From positions 620,001 to 684,000 of the forward strand of contig NZ_JAMTCH010000005.1 of NCBI RefSeq assembly GCF_024171735.1: a DNA stretch of 64,000 nt, written 5' to 3'. This document shows, in pieces, positions 1-64,000 of the stretch. Source of the stretch: Prauserella alba (lineage in GTDB: Bacteria > Actinomycetota > Actinomycetes > Mycobacteriales > Pseudonocardiaceae). The notes below the pieces were generated by a model. The model worked only from the letters and a program-made list of their open reading frames with translations. It was not told the DNA's origin and searched no databases. The translations under genes and the position numbers were made by a program. Within the stretch, counting starts at the first letter, position 1. The number at the start of each line of letters is the position of its first letter.

Positions 1-384
1 CGAGGACCCGACGCCCCTCGCGGCCGCTCGGCCCGGATAGTCGCCCCACCGGTGTTCGTCGTCCATGGCGGTGACCAGGACGGGCTTCCGCTCGCGCATC
101 GCCTGCATCGCCGGGCCGTCCTCGGCGGCGTACTGCAACTCCTCCAGGTCGGAGTACTCGGCCTCGGAGCGGAGCAGGGAGATCGGCCCGCCGTCGCGCA
201 CCACCGTCACCCCGCACGCGTCGACGTCGTCGGCAGCCTGGACGGCGAGCGTCGCGGTCTTCCAGATCACCTCGTCGATGGCGTCGGTGCTGAGCATGAT
301 CTTGGGCAGCGTGCCCAGTCCTGCCACCATGTCGGCGACAGTCGTCGGTACGGGCTCCTCGCCGGCACTGTCCGGTGCGTTCAT
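1..384 (-). CDS. GAF-domain regulatory protein (3' end cut by window edge)
   Basis: The reading frame starts at an ATG and runs off the left edge, leaving the first 128 residues. A hydrophobic GAF-like pattern is visible, including WKTATLAVQAAD, GVTVVRDGG, LQYAAEDGPAMQA and VLVTAMDDEHRWGDYPG, as in actinobacterial GAF proteins that often end in an RNA-binding ANTAR domain. The C-terminal half lies outside the window, so ANTAR cannot be confirmed. A GGAGG ribosome site sits 8 nt before the ATG. The gene is 24 nt downstream of the STAS gene on the same strand, so the two probably form a stress or antitermination signalling pair. Confidence 0.7.
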   Translation of the reverse strand, partial: MNAPDSAGEEPVPTTVADMVAGLGTLPKIMLSTDAIDEVIWKTATLAVQAADDVDACGVTVVRDGGPISLLRSEAEYSDLEELQYAAEDGPAMQAMRERKPVLVTAMDDEHRWGDYPGRAAARGVGSS

Positions 385-408
385 CCGCGTGGTCCTCCAG
401 CCACCGTC

Positions 409-807
409 CTACTGCTGCTGTGCGCTCGTGGTGCCGGACGACGGGTCGGCCGCGACCAGGTGCTCGAGTCGCGCAGCGAGTAGCCCGCGCTCGACCGCAC
501 GCGCACCACCCGAGACTACGTGCAACTCGATGCCCAGCAACGTCGCACGGTCGGCGGCTTTGGCGAGCAGCTGCAACCCGTCGACGCACAGGAAGGTGAC
601 CGCGCTGAGGTCGATGATCAGTGGGTCGGCCGTTTCGTCGAGCCGGCCGAGGATCGTGTCGGCAAGGGCCGGCACGGAGAGCTGGTCGACCTCGCCTTCG
701 AGACGGAGCACGTCCCGGCCGCGGGTCTCGGAGCGGGGAGCCGGCGGCACCGACGAGCCGGCCGACTGCGGAAACGGCGCGTTTCCTTCCGAGGGGAAGA
801 CGGACAA
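409..807 (-). CDS. STAS-domain protein (anti-sigma factor antagonist-like)
   Basis: The protein of about 132 residues carries a STAS fold: LRLEGEVDQLSVPALADTI is the first strand and helix, and DLSAVTFLCVDGLQLL is the loop that in classical antagonists holds the phosphorylated serine (DSSG). Here that loop reads C-V-D-G, so an aspartate replaces the serine. The TTG at 807 was chosen because AAAGGAGA lies 5 nt upstream. An ATG at 864 in the same frame has no ribosome site and would add 19 poorly patterned residues. It is followed by the GAF gene on the same strand. A role in partner-switch control of a sigma factor is inferred from the family. Confidence 0.72.
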   Translation of the reverse strand: MSVFPSEGNAPFPQSAGSSVPPAPRSETRGRDVLRLEGEVDQLSVPALADTILGRLDETADPLIIDLSAVTFLCVDGLQLLAKAADRATLLGIELHVVSGGARAVERGLLAARLEHLVAADPSSGTTSAQQQ

Positions 808-864
808 CAGGTCTCCTTTCGGATGCCTTGGCAGGCAGCCGCGGAGCGCCTTGTCCGAACACAT

Positions 865-1187
865 GAGCCGTCAGGACGGATGGGTCGTCGTACACCGGGA
901 ACGGCACGGCCAGCGGCCACCCGCAATGGGTGGTGAGCCGGCTGGCGTTTTCAACCGTCCCCTGCATTGTAGCGCACCGACTCCTGGTGACGGTCGGTGT
1001 CGGAGCCGTTGCCCGGACCGAGCGGGTCGGAAAGCGGGCGGGCAGGCGGATACCGGGTGGGCACGGGGGCACCGGAGCAGTGGGCGGGTGCCGCGGGAGT
1101 CGGGTGCCGCTGTGTCCGGTGCCGCTGTGTCCGGTGCCGCTGTGTCAGGACCGCGGTTTCAGGTACCGCCGTGGAGTGCTTCCGGAC
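865..1187. other. Intergenic stretch with a short tandem repeat
   Basis: No convincing gene is seen between the STAS gene and menA. The only structure noticed is a 15-bp unit (GTGCCGCTGTGTCCG) repeated three times at 1104-1148. The promoter for the leftward STAS/GAF pair should lie near its left end. Confidence 0.5.
1104..1148. repeat. 15-bp direct repeat, three copies
   Basis: GTGCCGCTGTGTCCG starts at 1104 and 1119 and, with changes in the last two bases, at 1134. It lies just downstream of menA in noncoding DNA. No function is evident. Confidence 0.75.
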
Positions 1188-2060
1188 TCAGGAGAAGGCC
1201 AGTGCTCCCCCGGCGAGGACGGCCCACGCCAGCATCGCCAGGCCGGTGTCGCGCAGTACGGGGACCAGGTCCAGACCGGTGCGCCCGCCCGCGACCACCC
1301 GGACCGGATTGATCAGCAGCAACACGGCAGCCAGCGCGACGAACGCGAGCGGATGCGCCAGCCCGAGCGCCACCGTCACCACGACCGACACCGCGGCCAG
1401 TGCGACGTAGAGCCAGCGTGAACGCGGATCCCCGAGCAGTACTGCCAAGGTGCGCTTGCCGGATTCGAGGTCGGTCGGGATGTCGCGCAGGTTGTTGGCC
1501 ACCAGCACCGCCGACGACAGCGCGCCCACCGCGACCGCGCAGCCCAGCGCCTCCCAGCTGAGCGTGCCCGCCTGCACGTACACGGTGCCCAGCACGGCGG
1601 CCAGCCCGAAGAACACGAACACGGTGACCTCGCCGAAGCCCTTGTAGCCGTACGGACTGCGCCCGCCGGTGTAGAACCACGCCGCGGCCAGGCACATGCC
1701 GCCGAGCAGCAGGAGACGCCAGTGCCCCGTTGCGACCACCAGCGCCAGGCCGAACACCGCGGCCGCGGCCAGGCAGGTCACGGCCGCCGTCAGCACCTGG
1801 ATCGGCAGCGCCGCGCCCGAACCGACCAGCCGCAGCGGGCCGACGCGGTCGGCGTCGGTGCCGCGCACACCGTCGGAGTAGTCGTTGGCGTAGTTGACGC
1901 CGACGATCAGCGCCAGGGCCACCAGCAGTGCCAGCAGGGTCCGCCACCACGAGAACGCCCCCAGCTGGGCGGCCACGCCCGCACCCGCGAGGACGGGTGC
2001 GACGGCGTTGGGCAGCGTGCGCGGACGTGCGCCTTCGATCCACTGTGCGACTGTCGCCAT
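1188..2060 (-). CDS. menA: 1,4-dihydroxy-2-naphthoate polyprenyltransferase
   Basis: MenA joins 1,4-dihydroxy-2-naphthoate to a polyprenyl diphosphate in the membrane, giving demethylmenaquinone. The 290-residue protein has about eight hydrophobic segments. The UbiA-family aspartate motifs are NYANDYSDG (near residue 70) and [18 protein letters not shown] (near 200). ATG 2060 is used because the frame upstream of it runs into an intergenic palindrome; an ATG at 2069 is also possible. The gene lies in the men neighbourhood with menE, menB and menD, as in M. tuberculosis (Rv0534c). Confidence 0.93.
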
Positions 2061-2112
2061 GAACCGCATTCTTTCGCGAGCCGTGTGCACCCCCGTCGGC
2101 AGGCCGGGCGTA

Positions 2113-2165
2113 GCCCCCGGGGGCACTTTGGTTGCATTCAACGCAACCAAAGTGCCCTTGGGGGC
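2113..2165. repeat. 53-bp palindromic repeat, copy 1
   Basis: Two 23-bp arms flank a 7-nt centre (ATTCAAC). The core is GGGCACTTTGGTTGC with its complement on the other side. The arms differ at a dinucleotide next to the outer GCCCCC. Three further copies are at 7434, 9010 and 28934. It lies between divergent menA and the esterase gene. It could fold as a strong hairpin in either strand. Confidence 0.95.
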
Positions 2166-2291
2166 AATTCAGCGCCCTCCCTCCGCCCGGCCATCGCCAA
2201 CTCTGCTGGCACGCCGCCCGGCGCGTACGGTCATGATCGTCCGACCTCACGCAGCGCGAATCCGCGTTCCGACACCCCGGAGTCGACTCTG

Positions 2292-3245
2292 ATGCGCCTT
2301 CCCGAACGGGTCATCCCCCTGTATCTCCGTGTCGCCGGCAGAAATCGCGTGTTCCGCTCCCCCGGACGGGCCCAAGCCCACGTCGACCGCCTGGCGCTGC
2401 GGCCCCGTCCTTACGCACCGCCGCGTCGGCTCGGGTCCCCGGTGACCGTTGACGTATCGCGCCGCGACGGCTGGCCGGTTTACCGCGTACGCCCCGCGGG
2501 CGCCCGGCCCCGGGGATCGGTGGTGTACATCCACGGCGGAGGCTGGGTGAACGAGATCGCCGCGGCGCACTGGCGGCTGGTGGCCCAGATCGCCGCCGAG
2601 GCCCGGACCACGGTGGTGGTGCCGATCTACCCGCTGGTCCCGTTCGGCACGGCGGACGCGGTGGTGAACGCCGTCGCCGACCTCGTCCGGGAGATGGGCG
2701 AGGTGCACGGGGAGGTACGACTCGCCGGTGACTCCGCCGGGGGCCAGATCGCGCTGTCCGCTGCGATGGTGCTGCGTGACCAACACAGCGTCACCCTGCC
2801 GAGGACCCTGCTCATTTCGCCGGCGCTGGATCTGTCCTGGTCGAATCCGCGGATCCCGCAGGTCCAGCCCCACGATCCCTGGTTGGCGGTGCCTGGCGGA
2901 CGCGTGCTCTCGGACCGCTGGCGCGGCGAGCTGCCCACCGAGGATCCCCGCGTGAGCCCACTCGCCGGGGAGCTGGCGCGGCTCGGTCCGCTCACCGTCT
3001 TCACCGGCACCCACGACATCCTCAACCCGGACGCGCACCTGTTGCGGGACCGCGGGAGAGCGGCGGGGGTCGAGACGGAGTTCCACGAGGGGGAGGGGCT
3101 TGTGCATGTCTACCCGCTGCTGCCCACCCGCACGGGCGAGTCCGCGAGGTCGATCATCGTCCGGCGCCTGACGGCCGGATCATCGTCGAACGGGCCGGAG
3201 CACGGCGAGCGTTCGCCGGGGTCGACGAGCATCCGGATGCCTTAG
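2292..3245 (+). CDS. Alpha/beta-hydrolase, hormone-sensitive-lipase-type esterase
   Basis: The 317-residue protein has the HSL/acetyl-esterase features: the oxyanion-hole motif YIHGGGW near residue 78, the nucleophile motif GDSAGG near 152, the catalytic aspartate in TGTHDILNPDAH and the histidine in GLVHVYPLL. It should hydrolyse short-chain esters. The substrate is unknown. The ATG at 2292 follows a GGAG about 9 nt upstream. It is divergent from menA and convergent with menE, so it probably has its own promoter. No link to menaquinone synthesis can be shown. Confidence 0.85.
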   Translation: MRLPERVIPLYLRVAGRNRVFRSPGRAQAHVDRLALRPRPYAPPRRLGSPVTVDVSRRDGWPVYRVRPAGARPRGSVVYIHGGGWVNEIAAAHWRLVAQIAAEARTTVVVPIYPLVPFGTADAVVNAVADLVREMGEVHGEVRLAGDSAGGQIALSAAMVLRDQHSVTLPRTLLISPALDLSWSNPRIPQVQPHDPWLAVPGGRVLSDRWRGELPTEDPRVSPLAGELARLGPLTVFTGTHDILNPDAHLLRDRGRAAGVETEFHEGEGLVHVYPLLPTRTGESARSIIVRRLTAGSSSNGPEHGERSPGSTSIRMP

Positions 3246-3257
3246 CACGCAGGAAGT

Positions 3258-4562
3258 TCAGTCCTCGAAGACGGCGCGGACCGCGGCACGGTCGACCTTG
3301 CCCGGGCCGATCAGCGGCAGTTCCGGCACGTATCGCAACAGCTTCGGCACAGCGGCGCGGCCGAGCCGTTCGCGGACGAGCGCACGCAGCTCCTCGTCGA
3401 GATCGCCGCGCGCCTGCGGCGGAGGCCGGTCGCCGGGCGCCTCATCACCGGATGCCGGGTCGGCGGATTCCGGCACGGCCGGTTCCGGCACGATCACGGC
3501 CGCGATCCGCTCGCCCCACTCGACGTCCGGCAGCGCCACGACACAGGCCGCGCGGACCTGCGAGTGGGCGGTCAGTGCCGCTTCGACACCGGCCGCGGGA
3601 ACCTTCACGCCGCCCGTGTTGAGCATGTCGTCGATCCGGCCGAGGACCACGAGGGAACCGTCGTCGTGGAACGAGCCGACGTCGTTGGTGCTCAGCCAGC
3701 CGTCGGCCGTGAACGCCTTCGCGGTGAGATCGGGGCGCAGCCGGTAGCCGTGGGTGAGCGTCGCGCCCGAGAGTTCGATGCGGTCGCCCTCGCCGAGCCG
3801 GACGGACACGCCTTCCAGCGGAAAGCCGTCGTACACGCAGCCGCTGGCGGTCTCGCTCATGCCGTACGACGACACGGCGTGCACCCCGGCGTCCGCTGCG
3901 CGCCGGGCCAGTTCGTCGTCGAGCCGGGCACCGCCCAGCACGATCGCGTCGTAGGCCGCGGCCGCCTCCACCGCCTCGGGGCCCGCGGCGAGCAGCCGCG
4001 CGAGCTGGGTCGGCACGAGCGCCGTGTAGTACGGCCCTTCGGAATGCGGGCCGGGCGCGCCGACCAGGTCGCGGGTGGCGGCGGCGAAAGCGTCGGGGCG
4101 GAATCCCTCCGCGATGTCCAGCGTCGTCGGCGCGGCGCCCGCGAGCTGGGCGCGCGTGAGGACCTGCAGCCCGCCGACGTAGTTCGCCGGCGTGGCGAGC
4201 AGCCAGCGGCCGGGGCCGCCGAGCCGGGAGTGCGTGGCGCGCGCCGACGCCAGCAGCGCCGACGCCGACAGCAGCACGCCCTTCGCCTCGCCGGTCGACC
4301 CGGACGTCGGGATGATCACCGCGGTGTCCGGTTCGACGGGCTCGCCGGGGGCCATCGCCTCGCGCAGACTCTCGGCCCGCGGGCTGCGCGGATCCAGCGG
4401 CAGCAGCGTCTCGCCGCCGTCGAGGGCGCCGCGCAACGCCTCGTGGAGCTCGGCGACCGACGCGGGCGACCCGTCCGTGAACACGACCTGCACCGCACCA
4501 GCGTAGGCCCTGCCGTGGCGGACGGTGTTCACGAGCCGATCCACCCGGACGCGATCGGCCAC
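3258..4562 (-). CDS. menE: o-succinylbenzoate-CoA ligase
   Basis: MenE activates o-succinylbenzoate to its CoA thioester using ATP. The 434-residue protein shows the adenylate-forming signatures: phosphate-binding TSGSTGEAKGV near residue 90, YGMSETASG near 235, the STNDVGSFHDDGSLVVLGR hinge region, and the C-terminal lysine in LPLIGPGKVDR. It is shorter than general acyl-CoA ligases, as usual for actinobacterial MenE. A Pro/Asp-rich insert (near 375-395) lengthens the C-terminal domain. It is transcribed in the same direction as menB and menA but is separated from menB by about 135 bp. Confidence 0.93.
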   Translation of the reverse strand: MADRVRVDRLVNTVRHGRAYAGAVQVVFTDGSPASVAELHEALRGALDGGETLLPLDPRSPRAESLREAMAPGEPVEPDTAVIIPTSGSTGEAKGVLLSASALLASARATHSRLGGPGRWLLATPANYVGGLQVLTRAQLAGAAPTTLDIAEGFRPDAFAAATRDLVGAPGPHSEGPYYTALVPTQLARLLAAGPEAVEAAAAYDAIVLGGARLDDELARRAADAGVHAVSSYGMSETASGCVYDGFPLEGVSVRLGEGDRIELSGATLTHGYRLRPDLTAKAFTADGWLSTNDVGSFHDDGSLVVLGRIDDMLNTGGVKVPAAGVEAALTAHSQVRAACVVALPDVEWGERIAAVIVPEPAVPESADPASGDEAPGDRPPPQARGDLDEELRALVRERLGRAAVPKLLRYVPELPLIGPGKVDRAAVRAVFED

Positions 4563-4698
4563 GGCCCCGACACCGTCACGCCATTGGCAATCGCCGGTCG
4601 ACCCCGGCCGGGGCGAACGCCAGGCCGGGGCGTGACCGGCGGCTGCGGTGCCACCCGCGCCTCGGAGCGGCCCGGACGCGTGCGGAACCGCCGCCGGG

Positions 4699-5622
4699 TC
4701 AGTAGGAGTACGGGTGGTCCGTCCAGTCAGGCTCGCGTTTCTCGAGGAACGCGTCCCGGCCTTCGACCGCCTCGTCCTGCATGTACGCCAGCCGGGTCGT
4801 CTCGCCCGCGAACAGCTGCTGGCCGACGAGACCGTCGTCGATCAGGTTGAACGAGTACTTGAGCATGCGCTGGGCCGTCGGCGACTTGCCGAGCACCGTC
4901 AACCCCCACCGCAGGGCGGTCGACTCCAGCTCGGCGTGCGGCACGGCCTTGTTGATCGCGCCCATCGACTCGGCGTCGGCTGCCGAGTACGCCTCGCCGA
5001 GGAAGAAGATCTCCCGCGCCTTCTTCTGCCCGACCTGCCGCGCCAGGTAGGCCGAGCCGAACCCGCCGTCGAACGACCCGACGTCGGCGTCGGTCTGTTT
5101 GAACCGGCCGTGCTCGGCCGAGGCGAGTGTGAGGTCGCACACCACGTGCAGCGAATGCCCGCCGCCCGCGGCCCAGCCCGGAACCACCGCGATGACGACC
5201 TTCGGCATGAACCGGATCAGCCGCTGCACCTCGAGGATGTGCAGTCGGCCCGCGCGCGCAGGGTCGACCGTGTCGGACGTCTCCCCGCTCGCGTACTGAT
5301 ACCCGGCCCTGCCCCGAATACGCTGGTCACCACCGGAGCAGAACGCCCAGCCGCCGTCCTTGGGCGACGGGCCGTTGCCCGTGATGAGCACACAACCGAC
5401 GTCGGAGCGGGTCCGGGCGTCCTCCAACGCCCGGTACAGCTCGTCGACGGTGTGCGGGCGGAAGGCGTTCCGCACGTCCGGGCGGTCGAACGCCACCCGG
5501 ACGACGTGCTTGCCCGAGCGGCTCTCCGTGGAACGGTGGTAGGTGATGTCGGTGAAGTCGAACCCCTCGACGGGCGTCCACGATGCCGGGTCGAACAGTT
5601 CGGATACCTGGGTGTCATGCAC
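4699..5622 (-). CDS. menB: 1,4-dihydroxy-2-naphthoyl-CoA synthase
   Basis: MenB is a crotonase-fold enzyme that cyclises o-succinylbenzoyl-CoA to dihydroxynaphthoyl-CoA. Key regions are visible: AFCSGGDQRIRG (oxyanion and substrate loop), VPGWAAGGGHSLHVVCD and QTDADVGSFDGGFGS with the conserved active-site aspartate. The GTG at 5622 gives 307 residues, the usual length. A -10-like TATTGT lies 7 nt upstream of that GTG, which suggests a leaderless transcript. The start regions of menB and menD are divergent with only 48 bp between them. Confidence 0.94.
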   Translation of the reverse strand: MHDTQVSELFDPASWTPVEGFDFTDITYHRSTESRSGKHVVRVAFDRPDVRNAFRPHTVDELYRALEDARTRSDVGCVLITGNGPSPKDGGWAFCSGGDQRIRGRAGYQYASGETSDTVDPARAGRLHILEVQRLIRFMPKVVIAVVPGWAAGGGHSLHVVCDLTLASAEHGRFKQTDADVGSFDGGFGSAYLARQVGQKKAREIFFLGEAYSAADAESMGAINKAVPHAELESTALRWGLTVLGKSPTAQRMLKYSFNLIDDGLVGQQLFAGETTRLAYMQDEAVEGRDAFLEKREPDWTDHPYSY

Positions 5623-5629
5623 GCCTGGG

Positions 5630-5635
5630 ACAATA
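5630..5635 (-). promoter_or_regulatory. Candidate -10 element of menB (leaderless)
   Basis: Read on the minus strand the hexamer is TATTGT, ending 7 nt before the menB GTG. That spacing would place transcription start at the start codon. The -35 region is weak. Confidence 0.35.
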
Positions 5636-5670
5636 GGCCGTTCCACCCGAACAGCCGAGGGGGCTCGCAC

Positions 5671-7377
5671 GTGAACCCTTCCACCGCACAGGCGAGGGTC
5701 ATCGTCGACGAGCTGGTGCGCAACACCGTGTCGCACGTCGTGCTGTGTCCTGGATCGCGCAACGCGCCCCTGTCGCTGGCGCTGTCGGACGCCGAGACGG
5801 CGGGCAAGCTGGCGCTGCACGTGCGCATCGACGAACGCGGCGCCGGATTCCTCGCACTGGGGATCGCGGCCCGCACCGGACGTCCCGTGGCGCTGGTGTG
5901 CACGTCCGGCACCGCAGCGGCCAACTTCCACCCCGCGGTGCTCGAGGCGGACCGCGCCGGGGTGCCGTTGATCGTGCTCACCGCCGACCGCCCGCCCGAA
6001 CTGCGGGCCGCCGGTGCCAACCAGGTCATCGACCAGCAGCACCTCTACGGCGGCGCGGTGCGCTACTTCGACGAACTCGCCGTCGCCGAACGGCGCGCCG
6101 GGCAGAACGCCTACTGGCGCAGTCAGATCTGCCGAGCCTGGAACGCGGCCTACGGCGAGTGGCGGTGTGGTCCGGTCCACCTGAACGTGCCGTTCCGCGA
6201 ACCGCTCGTGCCCGACACCGGCGACGGCGGTGGCGGCGCGGCCGGCGGCGTCGCAGGCGGTGCCGACTGGTACGAACCGCTCGACGGCAGGCCCCGCGGC
6301 GCGCGGTGGACCGAACTGCCCGAGTACGGCGCCCTGCCGTCGTTCGTGGTGCCCTCGGCGCGGCAGGGACTCGTCATCGCCTGCGACGCCGGGGTGCACG
6401 CCGCGAGCGAATGGGCCGCCGAACACGGCTGGCCCGTGCTGTCGGAGACCGGCGGACTCGGCCTGGGCGGTGACACGGCCATCCCGGGCGGCCCGTGGCT
6501 GCTGGGCGTCGAGGAGTTCCTGGCCGAGCACAAACCGGAACAGGTGCTGTGCATCGGCAGGCCAACCGTGTTCCGCCAGGTGCAGCGGCTGCTGTCGGAC
6601 CCGGCGGTCGAGGTGCTGCTCGTCCGCCCCGACGCCGACTGGCCGGCGCCCGCCCACAACGTGCGCCAGGTGGGGCAGTGGTTCGACGCGCCGACGAAAC
6701 CGTCCGATCCGGAGTGGCTCGCGCGCTGGCAGTGTGCGGACGCGGCGGCCGTCGAGGCGGTGCGCGACACGCTCGGCCGCGAGCCGTGGCCCAGCGGCCT
6801 GCGGGTCGCCGAGGAACTGGTGCACGGCCTGCCGCGGGATTCGCTGCTCGTGGTGGGTTCGTCGAACCCGGCGCGCGACGTCGCGCTCGTCGGCGGCAGG
6901 CGGCCCGACGTGCTGGTGCACCGCAACCGCGGCGTGGCGGGCATCGACGGCACCGTGTCGACCGCCATCGGCGCCGCCTGCGTGCACCGCGGCCCTTCGT
7001 ACGCCCTGCTCGGCGACCTGACGTTCCTGCACGACGGCAACGGCCTGCTCATCGGCCCCGCAGAGGACCGTCCCGACCTGGCGATCATCGTCGTCAACGA
7101 CGACGGCGGCGGGATCTTCTCGCTGCTGGAGCAGGGCGCGCCGGAACACCGCGACGGGTTCGAGCGGATCTTCGGCACGCCGCACGGCGCCGACCTCGCC
7201 GCGCTGTGCGCCGCGTACGGCGTGCCCCACCGCAGGGCCGACGACCTCGAACAGTTTCGCGCCGCGCTCGCCCCCGAACCGGGGCTGCGGGTCATCGAGG
7301 TACGGGCCGACCGCAGCCGCCACCGTGATCTGCACGCCGCACTGCGGGACGCGGTGACTGCGGCCGTCTCCCGCTGA
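5671..7377 (+). CDS. menD: 2-succinyl-5-enolpyruvyl-6-hydroxy-3-cyclohexene-1-carboxylate synthase
   Basis: MenD is a thiamine-diphosphate enzyme that joins isochorismate and 2-oxoglutarate, the committed step of menaquinone synthesis. The 568-residue protein has the N-terminal CPGSRNAPL and RIDERGAGFLALG motifs with the ThDP-activating glutamate. Its C-terminal ThDP/metal motif runs from GDLTFLHDGNG to NDDGGGIF. The GTG at 5671 follows a CGAGGGGG ribosome site. A Gly/Ala-rich patch near residues 190-205 is a linker. It heads a rightward series that includes the DUF3592 gene and mgtA, matching M. tuberculosis Rv0555-Rv0557. Confidence 0.95.
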   Translation: MNPSTAQARVIVDELVRNTVSHVVLCPGSRNAPLSLALSDAETAGKLALHVRIDERGAGFLALGIAARTGRPVALVCTSGTAAANFHPAVLEADRAGVPLIVLTADRPPELRAAGANQVIDQQHLYGGAVRYFDELAVAERRAGQNAYWRSQICRAWNAAYGEWRCGPVHLNVPFREPLVPDTGDGGGGAAGGVAGGADWYEPLDGRPRGARWTELPEYGALPSFVVPSARQGLVIACDAGVHAASEWAAEHGWPVLSETGGLGLGGDTAIPGGPWLLGVEEFLAEHKPEQVLCIGRPTVFRQVQRLLSDPAVEVLLVRPDADWPAPAHNVRQVGQWFDAPTKPSDPEWLARWQCADAAAVEAVRDTLGREPWPSGLRVAEELVHGLPRDSLLVVGSSNPARDVALVGGRRPDVLVHRNRGVAGIDGTVSTAIGAACVHRGPSYALLGDLTFLHDGNGLLIGPAEDRPDLAIIVVNDDGGGIFSLLEQGAPEHRDGFERIFGTPHGADLAALCAAYGVPHRRADDLEQFRAALAPEPGLRVIEVRADRSRHRDLHAALRDAVTAAVSR

Positions 7378-7433
7378 CCCGGCCCCGCGGGGGTGCCACG
7401 ACCCCGTGGAACGTCACCGGGCTTGTGGCAGGC

Positions 7434-7486
7434 GCCCCCAGGGGCACTTTGGTTGCATTCAACGCAACCAAAGTGCCCCTGGGGGC
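7434..7486. repeat. 53-bp palindromic repeat, copy 2
   Basis: This is the most regular copy: both 23-bp arms are exact complements around a 7-nt centre. It lies between menD and the DUF3592 gene and could act as a hairpin in the transcript joining them. Confidence 0.95.
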
Positions 7487-7577
7487 AACCACCAGGTGCG
7501 CCCACGGTTGCCGGGTTGTCTCTCCGGTGCGGGTGGTGAAGGGAGGCGGGCGGGAGGGAGAACTAGGATCACGTGCC

Positions 7578-8048
7578 GTGACCCCTTCCGATCCGCGCAG
7601 ACAGCGCGCGTGGCGTATCGGCGCGTGGGCCGTGCTCGGGCTCGCGCTGCTGATCACGCTCGAATGCGCCGTCCTGTCGGCGGGCGCGTGGGTCAACGAC
7701 CGCGACATCGCGGAGAACCACGGCGCCGCGGTCGCGCAGGTCGAACAGGTCACCTGGGACCGCACCCTCATCCGCTTCGACACCCCGGACGGCGAATCGC
7801 ACAACCCCGACCTGGGCGTGCTGTACCCGCAGGGGCTCAGCCAGGGACAGCTCGTGCGCGTCGAGTACGACACCACCGAACCGGACCTGGTGAAGGTCGC
7901 GGGCCGCACGTGGGTGCTCACCCTGCTCCCGACCGGCACGACGGCGCTGTTCACCTGGCTGGTCGCGGGTCCGCTGCTGTGGTTCCTCCGGCGGCGGGCG
8001 GGCGGGCGCATCAAGCCGCGCCGCCGCCGCAAACCCGCCCCGGCGTGA
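7578..8048 (+). CDS. DUF3592-type membrane protein
   Basis: The 156-residue protein has two membrane segments, near residues 14-38 (AVLGLALLITLECAVLSAGA) and 120-140 (TALFTWLVAGPLLWFL). Between them is a soluble beta-rich region of about 75 residues (VTWDRTLIRFDTPDGE, LVRVEYDTTEPDLVKVAG) typical of DUF3592, and the tail is rich in Arg and Lys. The function is unknown. Its place after menD matches M. tuberculosis Rv0556, so a link to quinone or envelope metabolism is possible but unproven. The GTG at 7578 was chosen because the frame upstream enters the palindromic repeat. Confidence 0.78.
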   Translation: MTPSDPRRQRAWRIGAWAVLGLALLITLECAVLSAGAWVNDRDIAENHGAAVAQVEQVTWDRTLIRFDTPDGESHNPDLGVLYPQGLSQGQLVRVEYDTTEPDLVKVAGRTWVLTLLPTGTTALFTWLVAGPLLWFLRRRAGGRIKPRRRRKPAPA

Positions 8049-8076
8049 CCGCGCGGGCGACGTCCCGGCGGCGCAC

Positions 8077-8904
8077 TCAGTCCCGGCAGGCCGCCCACCA
8101 GGTGAGGACCTCGTCGGCCACATCCGGTGCCGCCACGAGCACGCCGTCGAGCGGGAGGGTCGCATTGCTGCCGCGGCGGTCGAGCACCACGGCACCCGCC
8201 TCCACGGCGACCCCCAGCGCGCCAGCGACGTCCCATTCGCGGTACCCGTGCAGCACCGCGGCGACCGCGTGGCCGAGGGCGACCTGGGTGACCGCCAGTG
8301 CCGACGAGCCGAGCACCCGGGTGCCCGTGTGCGCGGCCGCGGCGCCCTCCAGGAACCGCGACAGGCCCGGCCACGCGTTGCCACCGCTCAGTTCGGTGCA
8401 CACGATCGACCCCGCCGTCCTGGTACGCGCCGGCATCTGCACGAGTGTGCCGTTGGCGCGCGCCCCGCGCCCACGTCCCGCGGTGTAGATCTGCCCGCGG
8501 TACGGGTCGGCAACCACGCCGACCACCGGACCGTCCGCGTCGACCAGCGCGAGACTGTACGAACACCAGGGGATGCCCGCGACGTAGTTGGCGGTGCCGT
8601 CGACGGGGTCGACCACCCAGCGGTACTCGGCGTCGCCGCAACCCGTGTCGTCCCCGTACTCCTCGCCGACCACGGGGATGTCGGGGAACTCCGCAGCCAG
8701 CACCCGGCGGGTGTGCCGTTCCAGGGTGCGATCGGTGTCGGTGACCCAGTCGAACGGCGATTCCTTCGTGGTCGGCCGGGCACCGCGACCCGCCGTCGCG
8801 GTGATCACGTCGGTGGCGTCGGTGGCGAGCCTGCCCGCCACCTCCAGGGCCTGGGAGAGCAGGCCGGGGTCGACCGGGCGCAGCGTTCGGGACGAGAGGG
8901 TCAT
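8077..8904 (-). CDS. Inositol monophosphatase-family phosphatase
   Basis: The 275-residue protein has the metal-dependent phosphatase motifs: VVGEEYG (metal-binding glutamates) near residue 70, WVVDPVDGTANYVAG near 88 and a C-terminal WDVAGAL. Family members dephosphorylate inositol-1-phosphate, histidinol phosphate or related sugars, and sequence alone does not choose among them. It is convergent with the DUF3592 gene. With mgtA next door, a role in inositol-lipid or mannolipid supply is a reasonable guess. The ATG at 8904 begins MTLSSRTL. Confidence 0.85.
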   Translation of the reverse strand: MTLSSRTLRPVDPGLLSQALEVAGRLATDATDVITATAGRGARPTTKESPFDWVTDTDRTLERHTRRVLAAEFPDIPVVGEEYGDDTGCGDAEYRWVVDPVDGTANYVAGIPWCSYSLALVDADGPVVGVVADPYRGQIYTAGRGRGARANGTLVQMPARTRTAGSIVCTELSGGNAWPGLSRFLEGAAAAHTGTRVLGSSALAVTQVALGHAVAAVLHGYREWDVAGALGVAVEAGAVVLDRRGSNATLPLDGVLVAAPDVADEVLTWWAACRD

Positions 8905-9009
8905 GCCGCTCCAATGTGGCGGCCGCGAGTGTCCTGCATGCGACGCGCAGATGACACGCCGCTCGCGATCCGACGACGACTCGACCGGGCGACGGACGTG
9001 AGCCGCCGT

Positions 9010-9062
9010 GCCCCCAGGGGCACTTTGGTTGCGTTGAACGCCACCAAAGTGCCCCTGGGGGC
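9010..9062. repeat. 53-bp palindromic repeat, copy 3
   Basis: The arms are complementary except for one mismatch near the centre, which reads GTTGAAC. A partial echo of the central part (GCGTTCAACGCCAC) follows directly at about 9061-9074. It lies between the divergent phosphatase gene and mgtA. Confidence 0.93.
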
Positions 9063-9197
9063 GTTCAACGCCACGAATCCTCCCCTCGCGATGCGGCACT
9101 CGGCGAGTACGGCACCGGCGGCAGTGTTCGGCGACCGTTCCACGGCGCGTTACGCGGCGGTGGCGCCACGGCCGTCGAGGCCGGGCACGTTGGGGCC

Positions 9198-10316
9198 GTG
9201 CGCGTTGCCATCGTCACCGAGAGCTTCCTGCCGCAGGTGAACGGCGTGACCAACTCCGTGCTGCGGGTCGTGGAGTACCTGACGGCCCGCGGTGACGACG
9301 TGCTGGTGGTTGCGCCGGGCGCCGGACCGGAGCAGTACTGCGGCGCGCCCGTGGTGCGCGTGCCCGCGGTGGACCTGCCGGTGGTCAACACGCTGCCGGT
9401 GGGCGTTCCCACCCGCACCGTGCTGACCGCGCTGGCGGCGTTCGGCCCCGACGTCGTGCACCTGGCGTCACCGTTCGTGGTGGGCGCGCGGGGGCTCGCC
9501 GCCGCCCGCAGGCTCGGCGTGCCGACGGTGGCGGTGTACCAGACCGACATCGCCGGGTTCGCCGAGGCGTACGGCCTCGGACTCGGTGCAAGGGCTGCCT
9601 GGCGGTGGGTGCGCAGGCTGCACTCCCGGGCCGACCGCACGCTCGCACCGTCGTCGGACTCGGCGCACCAGCTGCGGTTGCACGGCGTGCCGCGGGTGCA
9701 CCGCTGGGGAAGGGGGGTGGACGTCGAACGGTTCGACCCTGCCCACGGCGACCCCGGCCTGCGCGCCGAGCTGGCCCCCGACGGCGAACTGCTCGTCGGT
9801 TTCGTCGGCAGGCTCGCCCCGGAGAAGGAGGTCGGCAGGCTGGCCGCGCTGGCGGACGTTCCCGGGGTGCGGGTGGTCGTCGTCGGTGACGGGCCCGAGC
9901 TCGAACCGCTGCGCGAGTCGCTGCCCGACGCGGCGTTCCTCGGCGTTCGGTACGGCGACGAACTCGCCCGCATCTACGCGAGCCTCGACGTGTTCGTCCA
10001 CACCGGACCGCACGAGACGTTCTGCCAGACCGTGCAGGAAGCGATGGCCTCCGGGCTGCCGGTACTCGCACCGGCGGCCGGCGGCCCGCGCGACCTCGTC
10101 GACCACGGCGGAACCGGATATCTGCTCCCACCCGAGCACGGCGAGTTCACCCGCGTGCTGCCCGGTGCGATCGACGACCTGCGCGATCGGCGGTTGCGCG
10201 CGCGGCTGGGCGAGGCCGGCCGCACGGCGGTGCTCGGCCGCACGTGGCCCGCCGTCTGCAGGAAGCTCACCGGCCACTACGACGCGGTCCGCGGCCAGAT
10301 CCTGCGAGCCGCGTGA
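9198..10316 (+). CDS. mgtA: GDP-mannose-dependent alpha-mannosyltransferase, MgtA type
   Basis: This GT4 glycosyltransferase has 372 residues. The N-terminal Rossmann domain starts [15 protein letters not shown], and the C-terminal domain carries [12 protein letters not shown] and the E-x7-E motif in [17 protein letters not shown]. Its resemblance to MgtA (Rv0557) and its place after menD and the DUF3592 gene support mannosylation of a glucuronosyl-diacylglycerol or phosphoinositide acceptor, the start of lipomannan-like glycolipids. GTG 9198 precedes the conserved first strand. It overlaps or closely couples to a second glycosyltransferase. Confidence 0.88.
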
Positions 10317-10324
10317 GGACGGCC

Positions 10325-11494
10325 ATGGGGATGCACGTGGCCGTGGCCGGTGGCAGCCGTCCCGAACCCGTACCGGCACCGCCGAGGCACATCGTCCAGC
10401 TCGCCAACTTCTACGGGCCACGCTCCGGAGGCCTGCGTACGGCGCTGCACCACCTCGGCGCGGGCTACGTCGCCAGTGGGCACCGGGTGACGCTCGTCGT
10501 GCCGGGTCGGCGTCACGACGACACGACACTGCCGGACGGAGTGCGCAGGCTGACGCTGCCCGCGCCGCGGATCCCGGGCACCGGCGGCTACCGGGCCGTC
10601 GATCCGCTGCGGGTGCGCGCACTGTTGCGGCAGCTCCGGCCCGACCTGCTGGAGGTGTCGGACCGGTTGACGCTGCGCGGCATGGGCGTCTGGGCCCGTG
10701 ACCACGGCGTGCCCAGCGTGGTGATCTCGCACGAACGGCTCGACCGGCTGCTGCAACAGTTCCTGCTGCCGCGGCCGCTGGCCGAGCGGGCCGCCGACGC
10801 CGCCAATCGCCGGATGGCACGCAGCTACGACACGGTCGTGTGCACCACGGCGTTCGCGCGCGGCGAGTTCGACCGCATCGGCGCGCCGAATGTGCGGCGC
10901 GTGCCGCTCGGCGTCGACCTGGCCACGTTCACTCCCGAACGGCGGGACGGCGACTGGCGCCGCGACCTCGCCGGTGGTGCCGATGCGCTCCTGGTCCACT
11001 GTGGACGTCTGTCGCCCGAGAAGCACGTGGAGCGCAGCGTGGACACGATCGCCGAGCTGGCCGAATCGGGGGTGAACGTGCGGCTGGTGGTTGCGGGGGA
11101 CGGGCCGCGGCGGCGAGCCCTGGAACGCCGTGCGCGCGGACTGCCCGTGCGGTTCCTCGGGCACCTCCCGCGGCGCGACGACGTGGCGCGGCTGCTGGCC
11201 AGCGCCGACGTGTCGCTCGCCCCGGGGCCGCACGAGACGTTCGGGTTGGCCGCGTTGGAGGCGCTGGCGTCCGGCACACCCGTCGTGGTGTCCGAGTCGT
11301 CGGCACTGCGCGAGATCGTCCGGCCGGGCTGCGGTGCTGCCGTGGCAGATCGTGCCTGCGCGTTCGCCGGCGCGGTGACCGGCCTGCTCGGCAGTCCGGA
11401 ACCACTGCGCAGACGACTGGCGCGAGCGCGGGCCGAGGAATTCACCTGGCTCCGCTCCGTCGACGGCATGCTGCGTGTGCTGACCTCGGCGTGA
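10325..11494 (+). CDS. GT4-family glycosyltransferase (probable mannosyltransferase)
   Basis: The 389-residue protein is a GT-B enzyme. It has IVQLANFYGPRSGGLRTALHHLG at its N-terminus, GRLSPEKHVERSV, and the E-x7-E motif in GPHETFGLAALEALASG, which marks retaining GT4 sugar transferases. The ATG at 10325 has GAGGA 5 nt upstream, and its coding region begins 8 nt after mgtA stops, so the two are cotranscribed. It probably extends the same glycolipid or a lipoglycan. The donor and acceptor cannot be read from the sequence. Confidence 0.82.
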   Translation: MGMHVAVAGGSRPEPVPAPPRHIVQLANFYGPRSGGLRTALHHLGAGYVASGHRVTLVVPGRRHDDTTLPDGVRRLTLPAPRIPGTGGYRAVDPLRVRALLRQLRPDLLEVSDRLTLRGMGVWARDHGVPSVVISHERLDRLLQQFLLPRPLAERAADAANRRMARSYDTVVCTTAFARGEFDRIGAPNVRRVPLGVDLATFTPERRDGDWRRDLAGGADALLVHCGRLSPEKHVERSVDTIAELAESGVNVRLVVAGDGPRRRALERRARGLPVRFLGHLPRRDDVARLLASADVSLAPGPHETFGLAALEALASGTPVVVSESSALREIVRPGCGAAVADRACAFAGAVTGLLGSPEPLRRRLARARAEEFTWLRSVDGMLRVLTSA

Positions 11495-11719
11495 GTCCGC
11501 CTGGTGGGCTGCGTGAGCCCGCCCGGTGGACTGATCGAGTGGTATGGCCCGCGATGCGGGAACGCGCCCGTTCGGAACGGCCGTCGAAGGTGCGGTCTGG
11601 TGGTTGTGCCGGCCGTGTGGTTCCGGTCGCGATGTCCGGCATTCCCACCCCGGCCGGTCAGCGTTCCGTTACGCTGGGCTGCCGCACGACCTGAGGTGAA
11701 CAACGGGGGAGGGTCAGTC

Positions 11720-12247
11720 ATGGCGGAAGCCGACGACGTCGGTGCCGCAGCGTTCGCAGGCGCCCGAGCCAGCGGCAGTACGAGCGGCAGCACCGGTGAC
11801 AACGGCAGCTTCTGGGACCAGGCGACCTTCGCGGTCAAGGGCGCCAAAGGCACCGCGACCCAGGACGGCTGGGCCACGGTGGGCGGTGCCGTGGCCTCCG
11901 ACACAGGCGGCGGTGGGTCGACGATCGCCGGGGGATTCATGATGGACCCGGAGACCGCCGAAGGCATGGTCCGCAAAGCCAAGTGGATCGCCATGGAGAT
12001 GCAGAAGAACTACCTTACGGCGGATAGGTTGGTCCACAGTGAGCCGCCCGCTAGAGATCCCGGTAGCGAGGCGTTCCAGTCGGTCGCGGTCGGCCTATTC
12101 GAGGTGGGTTCTGAAAGCATGAAAGCCCAGTGGCAGCGCTATACCGACATTGCGGAGAAGTTGCAGAAGGCGCTCGACGTGTACAACGAGGTCGACGAGC
12201 AGGCGGGCAAGGACGCGAAGAAGTCCGGCGAAGGGCTGGTCCATTGA
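11720..12247 (+). CDS. PE-like ESX-secreted protein
   Basis: The 175-residue protein has a Gly/Ser/Thr-rich start and then a helical hairpin region (DPETAEGMVRKAKWIAMEM to about ALDVYNEVDEQAGK). Near its end Y-N-E-V-D fits the YxxxD/E general secretion signal of type VII (ESX) substrates. It is the first gene of a tight block with a DUF3558 lipoprotein, a PPE-like protein and an EspG-like chaperone. That makes it the likely PE-type partner of the PPE-like protein. No membrane segment is present. A GGGGGAGGG ribosome site precedes the ATG. Confidence 0.65.
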   Translation: MAEADDVGAAAFAGARASGSTSGSTGDNGSFWDQATFAVKGAKGTATQDGWATVGGAVASDTGGGGSTIAGGFMMDPETAEGMVRKAKWIAMEMQKNYLTADRLVHSEPPARDPGSEAFQSVAVGLFEVGSESMKAQWQRYTDIAEKLQKALDVYNEVDEQAGKDAKKSGEGLVH

Positions 12248-12888
12248 GGTATCTGGGCAGGACCGCGGCGTTGGTCGCCGTGGTGGTGGTTGCGACGGCG
12301 TGCTCGGGCGAGTCTGACGGCCAGCCGCAACTCGAGCCGTCCAGCCCGGCAGAATCGATGCCGTCCGCGGCACCGAGCAGCGCAGCCAGCGGTGACCAGG
12401 AGCTGCCGCACAGCGGAGCACCAGCCGTGTCGGACCCGCTTCCGAGGTCTGTCCTGGACGGAGATCCGTGCGTTGACGCCCTGAGCCAAGCCCAGGCCAA
12501 GGAACTTCTCGGAGATGCTGTCACCAGCGAAGATGACGATTTGCCGGATTTGGGTCCGGGGTGTTATTGGTCAAACCAGGAGACCTTGGCGTCGTTTGGT
12601 TTGAACTATGACCTGCGAACTGGCCAGGGCTTGAGTGCCACGTACGCCAACGCAAAGCCGCAGAGGCAATTCAAGGCGATTGAGCCCATCGATGGCTTTC
12701 CTGCAGTGCAGTACCACGAGGGTGATGTGGACCGCGCATGTACCACGGTTGTCGGCCTCGCGGACGAGTATGCGGTGGTCATGTCGCTGGCCATCGGCAC
12801 CAAGGGAGCTGAAGAAGGCGACGATCCGTGTGAAGCTGGTCGGATCGTGATGGAACGGGTCGTCGGCAATCTGAAGGCGAAGGCCTGA
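12244..12888 (+). CDS. DUF3558-family lipoprotein
   Basis: A lipoprotein signal (residues 1-20) has the hydrophobic run AALVAVVVVATAC, with the lipobox V-A-T-A-C supplying the acylated cysteine. A Ser/Pro/Glu-rich linker follows. The folded domain contains DPCVDALSQAQAKELLG and CYWSNQ, typical of DUF3558 proteins such as the mycobacterial Lpp/Lpq lipoproteins. The TTG start overlaps the stop of the PE-like gene (TTGA), so translation is probably coupled. DUF3558 genes commonly accompany ESX substrate genes in Pseudonocardiaceae. The molecular function is unknown. Confidence 0.8.
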   Translation: MRYLGRTAALVAVVVVATACSGESDGQPQLEPSSPAESMPSAAPSSAASGDQELPHSGAPAVSDPLPRSVLDGDPCVDALSQAQAKELLGDAVTSEDDDLPDLGPGCYWSNQETLASFGLNYDLRTGQGLSATYANAKPQRQFKAIEPIDGFPAVQYHEGDVDRACTTVVGLADEYAVVMSLAIGTKGAEEGDDPCEAGRIVMERVVGNLKAKA

Positions 12889-12968
12889 ACCGTACGAATC
12901 TGGCATGATGCCGCGTAGCGAGGACTGCTGCGGAAATCGAAGGGGCCGCGGGGCACAGGGGGAGCGTG

Positions 12969-14411
12969 ATGGGGAAGTTGTTCGGACCCCAGGACGAGTT
13001 GGCCAACCAGAAGGCGAAGATCCTGATGGAGCAGGTCAACCCGTTCTCCGGGTCGATGGAGCTGCACGAGCTGGTGCGCCGCGTCCGCGAGGGGGACGCG
13101 GCGAAGTGGCAGACCACGGCCGAGGAGATGTCCGGCGTCGCCGCCGGCAACGAGGAAGCCGCGAACGCGGGACGCGAGATGCTCCAGGCACTGGAGAGCT
13201 CCTGGTCCGGAGAGGGCGCCGAGGCTGCTTCTCAGGCTGTCGGCTCCAGCATCAAGGTGACACAGGACGCGGCCGACATCTACCAGCGCAATTCCGCCCA
13301 CCTCACGACGAACTCCGGACAGTTCGAGGACATCAAGAACCGGCTCCCCGACGTGCCCGCCAAGGAGCCCGAGACGGGCGCGTGGGACACCGTCACGCCG
13401 TGGGACACCGACGCCGAGGACGCGGCCAACAAGTACAAGGCCGACGTCGAGGCCGCCCGGTCGATGTACTCCGGCTACGAGGGCAACGTCCACCGGTCCG
13501 CCTACGACATGCAGGCCGACTTCGGGCAGATGGAGGACCTCGGCGGCGACTTCGGTTCCATGGAGCGCGGCGGCTCGGGCTCCGGTGACGACTCGGGCTC
13601 GGGAGTCATCGACATTCCCGGCACCGGTGACGGCGGCAGCGGTGACACGAGTCGTCCCGGTGGTTACGACGGCTCGGTCGGCGGTGGTCCCGAGCGGGGT
13701 GGCACGCCGGTCCCGCCCGGTGGCGGATACCAGTCGCCGCACGTTCCGACGCCGACCGGCCCGAACTCGCCGAACGACAGTACCGGCACCTCCGGTTACA
13801 CCTCACCGAGCACGGTGACCCCGCCAGCGGCGAACTACCCGACGCCGAACGCCCCCGGCGTGCCCGGCAACACCGGTTACGGCCCGAACGGCGGCCCCGG
13901 TACGGGCTTCGGCACTTCGGGTTATGGCGCTCCCGGATTCGGTCCGCGGGGCACCCCGGGGACCAGCGGGTTCGGCCCCGGCGGCTCGTCGAGCGGAGGC
14001 ACGGGCGGACGGTTCTCTGCGCCCGGCATGGGACGCGCAGGCGGCTATTCCGGAGGCGGCGGTTACTCCGGCGCAGGTGCCGCAGGTGGTGGCGGCGGCG
14101 CGCCCGGCTCCGGCGCCGCACCGGGCGCGGGCCGCATGACCGGCGCGTCCCCCGGCGGCTTCGGTCCGACCGGCTCCGGCGGGGCGGCCGCCGCGGGTGG
14201 CGGCTCGGGTTCCGGCGCCGCGGGCGGCCGTGGCGGAATGATGGGCGGCATGGGCGGCGCGGGCCGCGGCGGCCAGGGTGGCGACGACGAGGAACACCAG
14301 CGCAAGTACCTCGCCGACACCGATGAGGCGTTCACGCTGACCGACGAGGGTGAAGTGCTGCGTGACCCGGTCACCGGCCACGTCGTCACCCCGCCCACCA
14401 TCGGCGAGTGA
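12969..14411 (+). CDS. PPE-like WXG-type protein with Gly-rich C-terminus
   Basis: The N-terminal 180 or so residues form a helical domain with a W-x-G turn (ESSWSGEGAEAASQ, near residue 80), as in PPE and WXG100 proteins. From about residue 195 to 455 the protein is low-complexity and rich in Gly, Pro and Ser. It ends with an acidic conserved-looking tail (YLADTDEAFTLTDEGEVLRDP). Similar tails in this family precede or bind the EspG chaperone region. The ATG at 12969 is 4 nt after AGGGGGAG. It is probably exported as a pair with the PE-like protein. Confidence 0.75.
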   Translation: MGKLFGPQDELANQKAKILMEQVNPFSGSMELHELVRRVREGDAAKWQTTAEEMSGVAAGNEEAANAGREMLQALESSWSGEGAEAASQAVGSSIKVTQDAADIYQRNSAHLTTNSGQFEDIKNRLPDVPAKEPETGAWDTVTPWDTDAEDAANKYKADVEAARSMYSGYEGNVHRSAYDMQADFGQMEDLGGDFGSMERGGSGSGDDSGSGVIDIPGTGDGGSGDTSRPGGYDGSVGGGPERGGTPVPPGGGYQSPHVPTPTGPNSPNDSTGTSGYTSPSTVTPPAANYPTPNAPGVPGNTGYGPNGGPGTGFGTSGYGAPGFGPRGTPGTSGFGPGGSSSGGTGGRFSAPGMGRAGGYSGGGGYSGAGAAGGGGGAPGSGAAPGAGRMTGASPGGFGPTGSGGAAAAGGGSGSGAAGGRGGMMGGMGGAGRGGQGGDDEEHQRKYLADTDEAFTLTDEGEVLRDPVTGHVVTPPTIGE

Positions 14412-14416
14412 CCGCC

Positions 14417-15154
14417 ATGGCCGTACTGCACCGTCCCGTCGTGATGCGGCGGGAGATCCTGCTGCGCGTGTGGGAACTCGAAGGGCTCGGCGACACCCAC
14501 CCGGTTCTCGGTGCGCGCACGAAGTACGTGCCCATGGATCTCACGGGCGAGACGAACCGGGAATGCTTCCGCGTGCTGGAAGAATTGGGACTCGCCGAGG
14601 GCGAAACCCCCACCCGCGAATTCCGCGTCGCGCTGCGGGTGCTGAACTCACCGGTCCGGGACCTGTACTGCTACAGCGAAACCGGCCGCGGAAAAGTCCA
14701 GTTCGCCGCCGCGTCGGGCGGTGGCGTGACCGTGGGTGTGCAGGCGGACGGGGACGTCGTGACGCTGGTGACCACGGGTGAGAACGAGCTGGTCGACGGG
14801 TTCCTCTCCGAGCTTCCCGAATTCCCGCCCTCGTCGACCCCGCCGCTGCACACGACGAGACAGGAATTCGCGCAGCGCGACGAGAACCACGACATGTTCG
14901 CCGCGAAACAGAGCCCCGAAAAGCAGCTCGAAAACACGATGAAGGCGCCGCGGCTGGGCGTGCACCAAGTGTACGCAGGGGGCCGTAGCTCCGACGGCCG
15001 CTACCGCAGCAGCAAACCGTTCACCGTCGTCGACATCCGCGACCGGGGACGTGTCCTCACGTTCGCCGACCCCGACGGCGGGCTCCACTGCCTGCCGGGC
15101 GATGCCGGCACGTTGACGAAAACGTTCCTCGCCACGTGGCAGTCCCTGCCCTGA
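14417..15154 (+). CDS. EspG-family ESX secretion-associated chaperone
   Basis: The 245-residue protein starts MAVLHRPVVMRREILLRVWE, matching the first strand and helix of EspG-type chaperones, which bind PE-PPE pairs in the cytoplasm. The mixed alpha/beta body (REFRVALRVLNSPVRDLYCY) and the closing LTKTFLATWQSLP also fit. It follows the PPE-like gene by 5 nt, the usual partner arrangement. ATG 14417 was preferred to GTG 14408 because it fits the conserved N-terminus. No ESX core genes (eccB-E, mycP) are in the window. Confidence 0.8.
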   Translation: MAVLHRPVVMRREILLRVWELEGLGDTHPVLGARTKYVPMDLTGETNRECFRVLEELGLAEGETPTREFRVALRVLNSPVRDLYCYSETGRGKVQFAAASGGGVTVGVQADGDVVTLVTTGENELVDGFLSELPEFPPSSTPPLHTTRQEFAQRDENHDMFAAKQSPEKQLENTMKAPRLGVHQVYAGGRSSDGRYRSSKPFTVVDIRDRGRVLTFADPDGGLHCLPGDAGTLTKTFLATWQSLP

Positions 15155-15208
15155 CCGGCCGAATCGGCGTCGGCGCGGGGCTGGGGACCGCCGCCGGTGC
15201 CGGGAACG

Positions 15209-16747
15209 TCACCGCAGGGGATCGCCCCATTCGACGTCACTGCGCAACCGGTCCTTGAGGAGCTTGCCGCCCGGGTTCCTGGGCAACGGCCGGTCGGAGA
15301 CCACCATGTACTGCGGGAGCTTGAACTCGGCCAGCTGCCCGCGGCAGTGTTCGATCACCGCATCGATGTCGACCTGCTCGCCGCTGCCGTGGATCACCGC
15401 CCCGACCTTCTCACCCATCACCTCGTCGGCCACGGCGACGACGGCGGCCTCGGCGACACCGGGCGCCCCGGCCAGCGCTGCCTCGACCTCGATGCTGGAG
15501 ATGTTCTCGCCGCCGCGGTTGATGATGTCCTTGATCCGGTCGACGATGTGCACCCGGCCAGCGTCGTCGACACGGACGACGTCACCGGTGTGCAGCCAAC
15601 CGTCCACAATGGTCGCCGCATCGGCTTCGGGGCGGTTCCAGTAACCGCCGGTCACGTTGGCGCCGCGCACCACCAGTTCGCCGACCTCGGGATCGTCGCC
15701 GAGCGGCGATATTCCGAGCCGCACCGAGGGGACCGCGTAGCCCACCGAGTCGGCGTGATCGACCGCGTCGTCGTCGGGCAGGACCGTCACGAGCGAGGCC
15801 GTCTCGGTCATGCCGTACCCGTTGAACACCTGCGCGCGGGGAAACGCCCGCTTGAGCGAGGCCACCAGCGAGGGCTCGATCGGCGCTCCGCCGTAGCCCA
15901 CCCAGCGCACGGCCGAGACGTCCGCGGCGGCGAAGGTATCGCGGCGCAGCACCAACGCATACACCGCGGGCACGGTGACCAGCAGCGAAATGCGTTCCTC
16001 GGACAGGGTGGAGATCAGCTCTCCGACATCCAGCGACGGCATGATCACCGCGGTGCCGCCGAGGCGGACGGCGGTCAACAGCTGCGAGTTGCAGCCCGTC
16101 ACGTGGAACAGCGGCACCGAGACCAGTGTCCGCAGCCCCTCGCCCACGTCGCGCGGGACGCCGAGGCAGCGAGCCATGTTCTCGGCGTTGGTCACGAACG
16201 CCTCGTGGGTGGTGGGAACCCCTTTGGGCTTGCCGGTCGTACCGGAGGTGTAGAACAACGCCGCCACGTCGTCGGCCGCCGCGTCCTCGGTGACGTACGG
16301 TTCGCCGTCGGGCAGTGGCGCGTCGGCTACGAGGTCCACCACCGTGCCGGAATCGGTGAGGACGAACTCGACCTCCGGTTGCGCCGAACGCGTGTTGACC
16401 GCGACGGCCACGGCCCCGGCCATCACCGTTCCCCAGAACGCCAGCACCCAATCCGCGCCCGCGGCGTAGCGAACCGCCACCCGGTCACCCGGGCCGACGC
16501 CGCGGGCACGCAGCCCTCCGGCCACACGGGACGCACGGTCCCACAACTGCCGGTAGGTCAGCCGCTCCGCGCCCAGCTCCACCACGGCCTCGCTGTCCGG
16601 ACGCTCGTCGACCTGCGTCCGGAGGAGATCGAGCAGAGTCGCCGGCAGGTCGTCGTAGCGCGGCGCACCGTCGAGTTGCGACACACCGTCGGTCGGAAAC
16701 GGGTTGTGGCGGCGTGGAATCTCGAACACCGCCCGGTCGGTTGCCAT
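15209..16747 (-). CDS. Acyl-CoA synthetase (AMP-forming), possible QsdC-like ligase
   Basis: The 512-residue adenylate-forming enzyme has ALFYTSGTTGKPKGV near residue 175, GYGMTETASL near 305, DGWLHTGDVVRVDDAG near 390 and the catalytic lysine in LPRNPGGKLLKDRL. These are full-length medium/long-chain acyl-CoA ligase features. GGGAGGAG lies 7 nt before ATG 16747. It is directly downstream of the lactonase gene on the same strand. In Rhodococcus erythropolis the QsdA lactonase is encoded beside a fatty acyl-CoA ligase (QsdC), so it may activate the hydroxy-acid released by lactone opening. Confidence 0.87.
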   Translation of the reverse strand: MATDRAVFEIPRRHNPFPTDGVSQLDGAPRYDDLPATLLDLLRTQVDERPDSEAVVELGAERLTYRQLWDRASRVAGGLRARGVGPGDRVAVRYAAGADWVLAFWGTVMAGAVAVAVNTRSAQPEVEFVLTDSGTVVDLVADAPLPDGEPYVTEDAAADDVAALFYTSGTTGKPKGVPTTHEAFVTNAENMARCLGVPRDVGEGLRTLVSVPLFHVTGCNSQLLTAVRLGGTAVIMPSLDVGELISTLSEERISLLVTVPAVYALVLRRDTFAAADVSAVRWVGYGGAPIEPSLVASLKRAFPRAQVFNGYGMTETASLVTVLPDDDAVDHADSVGYAVPSVRLGISPLGDDPEVGELVVRGANVTGGYWNRPEADAATIVDGWLHTGDVVRVDDAGRVHIVDRIKDIINRGGENISSIEVEAALAGAPGVAEAAVVAVADEVMGEKVGAVIHGSGEQVDIDAVIEHCRGQLAEFKLPQYMVVSDRPLPRNPGGKLLKDRLRSDVEWGDPLR

Positions 16748-16869
16748 CGTCGCGCTCCTCCCTCGGTCGGAACCCGGCACCGCCGTGGCGGCGGCGCCGC
16801 ATGCGCGCGTGCGTGGGACAGCGCTGTGCGCGCCCGGTGCGAAATCTCGTCGCGGTGTGCGACGCGCAC

Positions 16870-17838
16870 CTAGCCGAAGTATCGCTGCGGGTTGCGCACC
16901 AGCATGGTGTCGAGCTGTTCGTCGGTGACGCCGCGCTCACGCAGTGCGGGCAGCACGTCGTCGCTGATGTGCGTGTAGACCCAGTTGGGGACCGTCGCGG
17001 CCTTGGCCTCCTCGGAGAACCAGTCGATGAAGCACGACGCGTCGTGCGAGAGCACCATCCGGTCCGCATAACCACGCTCGGCGAGCGCTGCCACGGTGTC
17101 GACGCGCTGTTCGAACGGCAGCAGCACGTCGAGTCCGAACCGGTCCATCCCGAGGTACGATCCCGCATCGGCCAGCGCGCACAGATAGTCCAGGTCGGTG
17201 CTGTCGCCCGAGTGGCCGATGACGACCTTGCTCAGGTCCACCCCCTCCTCGGCGAGCACCTTCTGCGCGACCAGCCCCGACCGAGTGTGGACGTTGGTGT
17301 GCACGGTGATCGGCGCGCCCGTCTCGACGTGCGCCTGCCCGACGGCGCGCATCACGCGTTCCACGCCCGGGGTCAACCCCTGCTCCTCGATCGCGCACTT
17401 CAACAGCCCCGCCTTGACCCGCGTTTCCGCGATCCCCTCGCGAATGTCGGCCACGAACAGCTCGACCATCGGCTCGGGCCTGTCGAACAGCAGCCCCGGG
17501 CCGGTGTGGTGGAACTGGAACGGGACGTCGTTGTAGGTGTACAGGCCGGTCGCGGCGATGATGTTGATGTCGACCTGCTCGTTGATCCGCTGAATGCGCG
17601 GGATGTACCGGCCGAGGCCGATGACGGTCGGGTCGACGATCGTGTCGATGCCCCGTGACCTGCACTGCTGCAGTTTGTCGACCGCGTCCGCGACCCGGCG
17701 GTCCTCGTCCCACCGGTTCGGATAGTTCGGGTAGTTCTGCCGCATCTCCTCGCCCAGCACGAACACGTGCTCGTGCATGAGCGTGGTGCCCAGCCGATCA
17801 ACGGGTACCGGACCGCGGACGCTCGGGACCTCCGTCAT
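16870..17838 (-). CDS. Phosphotriesterase-family lactonase, QsdA-like
   Basis: The 322-residue amidohydrolase-fold protein keeps the binuclear metal ligands: H22 and H24 in MHEHVF, the bridging lysine in GLLKCAIEEQG, histidines in ITVHTNVH and VIGHSGDS, and the aspartate in VLSHDAS. Family members open lactone rings (AHLs, gamma-lactones) or hydrolyse organophosphates. The divergent QsdR-like TetR gene and the downstream acyl-CoA ligase favour a lactonase. The ATG at 17838 has GGAGG 6-7 nt upstream. Substrate range is inferred. Confidence 0.85.
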   Translation of the reverse strand: MTEVPSVRGPVPVDRLGTTLMHEHVFVLGEEMRQNYPNYPNRWDEDRRVADAVDKLQQCRSRGIDTIVDPTVIGLGRYIPRIQRINEQVDINIIAATGLYTYNDVPFQFHHTGPGLLFDRPEPMVELFVADIREGIAETRVKAGLLKCAIEEQGLTPGVERVMRAVGQAHVETGAPITVHTNVHTRSGLVAQKVLAEEGVDLSKVVIGHSGDSTDLDYLCALADAGSYLGMDRFGLDVLLPFEQRVDTVAALAERGYADRMVLSHDASCFIDWFSEEAKAATVPNWVYTHISDDVLPALRERGVTDEQLDTMLVRNPQRYFG

Positions 17839-17902
17839 CTGAATGCCTCCTCGTCGAAGCACGCGATACGTCGATGCACCCGATCTCGTCGGTGCACGCG
17901 AT

Positions 17903-17930
17903 GTATCACCGATCAGGTATCGCCGATCAC
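17903..17930. repeat. 14-bp tandem direct repeat in lactonase/TetR intergenic region
   Basis: GTATCACCGATCAG and GTATCGCCGATCAC lie head to tail between the divergent lactonase and TetR genes. They are candidate regulator-binding DNA. Confidence 0.5.
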
Positions 17931-17936
17931 AGCGGG

Positions 17937-17953
17937 ACAAACGGCAAGTTTGT
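17937..17953. promoter_or_regulatory. Candidate TetR operator (inverted repeat)
   Basis: ACAAAC-GGCAA-GTTTGT is a perfect 6-bp inverted repeat just upstream of the TetR promoter. A second, shorter inverted repeat (ACAGA-7-TCTGT, 17966-17982) lies between the proposed -35 and -10. Confidence 0.4.
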
Positions 17954-17960
17954 GCTGGCA

Positions 17961-17990
17961 ATGACACAGAGTCAAGATCTGTCCCATACT
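17961..17990 (+). promoter_or_regulatory. Candidate promoter of the TetR gene (leaderless)
   Basis: ATGACA (-35, 17961-17966) and CATACT (-10, 17985-17990) are 18 bp apart, and the ATG at 17997 begins 6 nt after the -10. This fits transcription starting at the start codon. Confidence 0.4.
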
Positions 17991-17996
17991 TGTCGC

Positions 17997-18602
17997 ATGG
18001 GCGGCATGCGGAACCGGTCGGGAGCACGCCTCGGCACCGAGCTGAGCCGGCGGGCCGTCATCGACGCCGCGACTCGCCACTACCTGGCCTGTTCGCCCTT
18101 GGACATGTCCGCACTGGCGGGTGAACTCGGCATCGGCCGCTCCACGCTCTACCGGCTGGTCGGCAACCGCGAAGAACTCGTCGCGACCGTGCTGGCCGAG
18201 CAGACCGAACGAACCTTCCGGCGCACGGCCTGCCGCGTCACCACGGCCGAAACCGGAGCCGACCACGTTCTCGCCGTGCTGGAGCGGTTCATGCGCGCCG
18301 TGTCCGACGCGGCACCGCTGCAAGCGCTGTCGAAGCGGGAGCCGTTGTTGTTCGTCCGCGTCGCGCTCATGCCGGGACCCGTCGAACACACCTCGACGAG
18401 GCTCGTCGCAGAGCTGCTGACCAGGGAACACGCCGCCGGTCGGCTGGAACTGACGCTGCCACCGGACGTGCTCGGCCAAGCGATCATCCGCATGTGCGAT
18501 GCGCATCTCTACGCGCCGCTGCTCGGCAAGCCCGAACCCGAGATCGACACCGCCCTCGACCTGGCGGCCGCCCTGCTCGGCATCACACCGCAGACCCCGT
18601 AG
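17997..18602 (+). CDS. TetR-family regulator, QsdR-like
   Basis: The 201-residue protein has an N-terminal TetR helix-turn-helix (SRRAVIDAATRHYLACSPLDMSALAGELGIGRSTLYRLVGNREEL, near residues 15-60). It is followed by an all-helical ligand domain of the QsdR type. It is divergent from the lactonase gene across about 160 bp containing inverted repeats. In Rhodococcus QsdR represses the lactonase operon and is released by lactones; the same role is inferred here. ATG 17997 is chosen because a plausible promoter ends 6 nt upstream; ATGs at 17961 and 18006 are alternatives. Confidence 0.8.
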   Translation: MGGMRNRSGARLGTELSRRAVIDAATRHYLACSPLDMSALAGELGIGRSTLYRLVGNREELVATVLAEQTERTFRRTACRVTTAETGADHVLAVLERFMRAVSDAAPLQALSKREPLLFVRVALMPGPVEHTSTRLVAELLTREHAAGRLELTLPPDVLGQAIIRMCDAHLYAPLLGKPEPEIDTALDLAAALLGITPQTP

Positions 18603-18637
18603 ACCGCGGCTGCCCGGCGTTCCGCGGCACCGCGCGG

Positions 18638-18770
18638 AGAGACACGCTTCGCGTGGCCGCCTCGCCCGCCCGTCTCCCACCACCACCCAAGGAGACACGC
18701 TCCGCGTGGCCGCCTAGCCCGCCCGTCTCCCACCACCGCCCAAGGAGACACGCTTCGCGTGGCCGCCTAC
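18638..18770. repeat. 53-bp tandem repeat, about 2.5 copies
   Basis: Units starting GACACGCTTCGCGTGGCCGC begin at 18641, 18694 and 18747, a 53-bp period. Each contains the short hairpin CACGC-TTC-GCGTG. The repeat ends about 10 bp before the menG start codon. Confidence 0.9.
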
Positions 18771-18779
18771 CCTTCAACC

Positions 18780-19493
18780 ATGTCTCGTGCGTCGCTGGAC
18801 AAGGATCCCCGCGAGGTCGCCGCCATGTTCGACGGCGTCGCGGCAGGCTACGACCGTGCCAACTCGGTGATGACGTTCGGTTTCGACCGGCGCTGGCGGA
18901 CCACCACGGCCGGAGCCCTCGACGCACGCGAAGGTGAGCGGGTGCTCGATCTCGCCGCGGGCACCGGCGTGTCCACCGAGGAGTACGCCCGCGACGGCGC
19001 CTGGTGCGTCGCAGCCGACTTCTCCCTCGAGATGCTCCGCAACGGCCGCGACCGTGGCCTGCCCATGATCGCCGCCGATGCACTTCGCCTGCCCTTCGCC
19101 GACGAATCGTTCGACGCCGTGACCATCTCCTTCGGACTGCGCAACTTCGTGGACACCAAGGCTGCGCTCGTCGAGATCATGCGGGTCGTCAAGCCAGGCG
19201 GCAGGCTCGTGATCTGCGAGGTGTCCACACCGACGTTCGCGCCGATCAGGTTCGTGTACCGGAAGATCGTGCTGCGGCTGCTGACCTGGCTCGGCCGCCG
19301 CGCGGCCTCCAACCCGGAGGCGTACGGCTACCTCGCCGAGTCGATGTTGACCTGGTACGACCAGCGGTCACTCGGCGAGGTCATCGCCTCGGCGGGCTGG
19401 ACGAAGGTCGAATGGCTCAACCTCACGTTCGGCGCGGTCGCCATCCACCGGGCCCGCAAACCCGAACCCGAGCAGCCCCCGGAACTCACGTAG
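18780..19493 (+). CDS. menG: Demethylmenaquinone methyltransferase
   Basis: MenG/UbiE methylates demethylmenaquinone with S-adenosylmethionine, the last ring-forming step. The 237-residue protein shows the SAM-binding motif VLDLAAGTGVST near residue 56, the UbiE signature AMFDGVAAGYDRANSVMTFG at its start and RVVKPGGRLVICEVSTP near 142. ATG 18780 is the start that retains the conserved MSRASLDKDP opening. The gene lies between the lactonase cluster and menJ. In M. tuberculosis the orthologue (Rv0558) directly follows mgtA, so the lactone and ESX blocks appear inserted here. Confidence 0.94.
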   Translation: MSRASLDKDPREVAAMFDGVAAGYDRANSVMTFGFDRRWRTTTAGALDAREGERVLDLAAGTGVSTEEYARDGAWCVAADFSLEMLRNGRDRGLPMIAADALRLPFADESFDAVTISFGLRNFVDTKAALVEIMRVVKPGGRLVICEVSTPTFAPIRFVYRKIVLRLLTWLGRRAASNPEAYGYLAESMLTWYDQRSLGEVIASAGWTKVEWLNLTFGAVAIHRARKPEPEQPPELT

Positions 19494-19523
19494 CCCGCCC
19501 GACTCGCCCCGCGCAGCCGGACT

Positions 19524-19565
19524 CGTGTTGCAGTTCCCGGGGCCCGTGTTGCGGATTCGGGGAGC
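19524..19565. repeat. 21-bp dispersed repeat, site 1 (two units)
   Basis: Two head-to-tail 21-bp units begin CGTGTTGC at 19524 and 19545, in the menG-menJ spacer. The same unit recurs at 48941, 49378, 50814, 55759 and 58002. Confidence 0.8.
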
Positions 19566-19641
19566 CGTGGCGCTCCTGCCCGCCCGTCGCCCGGCCACCA
19601 CCCCTCAATGCCCCGCTCCGCGGGGCTGCAAGACTGGGCTC

Positions 19642-20913
19642 ATGACTCAGGATGCCGAGGTCATCGTCGTCGGAGCAGGGCCGGCGGGTTCGACCGTCGC
19701 CACATACCTCGCCCGTGCGGGCGTGGACGTGCTGCTGCTCGAGAAGACCACGTTCCCGCGCGACAAGGTCTGCGGTGACGGGCTGACCCCGCGTGGCGTC
19801 AAACAACTGATCGACCTCGGCCTGGACATGAGCCCCGAGGCGGGCTGGACGTACAGCAAGGGCCTGCGGATCATCACCGGTGACCTGCACCTGCAGCTCG
19901 ACTGGCCGGACCTGACGAGCTATCCGCCGTACGGTGTCGCGCGCACCCGGCACGACTTCGACGAACTCCTCGCCCAGACCGCCGTCAAAGCGGGCGCGAG
20001 GCTGCAGGAACGCACCACCGTCACCGGTGCGCTCACCGACGAACGCACCGGCCGCGTGGTCGGGGTGGAAGGCAAGACGGGTCCCGACAAACAGCCGGTC
20101 AGCTACCGTGCCCCGCTCGTACTCGCGTGCGACGGCGTGTCGGCGCGGCTCGCGCTGTCGGTCGGCATCGAGAAGAACGACAACCGCCCGATGGGTGTCG
20201 CCGTCCGCCGCTACTACACGAGCCCGCGGCACAGCGAGGAGTACATCGAGGGCCACCTCGAGCTGTGGGACCGCCGTGACCCGGCGAACCCGAAGCTGCT
20301 GCCCGGCTACGGGTGGGCGTTCCCGCTCGGCGACGGCACGGTCAACGTCGGGCTGGGCATGTTGTCGACGTCGGCCTCGTTCCGCAACATCGACTACCGG
20401 CAGCTGCTGCGTTCGTGGCTCGACGGCACACCCGAGGAGTGGGGCTACCGCGAGGAGAACGCTGTCGGGAAGGTCGGCGGCGCGGGGCTTCCGATGGGGT
20501 TCAACCGGACGCCGCACTACCGGGACGGACTGCTGCTGCTCGGCGACGCGGGCGGCATGGTCAGCCCGTTCAACGGCGAAGGCATCTCGGCCGCGATGGA
20601 GTCCGCGCAGCTGGCGGCCGAGCACGTGGTGCAGGCACTGGCCCGGCCCGAGGGCCCGTCGCGGGAACGCGCGCTCGCCGGCTATCCGCGTGCCGTGGCC
20701 GACCTGATGGGCGGCTACTACCGGCTGGGCAACACGTTCGCCAAGCTCATCGGCAAACCGAAGGTCATGCGCGCCGCCACGAAGTACGGCCTGCGCGTCA
20801 ACCCGATCATCCCGCTCGTCTACAAGGGCCTGTCGGGTTGCTACGACGCGAAGGGCGGCGACGTGGTGGACCGCATCATCGCGGCCGCATCGCGCGTCAC
20901 ACCGACCGCCTGA
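19642..20913 (+). CDS. menJ: Menaquinone (geranylgeranyl-type) reductase
   Basis: MenJ is an FAD flavoprotein that saturates one isoprene unit of the menaquinone tail. The 423-residue protein starts with the dinucleotide-binding VIVVGAGPAGSTVATYLA and has the geranylgeranyl-reductase motif FPRDKVCGDGLTPRGV. Its second FAD motif is LLLLGDAGGMVSPFNGEGI. ATG 19642 is immediately before the GxGxxG strand. The neighbouring menG and polyprenyl synthase genes match M. tuberculosis Rv0561c and Rv0562, which supports menaquinone rather than carotenoid or chlorophyll substrates. Confidence 0.9.
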   Translation: MTQDAEVIVVGAGPAGSTVATYLARAGVDVLLLEKTTFPRDKVCGDGLTPRGVKQLIDLGLDMSPEAGWTYSKGLRIITGDLHLQLDWPDLTSYPPYGVARTRHDFDELLAQTAVKAGARLQERTTVTGALTDERTGRVVGVEGKTGPDKQPVSYRAPLVLACDGVSARLALSVGIEKNDNRPMGVAVRRYYTSPRHSEEYIEGHLELWDRRDPANPKLLPGYGWAFPLGDGTVNVGLGMLSTSASFRNIDYRQLLRSWLDGTPEEWGYREENAVGKVGGAGLPMGFNRTPHYRDGLLLLGDAGGMVSPFNGEGISAAMESAQLAAEHVVQALARPEGPSRERALAGYPRAVADLMGGYYRLGNTFAKLIGKPKVMRAATKYGLRVNPIIPLVYKGLSGCYDAKGGDVVDRIIAAASRVTPTA

Positions 20914-21101
20914 GCCGCGGTCCCGCATACCCCGCGCACGGGTACCACGTGTGATAGATCACGTCCGTTTTCATGATCGACATGGCCGCTGCCGTCGGTG
21001 TTCCTTTTGCGCTGGTGATGGCAGGTACGGACGCGGAAGTGGGCGTTGCGCAGCTAGCCGACTTAGGTCTGCCTTATATGCCGGGGATGTGCCGGGGGCT
21101 A

Positions 21102-21130
21102 GCGACAGCGTGTGACTTGCGTCCTACACT
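21102..21130 (+). promoter_or_regulatory. Candidate nuo operon promoter
   Basis: GCGACA (-35) and TACACT (-10) are separated by 17 bp. The predicted transcription start, near 21137, lies just before the first Rex-type operator. Confidence 0.45.
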
Positions 21131-21141
21131 GACCCCATGCT

Positions 21142-21159
21142 TTGTGAAGCGGTTCACAA
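21142..21159. promoter_or_regulatory. Rex-type operator 1
   Basis: TTGTGAA-GCGG-TTCACAA is a perfect 18-bp match to the redox repressor Rex consensus TTGTGAANNNNTTCACAA. Rex leaves DNA when NADH is high. The site overlaps the start of the predicted transcript, where binding would block RNA polymerase. Confidence 0.85.
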
Positions 21160-21173
21160 CCACGACGGAGTGC

Positions 21174-21191
21174 TTGTGAACGAATTCACGA
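21174..21191. promoter_or_regulatory. Rex-type operator 2
   Basis: TTGTGAA-CGAA-TTCACGA matches the Rex consensus with one change in the right arm. Its centre is 32 bp from operator 1, about three helical turns, so two dimers could bind the same DNA face. Confidence 0.75.
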
Positions 21192-21233
21192 GGTCAGTGC
21201 GCCGAGTGCCACGAGAAGTGCACGCACGACCAC

Positions 21234-21252
21234 GCAGATCACTGTGATCTGC
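21234..21252. promoter_or_regulatory. 19-bp inverted repeat in the nuo leader
   Basis: GCAGATCA-CTG-TGATCTGC is a perfect 8-bp inverted repeat. It could bind another regulator or form a small RNA hairpin in the leader. The partner is unknown. Confidence 0.5.
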
Positions 21253-21356
21253 ACCGCCGACGTCGTGGTCAGGGCCGTAGCCCGGGTCACGCCCGCCGGC
21301 GGACCGCCAGCCCCAACACGTCCGAACGCAACGCCGCGGAAAGGATGGTGCCCGCA

Positions 21357-21866
21357 GTGAACGTCACGTTCGCGCCGGCCGGATTCGCTTCGGCGACCCG
21401 GGTTCCGGCCGAGCACGCGCCGGCAGGCCCGGGTCTCACCGAGACACCGGCCGATCAAGTGCTGGCCGGCGGGCAGGTGCTGGCGCAGGAGGCTGCCGCC
21501 GGCATCGGGATCTACCTGCCCCTCGTGCTGCTGATCGTTCTCGCGGCCGGATTCGGCGTGTTCTCGGTGCTGCTGGGCCCGCTCGTGGGCCCCAGCCGCT
21601 ACAACAAGGCCAAGACGGCCGCCTACGAATGCGGGATCGAACCGTCGCCGCAGCCGGTCGCGGGTGCGGGCCGCATGCCCGTCGCCTACTACGTCACGGC
21701 GATGCTGTTCATCCTGTTCGACATCGAGATGGTCTTCCTCTTCCCGTACGCCATCGCCGCGGACGCGCTCGGGTTGTGGGGTCTCGGCGCGGTGGCGCTG
21801 TTCATCGCGACGTTCTTCATCGCCGACTTCTACGTGTGGCGCCGCGGCGGCCTGGATTGGAACTGA
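21357..21866 (+). CDS. nuoA: NADH-quinone oxidoreductase subunit A
   Basis: NuoA is a three-helix membrane subunit of complex I near the quinone channel. The 169-residue protein has helices at LPLVLLIVLAAGFGVFSVLL, YYVTAMLFILFDIEMVFLFP and LWGLGAVALFIATFFIADFY. The conserved YECGIEP loop carries the cysteine used in activity-state assays. About 45 extra residues (rich in Ala and Pro) precede the usual start. GTG 21357 was chosen; ATG 21345 and GTG 21348 in the same frame are alternatives. It is the first gene of the nuo operon. Confidence 0.93.
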   Translation: MNVTFAPAGFASATRVPAEHAPAGPGLTETPADQVLAGGQVLAQEAAAGIGIYLPLVLLIVLAAGFGVFSVLLGPLVGPSRYNKAKTAAYECGIEPSPQPVAGAGRMPVAYYVTAMLFILFDIEMVFLFPYAIAADALGLWGLGAVALFIATFFIADFYVWRRGGLDWN

Positions 21867-21872
21867 TGCGCC

Positions 21873-22421
21873 ATGGGTCTCGAGGAGAAACTCCCCAACG
21901 GAATCCTGCTGGCCTCGCTCGAGGGCGTCGTCAACTGGGCGCGCAAGAACTCGATGTGGCCCGCGACCTTCGGGCTCGCGTGCTGCGCCATCGAGATGAT
22001 GACCAGTGGCGGGTCGCGGTACGACCTCGCACGGTTCGGCATGGAGCGCTTCAGCGCCACGCCCCGGCAGGCCGACCTGATGATCGTCGCGGGCCGGGTG
22101 ACGCAGAAGATGGCGCCGGTCCTGCGGCAGATCTACGACCAGATGGCCGAGCCGCGCTGGGTGCTCGCGATGGGCGTGTGCGCCTCGTCCGGCGGCATGT
22201 TCAACAACTACGCGGTCGTGCAGGGCGTCGACCACATCGTGCCCGTCGACATGTACCTGCCCGGCTGCCCGCCGCGGCCGGAGATGCTGCTCGACGCGAT
22301 TCTCAAGCTGCACGCGAAGGTGCAGGACGAACCGATCAACGCCCGCCGTGCGCAGCTGCGTGCCGAGAGCGGCGCCGAGACCGAGATCGTCCCGTCGTCC
22401 ATCAAGTACGCGAAGAAGTAG
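21873..22421 (+). CDS. nuoB: NADH-quinone oxidoreductase subunit B
   Basis: NuoB holds the terminal 4Fe-4S cluster N2, which donates electrons to the quinone. The 182-residue protein has the ligand set in [17 protein letters not shown] and [13 protein letters not shown] short Lys/Glu tail follows. It starts 6 nt after nuoA stops. Confidence 0.96.
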
Positions 22422-22430
22422 GGCGAGGCC

Positions 22431-23189
22431 ATGGCTGACGAAGACGCGCAGAACCCCCGGACCGGAGGGGAGAACTCCAGCGCCGAACGCCCCGAGTCGG
22501 GTCTCGAACCGCGGGGTGCCGAACCGGCCCGGGTGGTCGCCGGTCACGAGCGCCGGGGAATGTTCGGCGTTTCCGGCAGTGGTGACACGTCCGGGTACGG
22601 CGGACTGCGCCTGCCCGCGTACTCGCCACCGCCCGCGGAGCGTCCCTACGGCGGCTGGTTCGACGATTTCGCCGACGAGTTCTACGCCGCGCTCGCGGAG
22701 AACGGAATTCCGGCCGAGGCGATCCTGCAGGTGACCGTCGACCGCGGGGAGATCACTTTCTACGTCGACCGCGACCACCTCGTCGCGATGTGCCGCGTGC
22801 TGCGTGACGACGAGGGACTGCGCTTCGAGATGTGCAGTTCGGTGTCCGGTGTGGACTACGGCGAGGACGTGCCGCAGCGGCTGCACTCGGTGTACCACCT
22901 GCTGTCGATGACCTATCGGCGCCGCATCCGGCTCGAGGTCACGATGGACATCGACGACCCGCACGTGCCGTCCATTGTGGAGATCTATCCGACGGCGGAC
23001 TGGCACGAGCGCGAGGCCTACGACATGTTCGGCATCGTCTACGACGGCCACCCCGCGCTGACCCGCATCCTCATGCCCGACGACTGGGAAGGGCATCCGC
23101 AGCGCAAGGACTACCCGCTCGGCGGCATTCCCGTGGAGTACAAGGGCGCGGAGATCCCGCCGCCGGACACCCGGAGGTCGTACTCGTGA
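22431..23189 (+). CDS. nuoC: NADH-quinone oxidoreductase subunit C
   Basis: NuoC is a peripheral-arm subunit that packs against NuoD near the quinone site. The conserved block is [30 protein letters not shown], followed by [11 protein letters not shown], near residues 185-225. The first 75 residues are a disordered acidic extension common in actinobacteria. The stop overlaps a GTG that opens a 14-residue reading frame reaching into the nuoD start (see the linker entry). Confidence 0.95.
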
Positions 23190-23230
23190 CCCGTCCGTTT
23201 TCTTCCCGCTGGAGGCGCCATGACCACTAG
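23186..23230 (+). other. Linker mini-ORF between nuoC and nuoD
   Basis: A GTG overlapping the nuoC stop (GTGA) opens a 14-codon frame that ends 11 nt inside nuoD. It contains CTTCCCGCTGGAGGCGCC, whose GGAGG is the nuoD ribosome site. It resembles the linkers at nuoE-nuoF and korA-korB, though it is more diverged. Translation is not proven. Confidence 0.35.
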
Positions 23231-24593
23231 CGACCACATCGCCGACGTGTCCACCGGCACGGACACGACTCCGGAGGGTTCGGACAGTGCGCCGTACGCC
23301 GAGTCGCGCGAGACCACCGAGGGCCCGGTCTACACCGTCAGCGGCGGCGACTGGGACGACGTGCTCTCGGACGCGTCGCACGACGAGCGCATGGTCATCA
23401 ACATGGGGCCGCAGCACCCGTCGACGCACGGCGTGCTGCGCCTGGTGCTGGAGATGGAGGGGGAGACCGTCACCCAGCTGCGCTCGGTGATCGGCTACCT
23501 CCACACCGGCATCGAGAAGAACTGCGAGTACCGCAACTGGACGCAGGGCGTCACGTTCGTGACGCGCATGGACTACCTGTCTCCGCTGTTCAACGAGATG
23601 GGCTACTGCCTCGCGGTGGAGAAGCTGCTCGACCTCGAGGTGCCTCGCCGTGCCCAGCTGTTGCGGGTGCTTCTCATGGAGATCAACCGCATCGGGTCGC
23701 ACTTCGTCTACATCGCCACCGGCGGCATGGAGCTCGGCGCGACGACGGCGATGACGCTCGGCTTCCGCGAGCGCGAAGAGGTGCTGCACCTGCTCGAACA
23801 CCTCACGGGCCTGCGGATGAACCACGCGTTCATCCGGCCCGGCGGTCTGGCGCAGGACATGCCGGAGGACTTCGTCGAGAAGGTCACCGAGTTCTGCGAG
23901 GTCATGGACGAGCGGTTGCCGCTCTACGACAAACTCTTCACCGGCCAGCCGATCTGGCGGAACCGGCTCAAAGGCGTGGGTTACCTGCCGCTCGATGCGT
24001 GCCTCGCGCTCGGCATCACCGGTCCGGTGCTGCGGTCCGCCGGGGTGGCGTGGGACCTGCGCAAGACCGAGCCCTACTCCTGCTACGACGAGTTCGACTT
24101 CGAGGTGCCGACGTCGACGGACGCCGACTGCTGGGCCCGCTACCTGCTGCGGGTCGAGGAGATGCGCCAGTCGTTGCGGATCATCCGGCAGGTCCTCGAG
24201 AAGCTCGAGCCCGGCCCGGTGATGGTGGAGGACCGCAAGGTCGCCTGGCCCGCGCAGCTGTCGGTCTCCAGTGACGGCATGGGCAACTCGCTCGACCACG
24301 TCCGCAAGATCATGGGCCAGTCGATGGAGTCGTTGATCCACCACTTCAAGCTGGTCACCGAGGGCTTCCGGGTGCCACCGGGGCAGGCGTACTCGACGGT
24401 CGAGTCGCCGCGCGGCGAGCTCGGTTTCCACCTCGTCTCCGACGGCGGCACGCGGCCGATGCGGGTGCACGTACGTGAACCGAGCTTCGTCAACCTCCAG
24501 TCGATGCCCGCGATGTCGGAGGGCGGCCTCGTCGCCGACGTCATCGCGGCCGTCGCCTCGATCGACCCGGTGATGGGGGGAGTGGACCGATGA
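23220..24593 (+). CDS. nuoD: NADH-quinone oxidoreductase subunit D
   Basis: NuoD is the 49-kDa-type subunit that forms the quinone pocket with NuoB. The 457-residue protein has [21 protein letters not shown] (quinone-site histidines) near residue 61, [14 protein letters not shown] near 117 and the C-terminal [16 protein letters not shown]. The first 55 residues are a polar extension. The stop overlaps the nuoE start (ATGA). Confidence 0.96.
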
Positions 24594-25369
24594 CCAGCGA
24601 CACCACCAGCAGCGACACCACCGGCAGCGGTGTCCCGGCGACGGCGACCACGTTCGGCGAGGACACGGTGACCGATGCGCGTGAGCTGATCGCGCGGTAC
24701 CCGCAGTCGCGGTCGGCGCTGCTGCCGTTGCTGCACCTGGTCCAGTCCGTGGAAGGCTACGTCAGCCAGCAGGGCATGACCTTCTGCGCCGAGCAGCTCG
24801 GCCTGGCGGAGGCCGAGGTCGCGGCCGTGGCGACGTTCTACACGATGTACAAGCGCAAGCCGTGCGGTGAGCATCTGGTGAGCGTGTGCACGAACACGCT
24901 GTGCGCGGCGATGGGCGGCGACGCGATCTACAAGCGACTCCAGGAACACCTCGGCTCCGACGGGGCGCCGCTCGGCCACGAGGAGGTCGCGGGCCCCCCG
25001 GGGGAGAGCGGTTCGCTCATGCTCGAGCACGCCGAATGCCTCGCCGCGTGCGACCTGGCCCCGGTGCTGCAGGTCAACTACGAGTACTTCGACAACCAGA
25101 CCGAGCAGAGTGCGGTCGAGCTCGTCGACGCATTGCGGCGCGGTGACAAGCCGCATCCGACGCGGGGTGCTCCGCTGTCGGACTTCAAAACCGTCGAGCG
25201 ACGGCTGGCAGGCCTGCTGCCCGAGGACGACGACGAGTTCTGGACCGAAGTGGACGGACCGTCGCAGGCGGTCGAGACGGTGCGCGGCGCCCAGCTGGCC
25301 GCCGACCGCAACTGGACGGCACCGCCGGCGCCCGAGGACGTGCCGATGCCGGAGGTGGAGGCGAAATGA
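24590..25369 (+). CDS. nuoE: NADH-quinone oxidoreductase subunit E
   Basis: NuoE is a thioredoxin-fold subunit with the 2Fe-2S cluster N1a. The ligand cysteines are in [11 protein letters not shown] and [18 protein letters not shown], near residues 98-165. The C-terminal 70 residues form an acidic Trp-containing tail beyond the E. coli length, as in other actinobacteria. The start overlaps nuoD by 4 nt, and a mini-ORF linker separates it from nuoF. Confidence 0.95.
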
Positions 25370-25404
25370 ACGCCGAAGCACGCTTTCCCCTGGAGGCGCG
25401 ATGA
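25366..25404 (+). other. Linker mini-ORF between nuoE and nuoF
   Basis: An ATG overlapping the nuoE stop (ATGA) opens a 12-codon frame, [12 protein letters not shown]. Its TGA overlaps the nuoF start (ATGA). The GGAGG ribosome site of nuoF lies inside it. The architecture and peptide resemble the korA-korB linker MTDDALFPAEAAV. This suggests ribosomes pass from nuoE to nuoF by two coupled terminations. Peptide production is not shown. Confidence 0.5.
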
Positions 25405-26753
25405 ACAGCTCGGAGAAGGCGCCGTTGACGCCGGTACTGACGAAGCGGTGGTTGTCGCCGCAGTCGTGGCGGTTGCACACGTACGAGAAGCTCGAGGGTT
25501 ACACCGCGGTGAGGAAGGCCCTGAGCGCCTCGCCGGAGCAGGTCGTGCAGATGGTGAAGGACGCGGGTCTGCGCGGTCGTGGCGGTGCGGGCTTCCCGTC
25601 GGGTGTGAAGTGGGGCTTCATGCCGTCCGACGAGGCCAAGCCGCACTATCTGGTGATCAACGCCGACGAGGGAGAGCCGGGCACGTGCAAGGACATTCCG
25701 CTGATGATGGCGGATCCGCACGCGCTCATCGAGGGCTGCATCATCGCGGCGTACGCGATGCGTTCGCACCACTGCTTCATCTACATCCGCGGTGAGGCGC
25801 TGCATCCGATGCGGAGGCTGTACGCGGCGGTGCGGGAGGCGAAGCAGGCCGGCTATCTGGGCCACGACATTCTCGGGTCGGGTTTCGACCTGGAGATGAC
25901 GGTGCACGCGGGCGCCGGTGCGTACATCTGCGGTGAGGAGACGGCGCTGCTCGACTCGCTCGAGGGCCGCCGGGGCCAGCCGCGGCTGAAGCCGCCGTTC
26001 CCCGCCGCCTCGGGCCTGTACGCGGCGCCGACGACGGTCAACAACGTGGAGACGATCGCGACGGTGCCGTCGATCATCAACGGCGGTTCCGAGTGGTTCC
26101 GGGCGATGGGCAGCGAGAAGTCGCCAGGGCCGAAGATCTATTCGGTCTCCGGCCACGTCGAACGCCCCGGCCAGTACGAGGCTCCGCTGGGTACGACGCT
26201 GCGGGAACTGCTCGAGATGTGCGGTGGGATGAAGGATGGCGTCCCGTTGAAGTTCTGGACGCCGGGCGGTTCGTCGACGCCGCTGTTCACCGCCGAACAC
26301 CTGGACGTCCCCTTGGACTTCGAGGGTGCCGCCGAGGCCGGGTCGATGCTCGGCACGACGGCGGTGCAGGTGTTCAACGAGACGGTGTCCGTGCCGTGGG
26401 CCGTGATGAAGTGGACGCAGTTCTACGAGCACGAATCCTGTGGCAAGTGCACGCCGTGCCGCGAGGGCACGTTCTGGCTGGCGCAGGTGCTGGAGCGCAT
26501 GGTCGACGGTCGCGGCAGCGAGGAGGACATCGACACGCTGCTGGACGTCTGCGACAACATCGGCGGGCGTTCGTTCTGTGCGCTCGGCGACGCCGCGGTC
26601 AGCCCGATCCAGAGCGGCATCAAGTACTTCCGTGACGAGTTCCTCGCGCTGTGCGAGTCGAACCGGCCCGAGCCGGCGGGGGCGGCCGAGTCCCCCGAGT
26701 CGGCGCAGGGCAGTGATTCCCAGGCCGCGCAACCGGTTGGAGCACAGGCATGA
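25401..26753 (+). CDS. nuoF: NADH-quinone oxidoreductase subunit F
   Basis: NuoF binds NADH and FMN and holds 4Fe-4S cluster N3. The 450-residue protein has [17 protein letters not shown] (NADH site) near residue 60, [19 protein letters not shown] (FMN site) near 170 and [12 protein letters not shown] near 350. A short Ala/Glu/Ser tail follows. GGAGG precedes ATG 25401. The stop overlaps nuoG (ATGA). Confidence 0.96.
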
Positions 26754-29317
26754 CCGTGGCACCGGAGAAGTCCGATGTGGACGTACCGGAGGGGTACGTC
26801 AAGCTCACCATCGACGGCGAGGAGGTCGTCGCGCCGAAGGGTGAGCTGCTGATCCGCACCGCAGAACGGCTCGGCACGGTGATCCCGCGGTTCTGCGACC
26901 ATCCGCTGCTCGACCCGGCGGGCGCGTGCCGGCAGTGCCTGGTCGAGGTGGAGATGAACGGCCGCCCGATGCCGAAGCCGCAGGCCTCGTGCACGATGAC
27001 GGTCGCCGACGGCATGGTCGTCAAGACGCAGGTGACGTCGGAGGTCGCGGACAAGGCGCAGCAGGGCGTGATGGAACTGCTGCTCATCAACCACCCGCTG
27101 GACTGTCCGATCTGCGACAAGGGCGGCGAGTGTCCGCTGCAGAACCAGGCGATGGCCCACGGCCGATCCGATTCGCGCTTCGTCGACAAGAAGCGCACGT
27201 TCCCGAAGCCGTTGCCCATCTCGTCGCAGGTGCTGCTCGACCGGGAACGCTGCGTACTGTGCCAGCGCTGTACCCGGTTCTCCGATCAGATCGCGGGCGA
27301 CCCGTTCATCGACCTGCTCGAACGGGGCGCCCACCAGCAGATCGGCACCTCGGAGACGGCCGACGTGCTCGACGCCGCATCGACTTCGGCGGAGTCGGAT
27401 GCCGCCTCAGCGGGAGGGGGTGCTTCGGCGGAGCCCGATGCCGCCTCGGCGGGCGGGCAGCCGTTCCAGTCGTACTTCTCGGGCAACACCATCCAGATCT
27501 GCCCGGTCGGTGCGCTCACCAGCGCCCAGTACCGCTTCCGCTCGCGGCCGTTCGACCTGGTGTCGACGCCGAGCGTGTGCGAGCACTGCTCGTCGGGCTG
27601 CGCGGAGCGGACCGACTTCCGCCGCGGCAAGGTGATGCGCAAGCTCGCGGGTGAGGACCCGGACGTCAACGAGGAGTGGATCTGCGACAAGGGCAGGTTC
27701 GCCTTCCGCTACGCCGCGGCCGAGCAGCGGATCCGCAGGCCGCTGGTGCGCAGTGCCGACACCGGCGAGTTGGAGGAGGCGTCCTGGACCGAGGCGCTCC
27801 GGGCCGCGTCCGCCGGACTGGCGAAGGCGCGTGACGGCAAAGGCGTCGGGGTGCTGCCCGGTGGCCGGGTGACGATCGAGGACGCCTACGCCTACAGCAA
27901 GTTCGCCCGCGTGGCACTGCGCACGCACGACGTCGACCACCGCGCGCGGGCGCACTCGGCCGAGGAACTGGACTTCCTGGCCTCCCGGGTCGCCCGCGAC
28001 GGCGGCCCGTCGGGCGGTGGCGTGACCTTCGCGGACCTGGAGACGGCCCCGGCCGCTCTGTGCGTCGCGTTCGAACCGGAGGAGGAGGCGCCCGCCGTGT
28101 TCCTCCGGCTCCGCAAGGGTGCCCGAGCCGGCAACGTCAAGGTTGTCCACATCGGGCAGTGGGCCTCGCCCGCCGTCGACAAGACCTTCGGTGAACTCCT
28201 CGCCTGCTTGCCCGGCGGAGAGGCCGATGCCGTCGACGGCATCGCCCGGCACGCCCCCGACCTCGACGAGGCGTTGCGTTCCGACGGCGCGGTCGTGCTG
28301 GTCGGGGAGCGCGCCGCCGAGGTGCCGGGGCTGCCGACGGCGCTGCACCGGCTGGCCGAACGCACCGGTGCGCGGCTCGCCTGGATCCCGCGCCGAGCGG
28401 GTGAACGAGGCGCCGTCGAGGCAGGCACGTTGCCGACGCTGCTGCCGGGCGGACGGCCCGTCACCGACGCCGACGCCCGCGCCGAGGTGGAACGCCACTG
28501 GGGTCTCGAAGCGGGGACGTTGCCCGCGGAGCCGGGCCGCGACGTGACGGGGATGCTGAACGCGATCGTGACCCGCGACCTGGACGGACTGCTCGTCGGC
28601 GGGGTCGACCTCGACGACCTGCCCGACCCGGCACTCGCCCGCAAGGCGTTCGACGCGGCCGGGTTCGTCGTGTCGCTGGAGTTGCTGCCGAGCACCGTCA
28701 CGCCCTACGCGGACGTGGTGCTGCCGATCGCTCCCGTCGACGAGAAGAGCGGCACGTTCGTCAACTGGGAGGGGCGGCGCAGGCCGTTCACGGTGACGCT
28801 CGACGGCACCGGTGCGCTGCCGGACTGCCGGGTGCTCGACACGCTCGGCGTCGAGATGGACGCCGACCTGTTCACCCAGACGCCCCAGGCCGCGCTCGGT
28901 GACCTCGACCGGCTCGGCACCCCGGAGGGAACTGCCCCCAAGGGCACTTTGGTTGCACTCAGCGCAACCAAAGTGCCCCCGGGGGCGTCGGCCGCTCCGC
29001 CTGCACCCGGGTCGGGGCAGGCACTGCTGGCCACGTGGCGGCAGCTCATCGACGACGGATCGCTGCAGATCGACGAGCCCGCGCTCGCCGGCACCGCGCG
29101 ACGCGTCGTCGCCCGCCTGTCGCGGGTGACCGCCGACGGGCTCGGCGACCACGTGACGGTGTCGACCGACCGCGGGTCGGTGACCCTTCCCGTCGAGATC
29201 GTCGACATGCCCGACGGCGTCGTGTGGCTGCCGGGGAACTCGCCGGGGTCGAAACTCCGCGCCACGCTCGGCGCAGGCCACGGTGCGGTCGTCGACATCG
29301 CCGGGGGTGAGCGGTGA
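26750..29317 (+). CDS. nuoG: NADH-quinone oxidoreductase subunit G
   Basis: NuoG is the large iron-sulfur subunit linking NuoF/E to NuoI. The 855-residue protein has the 2Fe-2S ligands ([20 protein letters not shown]), the ligands of two 4Fe-4S clusters ([15 protein letters not shown] and [10 protein letters not shown]) and a third set ([10 protein letters not shown]). A degenerate molybdopterin-oxidoreductase domain follows. Two repeat-derived stretches interrupt it without breaking the frame: two 13-residue units near residues 213-238 (39-nt unit, reverse orientation), and [16 protein letters not shown] near 730, encoded by the 53-bp palindrome. Confidence 0.95.
27385..27462 (-). repeat. 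39-nt unit, two tandem copies inside nuoG
   Basis: Units beginning TTCGGCGGAG start at 27385 and 27424, a period of exactly 39 nt (13 codons). In reverse complement they match about 29 of 39 bases of the units ahead of the metal-transporter ATPase. They encode an Ala/Ser/Gly-rich loop between cluster domains of NuoG. Confidence 0.7.
28934..28986. repeat. 53-bp palindromic repeat, copy 4, inside nuoG
   Basis: Two 23-bp arms flank ACTCAGC. The outer dinucleotide differs between the arms in the mirror sense of copy 1. Together with one flanking base the copy adds 54 bp, or 18 codons, and keeps the nuoG frame open. Confidence 0.95.
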
Positions 29318-30690
29318 TGAGCCCGTTTCTCGCGCAGGCGGCCACCGAGCCGATCAACCGGGCGGAACTGCTCGCCGACGACCCGCTGTGGCTGATCCTG
29401 CTGAAGGCCGTCGTGGTCATGCTGATCGGCCCGATCTTCACCGTCGTGCTGATCGTCGGCGAGCGGAAGACCGTCGGCCGGATGCAGAACCGTCCCGGTC
29501 CGAACCGGGTGGGCCCGTTCGGCATGCTGCAGTCACTCGCCGACGCGATCAAACTGCCGTTCAAGGAACAGGTCATCCCCGACACGGCCGACCGGAAGAT
29601 CTACTTCCTCGCACCCGTGATCGCGGTCGTTCCCGCGCTGATCGGCCTCGCCGCGATCCCGTTCGGCGGCGAGGTGACGATCTTCGGTGAACGCACCGTG
29701 CTGCAGCTGATCGAACTCCCCGTGAGCGTGTTGCTGGTGCTCGCGGGTGCGTCGATCGGCGTGTACGGCATCGTGCTCGGCGGCTGGGCATCCGGTTCGC
29801 CGTACCCGCTGCTCGGCGGACTGCGGTCCGCGGCGCAGGTCATCTCGTACGAGATCGCCATGGGCCTGTCGATCATCGGCGTGGTGCTGTACTCGCAGTC
29901 GATGGCCACCAGCGGCATCGTCGCCGCCCAGGCCGACGGCGGCTGGTACTTCTACCTGCTGCTGCCGAGTTTCGTCATCTACATCATCTCGATGGTCGGC
30001 GAGACCAACCGTGCCCCGTTCGACCTGCCCGAGGCGGAATCCGAACTCGTCGGCGGGTTCCACACCGAGTACAGCTCGATGAAGTTCGCGATGTTCTTCC
30101 TCGCCGAGTACTCGAACATGGTGATCGTCTCGGCGTTCGCGACGACGTTGTTCCTCGGCGGCGGCATGTTCCCGTTCTTCGGCGCCGACGCCGCGATCAA
30201 CCAGGGCTGGTGGCCCGCCCTGTGGTTCCTGGCGAAGATGTGCGTGATCCTGTTCGGCTTCATCTGGTTGCGCGGCACGCTGCCGCGGTTCCGCTACGAC
30301 CAGTTCATGAAGCTCGGCTGGAAGGTCCTCGTGCCCGCCGCGCTGGTGTGGCTGCTGTTGATCGCCACCGTCCGCGCGCTGCGCAACGCCAGCGACGTCT
30401 CCACCGGCCAGATCCTGATCATCGGCGGTGTGGCGATCGTCGTGGTCGTCCTGCTGATGCTGCTCATCCCGGAGAAGGAGATCCCGGAGGACGAGGGCCA
30501 CGTGTCGACCACCGGCGGCGGCCACCCCGTGCCGCCGTTGGATCTGAAGGTCCCGGAGACCACGCCGCGCCGGAGGGCCCTCGAAGCGAAGCGCAGGTCC
30601 GAGGAGAAACAACAGGCGGAGTTGAGTCCGCAGGCGGCGGGCGCGCCCGGCGAAGGCTCGAAGGAAGGAGAGTCCCATGGGGATCTTTGA
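29317..30690 (+). CDS. nuoH: NADH-quinone oxidoreductase subunit H
   Basis: NuoH is the eight-helix membrane subunit that joins the peripheral arm and forms the quinone entry. The 457-residue protein has [22 protein letters not shown] near residue 50, [13 protein letters not shown] near 180 and [25 protein letters not shown] near 228. A charged 70-residue C-terminal tail follows the last helix. The ATG shares its A with the nuoG stop (TGATG); the frame could also start at GTG 29314. Confidence 0.96.
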
Positions 30691-31243
30691 TCCGGTCAAG
30701 GGATTCGGCGTCACCTTCGGGATGATGTTCAAGAAGGTCGCCACCGAGGAGTACCCGGAGATCGGCGCTCCCGCCGCCCCGCGGTACCACGGCAGGCACC
30801 AGCTGAACCGCCATCCCGACGGGCTCGAGAAGTGTGTCGGCTGCGAGTTGTGCGCATGGGCGTGCCCCGCCGACGCGATCTTCGTCGAGGGTGGCGACAA
30901 CACCGAGGAGGCGCGGTACTCGCCCGGTGAACGCTACGGTGCGGATTACCAGATCAACTACCTGCGCTGCATCGGCTGTGGACTGTGCGTCGAGGCCTGC
31001 CCGACCCGGTCCCTCACGATGATCAACTTCTACGAGCTCGCCGACGACAACCGGCAGGACCTCATCTGGACCAAGGAGGATCTGCTCGCCCCGTTGCTGC
31101 CCGGCATGGAGCAGCCGCCGCACCCGATGCGCCTCGGTGACGACGAGCAGGACTACTACGTCAACGGTCCGGAACTCGCCCGCGGCCGCGGGGTTCCCGA
31201 ACACGAGACGGTCGAGACCGACACCGAGGAGGCGGTCCGATGA
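30677..31243 (+). CDS. nuoI: NADH-quinone oxidoreductase subunit I
   Basis: NuoI carries the two 4Fe-4S clusters N6a and N6b that feed NuoB. The ligand motifs are [17 protein letters not shown] near residue 54 and [18 protein letters not shown] near 99. It overlaps nuoH by 14 nt, with AAGGAAGGAGAG just before the ATG. The acidic C-terminal 50 residues are an actinobacterial extension. Confidence 0.96.
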
Positions 31244-32154
31244 GGACGGAGACGTCGCTGGTGCTGGCACAGGCCGGGGCCGACGCGACGGTGTCGACCG
31301 GTGAGGCCGTCGCGTTCTGGATACTCGGCCCGATCGCGGTGGCCGGTGCGCTCTGCATGATCTTCGCGCGCAACGCGGTGCACTCGGCGTTGTGGCTGGT
31401 GATGACCATGCTGTCGCTGGGGATGCTGTACATGCTCCAGCAGGCGCCGTTCCTCGGCTTCACGCAGATCATCGTCTACACCGGCGCGATCATGATGCTG
31501 TTCCTGTTCGTGCTGATGATGGTCGGCAGGGAGTCGTCGGACTCGGTACTGGAAGTGCTGCGCGGCCAACGGCTCATGGCGGCGGTACTCGGCATCGGTG
31601 TCGCGGGCGTGCTCGCGGGCGCGCTCACCCGCGCCCTGGCAGAGGTACCCGCGGCACCGGCGATGAACCCGTGGACCCCGGAAGGCGGCGGTGCGGGCGG
31701 ACTCGCCCGCGTGATCTTCCAGGACTACCTGTTCCCCTTCGAGCTCACGTCGGCGCTGCTGATCACCGCGGCCGTCGGCGCGATGGTCCTCGCGTTCACC
31801 GACCGGCATTCCAAGCAGGGCAGGCGCAGCCAGCGCGACCTCGTCGAGGCACGGTTCCGCGGCGAGTACGAACGCCCGTCGCCCAAGCCCGGCCCCGGCG
31901 TGTACGCGACGTCCAACTCCGTCGCCACGCCCGCGCTGTTGCCGGACGGGTCGATCGCTCCGGAATCGCTGTCCGACCTCATCGAGTCCACCCCGACGGC
32001 TCAGCTGCAGGCCCACCGCAAGCAGCTCGCGAGCCGCGCCGCGGGTCCGGACACCCACGCGCTCGTCGGACCCGACGGCGCCGGTGACGACGACGGAACC
32101 GGTGCCGACACCACCGCCGGCGGCGCGGCGAAGGCCACGGAGGACAAGGCATGA
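31240..32154 (+). CDS. nuoJ: NADH-quinone oxidoreductase subunit J
   Basis: NuoJ is a five-helix membrane subunit of the proton-pumping arm. The 304-residue protein has [31 protein letters not shown] and [23 protein letters not shown], the latter with the helix bulge of this subunit. About 110 residues of polar tail extend beyond the E. coli length. It overlaps both nuoI and nuoK by ATGA. Confidence 0.95.
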
Positions 32155-32450
32155 CCCCGACGTACTACCTGCTGCTGTCGGCGCTGCTGTTCAGCATCGG
32201 CGCGGTCGGAGTGCTGGTGCGGCGCAACGCGATCGTCGTGTTCATGTGCATCGAGCTGATGCTCAACGCCGTGAACCTCTCGCTCGTCACGTTCGCGCGC
32301 ATCAACGCCGACATCGACGGACAGGTCATGGCGTTCTTCGTGATGGTCGTGGCGGCAGCGGAGGTCGTGGTCGGACTGGCCATCATCATGGCGATCTTCC
32401 GCACCCGCCGGTCCGCGTCCATCGACGACACCAACCTGCTCAAGTACTAG
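32151..32450 (+). CDS. nuoK: NADH-quinone oxidoreductase subunit K
   Basis: NuoK is a three-helix membrane subunit with conserved glutamates in the proton path. They are seen in [16 protein letters not shown] and [19 protein letters not shown]. The length of 99 residues is normal. It starts within the nuoJ stop (ATGA). Confidence 0.96.
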
Positions 32451-32468
32451 GGGCAAGGGGAAACAACT

Positions 32469-34367
32469 GTGATCGCATCATCGTGGCTGCTGGTCGCGTT
32501 CCCGGCGCTCGGTGCGCTCGTGCTGCTGGTCGGCGGTAAGCGCACGAACTCGTGGGGCCACCTGCTCGGCTGTGCGACCGTCGCGGCGTCCTTCGTGTAC
32601 GCGCTGGCGTTGTTCGCGTCGGAATCGCTGAGCCAGGCGGCGGACACGACGCTCTGGTCGTGGATCCCGGTCGAGGCGCTGCAGGTCGACTTCGGACTGC
32701 GGATCGACCCGCTGTCGATGACGTTCGTCCTGCTGATCACGGGCGTGGGCGCGCTGATTCACGTCTACTCGATCGGCTACATGTCAGACGACCGCGACCG
32801 GCGGCGGTTCTTCGCCTACCTGAACCTGTTCGTCGCGTCGATGCTGATCCTGGTGCTGGGCAACAGCTTCGTGATGCTGTACCTCGGCTGGGAGGGTGTC
32901 GGCCTCGCTTCGTACCTGCTGATCGGCTGGTACACGGACCGCCCCGCCGCGGCGACCGCGGCGAAGAAGGCGTTCCTGATGAACCGCGTCGGCGACGTCG
33001 GCCTGGCGATCGCGATCTTCCTGATGTTCAAGCACATCGGCAGCACGAGCTACGAGGCGGTGTTCGCCGGCATCGGCGACGTCTCGCCCGGTGTGGTCAC
33101 GGCGATCGCGCTGCTGCTCCTGTTGGGCGCCTGCGGTAAGTCGGGCCAGTTCCCGCTGCAGGCGTGGCTGCCCGACGCGATGGAGGGTCCGACCCCGGTG
33201 TCGGCCCTGATCCACGCCGCGACGATGGTCACCGCGGGCGTCTACCTGATCGCTCGCGGCGCGCCGATCTACAACCTCACCGAGGACGGCAGGCTGGTGG
33301 TCGCGCTCGTCGGCGCGTTCACGCTGCTGCTCGGATCGATCATCGGCTGCGCCTACGACGACATCAAGAAAGTGCTGGCCTACTCCACCGTGAGCCAGAT
33401 CGGCTACATGATGCTCGCCGTCGGCCTCGGCCCGTTCGGCTACGCGCTCGCCATCGCGCACCTGCTCACGCACGGCTTCTTCAAGGCGGGCCTGTTCCTC
33501 GGCGCCGGGTCGGTCATGCACGCCATGAACGACGAGGTCGACATGCGCAAGTTCGGCGGGCTGGCGAAGAAGCTGCCGATCACCGCCGTCACGTTCGGCC
33601 TCGGTTACCTGGCGATCATCGGGTTCCCGTTCCTGTCGGGCTACTTCACCAAGGACGCCATCATCGAGGCGGCATTCGGCCAGGAGGGCTGGCGCGGCTG
33701 GGTGCTGGGCGGTTCGGCGCTGTTGGCCGCGGGCATCACGGGCTTCTACATGACGCGGCTGATGCTGCTGACGTTCTTCGGCAAGGAGCGCTGGCGGGAG
33801 ACGACCTCGTCGGACGGCCGCGAGTTCCACCCCCACGAATCGCCGCCGACGATGACCGCGCCGATGATCGTGCTGTCGATCGGGTCGGTCGCCGCGGGCG
33901 GACTGCTCATCGGCGGTGACACGCTGGCCGAGTTCCTCAGCCCGTCGGTCGGGGCGTTGCAGGAAAGCCACCACGGCGTGCTGCCGCACGCACTGATCCC
34001 GTGGTTGACGGTCCTGGTCTCGGCGCTCGGCGTGCTGGGCGCGTGGGCGCTGTTCGGGCGACGGGACACGTCGGTGCAGCGTCCCGAGCGGGTGTCGTGG
34101 CCGGTACGGGCCGCGCGTAAGGACCTGTACGGCAACGCGCTGAACGAGGCCCTCGTCGCGACGCCGGGCCTGTGGCTCACGCGGTCCGCGGTGTTCCTGG
34201 ACAACCGGGGCGTCGACGGCGCCGTCAACGGTCTGGCCGCCGCGTTCGGCGGAGGTTCCGGACGGCTGCGCCGGATGCAGACCGGTTTCGTCCGCTCGTA
34301 TGCACTGTCGATGCTCGGCGGCTCGTTCCTGATCGTCGGCGCACTGTTGTTGGTGAGGTTCGGATGA
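32469..34367 (+). CDS. nuoL: NADH-quinone oxidoreductase subunit L
   Basis: NuoL is the distal antiporter-like proton pump of complex I. The 632-residue protein has [17 protein letters not shown] near residue 140, [32 protein letters not shown] near 232 and [22 protein letters not shown] near 335, the lysine/histidine proton path. A GTG start follows a GGGGCAAGGGGA ribosome site. It overlaps nuoM by 4 nt. Confidence 0.96.
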
Positions 34368-35911
34368 CCTGGCTGCTCGCACTGATCCTGCTGCCACTGC
34401 TCGGTGCGGTGGCCGTGGCCTTCCTGCGCCGCGACGACCGGCTGGCCGTGATGACCGCCTTCGCGGTGTCCATTGTGGAGCTCGTGCTGATCCTGCCGCT
34501 GTGGCTGAGCTACGACCCCGGCGGCGATCGCCTCCAGCAGGTGTCCTCGCTCGAGTGGATTCCCGCGTTCGGGGTGCACATCTCCTTCGGCATCGACGGC
34601 ATCGCACTGCTGATGATCGCCGTGATCGCACTGCTCGTTCCGGTGGTCATCGCGCTGCTGCGCTCGACCGACAAGTTGCCGGAAGGCAAGGACGTCGGCG
34701 GGCTGCTGTCGCTGATCCTCGTGCAGCAGTCGTTGACGATCGCGGTGTTCGCCGCGACGGACGTGTTCCTGTTCTACGTCCTGTTCGAGATCATGCTCAT
34801 CCCGATGTACTTCCTCATCGGCGGCTACGGCGGGCCGAGGCGGCAGTACGCCGCGGTGAAGTTCTTCCTCTACTCGTTCCTCGGCGGGCTGATCATGCTG
34901 GCGTCGGCGATCGGGGCCTACTCGCTCGCCGCCGACGAACTCGGCGAGGGCACGTTCGACTGGGCCACGCTGGTGCAGGTCGTCAGCGAGGCGCCGCTCG
35001 AGACGCAGATCTGGCTGTTCCTCGGGTTCTTCCTCGCGTTCGCGATCAAGGCGCCGCTGGTGCCGTTCCACACCTGGCTGCCCGACGCGGCGAGCCAGGC
35101 GCCGGTGGGCGTGACGGTGCTGCTGGTCGGCGTGCTCGACAAGGTCGGCACGTTCGGTTTCCTGCGCTACAGCCTGCCGATGACGCCCGACGCCAGCGCC
35201 GAACTCGCCCCGTTCGTGCTCGTGCTCGCCGTGGTCGGCGTGATCTACGGTTCGATGCTCGCCGCGGGACAGACCGACATGCGGCGCTTCGTGGCGTACG
35301 TGTCGATCGCCCACTTCGGATTCATCGCGCTCGGCATCTTCGCCTTCACCCAGCAGGCCGTGGCCGGTTCGGCGACGTACATGCTCAACCACAGCCTCGC
35401 CACCGGCATGCTGATCCTGGTGCTCGGCATCGTCGCGGCGCGCGGCGGCCACACCCGGATCGACGCCTACGGCGGCATGGCCAAGGTGACGCCGGTGCTG
35501 GCGGCGATGCTGCTGATCGCGGGCCTGTCGGCGTTGTCGCTGCCCGGCACGAACTCGTTCATCAGCGAGTTCCTCGTGCTGCTGGGCGCGTTCGACACCC
35601 GGCCCGCGTACGCGGTCGTCGCCACGGTCGGCATGGTGCTGGCCGCCGCCTACGTGCTGTGGCTGTACCAGCGGATCATGACCGGGCCCGTGCGCGGTGA
35701 CGCGATGCTCGCGGCGGCGCCCGGCCCGGGAACGGTGCAGGCCCCGGAGATGGGCGCCCGCAAGACGATCCGCGACCTGGGCGGACGGGAGATCGCGGCG
35801 CTCGCGCCGCTCGTGGTGCTGATCATCGGGCTCGGCTTCTACCCGAAACCCGTGCTGGACACCGTCAACCCGTCGGTCGAACAGACCATCACCGCGGTGC
35901 AGGAAAGGTAA
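34364..35911 (+). CDS. nuoM: NADH-quinone oxidoreductase subunit M
   Basis: NuoM is the second antiporter-like pump. The 515-residue protein has [21 protein letters not shown] near residue 140, [35 protein letters not shown] near 230 and [14 protein letters not shown] near 340. Length and helix count are normal for the family. Confidence 0.96.
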
Positions 35912-35920
35912 CCGGCCATC

Positions 35921-37492
35921 GTGAATCCGTTTCTCGCGCAGCAAGTGCAGCCCGTCGACGCCCCCGGGATCGACTGGGGCGCGATCCTGCCCATGGTGAT
36001 CGTGTTCGGCGCCGCGTGCGTCGGGGTGCTGATCGAGGCGTTCGTGCCGAAGCACCAGCGCTGGTCCGGACAGGTCGTGCTGACGCTCGGCTCGATCGCC
36101 GCCGCGGGCATCGCGCTGGGCGCGTACGTGAGTGGCAGGCCTGAGCACGGCGTGGTGACGATGGGGACGACGCTGTCGATCGACACACCCGCGCTGTTCC
36201 TCTGGGGCACGCTGCTCGCACTGAGCGTCGCGGCGGTGCTGATGATCGCCGACCGGTCGGTCGAGCCGGGCGGTTCGTTCGTCGCGCAGGCGGGCATCGC
36301 GCCCGGCACCGTGCAGGACCGCGCGCAGGTGCAGTCCACCGGGATGCAGACCGAGGTGTTCCCCCTCGCGCTGTTCGCGCTCGGCGGGATGATGGCGTTC
36401 ACCGCGGCCAACGACCTGTTGACGATGTTCATCGCGCTCGAGGTGCTGAGCCTTCCGCTGTACCTGATGTGCGGGCTGGCCCGCAGGCGGCGGTTGCTGT
36501 CGCAGGAGGCGGCGGTCAAGTACTTCCTGCTCGGCGCGTTCGCCAGCGCGTTCTTCCTGTACGGCCTCGCGCTGCTGTACGGCTACGCCGGGTCGGTGAA
36601 GCTCGCCGACATCGCCACCGCGTCCGCGGGCACCGACCGGTCGGACACGCTGCTGTTCGCGGGCCTCGGCCTGCTGATGGTCGGCCTGCTGTTCAAGGGC
36701 TCGGTCGGGCCGTTCCACACCTGGACGCCCGACGTCTACCAGGGCGCGCCGACCCCGGTGACGGGGTTCATGGCGGCGTGCACGAAGGTGGCGGCGTTCG
36801 GCGGGATCCTGCGGGTGCTGACCGTGGCGTTCGAGGCCACCAGCTGGGAGTGGCGCGGCGTGCTGTGGGCCGTCGCGATCATCTCGATGGCCATCGGCGC
36901 GGTACTGGGCCTGACGCAGACCGACCTGAAGCGGATGATCGCCTACTCGTCGATCGCCCACGCCGGGTTCCTGCTCATCGGCACGATGGCGCTCACCGAC
37001 GAGGGGCTGTCGGGCACGCTGTTCTACCTGCTCGCCTACGGGTTCACCACGCTCGCGGCGTTCGGCGTGATCTCACTGGTGCGGGACTCCTCCGGCGAGG
37101 CGACCCACCTGTCGGCGTGGGCAGGCCTGGCGAAGCGGTCGCCGCTGTTGGCAGGCGTGTTCACGTTCCTGCTGCTCGCGCTGGCCGGTATCCCGTTGAC
37201 CAGCGGGTTCGTGGGCAAGTTCGTGGTGTTCTCCGCGGCGTTGTCCGACGGCATGGCCCCGTTGGTGGTGATCGCGCTCGTCTTCAGTGCCGTGGCGGCG
37301 TTCTTCTACCTGCGGGTCGTCGTGCTCATGTACTTCTCCGAGCCGGCGTCCGACGGGCCGACGGTCAGTGTGCCGGGTGCGTTCACCACGGCGTCGATCG
37401 CGCTGGGCGTGATCGTCACGCTGCTGCTGGGCGTGCTGCCGACGTTCGCTCTGGACTGGGCGGGAGCGGGTGGTTTCGCACTCGGCGGGTGA
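35921..37492 (+). CDS. nuoN: NADH-quinone oxidoreductase subunit N
   Basis: NuoN is the third antiporter-like pump and the last gene of the operon. The 523-residue protein has LTMFIALEVLSLPLYLMCGLARR near residue 165, FKGSVGPFHTWTPDVYQGAPTPVTGFMAACTKV near 258 and AYSSIAHAGFLLIG near 344. The first five residues after the GTG (NPFLAQ) repeat the PFLAQ that opens NuoH, from a nearly identical 15-nt coding stretch. It begins 9 nt after nuoM. Confidence 0.96.
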   Translation: MNPFLAQQVQPVDAPGIDWGAILPMVIVFGAACVGVLIEAFVPKHQRWSGQVVLTLGSIAAAGIALGAYVSGRPEHGVVTMGTTLSIDTPALFLWGTLLALSVAAVLMIADRSVEPGGSFVAQAGIAPGTVQDRAQVQSTGMQTEVFPLALFALGGMMAFTAANDLLTMFIALEVLSLPLYLMCGLARRRRLLSQEAAVKYFLLGAFASAFFLYGLALLYGYAGSVKLADIATASAGTDRSDTLLFAGLGLLMVGLLFKGSVGPFHTWTPDVYQGAPTPVTGFMAACTKVAAFGGILRVLTVAFEATSWEWRGVLWAVAIISMAIGAVLGLTQTDLKRMIAYSSIAHAGFLLIGTMALTDEGLSGTLFYLLAYGFTTLAAFGVISLVRDSSGEATHLSAWAGLAKRSPLLAGVFTFLLLALAGIPLTSGFVGKFVVFSAALSDGMAPLVVIALVFSAVAAFFYLRVVVLMYFSEPASDGPTVSVPGAFTTASIALGVIVTLLLGVLPTFALDWAGAGGFALGG

Positions 37493-37634
37493 CGGCGGCG
37501 CACCGGTGACGCCGGGCGGTGTCGACGGTCACGTCTGAGCAGGGCTGATGCGTAATCGCCCCGTGAAGACTTGCCAGTAGGCTGGGGCCGGTTTTGACGG
37601 GACGCCAGACCCGGCGCCCGGAGGAGAACCGGCC

Positions 37635-38696
37635 GTGGAACCCAGTGCCGAGAGGGCGGAGCGAGCAGTGTCAGTGCGTGACGGCGCCATCGAAGAACTG
37701 CGCGCCTCGGTCGGACTGCAGATCGACGACGAAGCGCTGCTGACCGAGCTCGCGGGTGGTCTGAGCGCGGTGGAGCAGCTGCTGCGCGAGGTCGTCCGCA
37801 GTGACGTCGCAGCGGTCAACGAGGCCGCCCGGCACCTGGTCGAAGCCGGGGGCAAACGTTTTCGTCCGCTGTTCACGCTGCTGGCGGGACAGTTCGGCAC
37901 GGCAGGTGAGGACGCGCGCGAGGGCGTGGTCACCGCGGCAGCGGCCGTGGAACTGGTCCACCTCGCGACGCTGTACCACGACGACGTCATGGACGAGGCG
38001 ACGATGCGCCGCGGTGCGGAGAGCGTCAACGCGCGCTGGGACAACACGGTCGCGATCCTCACCGGTGACTTCCTGTTCGCGCACGCCTCCCGGCTGGTCG
38101 CCGACCTGGGCACCGACGCGGCACGGATCATCGCCGAGACGTTCGGCGAGCTGGTCACGGGCCAGATGCGCGAAACGGTGGGCCCCGGCCAGGGCGAGGA
38201 CCCGATCGAGCACTACCTGACGGTGATCGGGCAGAAGACGGGATCGCTGATCGCCACGTCGGGCCGGTTCGGCGGCATGCTGTCGGACGCGTCGCCGGAG
38301 CACATCGAGGCGCTGCGGCGGTTCGGTGACCTCATCGGCACGGCGTTCCAGATCTCGGACGACATCATCGACATCGACTCGCCGTCGGCCGAGTCGGGGA
38401 AGTCGCAGGGCACGGACCTGCGTGAAGGTGTGAAGACGCTGCCGATGCTGTACGAGCTCGCCGAGGACAGGCCCGATCCGCGGCTCGTGGAGCTGCTCGG
38501 CGGCCCGATCACCGACGACGCCGAGGTCGTCGAGGCGTTGACACTGTTGCGTTCATCGCGTGGCCTGGAACGCGCACGCACCACCCTTTCAGGCTACGCT
38601 CAGCGCGCGAGGACGGAGCTGGAGGCATTGCCGCCGACTCCGGCGCGGGATGCCTGCGAATCGGTCGCCGATTACCTCGTCGCACGCACCCACTGA
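37635..38696 (+). CDS. Polyprenyl diphosphate synthase (menaquinone side chain)
   Basis: This trans-isoprenyl diphosphate synthase has 353 residues. The first aspartate-rich motif is LYHDDVMDEATMRRG near residue 114, and the second is FQISDDIIDIDSPSAESGK near 238. GGKRFRP binds the pyrophosphate. It elongates isoprenyl diphosphate to the long chain used by MenA. It corresponds to grcC1 (Rv0562), which follows menJ in M. tuberculosis; here nuo lies between them. GTG 37635 has GGAGGAGA 7 nt upstream. Chain length cannot be fixed from the sequence alone. Confidence 0.92.
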   Translation: MEPSAERAERAVSVRDGAIEELRASVGLQIDDEALLTELAGGLSAVEQLLREVVRSDVAAVNEAARHLVEAGGKRFRPLFTLLAGQFGTAGEDAREGVVTAAAAVELVHLATLYHDDVMDEATMRRGAESVNARWDNTVAILTGDFLFAHASRLVADLGTDAARIIAETFGELVTGQMRETVGPGQGEDPIEHYLTVIGQKTGSLIATSGRFGGMLSDASPEHIEALRRFGDLIGTAFQISDDIIDIDSPSAESGKSQGTDLREGVKTLPMLYELAEDRPDPRLVELLGGPITDDAEVVEALTLLRSSRGLERARTTLSGYAQRARTELEALPPTPARDACESVADYLVARTH

Positions 38697-38713
38697 GGGA
38701 GGACACCGCACCA

Positions 38714-40810
38714 ATGTCCGTTTTTGGGCAGGTCTGGGTGTTCAGCGCGATCGCTTTCGTGCTGGGCGCCTTCCTGGCCTGGGTTTTCCTGGTTCGGCCC
38801 GCGCGTAAGCAGATCCGCAGTCTCGAGGAGAGACTCGTGGCCCGCGAGGCCGATCTACGCCGGATCTCCGAGCCCGCCCTCGGTGCGGCCGGCACGGCGC
38901 AGACGCGGACGGAGCGGGGCGACCCGTTCAGCGACGCCGACGAAGCCCTGGCAGGGACGGATGCGTACGGGGCAGGCGCGGCCGTCGACGTGCCCGATCG
39001 GCCGGAGCCGGAGACGTCGTGGCTCGAACGTGACAGCCTCAGCGGCGACTACGCGGGCGGTTACGCCGCCGGTGGTTACGCGGACCGGGCCGACGACTTC
39101 GACCTGGCCGACCGGCCGGACGACCTGGAGATCCCCGCCGACTCCGGCGACCGGTTCGCCCACGACGCGGACTACGACGCCGGCTACTCGGACGGGTATC
39201 GAGCCTTCGCCGACGACCGTGCCGGTGACGGCGAGTACGACGGCACCGGATACGACGACCCCGGACACCACGACTCCGGATACAGCGGCATCGGATACAA
39301 CGACTCCGTCGGTGACGAGGAGGGCCGTCACGTTGAGGGTCAGGACGACCCGACCCGGTACGTGGCCGCACTCGACCGGGATGCCGACGACCGGGATGCC
39401 GATGACCGGGGTGTCGCCGACGACGCACCGGTCTCGTCGGTGCTCGACCCGGACGAGATGCGCAGCGCCCCCGGCGGCACCGACGCCGATGCCGACGTGG
39501 CCGCGTCCGAAGCGGAGTCGACCCGCCTGATCGGCCCGGACGAGGGTCCCGGCGGTGATTCCGGCGGCGCGCCTACGACCGGGGCGAGCCCCGGTTCCTC
39601 CGACGATGCGGGAACGGACCAGGCAGGTAGCTCGACAGCGGGCTCCGACGTGGCGGGCTCCGCGTTGCACCTCGGCGCACCGTTCCAGCCCGTGACGTCG
39701 TTCGACGCGACCACCGAACTTCCCGTCGGCGGTCTGCAGGACAGCGGTCTCCAGAGCGACGGCCTCCGGGGCAGCGACGTTCAGGGCAGCGAGGTCCAGG
39801 GTGGCCTGCGGGAATCCGGCCTCGCAGGCGACGACGCAGTCACCGGCGGGCAGGACACCGGCGCAGGTGACCAGGCGCACCCGGCCGAACGGCCGGGAAG
39901 CCTGTTCGAACCGACCCCGATCGACGACGCTGACGATGCCGAGGACCCCGGCGCCGAGCCTTCCGAGGCCGGTGACACGGGAACGGGTGACCCGGCGACG
40001 GGGGAGGCCGGGTCCGGCCACGCCGGTGTCGGCACCGCTGCCGAGACGGGCGCTCCGGGATCGAACGGGTCGGAAGCGCTGCCCGCGGACCCACCCGCGT
40101 ACGCGTTCGGCGGGCCCGGCGCCGGTCCCGACGAGGACGCGGTCGAGTCGACGAACGTGCTGCCGAAGCGCACGCCGCGGCAGCGTCCCCCTGGCGGTTT
40201 CGACGCGCCGAAGCCCATCCAGCCGTCGATGCGCGCGATCACCCGCAGGGAGCCGGACGCGGCGACGCAGAGCGGTTCGCTGTTCGAACCGGCCTCGCCG
40301 GGCGAGTCGGCGTCGTCCGGGCCCGCAGCCGAACCCGCCGACGCGGGCCAGCAGACCGGGCAGGCACCTCCCGAATCGGGGCAGCTGACGAAGTTCGTGA
40401 CGCCGACCGGGCAGGTGCCCACCGGCGACGACGCGATGTCGGGGCAGCTCGCCGTCGAGGAGACGGGCGCTCCGCAGGCCGGTGCGGGCCAGGGCAGCCT
40501 CGACCGGTCGGACGCCGACCACCCCGCACAGGCTGGAACAGGGCAGGTCGGAGCGGCCGCTGCTGGTGCCGACGCGGGAACGGCCGACGATGCGGATGCC
40601 GAGTCGGCAAGGCCGGGGCCCTTCGGCCCTGGCTCGGCGATGCCGTTGCCGGGCGGTGGCAGCCCGTCGCCGGAGTTCACGGTGAAGGCGAGTGTCACGG
40701 CGCTGCGGTACGTCACGGACGCCTCGCCGCAGTACCCGCGCATGGTGGCCGAGGTTTGGTTCCGCAGCCCCGCCGACGCCGAACGTGTCGGCTTCCGCCC
40801 TCTCACCTGA
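38714..40810 (+). CDS. Membrane-anchored acidic low-complexity protein with conserved C-terminal domain
   Basis: The 698-residue protein has one N-terminal membrane helix (VFSAIAFVLGAFLAWVFLV, residues 9-27), a basic coiled stretch (RKQIRSLEERLVAREADL) and then about 600 residues rich in Asp, Gly, Ser, Glu and Pro. Short repeats such as DRDADDRG occur in that region. The last 45 residues (TVKASVTALRYVTDASPQYPRM, AEVWFRSPADAERVGF) look like the small domain found at the C-termini of some actinobacterial ribosomal proteins, sometimes called the sunset domain. The function is unknown. It is 17 nt after the polyprenyl synthase gene, so it is probably cotranscribed. Confidence 0.7.
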   Translation: MSVFGQVWVFSAIAFVLGAFLAWVFLVRPARKQIRSLEERLVAREADLRRISEPALGAAGTAQTRTERGDPFSDADEALAGTDAYGAGAAVDVPDRPEPETSWLERDSLSGDYAGGYAAGGYADRADDFDLADRPDDLEIPADSGDRFAHDADYDAGYSDGYRAFADDRAGDGEYDGTGYDDPGHHDSGYSGIGYNDSVGDEEGRHVEGQDDPTRYVAALDRDADDRDADDRGVADDAPVSSVLDPDEMRSAPGGTDADADVAASEAESTRLIGPDEGPGGDSGGAPTTGASPGSSDDAGTDQAGSSTAGSDVAGSALHLGAPFQPVTSFDATTELPVGGLQDSGLQSDGLRGSDVQGSEVQGGLRESGLAGDDAVTGGQDTGAGDQAHPAERPGSLFEPTPIDDADDAEDPGAEPSEAGDTGTGDPATGEAGSGHAGVGTAAETGAPGSNGSEALPADPPAYAFGGPGAGPDEDAVESTNVLPKRTPRQRPPGGFDAPKPIQPSMRAITRREPDAATQSGSLFEPASPGESASSGPAAEPADAGQQTGQAPPESGQLTKFVTPTGQVPTGDDAMSGQLAVEETGAPQAGAGQGSLDRSDADHPAQAGTGQVGAAAAGADAGTADDADAESARPGPFGPGSAMPLPGGGSPSPEFTVKASVTALRYVTDASPQYPRMVAEVWFRSPADAERVGFRPLT

Positions 40811-41180
40811 CGACGGCTTGCGCGCCGGTTGACGACGATCGCGCGCAGGTGCCCGCGGCCGGGCCTTCGACGGTGATCACCGGTTCCGGCTGCGAGCCGA
40901 TGGTCGCGCCTTCTCGCACCTGTGGTGTCGTGCCCGTACCCGGCGAGTGAGTGCGGGGTGCGGCGCGCGTCGGTCCGGTTCCCGTGGCTCGGGGTGCGGC
41001 GAGCACGGCAAGCCTCCACCATCGACGTCGGAGGGTCGGGCACGGTCGACCGTTCGCGCCGGCCCTCGGTCGATGCCGCCACTGTGCGGGATCGCGACCG
41101 CGGGATCGCCACCGCGGTGTCGCATCGTCGTGGTGTGGCAATCGCTGTGCCGTCCTGTCCGACAGTACCCGGGAGGAAGT
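40811..41180. other. Intergenic stretch without a recognised gene
   Basis: Several frames are open on both strands, as expected at this GC content, but none has a recognisable product with a good ribosome site. GGGAGGA just before 41181 belongs to the SDR gene. Confidence 0.4.
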
Positions 41181-42044
41181 ATGAGCACGGCCGCATCGGG
41201 TTCGCCTCCGCCGCAGCAGCAGGATCCGCCCGGTGGCAGCGGCGGCCTGGATCCGCAGCCGCGGGACGAGATGCGCGACTGGACCGGCCGCGGGCTGCTC
41301 GAAGGGAAGGTGGCCCTGGTGACCGGCGGGGACTCCGGCATCGGCAGGGCGGTCTGTGCGGCCTTCGCCAAGGAGGGTGCCGACGTGGCGCTCGCGTACC
41401 TGTCGGAGGACGGCGACGCCGAACACACGGCGTCCCTGGTGCGCGGGGCGGGGCGCCGTTGCGTGACGCTGCGCGGCGACCTCGGCGACGCCGAGCACTG
41501 TGTCCGTATCGTCGAGGACACGGTGGCCGACCTCGGCCGGCTCGACGTCGTGGTCAACAACGTGGCCACTCAGGAACCCTACGACCGGCCCGACGACATC
41601 GCCGACGAGCAGTGGCTACGCACCTTCGAAGTGAACATCCACAGTTTCTTCCGGGTCACGAAGGCGGCGTTGGCCCACTTGGGTCCCGGCGCGGCGATCA
41701 TCAACACCGGCTCGGTCAACGGGCTGCGCGGCAACAAGCGGCTCATCGACTACTCCGCCACCAAAGGTGCGGTGCAGTCGCTGACGCACTCTCTCGCCCA
41801 GTCCTTGATGAGCCGCGGGATCCGGGTCAACTGCGTCGCGCCCGGTCCGGTGTGGACACCACTGATCCCGGCCACGATGCCGGAGGAGAAGGTCGAGCAG
41901 TTCGGCGAGCAGGCACCGATGGGCAGGGCCGCCGACCCGGACGAGATCGCGCCGTCGTACGTGTTCTTCGCCGCGAATCAGCTGTCGTCGTACTATACGG
42001 GCGAAGTGCTCGCCCCCACCGGCGGCGAGACCATGCCCGGGTAG
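41181..42044 (+). CDS. Short-chain dehydrogenase/reductase (YhdF/YdaD type)
   Basis: The 287-residue protein has the NAD(P)-binding motif ALVTGGDSGIGRAV near residue 46, DVVVNNVATQE (NNxA) near 125 and the catalytic serine and YSATK pair near 180-196. The N-terminal 40 residues rich in Pro, Gln and Gly are typical of the Bacillus YhdF/GsiB-stress SDR group. GGGAGGA is 5 nt before the ATG. The substrate is unknown. It is convergent with the NDH-2 gene. Confidence 0.88.
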   Translation: MSTAASGSPPPQQQDPPGGSGGLDPQPRDEMRDWTGRGLLEGKVALVTGGDSGIGRAVCAAFAKEGADVALAYLSEDGDAEHTASLVRGAGRRCVTLRGDLGDAEHCVRIVEDTVADLGRLDVVVNNVATQEPYDRPDDIADEQWLRTFEVNIHSFFRVTKAALAHLGPGAAIINTGSVNGLRGNKRLIDYSATKGAVQSLTHSLAQSLMSRGIRVNCVAPGPVWTPLIPATMPEEKVEQFGEQAPMGRAADPDEIAPSYVFFAANQLSSYYTGEVLAPTGGETMPG

Positions 42045-42164
42045 CGCCGGGTGCCGGTCACAGCCGGCGGTGTGGGGCCGGATCGCGGTCCCGGCGCCGC
42101 CACCACGTCGTGCTCCTGAGGCGGTGCGCTGCCCGCGAGGTTCCGCACGGGCGGGGCGCCGCCG

Positions 42165-43550
42165 TCATTCGCCACGTCGTTCGGAGCCCGCGCCGTCGCC
42201 GCTCGCGCGCAGGCCGGTGGTCGGCTCCCGCGTCGCGGGCGGATCCGAACGCAGGTGCGGCAGTTCGGGGGAGGACGTGTCCAGCGGCACGGTCCCGGAA
42301 CGGACCAACCCGAGTTGCACGCGAGGCCGCGTCGTGACCGCCTCCAGTGTCCAATCGAGCGCGACCCGGAGCCGGTTCGTCGGCATGGCCGCCAAGTGAT
42401 ACCCGCGGGTGACGGCCTTGGCCGGTATCCCGGAGAGAGGTATGTGCAACGGGTTCGCGGCGGCCTTGCCCGCACCCAGGTCCACGACGAAACCGAGATC
42501 GCGGTGCCGGTACGGGGCGGACGTGCCGTGGCCCAGCGAGGCGGCGACGTTGCGGGCGGCCAGCCTGCCCTGCCGCACCGCGTGCTGCGCGGTCATCGGG
42601 GTGAGGCGTTCCCGGTGATGAGGATCGGTCACCGCGGCAGCATCCCCGCACGCGAACACGTGCGGGTAGGAAGGCACCGACAGATGGTCGTCGACCACGA
42701 GCCTGCCCTGCTGGGTTTTCAGGCCGAGGGACTCCACGAGCGGATCGGGACGGACGCCCACGCACCAGACCAGCGAACGTGTCCGCACGAACTGATCGTT
42801 GCTCAACGTGACGCCCTCGTCCGTGCTCTCGGTGATCGACGTCTCCGTCAGAATCTCGACACCGCGTTCCCGGAGCACCTCGTCGGCCGTGCGCGACAAC
42901 CGGCGATCGAGCTCGGGCAGCACACGGGGCGCGAGGTCCAGCAGCTTCCAGCGCATGGGCTGATCGCGCAGTTCGGGATGCCGCGCCGCCAGCGTCTCGG
43001 TGAACGACGGCCCCTGCGCGGCGATCTCGGTGCCCGTGTACCCGGCGCCGACCACGACGAACGTGCAGCGGGCGTCACGCTCCTGCGGATCGTCGGTCAT
43101 GGCCGCCAGCTCGATCTGCCGCGTCACGTGGTCCCGGAAGTACAGCGCCTCGGGCACGCCCCGGAACCCGTGCCCGTACTTGGCCACTCCCGGGATCGGC
43201 AGCAGCTTGTTGACACTGCCGGCGGCCAGCACGAGCCGGTCGAAGGACAACGAGCCCGCGTTGCCCTCGGGGTCGTCGTAGGACAGCTCCTGCCGATCCG
43301 GGTCGACCGTGGTGACTTCCCCGAGGACCAACCGCACGTTCGGCAACGTCGCGGGCAGCGAGATCGTGACCGATCGGGGGTCGAGGATCCCCGAGCCCAC
43401 CTCCGGCAGGAGCGGAACGTACAGGAAGTAGTCGGTGGGGTTGACGAGGATGATCTCGACCTCGTCGTGGTCCACGTTCTTCGCCAGGTGCCGCGCCGCG
43501 TGAAAACCGGCGAATCCGCCACCGACGATCACTACTCGCGTCCGTGTCAT
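42165..43550 (-). CDS. Type II NADH dehydrogenase-like flavoprotein
   Basis: The 461-residue protein has two nucleotide-binding folds: VVIVGGGFAGFHAARHLA at residue 6 for FAD and TFVVVGAGYTGTEIAAQG near 165 for NAD(P)H. PHVFACGDAAAV near 300 is the second FAD motif. This is the NDH-2 pattern: a single-subunit enzyme that passes electrons from NADH to menaquinone without pumping protons. The region after residue 350 (GYHLAAMPTNRLRVALDW) would be the membrane-contacting part. It may act as a bypass to the nearby complex I. Confidence 0.85.
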   Translation of the reverse strand: MTRTRVVIVGGGFAGFHAARHLAKNVDHDEVEIILVNPTDYFLYVPLLPEVGSGILDPRSVTISLPATLPNVRLVLGEVTTVDPDRQELSYDDPEGNAGSLSFDRLVLAAGSVNKLLPIPGVAKYGHGFRGVPEALYFRDHVTRQIELAAMTDDPQERDARCTFVVVGAGYTGTEIAAQGPSFTETLAARHPELRDQPMRWKLLDLAPRVLPELDRRLSRTADEVLRERGVEILTETSITESTDEGVTLSNDQFVRTRSLVWCVGVRPDPLVESLGLKTQQGRLVVDDHLSVPSYPHVFACGDAAAVTDPHHRERLTPMTAQHAVRQGRLAARNVAASLGHGTSAPYRHRDLGFVVDLGAGKAAANPLHIPLSGIPAKAVTRGYHLAAMPTNRLRVALDWTLEAVTTRPRVQLGLVRSGTVPLDTSSPELPHLRSDPPATREPTTGLRASGDGAGSERRGE

Positions 43551-43740
43551 CCTGCCCCTCTGCCGAGTCCGGGTGCGACCCGAGTCGTTCCCGGTCCACC
43601 GCTCGGCGAAACCAGCTCTACGCGGGGCGGCGCGCTCGACGTCGCCGGCAGTCGAGGACCCTTCGCGGACCTGCGCCGTCAGCGCCGCGCGGTACGTCGA
43701 CGAGTCATCATCGTCACCGGATCACATGAGTAGCGAATGC

Positions 43741-43770
43741 TTGCGCGTCTCGATACTATCGGAGTACGTT
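43741..43770 (+). promoter_or_regulatory. Candidate higBA promoter
   Basis: TTGCGC (43741-43746) and TACGTT (43765-43770) are separated by 18 bp, about 30 bp upstream of the toxin ATG. The -10 lies inside the palindromic operator. Confidence 0.45.
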
Positions 43771-43777
43771 AGTACTC
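43762..43777. promoter_or_regulatory. Palindromic operator of higBA
   Basis: GAGTAC-GTTA-GTACTC is a perfect 6-bp inverted repeat covering the predicted -10. It is a likely site for autorepression by the HigA antitoxin. Confidence 0.65.
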
Positions 43778-43800
43778 GTGAGGTTCACCAGTAGGGCGTC

Positions 43801-44079
43801 ATGATCCGATCGTTCGCGAACAAGAACACCGAGAACATCTGGCGCCGTCGCGACACCCGACTGCCACCCGACGTTCGACGCCGTGCGTGGATGAAGCTCG
43901 CGATGCTCGACAAGGCAGGGCAGCTCGACGACCTTCGAGTTCCGCCCGGCAGCCGACTCGAACAACTACGCGGCGACCGTGCAGGACAACACAGCATCCG
44001 CATTAACGACCAGTGGCGCATCTGCTTCACCTGGACCGACAGCGGGCCCGAGCACGTCGAGATCGTCGACTATCACTAG
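43801..44079 (+). CDS. higB: HigB/RelE-family toxin
   Basis: The 92-residue protein is a ribosome-dependent mRNA interferase of the HigB group. It has the opening MIRSFANKNTENIWRRRDT, the core RVPPGSRLEQLRGDRAGQHSIRINDQWRICFTW and a C-terminal VEIVDYH. The arginine and tyrosine/histidine residues typical of the active surface are kept, so it looks functional. It precedes higA by 10 nt, the usual toxin-first order of this family. Confidence 0.92.
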   Translation: MIRSFANKNTENIWRRRDTRLPPDVRRRAWMKLAMLDKAGQLDDLRVPPGSRLEQLRGDRAGQHSIRINDQWRICFTWTDSGPEHVEIVDYH

Positions 44080-44089
44080 GGAGAGAGGC

Positions 44090-44389
44090 ATGACCACCGC
44101 GCCCACCATGCCGCCGGTACACCCCGGCGAGATCCTCAAGGAGGAGTTCCTCGAGCCGATGGGCATCACCGCGTACCGGCTCGCGAAGGCGATCGGAGTC
44201 GACCAGACACGCCTGTCGCAGATCATCACTGGACGTCGCAGCATCACTGCAGACACCGGACTACGCCTGTCGCGGTTCTTTGGCATGTCCGAGGGGTTCT
44301 GGACCGGGCTGCAGGAGCTCTACGACCGCGAGACCGCGCGTGACGCGCTCGGCGACGAGCTCGAACACATCCAACCGATCTCGGCGTGA
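44090..44389 (+). CDS. higA: HigA-family antitoxin (XRE helix-turn-helix)
   Basis: The 99-residue protein has PPVHPGEILKEEFLEPMGITAYRLAKAIGVDQTRLSQIITGRRSITADTGLRLSRFFG, a VapI/HigA-type helix-turn-helix. It should bind HigB and repress the operon through the upstream palindrome. GGGAGAGAGG precedes ATG 44090. Together with higB it forms a complete toxin-antitoxin pair between NDH-2 and korB. Confidence 0.93.
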   Translation: MTTAPTMPPVHPGEILKEEFLEPMGITAYRLAKAIGVDQTRLSQIITGRRSITADTGLRLSRFFGMSEGFWTGLQELYDRETARDALGDELEHIQPISA

Positions 44390-44410
44390 TGTCCAGCTGA
44401 TCCGGTAGGC

Positions 44411-44442
44411 CGGCAACCGACTCGAACAACTACGCGGCGACC
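44411..44442. repeat. Fragment duplicated from higB
   Basis: These 32 bp repeat higB positions 43947-43978 with one mismatch, the codons for PGSRLEQLRGD. It lies 20 bp after higA and looks like a remnant of a second higB copy or a local duplication scar. Confidence 0.8.
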
Positions 44443-44539
44443 CAAGGGCACCGACCGGTCCGTGCACCGTGCCGAAGATGCACCGTGCCGAAGCTCTCGA
44501 ACACCTCGCCCAGCAACTCAGGCGGCCGACCACGCAAAA

Positions 44540-44568
44540 CGCTCGGCTGGGCAGGGCCCAGCCGAGCG
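44540..44568. terminator. Strong hairpin, likely bidirectional terminator
   Basis: CGCTCGGCTGGGC and GCCCAGCCGAGCG form a 13-bp stem with a 3-nt loop (AGG), between convergent higA and korB. No T-run follows, as is common in actinobacteria. Confidence 0.75.
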
Positions 44569-44624
44569 TCTGCATGATCTACTGACGACCACATCGGCCA
44601 TCCGGTGCTGCGAGGCCCGGGACG

Positions 44625-45689
44625 CTACTCGACCGTCCAGGTGTCCTTGCCGGTGAGCAGGGCCTGCAGGTCGCCCGGCTTGGCCTCCTGAGCCTGCTGC
44701 ACCTGGGCGCGGGCCTGGTCGTCGTAGGTCTCCCGCTCGACCTGGCGGAAGATGCCCGTCGGGATGTGGTTGAGGTGCTGGTCCCCGATGCGCGACAGCG
44801 CGAACCCGTACGCCGTGTCCTCGATCGACGGGTCGTGCACGACCAGGTTGTCCTCGCCGATGTCGGCGACCTTGCCGACGTCGAGGCCGCCGTAACCCGT
44901 GGTGGTCACACCGAACTCGCCCTCGGCGCCGAACCGGATCGGCTCGCCCGGGGTCAGCGGGATCAACCGCTGCGCCGCCTCGTCCTTGTCCTTGAGCATG
45001 TCGAATGCGCCGTCGTTGAAGATCGGGCAGTTCTGGTAGATCTCCACGACCGCACTGCCGCGGTGCTGGGCGGCGGCGCCGAGGACCTCCGTGAGGCCCT
45101 TCTTGTCCGAGTCCATCGCCCGGCCCACGAACGTCGCCTCGGCACCCAGCGCGAGGGAGACCGGGTTGAACGGGGTGTCCACCGAACCCATCGGAGTCGA
45201 CTTGGTGACCTTGCCCGGTTCCGAGGTCGGCGAGTACTGCCCCTTCGTCAGACCGTAGATCCGGTTGTTGAACAGCAGGATCTTCAGGTTGACGTTGCGG
45301 CGCAGCGCGTGGATCAGGTGGTTACCGCCGATGGACAGGGCGTCGCCGTCACCGGTCACGACCCACACCGACAGGTCCGGCCGGGTCGTCGCCAGGCCGG
45401 TCGCGATCGACGGTGCACGGCCGTGGATCGAGTGCATGCCGTAGGTGTTCATGTAGTACGGGAACCGGCTCGAACAGCCGATCCCGGAAATGAACACGAT
45501 GTTCTCGCGCTTGAGGCCCAACGTCGGCAGGAACGACTGGATGGTGTTGAGCACGATGTAGTCACCGCACCCCGGGCACCAGCGCACTTCCTGGTCGGAC
45601 TTGTACTCCTTGGCCTTCTGCGGCTCATCGGTCGTGGGGACCAGGTCGAGCCCACCCATGCTGGGCAGGCCCAGGTCGGTGGCTGTCAT
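44625..45689 (-). CDS. korB: 2-oxoacid:ferredoxin oxidoreductase, beta subunit
   Basis: KorB binds thiamine diphosphate and a 4Fe-4S cluster and, with KorA, oxidises 2-oxoglutarate to succinyl-CoA while reducing ferredoxin. The 354-residue protein has RWCPGCGDYIVLNTIQ near residue 37, SGIGCSSRFPYY near 68, the ThDP motif VTGDGDALSIGGNHLIHALRRN and LLFNNRIYGLTKGQYSPTS. The ATG overlaps the stop of a 13-residue linker frame that starts in the korA stop. Confidence 0.95.
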   Translation of the reverse strand: MTATDLGLPSMGGLDLVPTTDEPQKAKEYKSDQEVRWCPGCGDYIVLNTIQSFLPTLGLKRENIVFISGIGCSSRFPYYMNTYGMHSIHGRAPSIATGLATTRPDLSVWVVTGDGDALSIGGNHLIHALRRNVNLKILLFNNRIYGLTKGQYSPTSEPGKVTKSTPMGSVDTPFNPVSLALGAEATFVGRAMDSDKKGLTEVLGAAAQHRGSAVVEIYQNCPIFNDGAFDMLKDKDEAAQRLIPLTPGEPIRFGAEGEFGVTTTGYGGLDVGKVADIGEDNLVVHDPSIEDTAYGFALSRIGDQHLNHIPTGIFRQVERETYDDQARAQVQQAQEAKPGDLQALLTGKDTWTVE

Positions 45690-45727
45690 ACTGCCGCCTC
45701 CGCGGGAAAGAGTGCGTCGTCGGTCAT
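45686..45727 (-). other. Linker mini-ORF between korA and korB (39-nt unit family)
   Basis: The ATG of MTDDALFPAEAAV overlaps the korA stop (ATGA), and its TGA overlaps the korB start (ATGA). Its GGAGG is the korB ribosome site. The sequence matches the units repeated before the metal-transporter ATPase (ALxPAEAA) and resembles the nuoE-nuoF linker. Confidence 0.6.
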
Positions 45728-47640
45728 ACTGCGGTGACCTCCCTGAGGATGTCGGTGAAGACGCTTTCGAGTTCTTCGGCCTTGAAGGGCAGTCCGGCGA
45801 CCTTGGTGTAGGACTGGATGTCGGTCAGGTACTTGGCGCGCAGCAGCATCGACAGCTGGCCGAGGTTCATCTCGGGCACGACCACGTGGTCGTAACTGGC
45901 GAGGACCTCACCGAGGTTGGCCGGCAGCGGGTTGAGGTGGCGCAGGTGGGCCTGGGCGATCGGCATGCCCTTGGCACGCACCCGCCGCGCCGCGGCGCCG
46001 ATCGGACCGTAGGTCGACCCCCAGCCGAGGACCAGTACGCGCGCGTCGCCGGTGGGATCGTCGACCTCGACGTCGGGCACGGCCACACCGTCGACCTTGG
46101 CCTGGCGCAGCCGCACCATCTTCTCGTGGTTGTCGGGGTCGTAGGAGATGTTGCCCTTGCCCTCGGCCTTCTCCAGACCGCCGATGCGGTGCTGCAGCCC
46201 CGCCGTGCCCGGCAGCGCCCACTCGCGGGCCAGCGTTTCCGGGTCGCGCTGGTACGGCCAGTGCTCACCGGACCCGTCCGGCGCGTTGGGCTCGGACGCG
46301 AACGTCACCGACAGGTCGGGCAGGGTCGAGACGTCGGGGATCAGCCACGGCTCGGAGCCGTTGGCGACCGCGCCGTCGGAGAGCAGCAGCACCGGCGTGC
46401 GGTAGGTCAGTGCGATGCGGGTCGCCTCGAGCGCGATGTCGAAGCAGTCGGCAGGCGTCGCCGGGGCGACGATCGGCACCGGGCATTCGCCGTTGCGGCC
46501 GAAGTAGGCCTGCAGCAGGTCGGCCTGTTCGGTCTTGGTCGGCAGGCCCGTCGAAGGCCCGCCGCGCTGTACGTCGATGACCACCAGCGGCAGCTCGGTC
46601 ATGACGCCGAGGCCGATGGTCTCGGCCTTCAACGCGATCCCCGGGCCGGACGTCGAGGTGACGCCCAGCGCACCGCCGTAGGCGGCGCCGAGAGCCGCGC
46701 CGATGCCGGCGATCTCGTCCTCGGCCTGGAACGTGGTGATGCCGAAGTTCTTGTGCTTGGACAGCTCGTGCAGCACGTCGGAGGCAGGCGTGATCGGGTA
46801 CGTGCCCAGCAGCACCGGCAGTCGCGACTGCTGCCCGGCCGCGACGATGCCGTAGGCGAGCGCGGTGTTGCCCGTGATCTGCCGGTAGGTGCCCCTCGGC
46901 AACTTGGCGGGGGCGATCTCGAACGTCGTGCCGAACGCCTCGGTCGTCTCGCCGTAGTACCAGCCCGCGCGGAAGGCCAGCACGTTCGCCTCGGCGACCT
47001 CGGGCTTCTTGGCGAACTTCTCACGGAGGAACGCCTCGGTGCCCTCGGTCGGCCGGTGGTACATCCACGACAGCAACCCGAGGGCGAACATGTTCTTGCA
47101 GCGCTCGGCGTCCTTCTTGCCGAGTCCGGTGTCGGCGAGCGCGCCCTGCGTCAGGGTCGACATGGCGACCTCGTGCACCTCGAACGCCGACAGCGAGTCG
47201 TCCTCGAGCGGGTTGGACTCGTAGTCGACCTTGGCCAGGTTGCGCTTGCCGAACTCGTCGGTGTTGACGATGACGGTGCCGCCCTTGGGCACGTCGCCGA
47301 TGTTGGCCTTGAGCGCCGCCGGGTTCATCGCCACCAGCACGTCGGGGCGGTCGCCGGGGGTGAGGATGTCGTAGTCGGCGAAGTGCACCTGGAAGCTCGA
47401 TACGCCCGGGATGGTGCCCTGAGGTGCGCGGATCTCCGCGGGGAAGTTCGGCAGCGTCGCGAGGTCGTTGCCGAACGCCGCCGCCTCCGACGTGAAGCGG
47501 TCGCCGGTCAGCTGCATGCCGTCGCCGGAGTCACCGGCGAACCGGATCACGACACGCTCGAGCCGGTTGACCTCTGTCGGTCGGGACGCCGACAGCGCGT
47601 CGGTGCCGGCCGCTGCGCTGCCGTTCGCACTCGTGCTCAT
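45724..47640 (-). CDS. korA: 2-oxoacid:ferredoxin oxidoreductase, alpha (gamma-alpha fusion) subunit
   Basis: The 638-residue protein is the fused gamma-alpha form. The gamma domain (RVVIRFAGDSGDGMQLTGDRF, residues 30-230) is followed by the pyrimidine-binding alpha domain with TASDVLHEL, the EDEIAGIGAALGAAYGG loop and TSTSGPGIALKAE. This matches the oxygen-tolerant actinobacterial KorA (Rv2455c). GAGAGGGA lies upstream of ATG 47640. It is the first gene of the korAB pair. Confidence 0.95.
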   Translation of the reverse strand: MSTSANGSAAAGTDALSASRPTEVNRLERVVIRFAGDSGDGMQLTGDRFTSEAAAFGNDLATLPNFPAEIRAPQGTIPGVSSFQVHFADYDILTPGDRPDVLVAMNPAALKANIGDVPKGGTVIVNTDEFGKRNLAKVDYESNPLEDDSLSAFEVHEVAMSTLTQGALADTGLGKKDAERCKNMFALGLLSWMYHRPTEGTEAFLREKFAKKPEVAEANVLAFRAGWYYGETTEAFGTTFEIAPAKLPRGTYRQITGNTALAYGIVAAGQQSRLPVLLGTYPITPASDVLHELSKHKNFGITTFQAEDEIAGIGAALGAAYGGALGVTSTSGPGIALKAETIGLGVMTELPLVVIDVQRGGPSTGLPTKTEQADLLQAYFGRNGECPVPIVAPATPADCFDIALEATRIALTYRTPVLLLSDGAVANGSEPWLIPDVSTLPDLSVTFASEPNAPDGSGEHWPYQRDPETLAREWALPGTAGLQHRIGGLEKAEGKGNISYDPDNHEKMVRLRQAKVDGVAVPDVEVDDPTGDARVLVLGWGSTYGPIGAAARRVRAKGMPIAQAHLRHLNPLPANLGEVLASYDHVVVPEMNLGQLSMLLRAKYLTDIQSYTKVAGLPFKAEELESVFTDILREVTAV

Positions 47641-47726
47641 GGGCCAGGAAATCCCTCTCTGACGACTGGCGCGCCCAGCGCGCAATACTTCGAGATTACT
47701 TGTTGTTTTCAGGGCGAGCGGACGGG

Positions 47727-47745
47727 TGTGATTTGCCTTACCTAT
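47727..47745. promoter_or_regulatory. Candidate DtxR/IdeR-like iron box upstream of korA
   Basis: Read leftward, this 19-bp stretch (ATAGGTAAGGCAAATCACA) matches 13 of 19 positions of the IdeR/DtxR consensus. The left half-site TAGGTNAGGC is nearly complete and the right half is poor. It lies about 90 bp upstream of korA. Confidence 0.25.
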
Positions 47746-47820
47746 GGTGCACGAGTGATGACCCCCGGATTCCACGACCTGAGACGGCGACGGCTCCGCC
47801 GAGCGTATGTTTCAGGGTAA

Positions 47821-48267
47821 TCATTCGCCTGGATTTGGGGAACGCTCCAGAAGTGTCGACAACACGACGGTCGACACGGTCCGGTCGATGATCTCCAGGC
47901 CGCGGAGGCGTTCGAGCGCCGATTCGAGGTGATGGATATCGGACGCGCGCAGGTGCACGATCGCGTCGGCAGCACCCGAGACAGTGTAGGCCGCCACCAC
48001 TTCGGGCAGTGGCTCCAGGTGGGAGCGGATGCGCGCGGGGGAGACATTGCCATGGCAATGCACCTCGACGAACGCCTCCGTCCCCCAGCCGAGCGCCTCC
48101 GGGTCGACCACCGCGGTGAAGCCACGCAGTACCCCGTCGTCGAGCAGCCGGTCGACGCGGCGTTTCACTGCGGGAGCCGACAGTCCGACCTCCTTGCCGA
48201 TCTCTGCGTAGCTCGATCGCGCATTGGCAACGAGGCGAGAAACGATCCGCTGATCCAACGTGTTCAT
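47821..48267 (-). CDS. Lrp/AsnC-family transcriptional regulator
   Basis: The 148-residue protein has the N-terminal helix-turn-helix MNTLDQRIVSRLVANARSSYAEIGKEVGLSAPAVKRRVDRL and the C-terminal amino-acid-binding RAM domain (FVEVHCHGNVSPARI, VVAAYTVSGAADAIVHLRA). It is divergent from the dimethylargininase gene, so it probably controls that gene or arginine breakdown in response to an amino acid. ATG 48267 lies 6 nt inside a TTG alternative. Confidence 0.9.
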   Translation of the reverse strand: MNTLDQRIVSRLVANARSSYAEIGKEVGLSAPAVKRRVDRLLDDGVLRGFTAVVDPEALGWGTEAFVEVHCHGNVSPARIRSHLEPLPEVVAAYTVSGAADAIVHLRASDIHHLESALERLRGLEIIDRTVSTVVLSTLLERSPNPGE

Positions 48268-48296
48268 GCGCAATGATTAGCACACTGGTGCGCAAT
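48267..48296. promoter_or_regulatory. Candidate Lrp operator: direct octamer repeat
   Basis: TGCGCAAT occurs at 48267-48274 and again at 48289-48296, 22 bp (two helical turns) apart, between the divergent lrp and dimethylargininase genes. The spacing would place two subunits on one DNA face. Confidence 0.45.
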
Positions 48297-48305
48297 CTTC
48301 GTCGA

Positions 48306-48334
48306 TTGTTTGCGTGACCGGGCGGTTCTACATT
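48306..48334 (+). promoter_or_regulatory. Candidate promoter of ddaH (leaderless)
   Basis: TTGTTT (48306-48311) and TACATT (48329-48334) are separated by 17 bp. The ATG at 48341 begins 6 nt later, so the transcript probably starts at the start codon. Confidence 0.5.
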
Positions 48335-48340
48335 CGAAGC

Positions 48341-49306
48341 ATGACAGGCGATCACGCGCTGCCCGTACGTGTCCCGACCCCCCGCCACTACCTCATGTGC
48401 CCGCCGCGGTATTTCGCCGTGGAGTACTCGATCAACCCGTGGATGGACCCCGACCGGCCCGTCGACACCGAGCTGGCCATGCGGCAGTGGACGACGCTGC
48501 GTGACACCTACCGCGAACTGGGCCACACGGTCGACGAGGTGCCGCCGCAGCCTGGTCTGCCGGACATGGTGTTCGCCGCCAACTCGGGAACCGTCGTGGG
48601 CGGCCGGGTGCTCGGATCGCGGTTCCGCGCACCGGAGCGTGCCGCCGAGGCCGAGCACTTCCGGCGTTGGTTCGTGGAGAACGGGTTCCGCGACTTGACG
48701 ATGCCGCGGCAGATCAACGAGGCCGAGGGCGACTTCGTGTGGACCGGCGCGCTACTGCTGGCCGGCACCGGGTTCCGCACCGATCCCGGCGCCCACGCCG
48801 AGGCACAGGAGGCGCTCGGGGTGCCGGTGGTGTCCCTGCAGCTGGTCGACGAGCGCTACTACCACCTCGACACGGCGCTGTTCGTGCTCTCCGGCGAAGC
48901 CGACGGTGCCGGCCCCGTGGACGGCACCGGTGCCACCGCCCGTGTTGCGGATTCGGGGCCCCGTGTTGCGGGTTCCGGAGACCGTGTTGCGGGTTCCGGG
49001 GGAGCCGGCCGTGTCGGTGGTGGTTCCCGGGCGCAGATCGCCTATTACCCGGAGGCGTTCTCGGAGGGTTCGCGGCGGGTGCTGCGGCGGCTGTTCCCGG
49101 ACGCGGTCGTCGCCACGAAGGCCGACGCGGAGTGTTTCGGGCTCAACGGGATCTCCGACGGCCGCCACGTCGTGCTTCCCGCCGAGGCGACCGGCCTGGC
49201 CGAACAGCTCACCGCGCGGGGCTACGAGGTGCGGTTCGTCGACATCTCCGAACTGCGCAAGGCCGGCGGCGGGCCGAAGTGCTGCACCCTGGAGATCCGC
49301 AAGTAG
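48341..49306 (+). CDS. ddaH: Dimethylargininase (amidinotransferase fold)
   Basis: The enzyme hydrolyses N-omega-methylated arginine to citrulline and methylamine. The 321-residue protein has MCPPRYFAVEYSINPWM at the N-terminus, DMVFAANSGTV, the catalytic histidine in RYYHLDTALFVL and the nucleophilic cysteine in the final GGPKCCTLEIRK. A Gly/Ala/Ser/Arg-rich insert (about residues 195-230: RVADSGP, RVAGSGD, RVAGSGG) is encoded by three 21-bp dispersed repeats. It adds a loop after the His strand without a frameshift. An Lrp regulator is divergent. Confidence 0.88.
   Translation: MTGDHALPVRVPTPRHYLMCPPRYFAVEYSINPWMDPDRPVDTELAMRQWTTLRDTYRELGHTVDEVPPQPGLPDMVFAANSGTVVGGRVLGSRFRAPERAAEAEHFRRWFVENGFRDLTMPRQINEAEGDFVWTGALLLAGTGFRTDPGAHAEAQEALGVPVVSLQLVDERYYHLDTALFVLSGEADGAGPVDGTGATARVADSGPRVAGSGDRVAGSGGAGRVGGGSRAQIAYYPEAFSEGSRRVLRRLFPDAVVATKADAECFGLNGISDGRHVVLPAEATGLAEQLTARGYEVRFVDISELRKAGGGPKCCTLEIRK
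48941..49003. repeat. 21-bp dispersed repeat, site 2 (three units, inside ddaH)
   Basis: Units beginning CGTGTTGCGG start at 48941, 48962 and 48983. The 21-bp period equals seven codons, so the array is translated as three heptapeptides in frame. Confidence 0.9.
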
Positions 49307-49377
49307 CCGCGTGTCCTGCGCCCACCCGTCGCCCGACCGCCCCCCAACGCCGGGCTGACACGCGACTGTGCGTTGCG

Positions 49378-49440
49378 CGTGTTCTGCACCCAGGCCCGCG
49401 TGTTCTGCACTCGGAACGGCGTGTGTGCGCCCCGGATCTG
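49378..49440. repeat. 21-bp dispersed repeat, site 3 (variant units)
   Basis: Three units beginning CGTGT start at 49378, 49399 and 49420. The first two read CGTGTTCTGCAC, the variant also seen at 55836. The array lies between convergent ddaH and the MBL hydrolase gene. Confidence 0.75.
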
Positions 49441-49501
49441 CGTGGTCAGCGCCCGCCGGTCGGCCGGCCACCACCCTTCGGCCGGCCACCACCCCTCGGG
49501 G

Positions 49502-50308
49502 TTACGGCGTGACAGCTCCGCCTCGCGGGTTCTGCGTTCCGGTGACCACGAAGGTCTCGCCCGGCGCTGCGTACTCGACGTCGTGGTCGAGCACGGCGCC
49601 GGCGCGGGCCGTCGCGTCGGCCGGGGTCAGGAAACGGCCGACGTGCGTGACGATCAGCCGGCGGGCGGCCGCGGCTCGGGCGGTGTCGGCGGCGTCCTCC
49701 GGGGTGTGGTGGACCTGGGGCCCGGCGGTGGGTGTGCGGTCGCTCTCGGCCTCGCACAGCAGGACATCCGTGCCGGCGGCCAGCTCCGTGAGCGCGCCGC
49801 ACGGGGCCGTGTCGCCGGAAAAGGTCAACGACGTCCCGCACGCCTCGACGCGTACGGCGAACGCCGGCATGCCGTGTCGTACGGCGCGGCTGGTGAGCGT
49901 CATCGGGCCGACCTCGGCCCGGTGGCCGTCGTGCAGCGCGCGGACCGTGAACGCGGATTCAACGGGGCTGCGGTCGGGGCCGTTGGTGAGGAAGTGGGCC
50001 AGCCGGTCGGCGGTGCCCGGTGGCCCGTACAGCGGGATCGGCGTGGCGAGATCGATGTCGGCGAACAGCAGCGCGTAGTAGGCCGTGAGCAGGTCGGCGC
50101 TGTGGTCGGCGTGCAGATGCGAGATCCAGATCGCGTCGATCTCGTCGAGTCGCGTGTGTCGTTGCAGCGCGGCGAGCGTTCCGCTGCCCGCGTCGACCCA
50201 GACGCGCGTCTCGCCGTTCGTCACCAGGTATCCGGAGCAGGGGTTGCCGACCGTGGCGTACGGCGTGGCCGATCCGAGCACGGTGAGCAGCAGGTGATCA
50301 CTCGGCAT
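49502..50308 (-). CDS. Metallo-beta-lactamase-fold hydrolase
   Basis: The 268-residue protein has the metal motif SHLHADHSADL near residue 64 and, further on, TFSGDTAPC near 165 and the histidines in HHTPEDAA and THVGRF. The layout resembles the RNase Z/arylsulfatase-like branch of small MBL hydrolases. The substrate is unknown. ATG 50308 begins MPSDHLLLTVLGSATPYA. It is convergent with ddaH and upstream of no obvious partner. Confidence 0.85.
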   Translation of the reverse strand: MPSDHLLLTVLGSATPYATVGNPCSGYLVTNGETRVWVDAGSGTLAALQRHTRLDEIDAIWISHLHADHSADLLTAYYALLFADIDLATPIPLYGPPGTADRLAHFLTNGPDRSPVESAFTVRALHDGHRAEVGPMTLTSRAVRHGMPAFAVRVEACGTSLTFSGDTAPCGALTELAAGTDVLLCEAESDRTPTAGPQVHHTPEDAADTARAAAARRLIVTHVGRFLTPADATARAGAVLDHDVEYAAPGETFVVTGTQNPRGGAVTP

Positions 50309-50406
50309 TCGCGCAGCCTACGGTTGGCGCCGGCGGAGGTGCGAGGCGTTTTCCGCGGGTGAGCGGTGCCGTGGCGCCCGGCCGGGCCGTCAATCGGGCG
50401 TGGGCG

Positions 50407-50781
50407 TTACCCGGCGTGGGAGGTGTCGATCACGCAGAAGCGGTTGCCCTCGGTGTCGGCGAGCACCACGAAATCCGGGTCGGCAGGGTAGAGGTCCCAG
50501 TCGACTCGCGAGGCGCCCAGCGACACGAGGCGTGCGACCTCGGCCGTCTGCTCGTCGGCGTCGGCGGCGTAGAGGTCGAGGTGCACACGGGGATGCGGCT
50601 GGACCGGGGAATCACTCGAATCCAGAGCCACGCCGGGGCCGTGGCCGTCGCGCGGGGTGAGCACCACGAAGTCGTCGTTGACCGCGGTGCTGCGGGGGAC
50701 GTAGTCGAGCGCGGCGCTCCAGAAGGTGGCTGCCCGCCGGACGTCGGCAGCTCCCATGACGATCGTTCCGATGTGTAGCAC
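50407..50781 (-). CDS. VOC-family (glyoxalase/bleomycin-resistance fold) protein
   Basis: The 124-residue protein shows the paired beta-alpha-beta-beta-beta modules of the VOC fold: MGAADVRRAATFWSAALDY at the start, HPRVHLDLYAADADEQTAEVARLVSLGA in the middle and DFVVLADTEGNRFCVID at the end, with candidate metal ligands H and E. The function is unknown. Starting at GTG 50781 gives the full first strand. Upstream DNA is a 21-bp repeat array, so the promoter is unclear. Confidence 0.78.
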   Translation of the reverse strand: MLHIGTIVMGAADVRRAATFWSAALDYVPRSTAVNDDFVVLTPRDGHGPGVALDSSDSPVQPHPRVHLDLYAADADEQTAEVARLVSLGASRVDWDLYPADPDFVVLADTEGNRFCVIDTSHAG

Positions 50782-50813
50782 AGGAGCACTGTCGACCGCC
50801 GTCGCGGAGACGT

Positions 50814-50897
50814 CAACACGCGTCCCGGAAAGCGCAACACGCGTCCCGGAATCCGCAACACGCGCCCCGGAACCTGCAACACGGCCCCTAGTGCAGG
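50814..50897. repeat. 21-bp dispersed repeat, site 4 (four units)
   Basis: On the plus strand CAACACG recurs at 50814, 50835, 50856 and 50877. This is the reverse orientation of sites 1-3. The array lies between the ABC permease gene and the VOC gene. Confidence 0.85.
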
Positions 50898-50906
50898 ACA
50901 CGCAGG

Positions 50907-51773
50907 TCAGGTGCGGGCCCTCCACCGGGCCAGCACGCCGCGGCGGGGTGCCAGCACCAGCGCGAGCGCGAACAGCACCCCGCTGGCGAGGCCGATCGTG
51001 CCGGGGATGGACGTGTCCAGCGACACCGCGACGCCGTGGCCCGCGACCGAGGCGACCCACCCGCAGCCCGCCGCGACGACGAGCATCGACCCGAGCCGCG
51101 CCGTCAACAGCCGTGCCGTCGAGGCCGGCACCACGAAGAACGTGATCACCAGGATCGCGCCGACGCTGTCGAACGCCACGACGGCCAGCCCCGCGACGGC
51201 GACGAGCAGCACCTGGCCGATCAGCCGGCCGCGCAGTCCCGCCAGCTCGGCGAACGCGGGGTCGAACGTCGCCGCCTGCAGCGGCCGCCACAGCCCCACG
51301 ACGAGCGCCACCACGGCGACCGTGGCCACGCCGGTGATCACCAGCGACCGCGGCACGTCGGCGCCGAACAGGGAGATGGTGCGCAGCGGTGCGAACGTCA
51401 GGTCGCCGTAGATCGCCGAGTCCAGGTCGATGTGCGCTCCCGACGCGAACCGGCTGATGCCGAGGATGCCCAGCGAGAACAGGGCGGGGAACACCAGGGC
51501 CAGCGCGGCGTCCGATTCGACGACGCCGCTGCGCCGCAACCAGTCCGAGCCGAGCACGCACAGCACGCCGAACGCCGTCGCGCCGACGACCGTCCACAGC
51601 GAGGCGCGTTCACCGGACAGCACGAAGATCAACACGATGCCGGGCAGCACGGCGTGACTGACCGCGTCGGGCAGCAGCGCCTGGCCGCGCAGTACGAGGA
51701 AGCCGCCGAGTACCGCACACGACGTCGACAGCAGCCCGGCGATCACGATGATCATCACGTCATCGGGTGACAT
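50907..51773 (-). CDS. Metal ABC transporter permease (second subunit)
   Basis: The 288-residue protein is an ABC-3-family permease with about eight membrane helices: LSTSCAVLGGFLVLRGQALLPDAVSHAVLPGIVLIF near the start, then VATVAVVALVVGLW, FDSVGAILVITFFVVPASTAR and the closing LASGVLFALALVLAPRRG. It pairs with the upstream permease to move Mn2+ or Zn2+. ATG 51773 has GGGAGGAG 7-8 nt upstream. The gene overlaps the previous permease by 14 nt. Confidence 0.88.
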   Translation of the reverse strand: MSPDDVMIIVIAGLLSTSCAVLGGFLVLRGQALLPDAVSHAVLPGIVLIFVLSGERASLWTVVGATAFGVLCVLGSDWLRRSGVVESDAALALVFPALFSLGILGISRFASGAHIDLDSAIYGDLTFAPLRTISLFGADVPRSLVITGVATVAVVALVVGLWRPLQAATFDPAFAELAGLRGRLIGQVLLVAVAGLAVVAFDSVGAILVITFFVVPASTARLLTARLGSMLVVAAGCGWVASVAGHGVAVSLDTSIPGTIGLASGVLFALALVLAPRRGVLARWRART

Positions 51774-52728
51774 GGCCACGCTCCTCCCGCAGCCTGCCCG
51801 CTCGGGCGCGCGCGATGACGCCGCGTCGCGGGGCCAGCACCACCGACAGCACCGCGAGTGCCGTCGCCAGCAGCACGATCACCGGCCCGGCAGGCAGTTC
51901 CGCACGCCCGGAGACGAGCCCGCCCGCCGCGCCGCACGCCGCCCCGATGACGGCGGACAACGGCAGCAGGACCGCCAGCCGGGTGGTCAGCTGCCGCGCG
52001 GCGACGACCGGAGCGACCAGCAACGCGACCATCAGGATCGCCCCGACGGTGCGCACGCCGAGCACCACGGCGAGCGCCAGCAGTCCCGTGCTGGCGGCGT
52101 CGACGATCCACGTGCGCACCCCGGCGACGGCCGTGAACCCCGGATCGAACGTCGCCGACCGCAGCAGCCGGAATCCCACCAGCACCACCGCGACGGCGAC
52201 ACCCGCTCCCGCCAGCGCGACGACGATGTCGCGTTCCACCATGCCCGCGGTCTGCCCGAGCAGGTACTCGTCCAAGCCGGACTGCTGGGCGTTGCCGCTG
52301 CCGGAGATGCCGGTGAGCAGCACGATGCCGAGCGTCAGCGACACCGAGAGGACGACGCCGATGGCCGTGTCGGACCGCAGTCGCCCGGTGCGTTCCAGCG
52401 CGATCATGGCGAACGCCGCGAGCGTCGCCGAGATCGCAGCGCCGAGGAGCAGCAGTTCCGGCACCTTGGCGCCCGTGAGCAGGAACGCCACCGCCACACC
52501 CGCGAGAGTGCCGTGGCTCATCGCGTCGCCGAACATGCTCCGCTGCCGGAGCACGGCCAGCGGCCCGAGGAGCCCCGCGACGAAGCCGACCACGGCCGTG
52601 CCGACGACCACCACGGCGTCCGGGTAGGACAGCGGCAGCGCCTCCAGCAGCCCACCGAGCGAGCCTGCCTGCAGCGTTCCCGTCTGCAGTGCTCCGGCCT
52701 GCAGCGAGCCGGTCACGACGGCACTCAT
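51760..52728 (-). CDS. Metal ABC transporter permease (first subunit)
   Basis: This is a second ABC-3-family permease, of 322 residues, with VVVVGTAVVGFVAGLLGPLAVLRQRSMFGDAMSHGTLAGVAVAFLL near residue 40, GVVLSVSLTLGIVLL and VRTVGAILMVALLVAPVVAARQLT. The first 25 residues repeat the pattern LQAGALQTGTLQAG. It starts inside the stop region of the ATPase gene (ATGA-type overlap). Confidence 0.88.
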   Translation of the reverse strand: MSAVVTGSLQAGALQTGTLQAGSLGGLLEALPLSYPDAVVVVGTAVVGFVAGLLGPLAVLRQRSMFGDAMSHGTLAGVAVAFLLTGAKVPELLLLGAAISATLAAFAMIALERTGRLRSDTAIGVVLSVSLTLGIVLLTGISGSGNAQQSGLDEYLLGQTAGMVERDIVVALAGAGVAVAVVLVGFRLLRSATFDPGFTAVAGVRTWIVDAASTGLLALAVVLGVRTVGAILMVALLVAPVVAARQLTTRLAVLLPLSAVIGAACGAAGGLVSGRAELPAGPVIVLLATALAVLSVVLAPRRGVIARARAGRLREERGHVTR

Positions 52729-53453
52729 CGGGTCGCCAACGGCGCCATGCCGTAGGCACGTTCGAGGTGCTCGGGCGTGAGCACGTCGGCGGGCGCTCCC
52801 GCGGCGACGACGGTGCCCGCCATGAGCACCGCGTGCTCGAAGCTGTCCAGCACCTCGCGCAGGTCGTGGTGCACCGCGATGACCGAGACGCCCTCGCGGC
52901 ACAACCCCGTGAGGATCTCCAGCAGCGCCTTCTCGGTGCGCGCGTCGACAGCGGTGAACGGCTCGTCGAGCACGATGAGATCCGCACGCTGGGCCAACGC
53001 CCTCGCGAGGAACACCCGCTGCCGCTGCCCCCCGGAGAGCTCGTCGATCGGACGGTCCGCCAGGTCCGCGACGCCGACCTGCGCCATCGCACCCGCCACG
53101 CAGTCGTCGTCCGCGGGCGTCAGCCTGCGCAGCCAGCCGCGGTGCGGGTAGCGGCCCATCTCCACGACCTGCACCGCCGTGATGGGGAAGTCCTTCGCGA
53201 CGGCATCCGACTGCGGCACGTAGGCCACGCGTTTGCGGACCCGGCGCAACGGCTGTCCCAGCCAGCGCACCGTGCCACGCACCGACGGCACGAGCCCGAG
53301 CGCCGCCTTGACCATCGTCGACTTGCCCGCACCGTTCGGCCCCACGACGGCGCTGAGCGTGCCCGCCGGGATCTCGACGTCGACGCCGGCCAGCACGGGC
53401 CGCCCGCCGTACGAGGCACTCATGCCCTGCAAACGGAGTGCCGGTTCGGTCAT
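52725..53453 (-). CDS. Metal ABC transporter ATP-binding protein
   Basis: The 242-residue ATPase has Walker A VVGPNGAGKST near residue 38, the ABC signature LSGGQRQRVFLARALAQ near 140, Walker B LIVLDEPFTAVD and the H-loop HHDLREV. It energises the two permeases. GGGAGG lies 7 nt before ATG 53453, so that start is preferred. The frame stays open upstream through five repeat units to an ATG at 53645 that overlaps the binding-protein stop (ATGA). A 306-residue form with a 64-residue repeat-derived leader is therefore possible. Confidence 0.9.
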   Translation of the reverse strand: MTEPALRLQGMSASYGGRPVLAGVDVEIPAGTLSAVVGPNGAGKSTMVKAALGLVPSVRGTVRWLGQPLRRVRKRVAYVPQSDAVAKDFPITAVQVVEMGRYPHRGWLRRLTPADDDCVAGAMAQVGVADLADRPIDELSGGQRQRVFLARALAQRADLIVLDEPFTAVDARTEKALLEILTGLCREGVSVIAVHHDLREVLDSFEHAVLMAGTVVAAGAPADVLTPEHLERAYGMAPLATR

Positions 53454-53645
53454 GCGTCCGCCTCCCGTGGGAACGAGTACATCGGTCGTGCCGGCCCGCT
53501 CCCCGGGAGAGAGCGCGACGGCGGTGTTGGTTGCCGCCTCCGCGGGGGAGAGTGCGTCGGCGGTGTTGGTTGCCGCCTCCGCGGGAAGGAGTGCGTCGGC
53601 GGTGCTGCTCGCCGCCTCCGCGGGAGGGAATGCGCCGGTGGTCAT
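53454..53645 (-). repeat. 39-nt unit, five tandem copies ahead of the ABC ATPase
   Basis: Read leftward from 53645, four 39-nt units and one of 36 nt follow each other. Each carries a GACGCACTC-like stretch, CCCGCGGAGGCGGC (a strong ribosome-site-like motif) and an ACC-rich end. Read as codons they give ADALxPAEAATNT-type peptides in frame with the ATPase. A single unit links korA and korB. Confidence 0.85.
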
Positions 53646-54658
53646 GTCAGTGCCTCCGTGAGGGTGGCCGCGTTGGCGCGCAACATGCCCAGGTAGCTGC
53701 CGTCGGGGCCGGTGGAGTCGGAGTACAGCTCGCCGCCGACGCTCACCTCGCCGCCGCGGTGCCGGGCGGCGGCGACCATCGAGTCGACGGTCTGCCGCGA
53801 CACGCTCGTCTCGAGGAACACGGCGGGCAGGTTCTCGTCGGCGAGCAGTTCGGCCACGCGCGCCACGTCGGCGGTCGTCGCCTCCTGCTCGGTGGAGATG
53901 CCCTGGATCGCCACGACGTCCATGCCGAACGCGTCGCCGAAGTAGCGGAACGCGTCGTGCGAGGTGACGAGTGTGCGGCGAGCTGCGGGAATGCGGTCGA
54001 TCGTGCGCTGGACCTCGTCGGCCGCGGCGCGGATCTCGTCGTTGTAGGCCTCGCCGCGGCGGCGGTAGTCGGCGGCGTGCTCCGGGTCGAGGTCGGCGAG
54101 ACGCTCGGCGACGGCGTCGACGACGTGCGTCCACAGTGCGGGGTCGTGCCAGATGTGCGGGTCGTGCTCCTCCTCCGGGGCCGACCCGGCGGGCGGGCTC
54201 AGCAGCTCGCCGGTCGGCACTGCCTCACCTGCCATCAGCACCGGCTTCGTGCGGCCGACCTCGTCGAGGGTCCGCTGCAGGGAACCCTCCAGGTAGAGCC
54301 CGACGGCGATCACCGCGTCGGCACGGCGCATCTCCCGCAGATCCCCCGCCTTGGCCTGGTACAGGTGCGGATCGACACCGGGGCCCATGAGCCGCACGGT
54401 CTCGACGTCGTCGCCGCCGACGTGGCGCACCGTGTCGTCGAGGAACGTCGTGGTGGTGACGAGCCGGAGCGTGTCGTTGTCGGCGCTCCCGGGCTGGAGG
54501 GCGTAGCCGACGGCGCCGGAGATCGCCAGGACGAACACCACACCGAGCGCCACGAGCGCGCGTCGATCACGCCTGCGGGCGCGACCGCGCCGCTGTGCCT
54601 GCCTGCGGCGTTCGTCGGCGTTCGCGGCGGCGATGTGGCCGTCACCAGTGTCGTTCAT
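53642..54658 (-). CDS. Zn/Mn ABC transporter substrate-binding protein
   Basis: The 338-residue protein of the TroA/ZnuA cluster A-I has an N-terminal membrane anchor (ALVALGVVFVLAISGAVGYAL, near residues 34-54) instead of a lipobox cysteine. Metal ligands are seen in GPGVDPHLYQ, HDPHIWHDP, TSHDAFRYFG and the distal acidic FLETSVS region. It captures Mn2+ or Zn2+ and delivers it to the downstream permeases. It heads the operon. The TTCGG-TGCG-CCGAA inverted repeat near 54675-54688 is a possible metalloregulator site. Confidence 0.88.
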   Translation of the reverse strand: MNDTGDGHIAAANADERRRQAQRRGRARRRDRRALVALGVVFVLAISGAVGYALQPGSADNDTLRLVTTTTFLDDTVRHVGGDDVETVRLMGPGVDPHLYQAKAGDLREMRRADAVIAVGLYLEGSLQRTLDEVGRTKPVLMAGEAVPTGELLSPPAGSAPEEEHDPHIWHDPALWTHVVDAVAERLADLDPEHAADYRRRGEAYNDEIRAAADEVQRTIDRIPAARRTLVTSHDAFRYFGDAFGMDVVAIQGISTEQEATTADVARVAELLADENLPAVFLETSVSRQTVDSMVAAARHRGGEVSVGGELYSDSTGPDGSYLGMLRANAATLTEALT

Positions 54659-54884
54659 GCCCCACCCTCGCGGTTTCGGTGCGCCGAACTCTACTGTACG
54701 ACGGGACGAACACGACAGCCGCTGTGGTGTGATACACGGCTCGTCACCTCGTCGGCCGTAGGCTCACACCGCGCTGACGTGGAACTTCGCCGGAGCTTCG
54801 GGCGTTGAACCGTACGCCGGCCACATGTGGTGGCCGCAGCTACGGGGACGGTTCCCGCCCGCGGACCGGGAGGAGGGTGAGCCG

Positions 54885-55745
54885 GTGCACAGGCACCACA
54901 ACGGCCTCAAGACGGCACTGCTGCTGGGGTTGATGAGCGCGCTGATCATCGGCATCAGTGGCCTGTTCGGCAGGGGTGCGCTCATCATCGGACTGCTGAT
55001 CGCGCTGGCCATGAACGGCTACGCCTACTTCAACTCCGACAAGCTCGCCTTGAAGGCCATGCGCGCCCAGCCGGTGTCGCAGGCGCAGCAGCCCGCGATG
55101 TACCGCATCGTTCGCGAACTGGCGACCTCCGCGCGCCAGCCGATGCCGCGGCTGTACGTCAGCCCGACCCGCGCGCCCAACGCGTTCGCCACCGGGCGTA
55201 ACCCTCGCAACGCCGCCGTGTGCTGCACCACGGGCATCCTGGAGATCCTCGACGAACGCGAGTTGCGCGCCGTGCTGGGTCACGAGCTCGCCCACGTCTA
55301 CAACCGCGACATCCTCATCTCGTCGGTCGCCGGTGCGCTGGCCAGCGTGGTGAGCTTCCTGGCGAACATGGCGATGTTCGCCGGCATGTTCGGCGGCAAC
55401 CGCGAGGGTGGCAACCCGATCGGCATGCTGCTGCTGGCGCTGCTCGGGCCGGTCGCCGCGGGGATCATCAAGATGAGCGTGAGCCGTTCCCGTGAGTATC
55501 AGGCGGACACGTCGGGTGCCGAGCTGACGGGCGACCCGCTGGCGCTGGCGTCGGCGTTGCGGAAGCTCGAACAGGGCACCAATGCGGCACCGCTGGCTCC
55601 CGAGCCGAAGGTCGTGTCGCAGTCGCACCTGATGATCGCGAACCCGTTCCGTCCCGGTGAGCGCATGTCGCGGCTGTTCTCCAGCCACCCGCCCATCGAG
55701 GACCGCATCCGCCGCCTCGAGGACATGGCCCGCCGCCAACTCTGA
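54885..55745 (+). CDS. htpX: Membrane zinc metalloprotease HtpX homologue
   Basis: HtpX degrades misfolded membrane proteins. The 286-residue protein has two N-terminal helices ([19 protein letters not shown] and [19 protein letters not shown]), the zinc motif [13 protein letters not shown] near residue 136, two further helices and the distal glutamate in [24 protein letters not shown] lies 8 nt before GTG 54885, and the length equals the M. tuberculosis orthologue Rv0563. In that species it directly follows grcC1. Confidence 0.93.
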
Positions 55746-56063
55746 CGCCTGCGCGTGCCGTGTTGCGGATTCCGGGGCGCGTGTTGCGTTTCCAGGGGCC
55801 CGTGTTGCGCTTTCCGGGATCGGTTTGCGTCGCCGCGTGTTCTGCACTCAGCACCGCGTATTCCGCGCTCGGTACCGCGTGTTCTGCATTCCGGCAGGCC
55901 CGGCGTTCAGCGATCGGCCGGCGTGCGACCGCCTTTCCCGTCGTCTTCAACACCCTGACCTGCGATGCGCGCCCGCGAACCCGCAACACGGCCCCGCGAA
56001 CCCGCAACACGGGCACCGGGGTGCAGTCGTGCCACGGCGCCGGGTGGCGGAGGGGCAACACCG
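55746..56063. other. Intergenic region filled with 21-bp repeats
   Basis: No gene is seen between convergent htpX and the TetR gene. Rightward units fill 55759-55898, and reverse-oriented units lie at 55984-56014. Both the CGTGTTGCGG and the CGTGTTCTGC variants occur. Confidence 0.7.
55759..55898. repeat. 21-bp dispersed repeat, site 5 (about six units, both variants)
   Basis: Units start at 55759, 55780 and 55801 (CGTGTTGCG type), then after a degenerate unit at 55836, 55857 and 55878 (CGTGTTCTGC or CGTATTCCGC type). Reverse units CAACACG at 55984 and 56005 complete the site. Confidence 0.85.
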
Positions 56064-56645
56064 TTACGGTCGGCGTTCCAGTGCTCGGCGTGCGAACTCG
56101 ACCGTGTGGGCGCGCAGCACCGCGTGGCGCTCGGTCTCGTCGACACCGCGGACGAGGAAACCGGCCAGTTGCGGCATCGCGTGCGGCCAGCAGGCGAGTC
56201 CGAGCAGGGTGAGCAGGGTGGCGGCGGTGGCGTGCGGATCGGCGGTGGCGCCGGAAGGGTCGTCCAATGCGTCGGCCAGGGCCGAGACCTTCTCGTCGTA
56301 GGCCTGTGCGCGACCGTCGGGATCGGGTACCGGGCGGTCGCCGTAGTGCAGTGACTCCCACAGCAGCAGACGCAGCAGTACCGGGTGGTCGCGGTGGTAG
56401 TCGTAGAGCTTGCCGACGTACTCGGCCAGGTCGCCCGACGGTAGGCCGATTCCCGTTGCGTGCTCGGCTTTCGCGTCGGTGACCACGGCGTCGAACAGCT
56501 TCTCCTTGCTGCCGAAGTAGCCGTAGATGCGTTCCTTGTTGACGCCCGCGCGGGCTGCGATCGCGTCGACGCGCGCGCCCGCGATGCCGTGCGCCGCGAA
56601 CTCGTCGCGGGCCGCGGTGAGCAGTCGTTGCCGGGTGTCGTTCAT
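56064..56645 (-). CDS. TetR-family transcriptional regulator
   Basis: The 193-residue protein has the N-terminal DNA-binding domain RQRLLTAARDEFAAHGIAGARVDAIAARAGVNKERIYGYFGSKEKLFDAV, and a helical C-terminal domain with a YDYHRDHPVLLRLLLWESL stretch. It is divergent from an MFS exporter gene. Two palindromes lie in the 69-bp spacer, so it probably represses both genes and is released by an exported compound. Confidence 0.9.
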   Translation of the reverse strand: MNDTRQRLLTAARDEFAAHGIAGARVDAIAARAGVNKERIYGYFGSKEKLFDAVVTDAKAEHATGIGLPSGDLAEYVGKLYDYHRDHPVLLRLLLWESLHYGDRPVPDPDGRAQAYDEKVSALADALDDPSGATADPHATAATLLTLLGLACWPHAMPQLAGFLVRGVDETERHAVLRAHTVEFARRALERRP

Positions 56646-56667
56646 GTGCCCATGTCTACCACCGTTC

Positions 56668-56681
56668 CAACTGTTCAGTTG
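56668..56681. promoter_or_regulatory. Palindrome 1 in the TetR/MFS spacer
   Basis: CAACTG-TT-CAGTTG is a perfect inverted repeat, a likely TetR operator half of a paired site. Confidence 0.6.
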
Positions 56682-56685
56682 ACTT

Positions 56686-56697
56686 CCAACTAGTTGG
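56686..56697. promoter_or_regulatory. Palindrome 2 in the TetR/MFS spacer
   Basis: CCAACTAGTTGG is a perfect 12-bp palindrome sharing the CAACT core with palindrome 1. The centres are 17 bp apart. Confidence 0.6.
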
Positions 56698-56714
56698 TTG
56701 GCCACGATGGGGGC

Positions 56715-57968
56715 ATGCCTTCCTCCGAATCCACCACGTCCGGTGCAGCGATGTCCCACGTCGGCGCGTCCGGTGCTGCCGCGTCGGGTGTTGTTGCGTC
56801 CGGTGGTCCGGCGGCTTCGTGGGCCTCGTTCGCGCGCACGCTCGTGACCTTGGTGAGCAGCGCTGTCGTCGGCGTGGGGCAGGCCTACGCGGTGATCCCG
56901 TTGCTTCCCGCCATTGCCGGGGACTTCGGTACGTCGACGTCCGCCGCGACCTGGATGGTGACCGCGTTCAGCCTGTCGTTCGCCGTGAGTTTCCTGGCGG
57001 CCGGACCGTTGGCCGACCGGTTCGGGCCGCGCAGGGTGATCCTGTCCGGACTCGCTGCCGTGGCTGTGACGACGGTTGCCGTGCCGTTGGCGTCGTCGCT
57101 GGCCACCGGGGTTGCGCTGCGGTGCGTGCAAGGCGCGGCGGCCGCGATGCTCGTGCCGACCGGCTTCGCGTACGTCACGTCGCAGCTCGACCCGGCGCGG
57201 CGCCCCGTGGCGTTCAGCGCGCTGAGCAGCGCGGGGCTGGCGTCGGCCGTGGTGCTGCAGGTGGTCGCGCAGGCGCTCGCGCCGCTGGGATGGCGGACCG
57301 TGTTCCTGGTCTCGGGCGCTGCCCTGGGTGTCGTCCTGGTGGTGGCGGTGCGGCTGCTGCGGCCCGACGACCACGGCTCCGCGAGCCGCGCCGACTCCGT
57401 GTTCGCCGCTGTGGCGGCCGTGCCACGGCTGCTGGCTCGGCCGCGACTGCTCGGCCTGTACCTGGCGACCGCCGCGCTGCTCGGCGGATTCGTCGTCGTC
57501 TACACCGCCATCGAACTGGCGGGTCCCGCCGCCGTCGACAGCACCGGCGCGATGCTCGCCCTGCGGGCGAGCGCACTGCCCGCGGTGATCGCTGCGCCGG
57601 TGCTGACCCGTCTCACCGCGAGCCTGCCGCTCCGGCTACGCGCGACGGGGTTTCTCGGGTCTGCCGCCGTCGCCGCACTGGCACTGCCTGTCGCGGCGGG
57701 TGACGTGGTGGCGTTGGCTGCGGTGCTGCTCGTGTTCGTGGGCGCGATCGCGCTCGCGTCACCGGCGGTCGTCGGGCTGATCCACGCACGCGCGGGCGGA
57801 GCGATCGGAGCGTCGACCGCGCTGTACTCGGCGTCGCTGTTCCTCGGAGCCAGCGTGGGGCCGCAGGTCGTTGCCGCGCTGGACGAGTTCACGCCGACAC
57901 TGCTCGCCACGGCCGGAATCCTCGCCGCGGCTACGGTTCTGGTGTGGGTGTCGACGCGCGGCGACTGA
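56715..57968 (+). CDS. MFS transporter (probable drug/metabolite exporter)
   Basis: The 417-residue protein has twelve predicted helices and the MFS signature PLADRFGPRRVILSG between helices 2 and 3 (near residue 100). The first 35 residues are an Ala/Ser/Gly-rich tail with ASGVVASGG-type repeats. Similarity to YdhP/YgaY-type sugar-efflux-like exporters is likely. Control by the divergent TetR gene supports an export role. The substrate is unknown. Confidence 0.88.
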   Translation: MPSSESTTSGAAMSHVGASGAAASGVVASGGPAASWASFARTLVTLVSSAVVGVGQAYAVIPLLPAIAGDFGTSTSAATWMVTAFSLSFAVSFLAAGPLADRFGPRRVILSGLAAVAVTTVAVPLASSLATGVALRCVQGAAAAMLVPTGFAYVTSQLDPARRPVAFSALSSAGLASAVVLQVVAQALAPLGWRTVFLVSGAALGVVLVVAVRLLRPDDHGSASRADSVFAAVAAVPRLLARPRLLGLYLATAALLGGFVVVYTAIELAGPAAVDSTGAMLALRASALPAVIAAPVLTRLTASLPLRLRATGFLGSAAVAALALPVAAGDVVALAAVLLVFVGAIALASPAVVGLIHARAGGAIGASTALYSASLFLGASVGPQVVAALDEFTPTLLATAGILAAATVLVWVSTRGD

Positions 57969-58001
57969 CCCGCCCGGTTGTGTCGCGTGCCCCGGAATTC
58001 G

Positions 58002-58040
58002 CAACACGGCCCCCGGAGGGCGCAACACGGCCACGGTGGC
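58002..58040. repeat. 21-bp dispersed repeat, site 6 (two reverse units)
   Basis: CAACACG begins at 58002 and 58023, 21 bp apart, between convergent MFS and rmlA genes. Confidence 0.75.
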
Positions 58041-58057
58041 CCGGGTGCGCCGAATCG

Positions 58058-58939
58058 TCAGCCGGTGGCGCCCGCCGCCTTCGCGATGTCCATGACGTAG
58101 TCGCCGTAGCCGCTCTTGGCGAGTTTCACGCCGAGCCGGTGGCACTCGTCGGCGTCTATGTAGCCCATCCGGAGCGCGACCTCTTCGAGGCACGCGATGC
58201 GCACCCCGGTGCGGTGCTCCAGCACCTGCACGAACTGGCCGGCTTCGAGGAGTGAGTCGTGCGTGCCCGTGTCCAGCCACGCGAACCCGCGCGAGAACTC
58301 GACGAGCCGGGCGCGGCCTTCGCGCAGGTACGTCAGGTTGACGTCGGTGATCTCCAGTTCGCCACGCGCCGACGGCTTCAGCCCCCGCGCGATGTCGACG
58401 ACCTGGTTGTCGTAGAGGTACAGCCCGGTGATCGCCTTGTTCGACCGCGGCGCGGCGGGTTTCTCCTCGATGGACAGCAGCGTGCCGTCCGGGGCGATCT
58501 CGCCGACGCCGTAGCGCTGCGGGTCCTTGACGGGGTAGCCGAACAGTACGCAGCCGTCGAGCCCGGCGGCCTCGGTCTGCAGCGTTCGTGAGAAGCCCTG
58601 GCCGTAGAAGATGTTGTCGCCGAGGATCAGCGCCACGTCGTCGCCCGCGACGAAGTCCGCGCCGATGACGAACGCCTCGGCCAGGCCGTTCGGTGCGGCC
58701 TGTTCGGCGTAGGAGAGTTCGATGCCGAACTGGCTGCCGTCGCCGAGGAGACGCTGGAAGTTCGGCAGGTCCGAGGGCGTCGAGATGATCAGGATCTCGC
58801 GGATGCCGGCCAGCATCAGCACCGAGATCGGGTAGTAGATCATCGGCTTGTCGTAGACGGGCAGGAGCTGCTTCGACACGGCCTGTGTGATCGGGTGCAG
58901 CCGTGTCCCGCTGCCACCCGCCAGCACGATGCCCTTCAT
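58058..58939 (-). CDS. rmlA: Glucose-1-phosphate thymidylyltransferase
   Basis: RmlA makes dTDP-glucose, the first step to dTDP-rhamnose. The 293-residue protein has the nucleotide-binding [48 protein letters not shown] near residue 105, [15 protein letters not shown] near 135 and [13 protein letters not shown] near 215. Length and motifs are complete. Rhamnose links arabinogalactan to peptidoglycan in these bacteria. The rest of the rml pathway is not in the window. Confidence 0.95.
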
Positions 58940-58969
58940 CGCCCGCCCTTCATGCCGTGTCCATCGTGG

Positions 58970-59018
58970 GGCCCAGTTCGTCGTGAGGCCAGTCCGTCGT
59001 CAGGCCCAGTCCGTCGGG
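58970..59018. repeat. Short tandem repeat upstream of rmlA
   Basis: Three units of 16-17 bp (GGCCCAGTCCGTCGT type) start at 58970, 58987 and 59003 in the spacer between the BNR gene and rmlA. Confidence 0.7.
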
Positions 59019-59063
59019 CTCAGTGTCCGGCGGACTCAGCCTTCCGGGGGATCAGGGTACCGG

Positions 59064-60383
59064 CTAGCGGGACGGGCCGGTGCCGAAGAAGATCCGACAG
59101 CCGTCGGCGGTGCGGTCCGCGGTGGCCTGCAGCACGGTGTCCCCGCCGTCGACCGGCAGCAGTGACGGGCTGTAGTTCGGGCACGGGTCGTCGACCGGGT
59201 CGGCGACCTCGACCGGCGCAGGCACCTCGTACCACTCACCGGAACCGGGGTCGTCGTTGGCAAGGATCGTCTTGCCGTTGCCCGCGTTCGGGGTGCCGTC
59301 GGCGTCGGCGTAGATCTGGCCGATGAGCAGCATCCGGGTGCCGTTCGGGCCGCCGGGGAACGGCGAGATCGTGGGCGAGTGCCGGAAGTGGCGGCCTTCG
59401 GGCGTGGCGACCTGCGTGCCCGGATCGGTCGGATCGCCGAAGTCCTCGCCGTCGTCGGAGATCTTGAAGTACGGATCGCAGAACCGCTCGCCGAAGTTGC
59501 AGATCTCGTAGCTGAAGTAGTGCCGCCCGTCGGGGAGCCTCGCCGTGATGGGCATGCCGGGGCGCACCTCCCACGGCGGGATCGTGAGCGTGTGGGCCGG
59601 GTCGCTCCAGTCGACGAGGTTGTCCGACGACCTGCGCGTGAGGAACTGGTCGAACTCGCCGCCGCCGCGTTCGTCGGCGTAGTGCATCTGCAGCGTGCCG
59701 GAGTCGTCGACGTCGAACTCCGGCTCCCACACGCCGGGCGGGCCGTAGGACGTCACCGGTTCGCCCGCGAAGTCCCAGGAACGGCCGGTGTCGGTGCTCG
59801 CCCAGATGCGGATGCCGATCCGGCGGGTGTCGCGCGGCGCCTTCTGCCGGTAGCTGGCCGCCCACAGCAGCGTGCCCTTCGGGTACTGGCCGATGCTTCG
59901 AGGCAGTTCGTACAGCGTGCCGCAGCACATGCCGCTGCCGTAGCGGCCCTCGGGGTCACGGACCTCGCCGACCTGGTGGAAGCTGCGGCCCTCGTCGGTG
60001 CTCTCGTAGACCGGCGCGTAGAAGCCGGCCTCGTCGGTGCTGGTCATCGTCGCGAGGATGCGGCCGTTGTGGTCGAGGTGGCCGTGCTGGGTGCGGATCA
60101 GCCGTGGGTAGGAGCCGTAGTCCTCGTGCAGCAGTTGCCGGTCGGCGCTCTGGGCCACGGCGGGTGTCGGCGTCAGGCACAGCAGCACGGCCGCGGTGAC
60201 GGCGAACGCGCGGCGCAGCAGGGAGCGGGTTCGCGGAGTGCGGTGCCGCGGGTGCGGACCGCCGGTCGGTGCAGTGTCGACGGGACTGCCAGCGGGACGG
60301 CTCGTCGACGGAGTGCCCGGCCGGGTGTACGACGCGCCGGCGGTGCGGCCGGCAGGGCGGCTGGTCGGCGGATGGACGTGCAC
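59064..60383 (-). CDS. Secreted sialidase/BNR-repeat-like protein
   Basis: The 439-residue protein has a signal peptide (RTRSLLRRAFAVTAAVLLC, cleavage after AVA near residue 76). A beta-propeller-like body follows, with Asp-box-like repeats (STDEGRSFHQVG, STDTGRSWDFAGE, SDDGEDFGDP). It resembles exo-alpha-sialidase-fold proteins, but catalytic arginine triad residues cannot be assigned with confidence. GTG 60383 with GGGGG upstream is preferred; a TTG at 60422 is an alternative. Export to the cell surface or medium is expected. Confidence 0.75.
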   Translation of the reverse strand: MHVHPPTSRPAGRTAGASYTRPGTPSTSRPAGSPVDTAPTGGPHPRHRTPRTRSLLRRAFAVTAAVLLCLTPTPAVAQSADRQLLHEDYGSYPRLIRTQHGHLDHNGRILATMTSTDEAGFYAPVYESTDEGRSFHQVGEVRDPEGRYGSGMCCGTLYELPRSIGQYPKGTLLWAASYRQKAPRDTRRIGIRIWASTDTGRSWDFAGEPVTSYGPPGVWEPEFDVDDSGTLQMHYADERGGGEFDQFLTRRSSDNLVDWSDPAHTLTIPPWEVRPGMPITARLPDGRHYFSYEICNFGERFCDPYFKISDDGEDFGDPTDPGTQVATPEGRHFRHSPTISPFPGGPNGTRMLLIGQIYADADGTPNAGNGKTILANDDPGSGEWYEVPAPVEVADPVDDPCPNYSPSLLPVDGGDTVLQATADRTADGCRIFFGTGPSR

Positions 60384-60617
60384 GGAAAACCCCCGGTCTC
60401 CGACGGCGACCGGGGGATTCAAACACGATCAGGTGATGAATGGTGAGTGGTTCACGATCTTTTCACCGGGGCGGCAGAGCATTGTCCTTCGTCCGGGGTC
60501 CCGCACCGGGGTGGTCGTGGCGCGCCGAGCGTGAGGGTGGGCGCGGCGTGGGGATCTCCGAACGACCCCGGCGACGTCGGTGGCCGCCGGGGCCATCCGC
60601 CCACACGCGACCGGGCG

Positions 60618-61109
60618 TCACCGGTAGTTCATGAACTGCAACGCGATGCCGAAGTCCTTCTCCTTCAGCAGCGTGATCACGTCCTGCAGGTGGTCCTTCT
60701 TCTTGCCCGACACGCGCAGCTGGTCGCCCTGGATCTGCGCCTGCACACCCTTCGGGCCCTCGTCCCGGATGTACTTCGAGATCTGCTTCGCCTTGTCCTG
60801 GTCGATGCCCTCGACGATCGAACCGGACACCTTGTACGCCTTGCCCGACACCGCGGGCTCGCCCGCGTCGAACGCCTTCATCGACACGCCACGCTTGACC
60901 AGCTTCTCCTTGAAGACGTCGACCGCGGCCTTCACGCGCTCCTCGGTCTCGGCCTCCACCACGATGGCGTTGTCACCCGACCACGCCACCGACGCGCCCG
61001 TGCCCCGGAAGTCGAACCGCGTCGACAGCTCCTTGGCCGCCTGATTCACCGCGTTGTCCACCTCCTGGCGGTCGACCTTGCTCACCACGTCGAACGACGG
61101 ATCCGCCAC
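60618..61109 (-). CDS. YajQ-family nucleotide-binding protein
   Basis: The 163-residue protein begins [27 protein letters not shown] and ends [27 protein letters not shown], both hallmarks of YajQ, a two-domain fold. Homologues bind cyclic di-GMP or tRNA-like RNA. The length equals M. tuberculosis Rv0566c, which lies three genes after htpX in that species. GTG 61109 fits the conserved start. Confidence 0.95.
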
Positions 61110-61146
61110 GCCTGAAGCACCTCGCTGTCTGATTCCGGGGGTCATC

Positions 61147-61174
61147 GGATGCGGCCGCCGACACGGCCGCATCC
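61147..61174. terminator. Hairpin between the MFS gene and yajQ
   Basis: GGATGCGGCCG and CGGCCGCATCC form a perfect 11-bp stem with a 6-nt loop. It is placed to end the leftward MFS transcript. Confidence 0.65.
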
Positions 61175-61248
61175 GGTAAGCGTAGCCACCGGGTACCCGG
61201 GTGCGGGGATGCTGGTGACGCGGTCGGGACTTCGGGCCGGGTATCTGT

Positions 61249-62487
61249 TCACGCCGCGTTCGAACGAGCAGCGGGCGTCTCGACCGCGTTGCGCGGCCGG
61301 TCGTCTCGCACGCACAGCATGACCGCTGCGCCGATGAGCGGCCCGACAGCCAGCGTGACGAACGCGGCGTAGAACGAGTCCGTGACTTGGAAGACGGGAC
61401 CGACCACGGCAGGAACTGCGACACTGCCCAGCTGCCAGAAGGCGTTGACCACGCCGGCCGCCGAGCCGGTGAGGTGTTGTCCCACGAGGGTCGGTGTCAT
61501 GGCGGCGGTCAGTGGACTGTATGCGTACGCCGTGAGTCCGAGGACGGGCGCGACCCAGAGGAACGCGGTGTAGCTGTCCAATGTGCCGAACACCAGCAGC
61601 GTGGCTCCGAACGCGGCCAGGATGATCGCGATCGGGATTCGCCTGCCGGTTCCGAGCCGATCGGTGACGATCCCGACCAACGGTTTCACCGCGATCGCCA
61701 CGCCGGCGAAGATCACCACCACCACGCCCGCGTCCACGGGGTCGATGCCGTTGCCCCTCACCATCAGGGTGTTGGACCACGTGATGAAGCCGTAGGTGCC
61801 CCACAGGCCGCCGAACCCGGCGAGCCCGAGAAACAACAGATCGCGGTTGCGCCGCAGGGGGCGTACGTCGGGGACCGCCCGCCGTGCCGGGGTTTCGCTC
61901 GTGCCGTCGTGCTGTCCATTTCGGATGAAGGCGAGGCAGAGGATCGCGATGACGATCGTCACCGCGCCGAACAGGTGATACGAGGTCTCCCAGCCCGAGT
62001 TCACGATGAGACCGGGAACCACGGCGTTGGCGACGACCGTGCCGAGCGACGTCGCCGTCATGAACACGCCCGCGGCGAAACCCCGTGCTTCCGGCCGGAA
62101 CCAGGCGGCGACGAGCTTGAGACCCGCGGAGAAGTCGGCCCCCGCGAACAGGCCGAGTGCAGCCTGGATCGCCAGTCCCACCCCGATCGAGGTCGTCGAG
62201 CCGAACAACATCATCAGGCCACCGGCGACCAGCGACGTCACCCCCAGCGTCAGTCGCCCGCCGAGCCAGTCACTGCAGAAACCGCCTGCGGCGTTGGCCA
62301 CGACGTAGCCGATGTAGTAGCACGTCGCGAAGATGCCCAATGCGGCGAGCGGGACGTTCAGCGAGTCGCTCACCGCGGCCGAGGCGGGACCCCACGTCGA
62401 CCGGTCCACAGAGGTCATGGTGAAGGCCGCCCAGCACAGCAGCAGAACGACCCAACGGTACGGGGAGTCGTGATTCGAGCGCATCAT
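61249..62487 (-). CDS. MFS transporter (anion:cation symporter-like)
   Basis: The 412-residue protein has twelve helices and resembles the organic anion/hexuronate-type family: [16 protein letters not shown] near residue 25, [16 protein letters not shown] near 65 (loop 2-3 motif), [22 protein letters not shown] near 120 and [16 protein letters not shown] 62487 has GGAG 5 nt upstream; an in-frame ATG at 62511 has none. It follows the FAD oxidoreductase gene on the same strand, so it probably imports the substrate of that enzyme. Confidence 0.88.
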
Positions 62488-62557
62488 CGATTCTCCAGAC
62501 TTCCTTGTCATGGGGATGGAACAGCGCGAAGGTCGGGGGACTCCGCGCCGAGGTCGG

Positions 62558-63808
62558 TCAGACGAGCGCGTCCTGACGACGCAGCTCGGCGCGGATTCGG
62601 GCGAGGTCGTGCCGTTCCCCCTGGCTGTACTGTGCGGCAGCGACACCGGCGGCATGTCCCGTCGCGAACGCGGTGCCCATCACCCGAACCGAAGCGTATG
62701 CCTCGTCGTCGGAACTGGTCAGCCTGCCGACCGCCCACAGGTTGTCGGTTTCTCGCGCTCGGATCGCGCCGTAGGGGATGTCGTACCAGCCGCGACCGTC
62801 GATCGGCCGGTAGTTCGTGACGCCCGGCCCCGAGTGGTCCTCGATCGGCCAGCCACAACGACCGATCGAATCCTGCGGGCGCTTGACCGCCCCCAGCACG
62901 TCGCTCTCGCTCAGCCGGCAGTGTCCGTCCAGCCGCCGGCTTTCGCGAATGCCCAGTTGTGGCCCGGTCTCCACGAGGTAGGCCTGCGCCCACCCGGACA
63001 GGTGCTTGCGCAACGCGTCCAGGTACAACCACGCCTGTCGTCGTGCGCTGGCCTCGTCCCTGCTGATCGCGGCCGCGTCGAGCGCGTCGACCTGCTCGTC
63101 GACGAGCAGCGCGATGACGTCCCTGCTGACGGGCAGGTGCACGGCGATGCCGTAGTCACGCGCCAGCGACACCCCCGTCTCGCGGCTGTAGGCGGCGACC
63201 GCGGAACGCAGGCCTTCCCGCGACAGATCAGCATCCTGGGCGACGCCACCGAATCGGCACACCAGAGTGCTCGTCTGCCTGCGTTCGAGGGGGACGACGC
63301 GGGTGGGGACGTCCGCACACGACAGCAGCGCGCCGTCCCCGCTGGCGTCCACGAACGCGTCGGCGGTGATGCGCTCGCGGCCACCGCGGTGATGCACCTC
63401 GACCTCGGTGATGTCGTCCTCGCGACGGGTCGCGTCGATCAGCCGGCTGTGCAGCCGCACATCCACGCCCTCGTCAGCGAGCAACTCGTCGCAGACGATC
63501 TTCGTGGATTCGAGATCGAGCAGCACGATGCGGTTTCCCGTCCACCCCATCGTCTTCTCTTCGTAGACGCCCCGCGCACGGAGGCGTTCCAGCACGTCCT
63601 GGCCGATGCCGGCGACCACTTGCGTGCCGCGTTGGTCGTAGAAGCCGCAGAAGGTGAGCACCGAGCTGATCGTCGCCGCGCCGCCCAGGTAGGGATACTG
63701 CTCGATCAGCCGGACGCGCGCCCCTGCCCGCGCCGCACCGGCGGCCGCGGCGACGCCACCCGCACCACCGCCGATAACAACGACGTCAAAATGCTCGACC
63801 TCTGCCAC
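62558..63808 (-). CDS. FAD-dependent oxidoreductase (FAD_oxidored type)
   Basis: The 416-residue protein starts with [39 protein letters not shown] (FAD binding). It has FVDASGDGALLS near residue 152 and the C-terminal NLWAVGRLTSSDDEAYASVRVMGTAFATGHAAGVAAA, which closes the FAD site. It lacks the iron-sulfur motif of larger family members. The substrate is unknown. GGGAGGAG lies 6 nt before GTG 63808. It is divergent from a LysR regulator, so the oxidoreductase-MFS pair looks like a LysR-controlled catabolic unit. Confidence 0.85.
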   Translation of the reverse strand: MAEVEHFDVVVIGGGAGGVAAAAGAARAGARVRLIEQYPYLGGAATISSVLTFCGFYDQRGTQVVAGIGQDVLERLRARGVYEEKTMGWTGNRIVLLDLESTKIVCDELLADEGVDVRLHSRLIDATRREDDITEVEVHHRGGRERITADAFVDASGDGALLSCADVPTRVVPLERRQTSTLVCRFGGVAQDADLSREGLRSAVAAYSRETGVSLARDYGIAVHLPVSRDVIALLVDEQVDALDAAAISRDEASARRQAWLYLDALRKHLSGWAQAYLVETGPQLGIRESRRLDGHCRLSESDVLGAVKRPQDSIGRCGWPIEDHSGPGVTNYRPIDGRGWYDIPYGAIRARETDNLWAVGRLTSSDDEAYASVRVMGTAFATGHAAGVAAAQYSQGERHDLARIRAELRRQDALV

Positions 63809-63915
63809 CGTGCTCCTCCCGTCCGCCGGGGTCGTCGATAACCTCCGACCTGCTGTCTCGACACATTTGACGCCGCGCCGGTGGCAATATCCAATACCGC
63901 TTGAACAGGATGGGT

Positions 63916-63930
63916 ATAACCAGAAGTTAT
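63916..63930. promoter_or_regulatory. Candidate LysR-type binding site
   Basis: ATAAC-CAGAA-GTTAT is an inverted repeat of the T-N11-A kind in the spacer between the divergent oxidoreductase and LysR genes. Confidence 0.45.
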
Positions 63931-63969
63931 CGACTTCGCCCGTACGGAATGCCGACGCCGGGAGGCACG

Positions 63970-64000
63970 GTGGAACTCAGGCAGCTGCGTTACTTCACGG
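63970..64000 (+). CDS. LysR-family transcriptional regulator (5' end only)
   Basis: A GTG after GGGAGGCAC opens ELRQLRYFT, the standard start of LysR helix-turn-helix domains. The window ends ten codons in. It is divergent from the FAD oxidoreductase gene, which it probably controls. Confidence 0.75.
   Translation, partial: MELRQLRYFT

Follow-up and report, generated by a model that had tools for sequence, protein, structure and literature searches.

Short repeats at stop/start overlaps between adjacent genes of Prauserella alba and related Pseudonocardiaceae

The mini-ORFs that link nuoE to nuoF and korA to korB in Prauserella alba look like copies of a short dispersed repeat, about 38 nt long as a single unit or 39 nt per unit in tandem, lying where the stop codon of one gene overlaps the start codon of the next. 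Sequence comparisons make it likely that these linkers belong to hairpin-forming repeats, mobile or formerly mobile, that occupy DTGA overlaps and would be tolerated there by keeping a ribosome relay going. By this means, the repeat probably keeps translation of the two flanking genes chained. The linkers were noticed in a stretch of 64,000 nucleotides of the P. alba genome, called here the window.

Linkers in the window

The features concerned are the following, N being the length noted for each linker and R2 the sequence profile of the short unit.

22431..23189, plus strand: nuoC (PF00329)
23186..23230, plus strand: diverged short unit between nuoC and nuoD, a frame-shifted GTG mini-ORF running into nuoD, N = 34, without R2 match
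23220..24593, plus strand: nuoD (PF00346)
24590..25369, plus strand: nuoE (PF01257), joined to nuoD by a plain 4-nt ATGA overlap without linker
25366..25404, plus strand: short unit with 12-codon mini-ORF between nuoE and nuoF, ATGA...ATGA, N = 35; R2 match at genome C3:645368-645399, E 1.5e-4
25401..26753, plus strand: nuoF (PF01512, PF10589)
27402..27432, minus strand: short-unit match (profile R2) antisense within nuoG
44625..45689, minus strand: korB-type subunit (PF02775)
45686..45727, minus strand: short unit with 13-codon mini-ORF between korA and korB, ATGA...ATGA, N = 38; R2 E 1.5e-8
45694..45725, minus strand: hairpin portion of the korA-korB unit, whose 3' strand holds GGAGG
45724..47775, minus strand: korA-type 2-oxoacid:ferredoxin oxidoreductase subunit (PF01855, PF01558)
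52725..53453, minus strand: ABC transporter ATPase gene (PF00005)
53451..53645, minus strand: short-unit array at the junction of the znuA-like and ABC ATPase genes, 39-nt period, N = 192
53642..54658, minus strand: znuA-like metal-binding protein gene (PF01297)

Pfam matches back NuoC, D, E, F and G and both KOR subunits. The initial annotation had described a 12-codon frame overlapping both nuoE and nuoF, the same layout at korA-korB and a diverged version at nuoC-nuoD, and all three descriptions agree with the coordinates. At nuoE-nuoF, where the double overlap is exact, the mini-ORF begins with the ATG at 25366, over the nuoE TGA (25367-25369), and its own TGA (25402-25404) overlaps the nuoF ATG at 25401. 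The korA-korB linker, on the minus strand, is an exact double overlap of 13 codons: the korA TGA overlaps the mini-ORF ATG at 45727, the peptide reads MTDDALFPAEAAV and the mini-ORF TGA, ending at 45686, overlaps the korB ATG at 45689. At nuoC-nuoD the start is a GTG, not an ATG (23186, in GTGA) and the stop lies at 23230; the nuoD ATG is at 23220 and the frame enters nuoD by 11 nt. Judged by its position and by comparison with congeners, this third linker is a frame-shifted relative of the short family, because five congeners hold two to four units there and the last unit of one of them (G062) ends in an identical TTCTTCCCGCTGGAGGCGCC-ATGA.

A fourth junction of the window holds an array. The znuA-like gene stops at 53644-53642, the ATPase ATG is at 53453 and the array is in frame with the ATPase, one extra base in its last unit making it read in frame into that gene. 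Five units are counted by eye, four by R2 and 3.7 copies by TRF.

The pattern ATGA-N20-50-GGAGG-N3-10-ATGA is present twice in the window, where 0.10 would be expected (two or more in 0 of 100 shuffles), and 25 times in the whole 5.6-Mb genome. Only four of these 25 places lie between two callable genes, as judged by a coding-frame rule, and all four have the exact mini-ORF geometry; the strict double-ATGA pattern was for this reason rejected as a definition of the family. The string TTTCCC-N0-8-GGAGG-N1-12-TGA is found exactly twice in the genome, in the nuoE-nuoF and korA-korB linkers, and the sequence that they share is therefore not generic. Its CTTTCCC form occurs in 14 of 41 genomes, intermixed with unrelated matches. 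TTTCCC, confined in its own genome to the two linkers, was dropped as a marker in favour of profile R2. The excess over shuffled sequence that the initial annotation expected for such junctions is found in the window (2 against 0.10), but the exact string, with its two sites, is not enriched genome-wide.

Occupied and empty junctions in relatives

The three junctions were compared in seven congeneric genomes, that of the window (G000) included, with units counted by eye. The nuoE-nuoF junction is empty in G033 and G061, holds a short unit in G000 and a long repeat (see below) in G060, G063 and G064, and holds a long and a short one side by side in G062. For korA-korB, no unit is present in G064, one in each of G000, G033, G060 and G061, four in G062 and three in G063; G058, from another genus, has three there. 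G060 lacks the unit at nuoC-nuoD, where G000 has a single one and each of the other five genomes two to four.

Wider samples give similar pictures. Among 80 NuoF loci from named genomes and MAGs, inspected by eye, the usual state of nuoE-nuoF is a plain ATGA, GTGA or TAATG overlap, and five (L027, L032, L043, L047 with two tandem copies, and L060) have an insert of about 75 nt between two copies of ATGA. Among 30 korA-korB loci from 60 genomes, the unit is present in L106 (the window), in L107 and, as three copies, in L113, from another genus. Three of the 30 (L123, L128 and L132) hold unrelated-looking inserts, which indicate that spacers at korA-korB also arise by other routes, and the remaining loci have no linker or a few bases. 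At nuoC-nuoD, Prauserella endophytica (L029) has a 38-nt unit and P. flavalba (L028) a bare ATGA; one unit is also present in L053, L067 and L071. Since the empty sites in relatives are plain ATGA overlaps, the linkers are inserted sequences flanked on either side by ATGA.

In the composite linker of G062 (L171 / L185), the frame of the short unit, in tandem with the long one, enters nuoF without a stop, and this unit may act as an N-terminal extension of nuoF. The possibility that the nuoE-nuoF linker of the window is a truncated remnant of the long element was rejected, both elements being adjacent in G062.

The short repeat and its hairpin

A typical single copy of the short repeat is DTGACCGCCGACGCACTCTTTCCCGCGGAGGCGGCATC-ATGA, 38 nt in length, and the units align to the consensus ACCGCCGACGCACTCTTTCCCGCGGAGGCGG. 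The filters of the profile searches were strict and the number of candidates scored was capped, so that all copy numbers obtained with R2, and with R1 for the long family, are lower bounds. Outside P. alba, copies of the short family occupy 18 distinct junctions between genes, in seven other genomes. The best R2 match reaches E<=1e-4 in at least 14 of 41 relatives and E<=0.1 in at least 29 of 41, the matches in other families of the order at this looser threshold being probably due to chance. Among 150 genomes of the order, at least 11 have a match at E<=1e-4, nine of them Pseudonocardiaceae and two from other families.

In the genome of the window, ten R2 matches were counted; among the eight listed, seven are confined to 29 kb inside the window, a single array accounting for four, and the spread of the repeat in this genome looks local. 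G017 has at least 57 matches (E<=0.1) across many contigs, and many of its copies lie outside callable junctions. Nine of 41 short clusters fall within callable ORFs, six of them antisense; one cluster (L356) is counted inside a callable ORF and was yet scored as an exact junction in the geometry test. No Rfam match at the gathering score was obtained in eight element loci and the window.

Two observations concern weaker likenesses. The antisense match in nuoG (27402-27432) has stronger counterparts of about 35 bits in G033, G061 and G062, apparently at the same place; these stronger congener matches suggest an in-frame insertion in NuoG. Elsewhere in the P. alba genome, G000:C9:10676-10717 (L025) is another mini-ORF with an exact double overlap; it faintly resembles the nuoE-nuoF linker (CGCCGAA-CAC) and is possibly a decayed copy.

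The short unit forms a helix CCGCC-GA-xGY / RCx'-GA-GGCGG. Across 123 short matches (106 distinct), 92.7% of the cells of this helix are paired against 87.1% in shuffles, and 33 double changes are observed against 11.2 in shuffles (0 of 500). The covariation comes mainly from one pair (columns 10-26), which is C-G in 68 cases, A-U in 18, G-C in 9, G-U in 3 and U-G in 2, and the signal could partly reflect inherited subtypes. According to the initial annotation, a TTTCCC/GGAGG stretch shared by the linkers supplies the ribosome site of the next gene. The string common to nuoE-nuoF and korA-korB is non-generic. In the consensus hairpin, the GGAGG of the next gene is in the 3' strand and TTTCCC in the loop.

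Folding of single sequences gives mixed results. Eight further copies were folded singly: four clearly fold better than shuffles (L336, z -4.0; L351, -2.9; L343, -2.6; the znu unit of the window, -2.3), whereas the MFE folds of the other four (L331, L353, L185 and L029) are not clearly better. Those of the nuoE-nuoF and korA-korB linkers of the window are no better than shuffles; in the MFE fold of the nuoE-nuoF linker, UUUC pairs with GGAGG.

The long repeat and its target-matched arm

A second family, of about 75 nt and with the core CCGACCGGGTGCGGGTGTCCCGCA, occupies the same kind of site as the short unit. The 17-base heart of its core is present in all seven congeners and in other members of the family Pseudonocardiaceae. 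Profile R1 has matches in at least 31 of 41 genomes at E<=0.01, and the strong full-length matches are found only inside that family. In the P. alba genome, two long copies precede the S14 ribosomal protein gene, and others lie at an ABC ATPase/permease gene junction, at zwf-opcA and between the genes of a carrier protein and a siderophore-interacting protein. An extra hairpin-like insert (TTGGGCCCCCG...) interrupts the core in L306, L319 and L292, and a different one is found in L294; L306 and L319, with total lengths of 113 and 116, keep the frame despite this insert.

The stretch that runs from GGAGG to the start codon is repeated in the long copies. Furthermore, the arm between the first start and the core is complementary to the copy's own target, for example GGCTCATGGCTG...CAGCCATGAGCC in L287 and its twin L311. 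The mean score of arms against their own target is 7.96, compared with 5.40 against other targets (13 dissimilar targets of 64 copies; 0 of 2000 permutations), and 5.04 compared with 4.16 when the scoring is limited to the nine bases preceding the start codon (1 of 5000 permutations). With relatives not collapsed, the arm fits the upstream target copy better than the downstream one in 28 cases, worse in 3 and equally in 6. Watson-Crick pairing with the arm is possible for the base that follows DTGA in 21 of 29 cases, a number reached in 0 of 5000 shuffles. This match could be due either to reverse copying of the target at insertion or to selection rebuilding it. A more speculative scenario, to which we give a rather low probability, is that stop/start overlaps became, by convergence, a safe harbour for two unrelated-looking families, and that the long one, on insertion, produces an inverted copy of its own target (direct - inverted - direct). 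Each copy would then have a stem fitted to the ribosome site and start codon of the recipient gene, a coupling hairpin made for each site through a copying reaction that has not been described. The stem of the long family raises the concrete question of how it is made.

Conservation of the stop/start relay

The geometry of the copies was scored in 100 stretches around chosen top R1 and R2 matches, a non-random sample, with flanking genes called from open frames and codon-position GC. A gene was called on both sides of 69 clusters, clusters without a called flank being excluded, and nine with a coding score <0.25 were dropped, which left 60 sites with both genes called and an identifiable overlap; the resulting counts depend on this gene calling and on the choice of sites. 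A site is exact when the mini-ORF that starts in the upstream overlap stops overlapping a start in the downstream frame with the same offset, for which the chance is 1/3; downstream starts placed by the GC3 rule may be mispositioned, and the test uses the frame only. Junctions were taken as independent when their downstream proteins were not linked at >45% identity.

In the long family, 30 of 42 sites are exact; when related downstream genes are counted once, the figure is 18 of 26 (p 2e-4 against 1/3). A tandem relay, in which the first mini-ORF stops exactly on the start of the next unit, occurs at five further sites (L292, L294, L307, L313 and L322), and six fail (L282, L284, L286, L295, L296 and L302). 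L329, one of three apparent relays among the 26 independent long junctions, is spurious (a 26-nt coincidence). The short family is exact at 15 of 18 callable junctions, with one more tandem relay and downstream genes that are all distinct; L340 and L354 fail. When the three named junctions are followed across species, the geometry is exact in 19 of 22 linkers, the misses being nuoC-nuoD in the window and in G061 and the nuoE-nuoF composite of G062.

The lengths follow the type of overlap. Exact linkers at the named junctions measure 35, 38, 77, 80, 116, 131, 155 and 161, all 2 mod 3. Exact long copies at ATGA overlaps measure 71, 74, 77, 83, 86, 89, 113 and 116, or 146 and 149 for pairs, and those at the 8-nt ATGGCTGA/GTGGCTGA overlaps measure 73, 82 and 85. 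Length mod 3 thus agrees with the type of overlap. However, all eight of the 8-nt sites that are exact or form a relay are followed by members of a single gene family; the member downstream of L272, the one searched with Pfam, is gltD-like. The ninth 8-nt site, L284, fails. The agreement of length with overlap type gives a numerical test of whether mobile repeats survive in operons by means of a ribosome relay. Among exact short sites, the first mini-ORF is mostly of length 38, and the geometry of this family may be a property of unit length rather than of selection; short arrays of other lengths keep it, except the znu array of the window (N = 192).

The long core is read in three frames among the exact sites (11/7/1 of the 19 where the core was found, out of 30, relatedness not collapsed). 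Because length varies, 18 of 26 independent junctions are exact and the core is read in different frames, it looks as if the stop/start overlap is conserved and not the peptide.

Proposed mechanism and alternative explanations

The short repeat would insert into a DTGA where a stop overlaps the next start, which would leave DTGA at each end. A ribosome finishing the upstream gene could then reinitiate at the mini-ORF, open the hairpin in which the new GGAGG is enclosed, and reach, 12-13 codons on, a stop lying atop the next start codon, where a second restart would take place. Such a relay would keep the operon coupled, and the insertion would thereby be tolerated; the mini-ORF would act as a ferry for ribosomes and its peptide would be a by-product. 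We infer from these comparisons that the repeats have moved by transposition, that ribosomes reinitiate on them and that tolerance is the cause of the conserved geometry. No mobiliser was found: Y1 transposases, present in 7 of 41 genomes, show no relation to copy number. The P. alba genome has one copy of Y1_Tnp, and none was found in G017 (57 short matches) or in G001 (36 long matches). A Y1 transposase as mobiliser is therefore unsupported.

The linkers could instead be a regulatory device selected at these very junctions, the hairpin hiding the downstream ribosome site so that nuoF or korB is translated only with the upstream gene. The position of GGAGG in the 3' strand of a covarying hairpin and, in the long family, the pairing of the arm with the upstream start region would fit such a device. 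However, the linkers come and go among close relatives at all three junctions, and the flanking genes, as sampled, are as diverse as expected for a repeat (S14, zwf-opcA, gltB-gltD-like and permease genes for the long family; permease pairs and DUF2397-DUF2398 for the short one), which makes this explanation possible but doubtful. The initial annotation had proposed a reusable coupling module rather than chance overlaps. This proposal survives in part: the linkers are related, the family occupies 18 distinct junctions in other genomes and the stop/start relay is mostly retained, but the pattern is not abundant in its own genome, and the linkers are a repeat inserted into overlaps that are empty in relatives and not purpose-built.

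Production of a functional short peptide with an FP-L/A-EA motif is very unlikely. The korA-korB series does keep one frame (TxDxLxPAEAxx), its in-frame 39-nt arrays included, but the nuoC-nuoD copies are in another frame upstream of GGAGG, the long core changes frame between exact sites, and variation in the loop codons extends to positions 1 and 2. Production of a peptide, envisaged in the initial annotation, is thus not supported as a function, the long core being read in different frames and the variability of the short family being greatest in the loop, codon positions 1 and 2 included.

Local slippage, by which ribosome site and start codon would have been duplicated in place and independently at each junction, has hardly more than a slight probability. 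The long copies repeat the stretch from GGAGG to the start and the tandem arrays indicate that slippage does occur, but closely similar 33-nt sequences recur from one junction to another, across genera and in two further families of the order. ATGA overlaps are frequent in actinobacterial operons and ribosome sites are common at high GC, so a frame left open by luck might be thought of, but the probability of such a coincidence is negligible given the two occurrences against 0.10 in the window, a shared string unique in 5.6 Mb, the orthologous empty sites and the result of the family search.

Relation to known repeats

The repeats described here resemble the mycobacterial interspersed repetitive units (MIRU), reportedly described by Supply et al. 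in 1997. MIRU are short dispersed and tandem repeats whose copy number varies at some loci (PMC12548453, PMC3914561), with a unit length of 46-101 bp (PMC3914561); they lie at a start codon and have an internal ORF that overlaps the next start by 4 nt (PMC12548453, PMC3914561). The present repeats are similarly dispersed, at 26 independent junctions for the long family and 18 for the short one, the short copies of the P. alba genome being few and local. They also vary in tandem copy number (0, 1, 3 or 4 units at korA-korB and 0-4 at nuoC-nuoD among the seven congeners, by eye). Their mini-ORF overlaps the next start by 4 nt at most scored sites, some long copies lying at 8-nt overlaps. Single plain long copies (71-89 nt) fit the MIRU length, whereas the short unit (38-39 nt) is shorter. 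Unlike MIRU, the present repeats are found in Pseudonocardiaceae and two further families of the order. The covarying hairpin of the short family and the target-complementary arm of the long one may be further differences. The short unit may thus be said to work like a MIRU without being filed as one, the comparison being one of descriptions. What was a mycobacterial curiosity is extended to another actinobacterial family, for which many genomes and empty sites are available for comparison.

Other small repeats share some of these properties. Rickettsia palindromic elements are small repeats that are also found inside genes, without breaking the frame, whereas here the clearest home is the stop/start overlap and intragenic copies are weakly supported. 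According to PMC3733652, REP sequences are palindromic repeats of 20-40 bp located preferably between co-oriented or convergent genes, and some overlap coding ends or sit inside ORFs. The hairpin of the short unit is likewise a palindrome of 20-40 bp, but neither a GTAG nor a CGTC tag is seen by eye at the ends of the short consensus, which have DTGA on both sides, and, in contrast to the REP/RAYT association, neither the short nor the long repeats are linked to Y1 transposases (7 of 41 genomes).

Translational coupling by overlapping ORFs, or by short ORFs that deliver ribosomes to a downstream start, is reported in PMC12548453. The function proposed here would be the same, the ORF being carried in this case by a dispersed repeat. 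The titles and first lines of abstracts returned by a limited search of the open-access literature mention neither such elements in Pseudonocardiaceae nor a target-matched stem. The junctions affected include those of respiratory-chain, ribosomal-protein, zwf-opcA and gltBD-like genes, at which effects on subunit ratios would be measurable.

Other tandem repeats in the window

The window also holds tandem repeats of period 21 at 48939-49001, 49376-49424, 50800-50883, 55758-56012 and 57990-58032, several of which contain an GTGTTGCGG-like motif and others its complement; they are perhaps another dispersed family. A tandem repeat of period 53 (2.5 copies, 94% matches) lies at 18639-18769.
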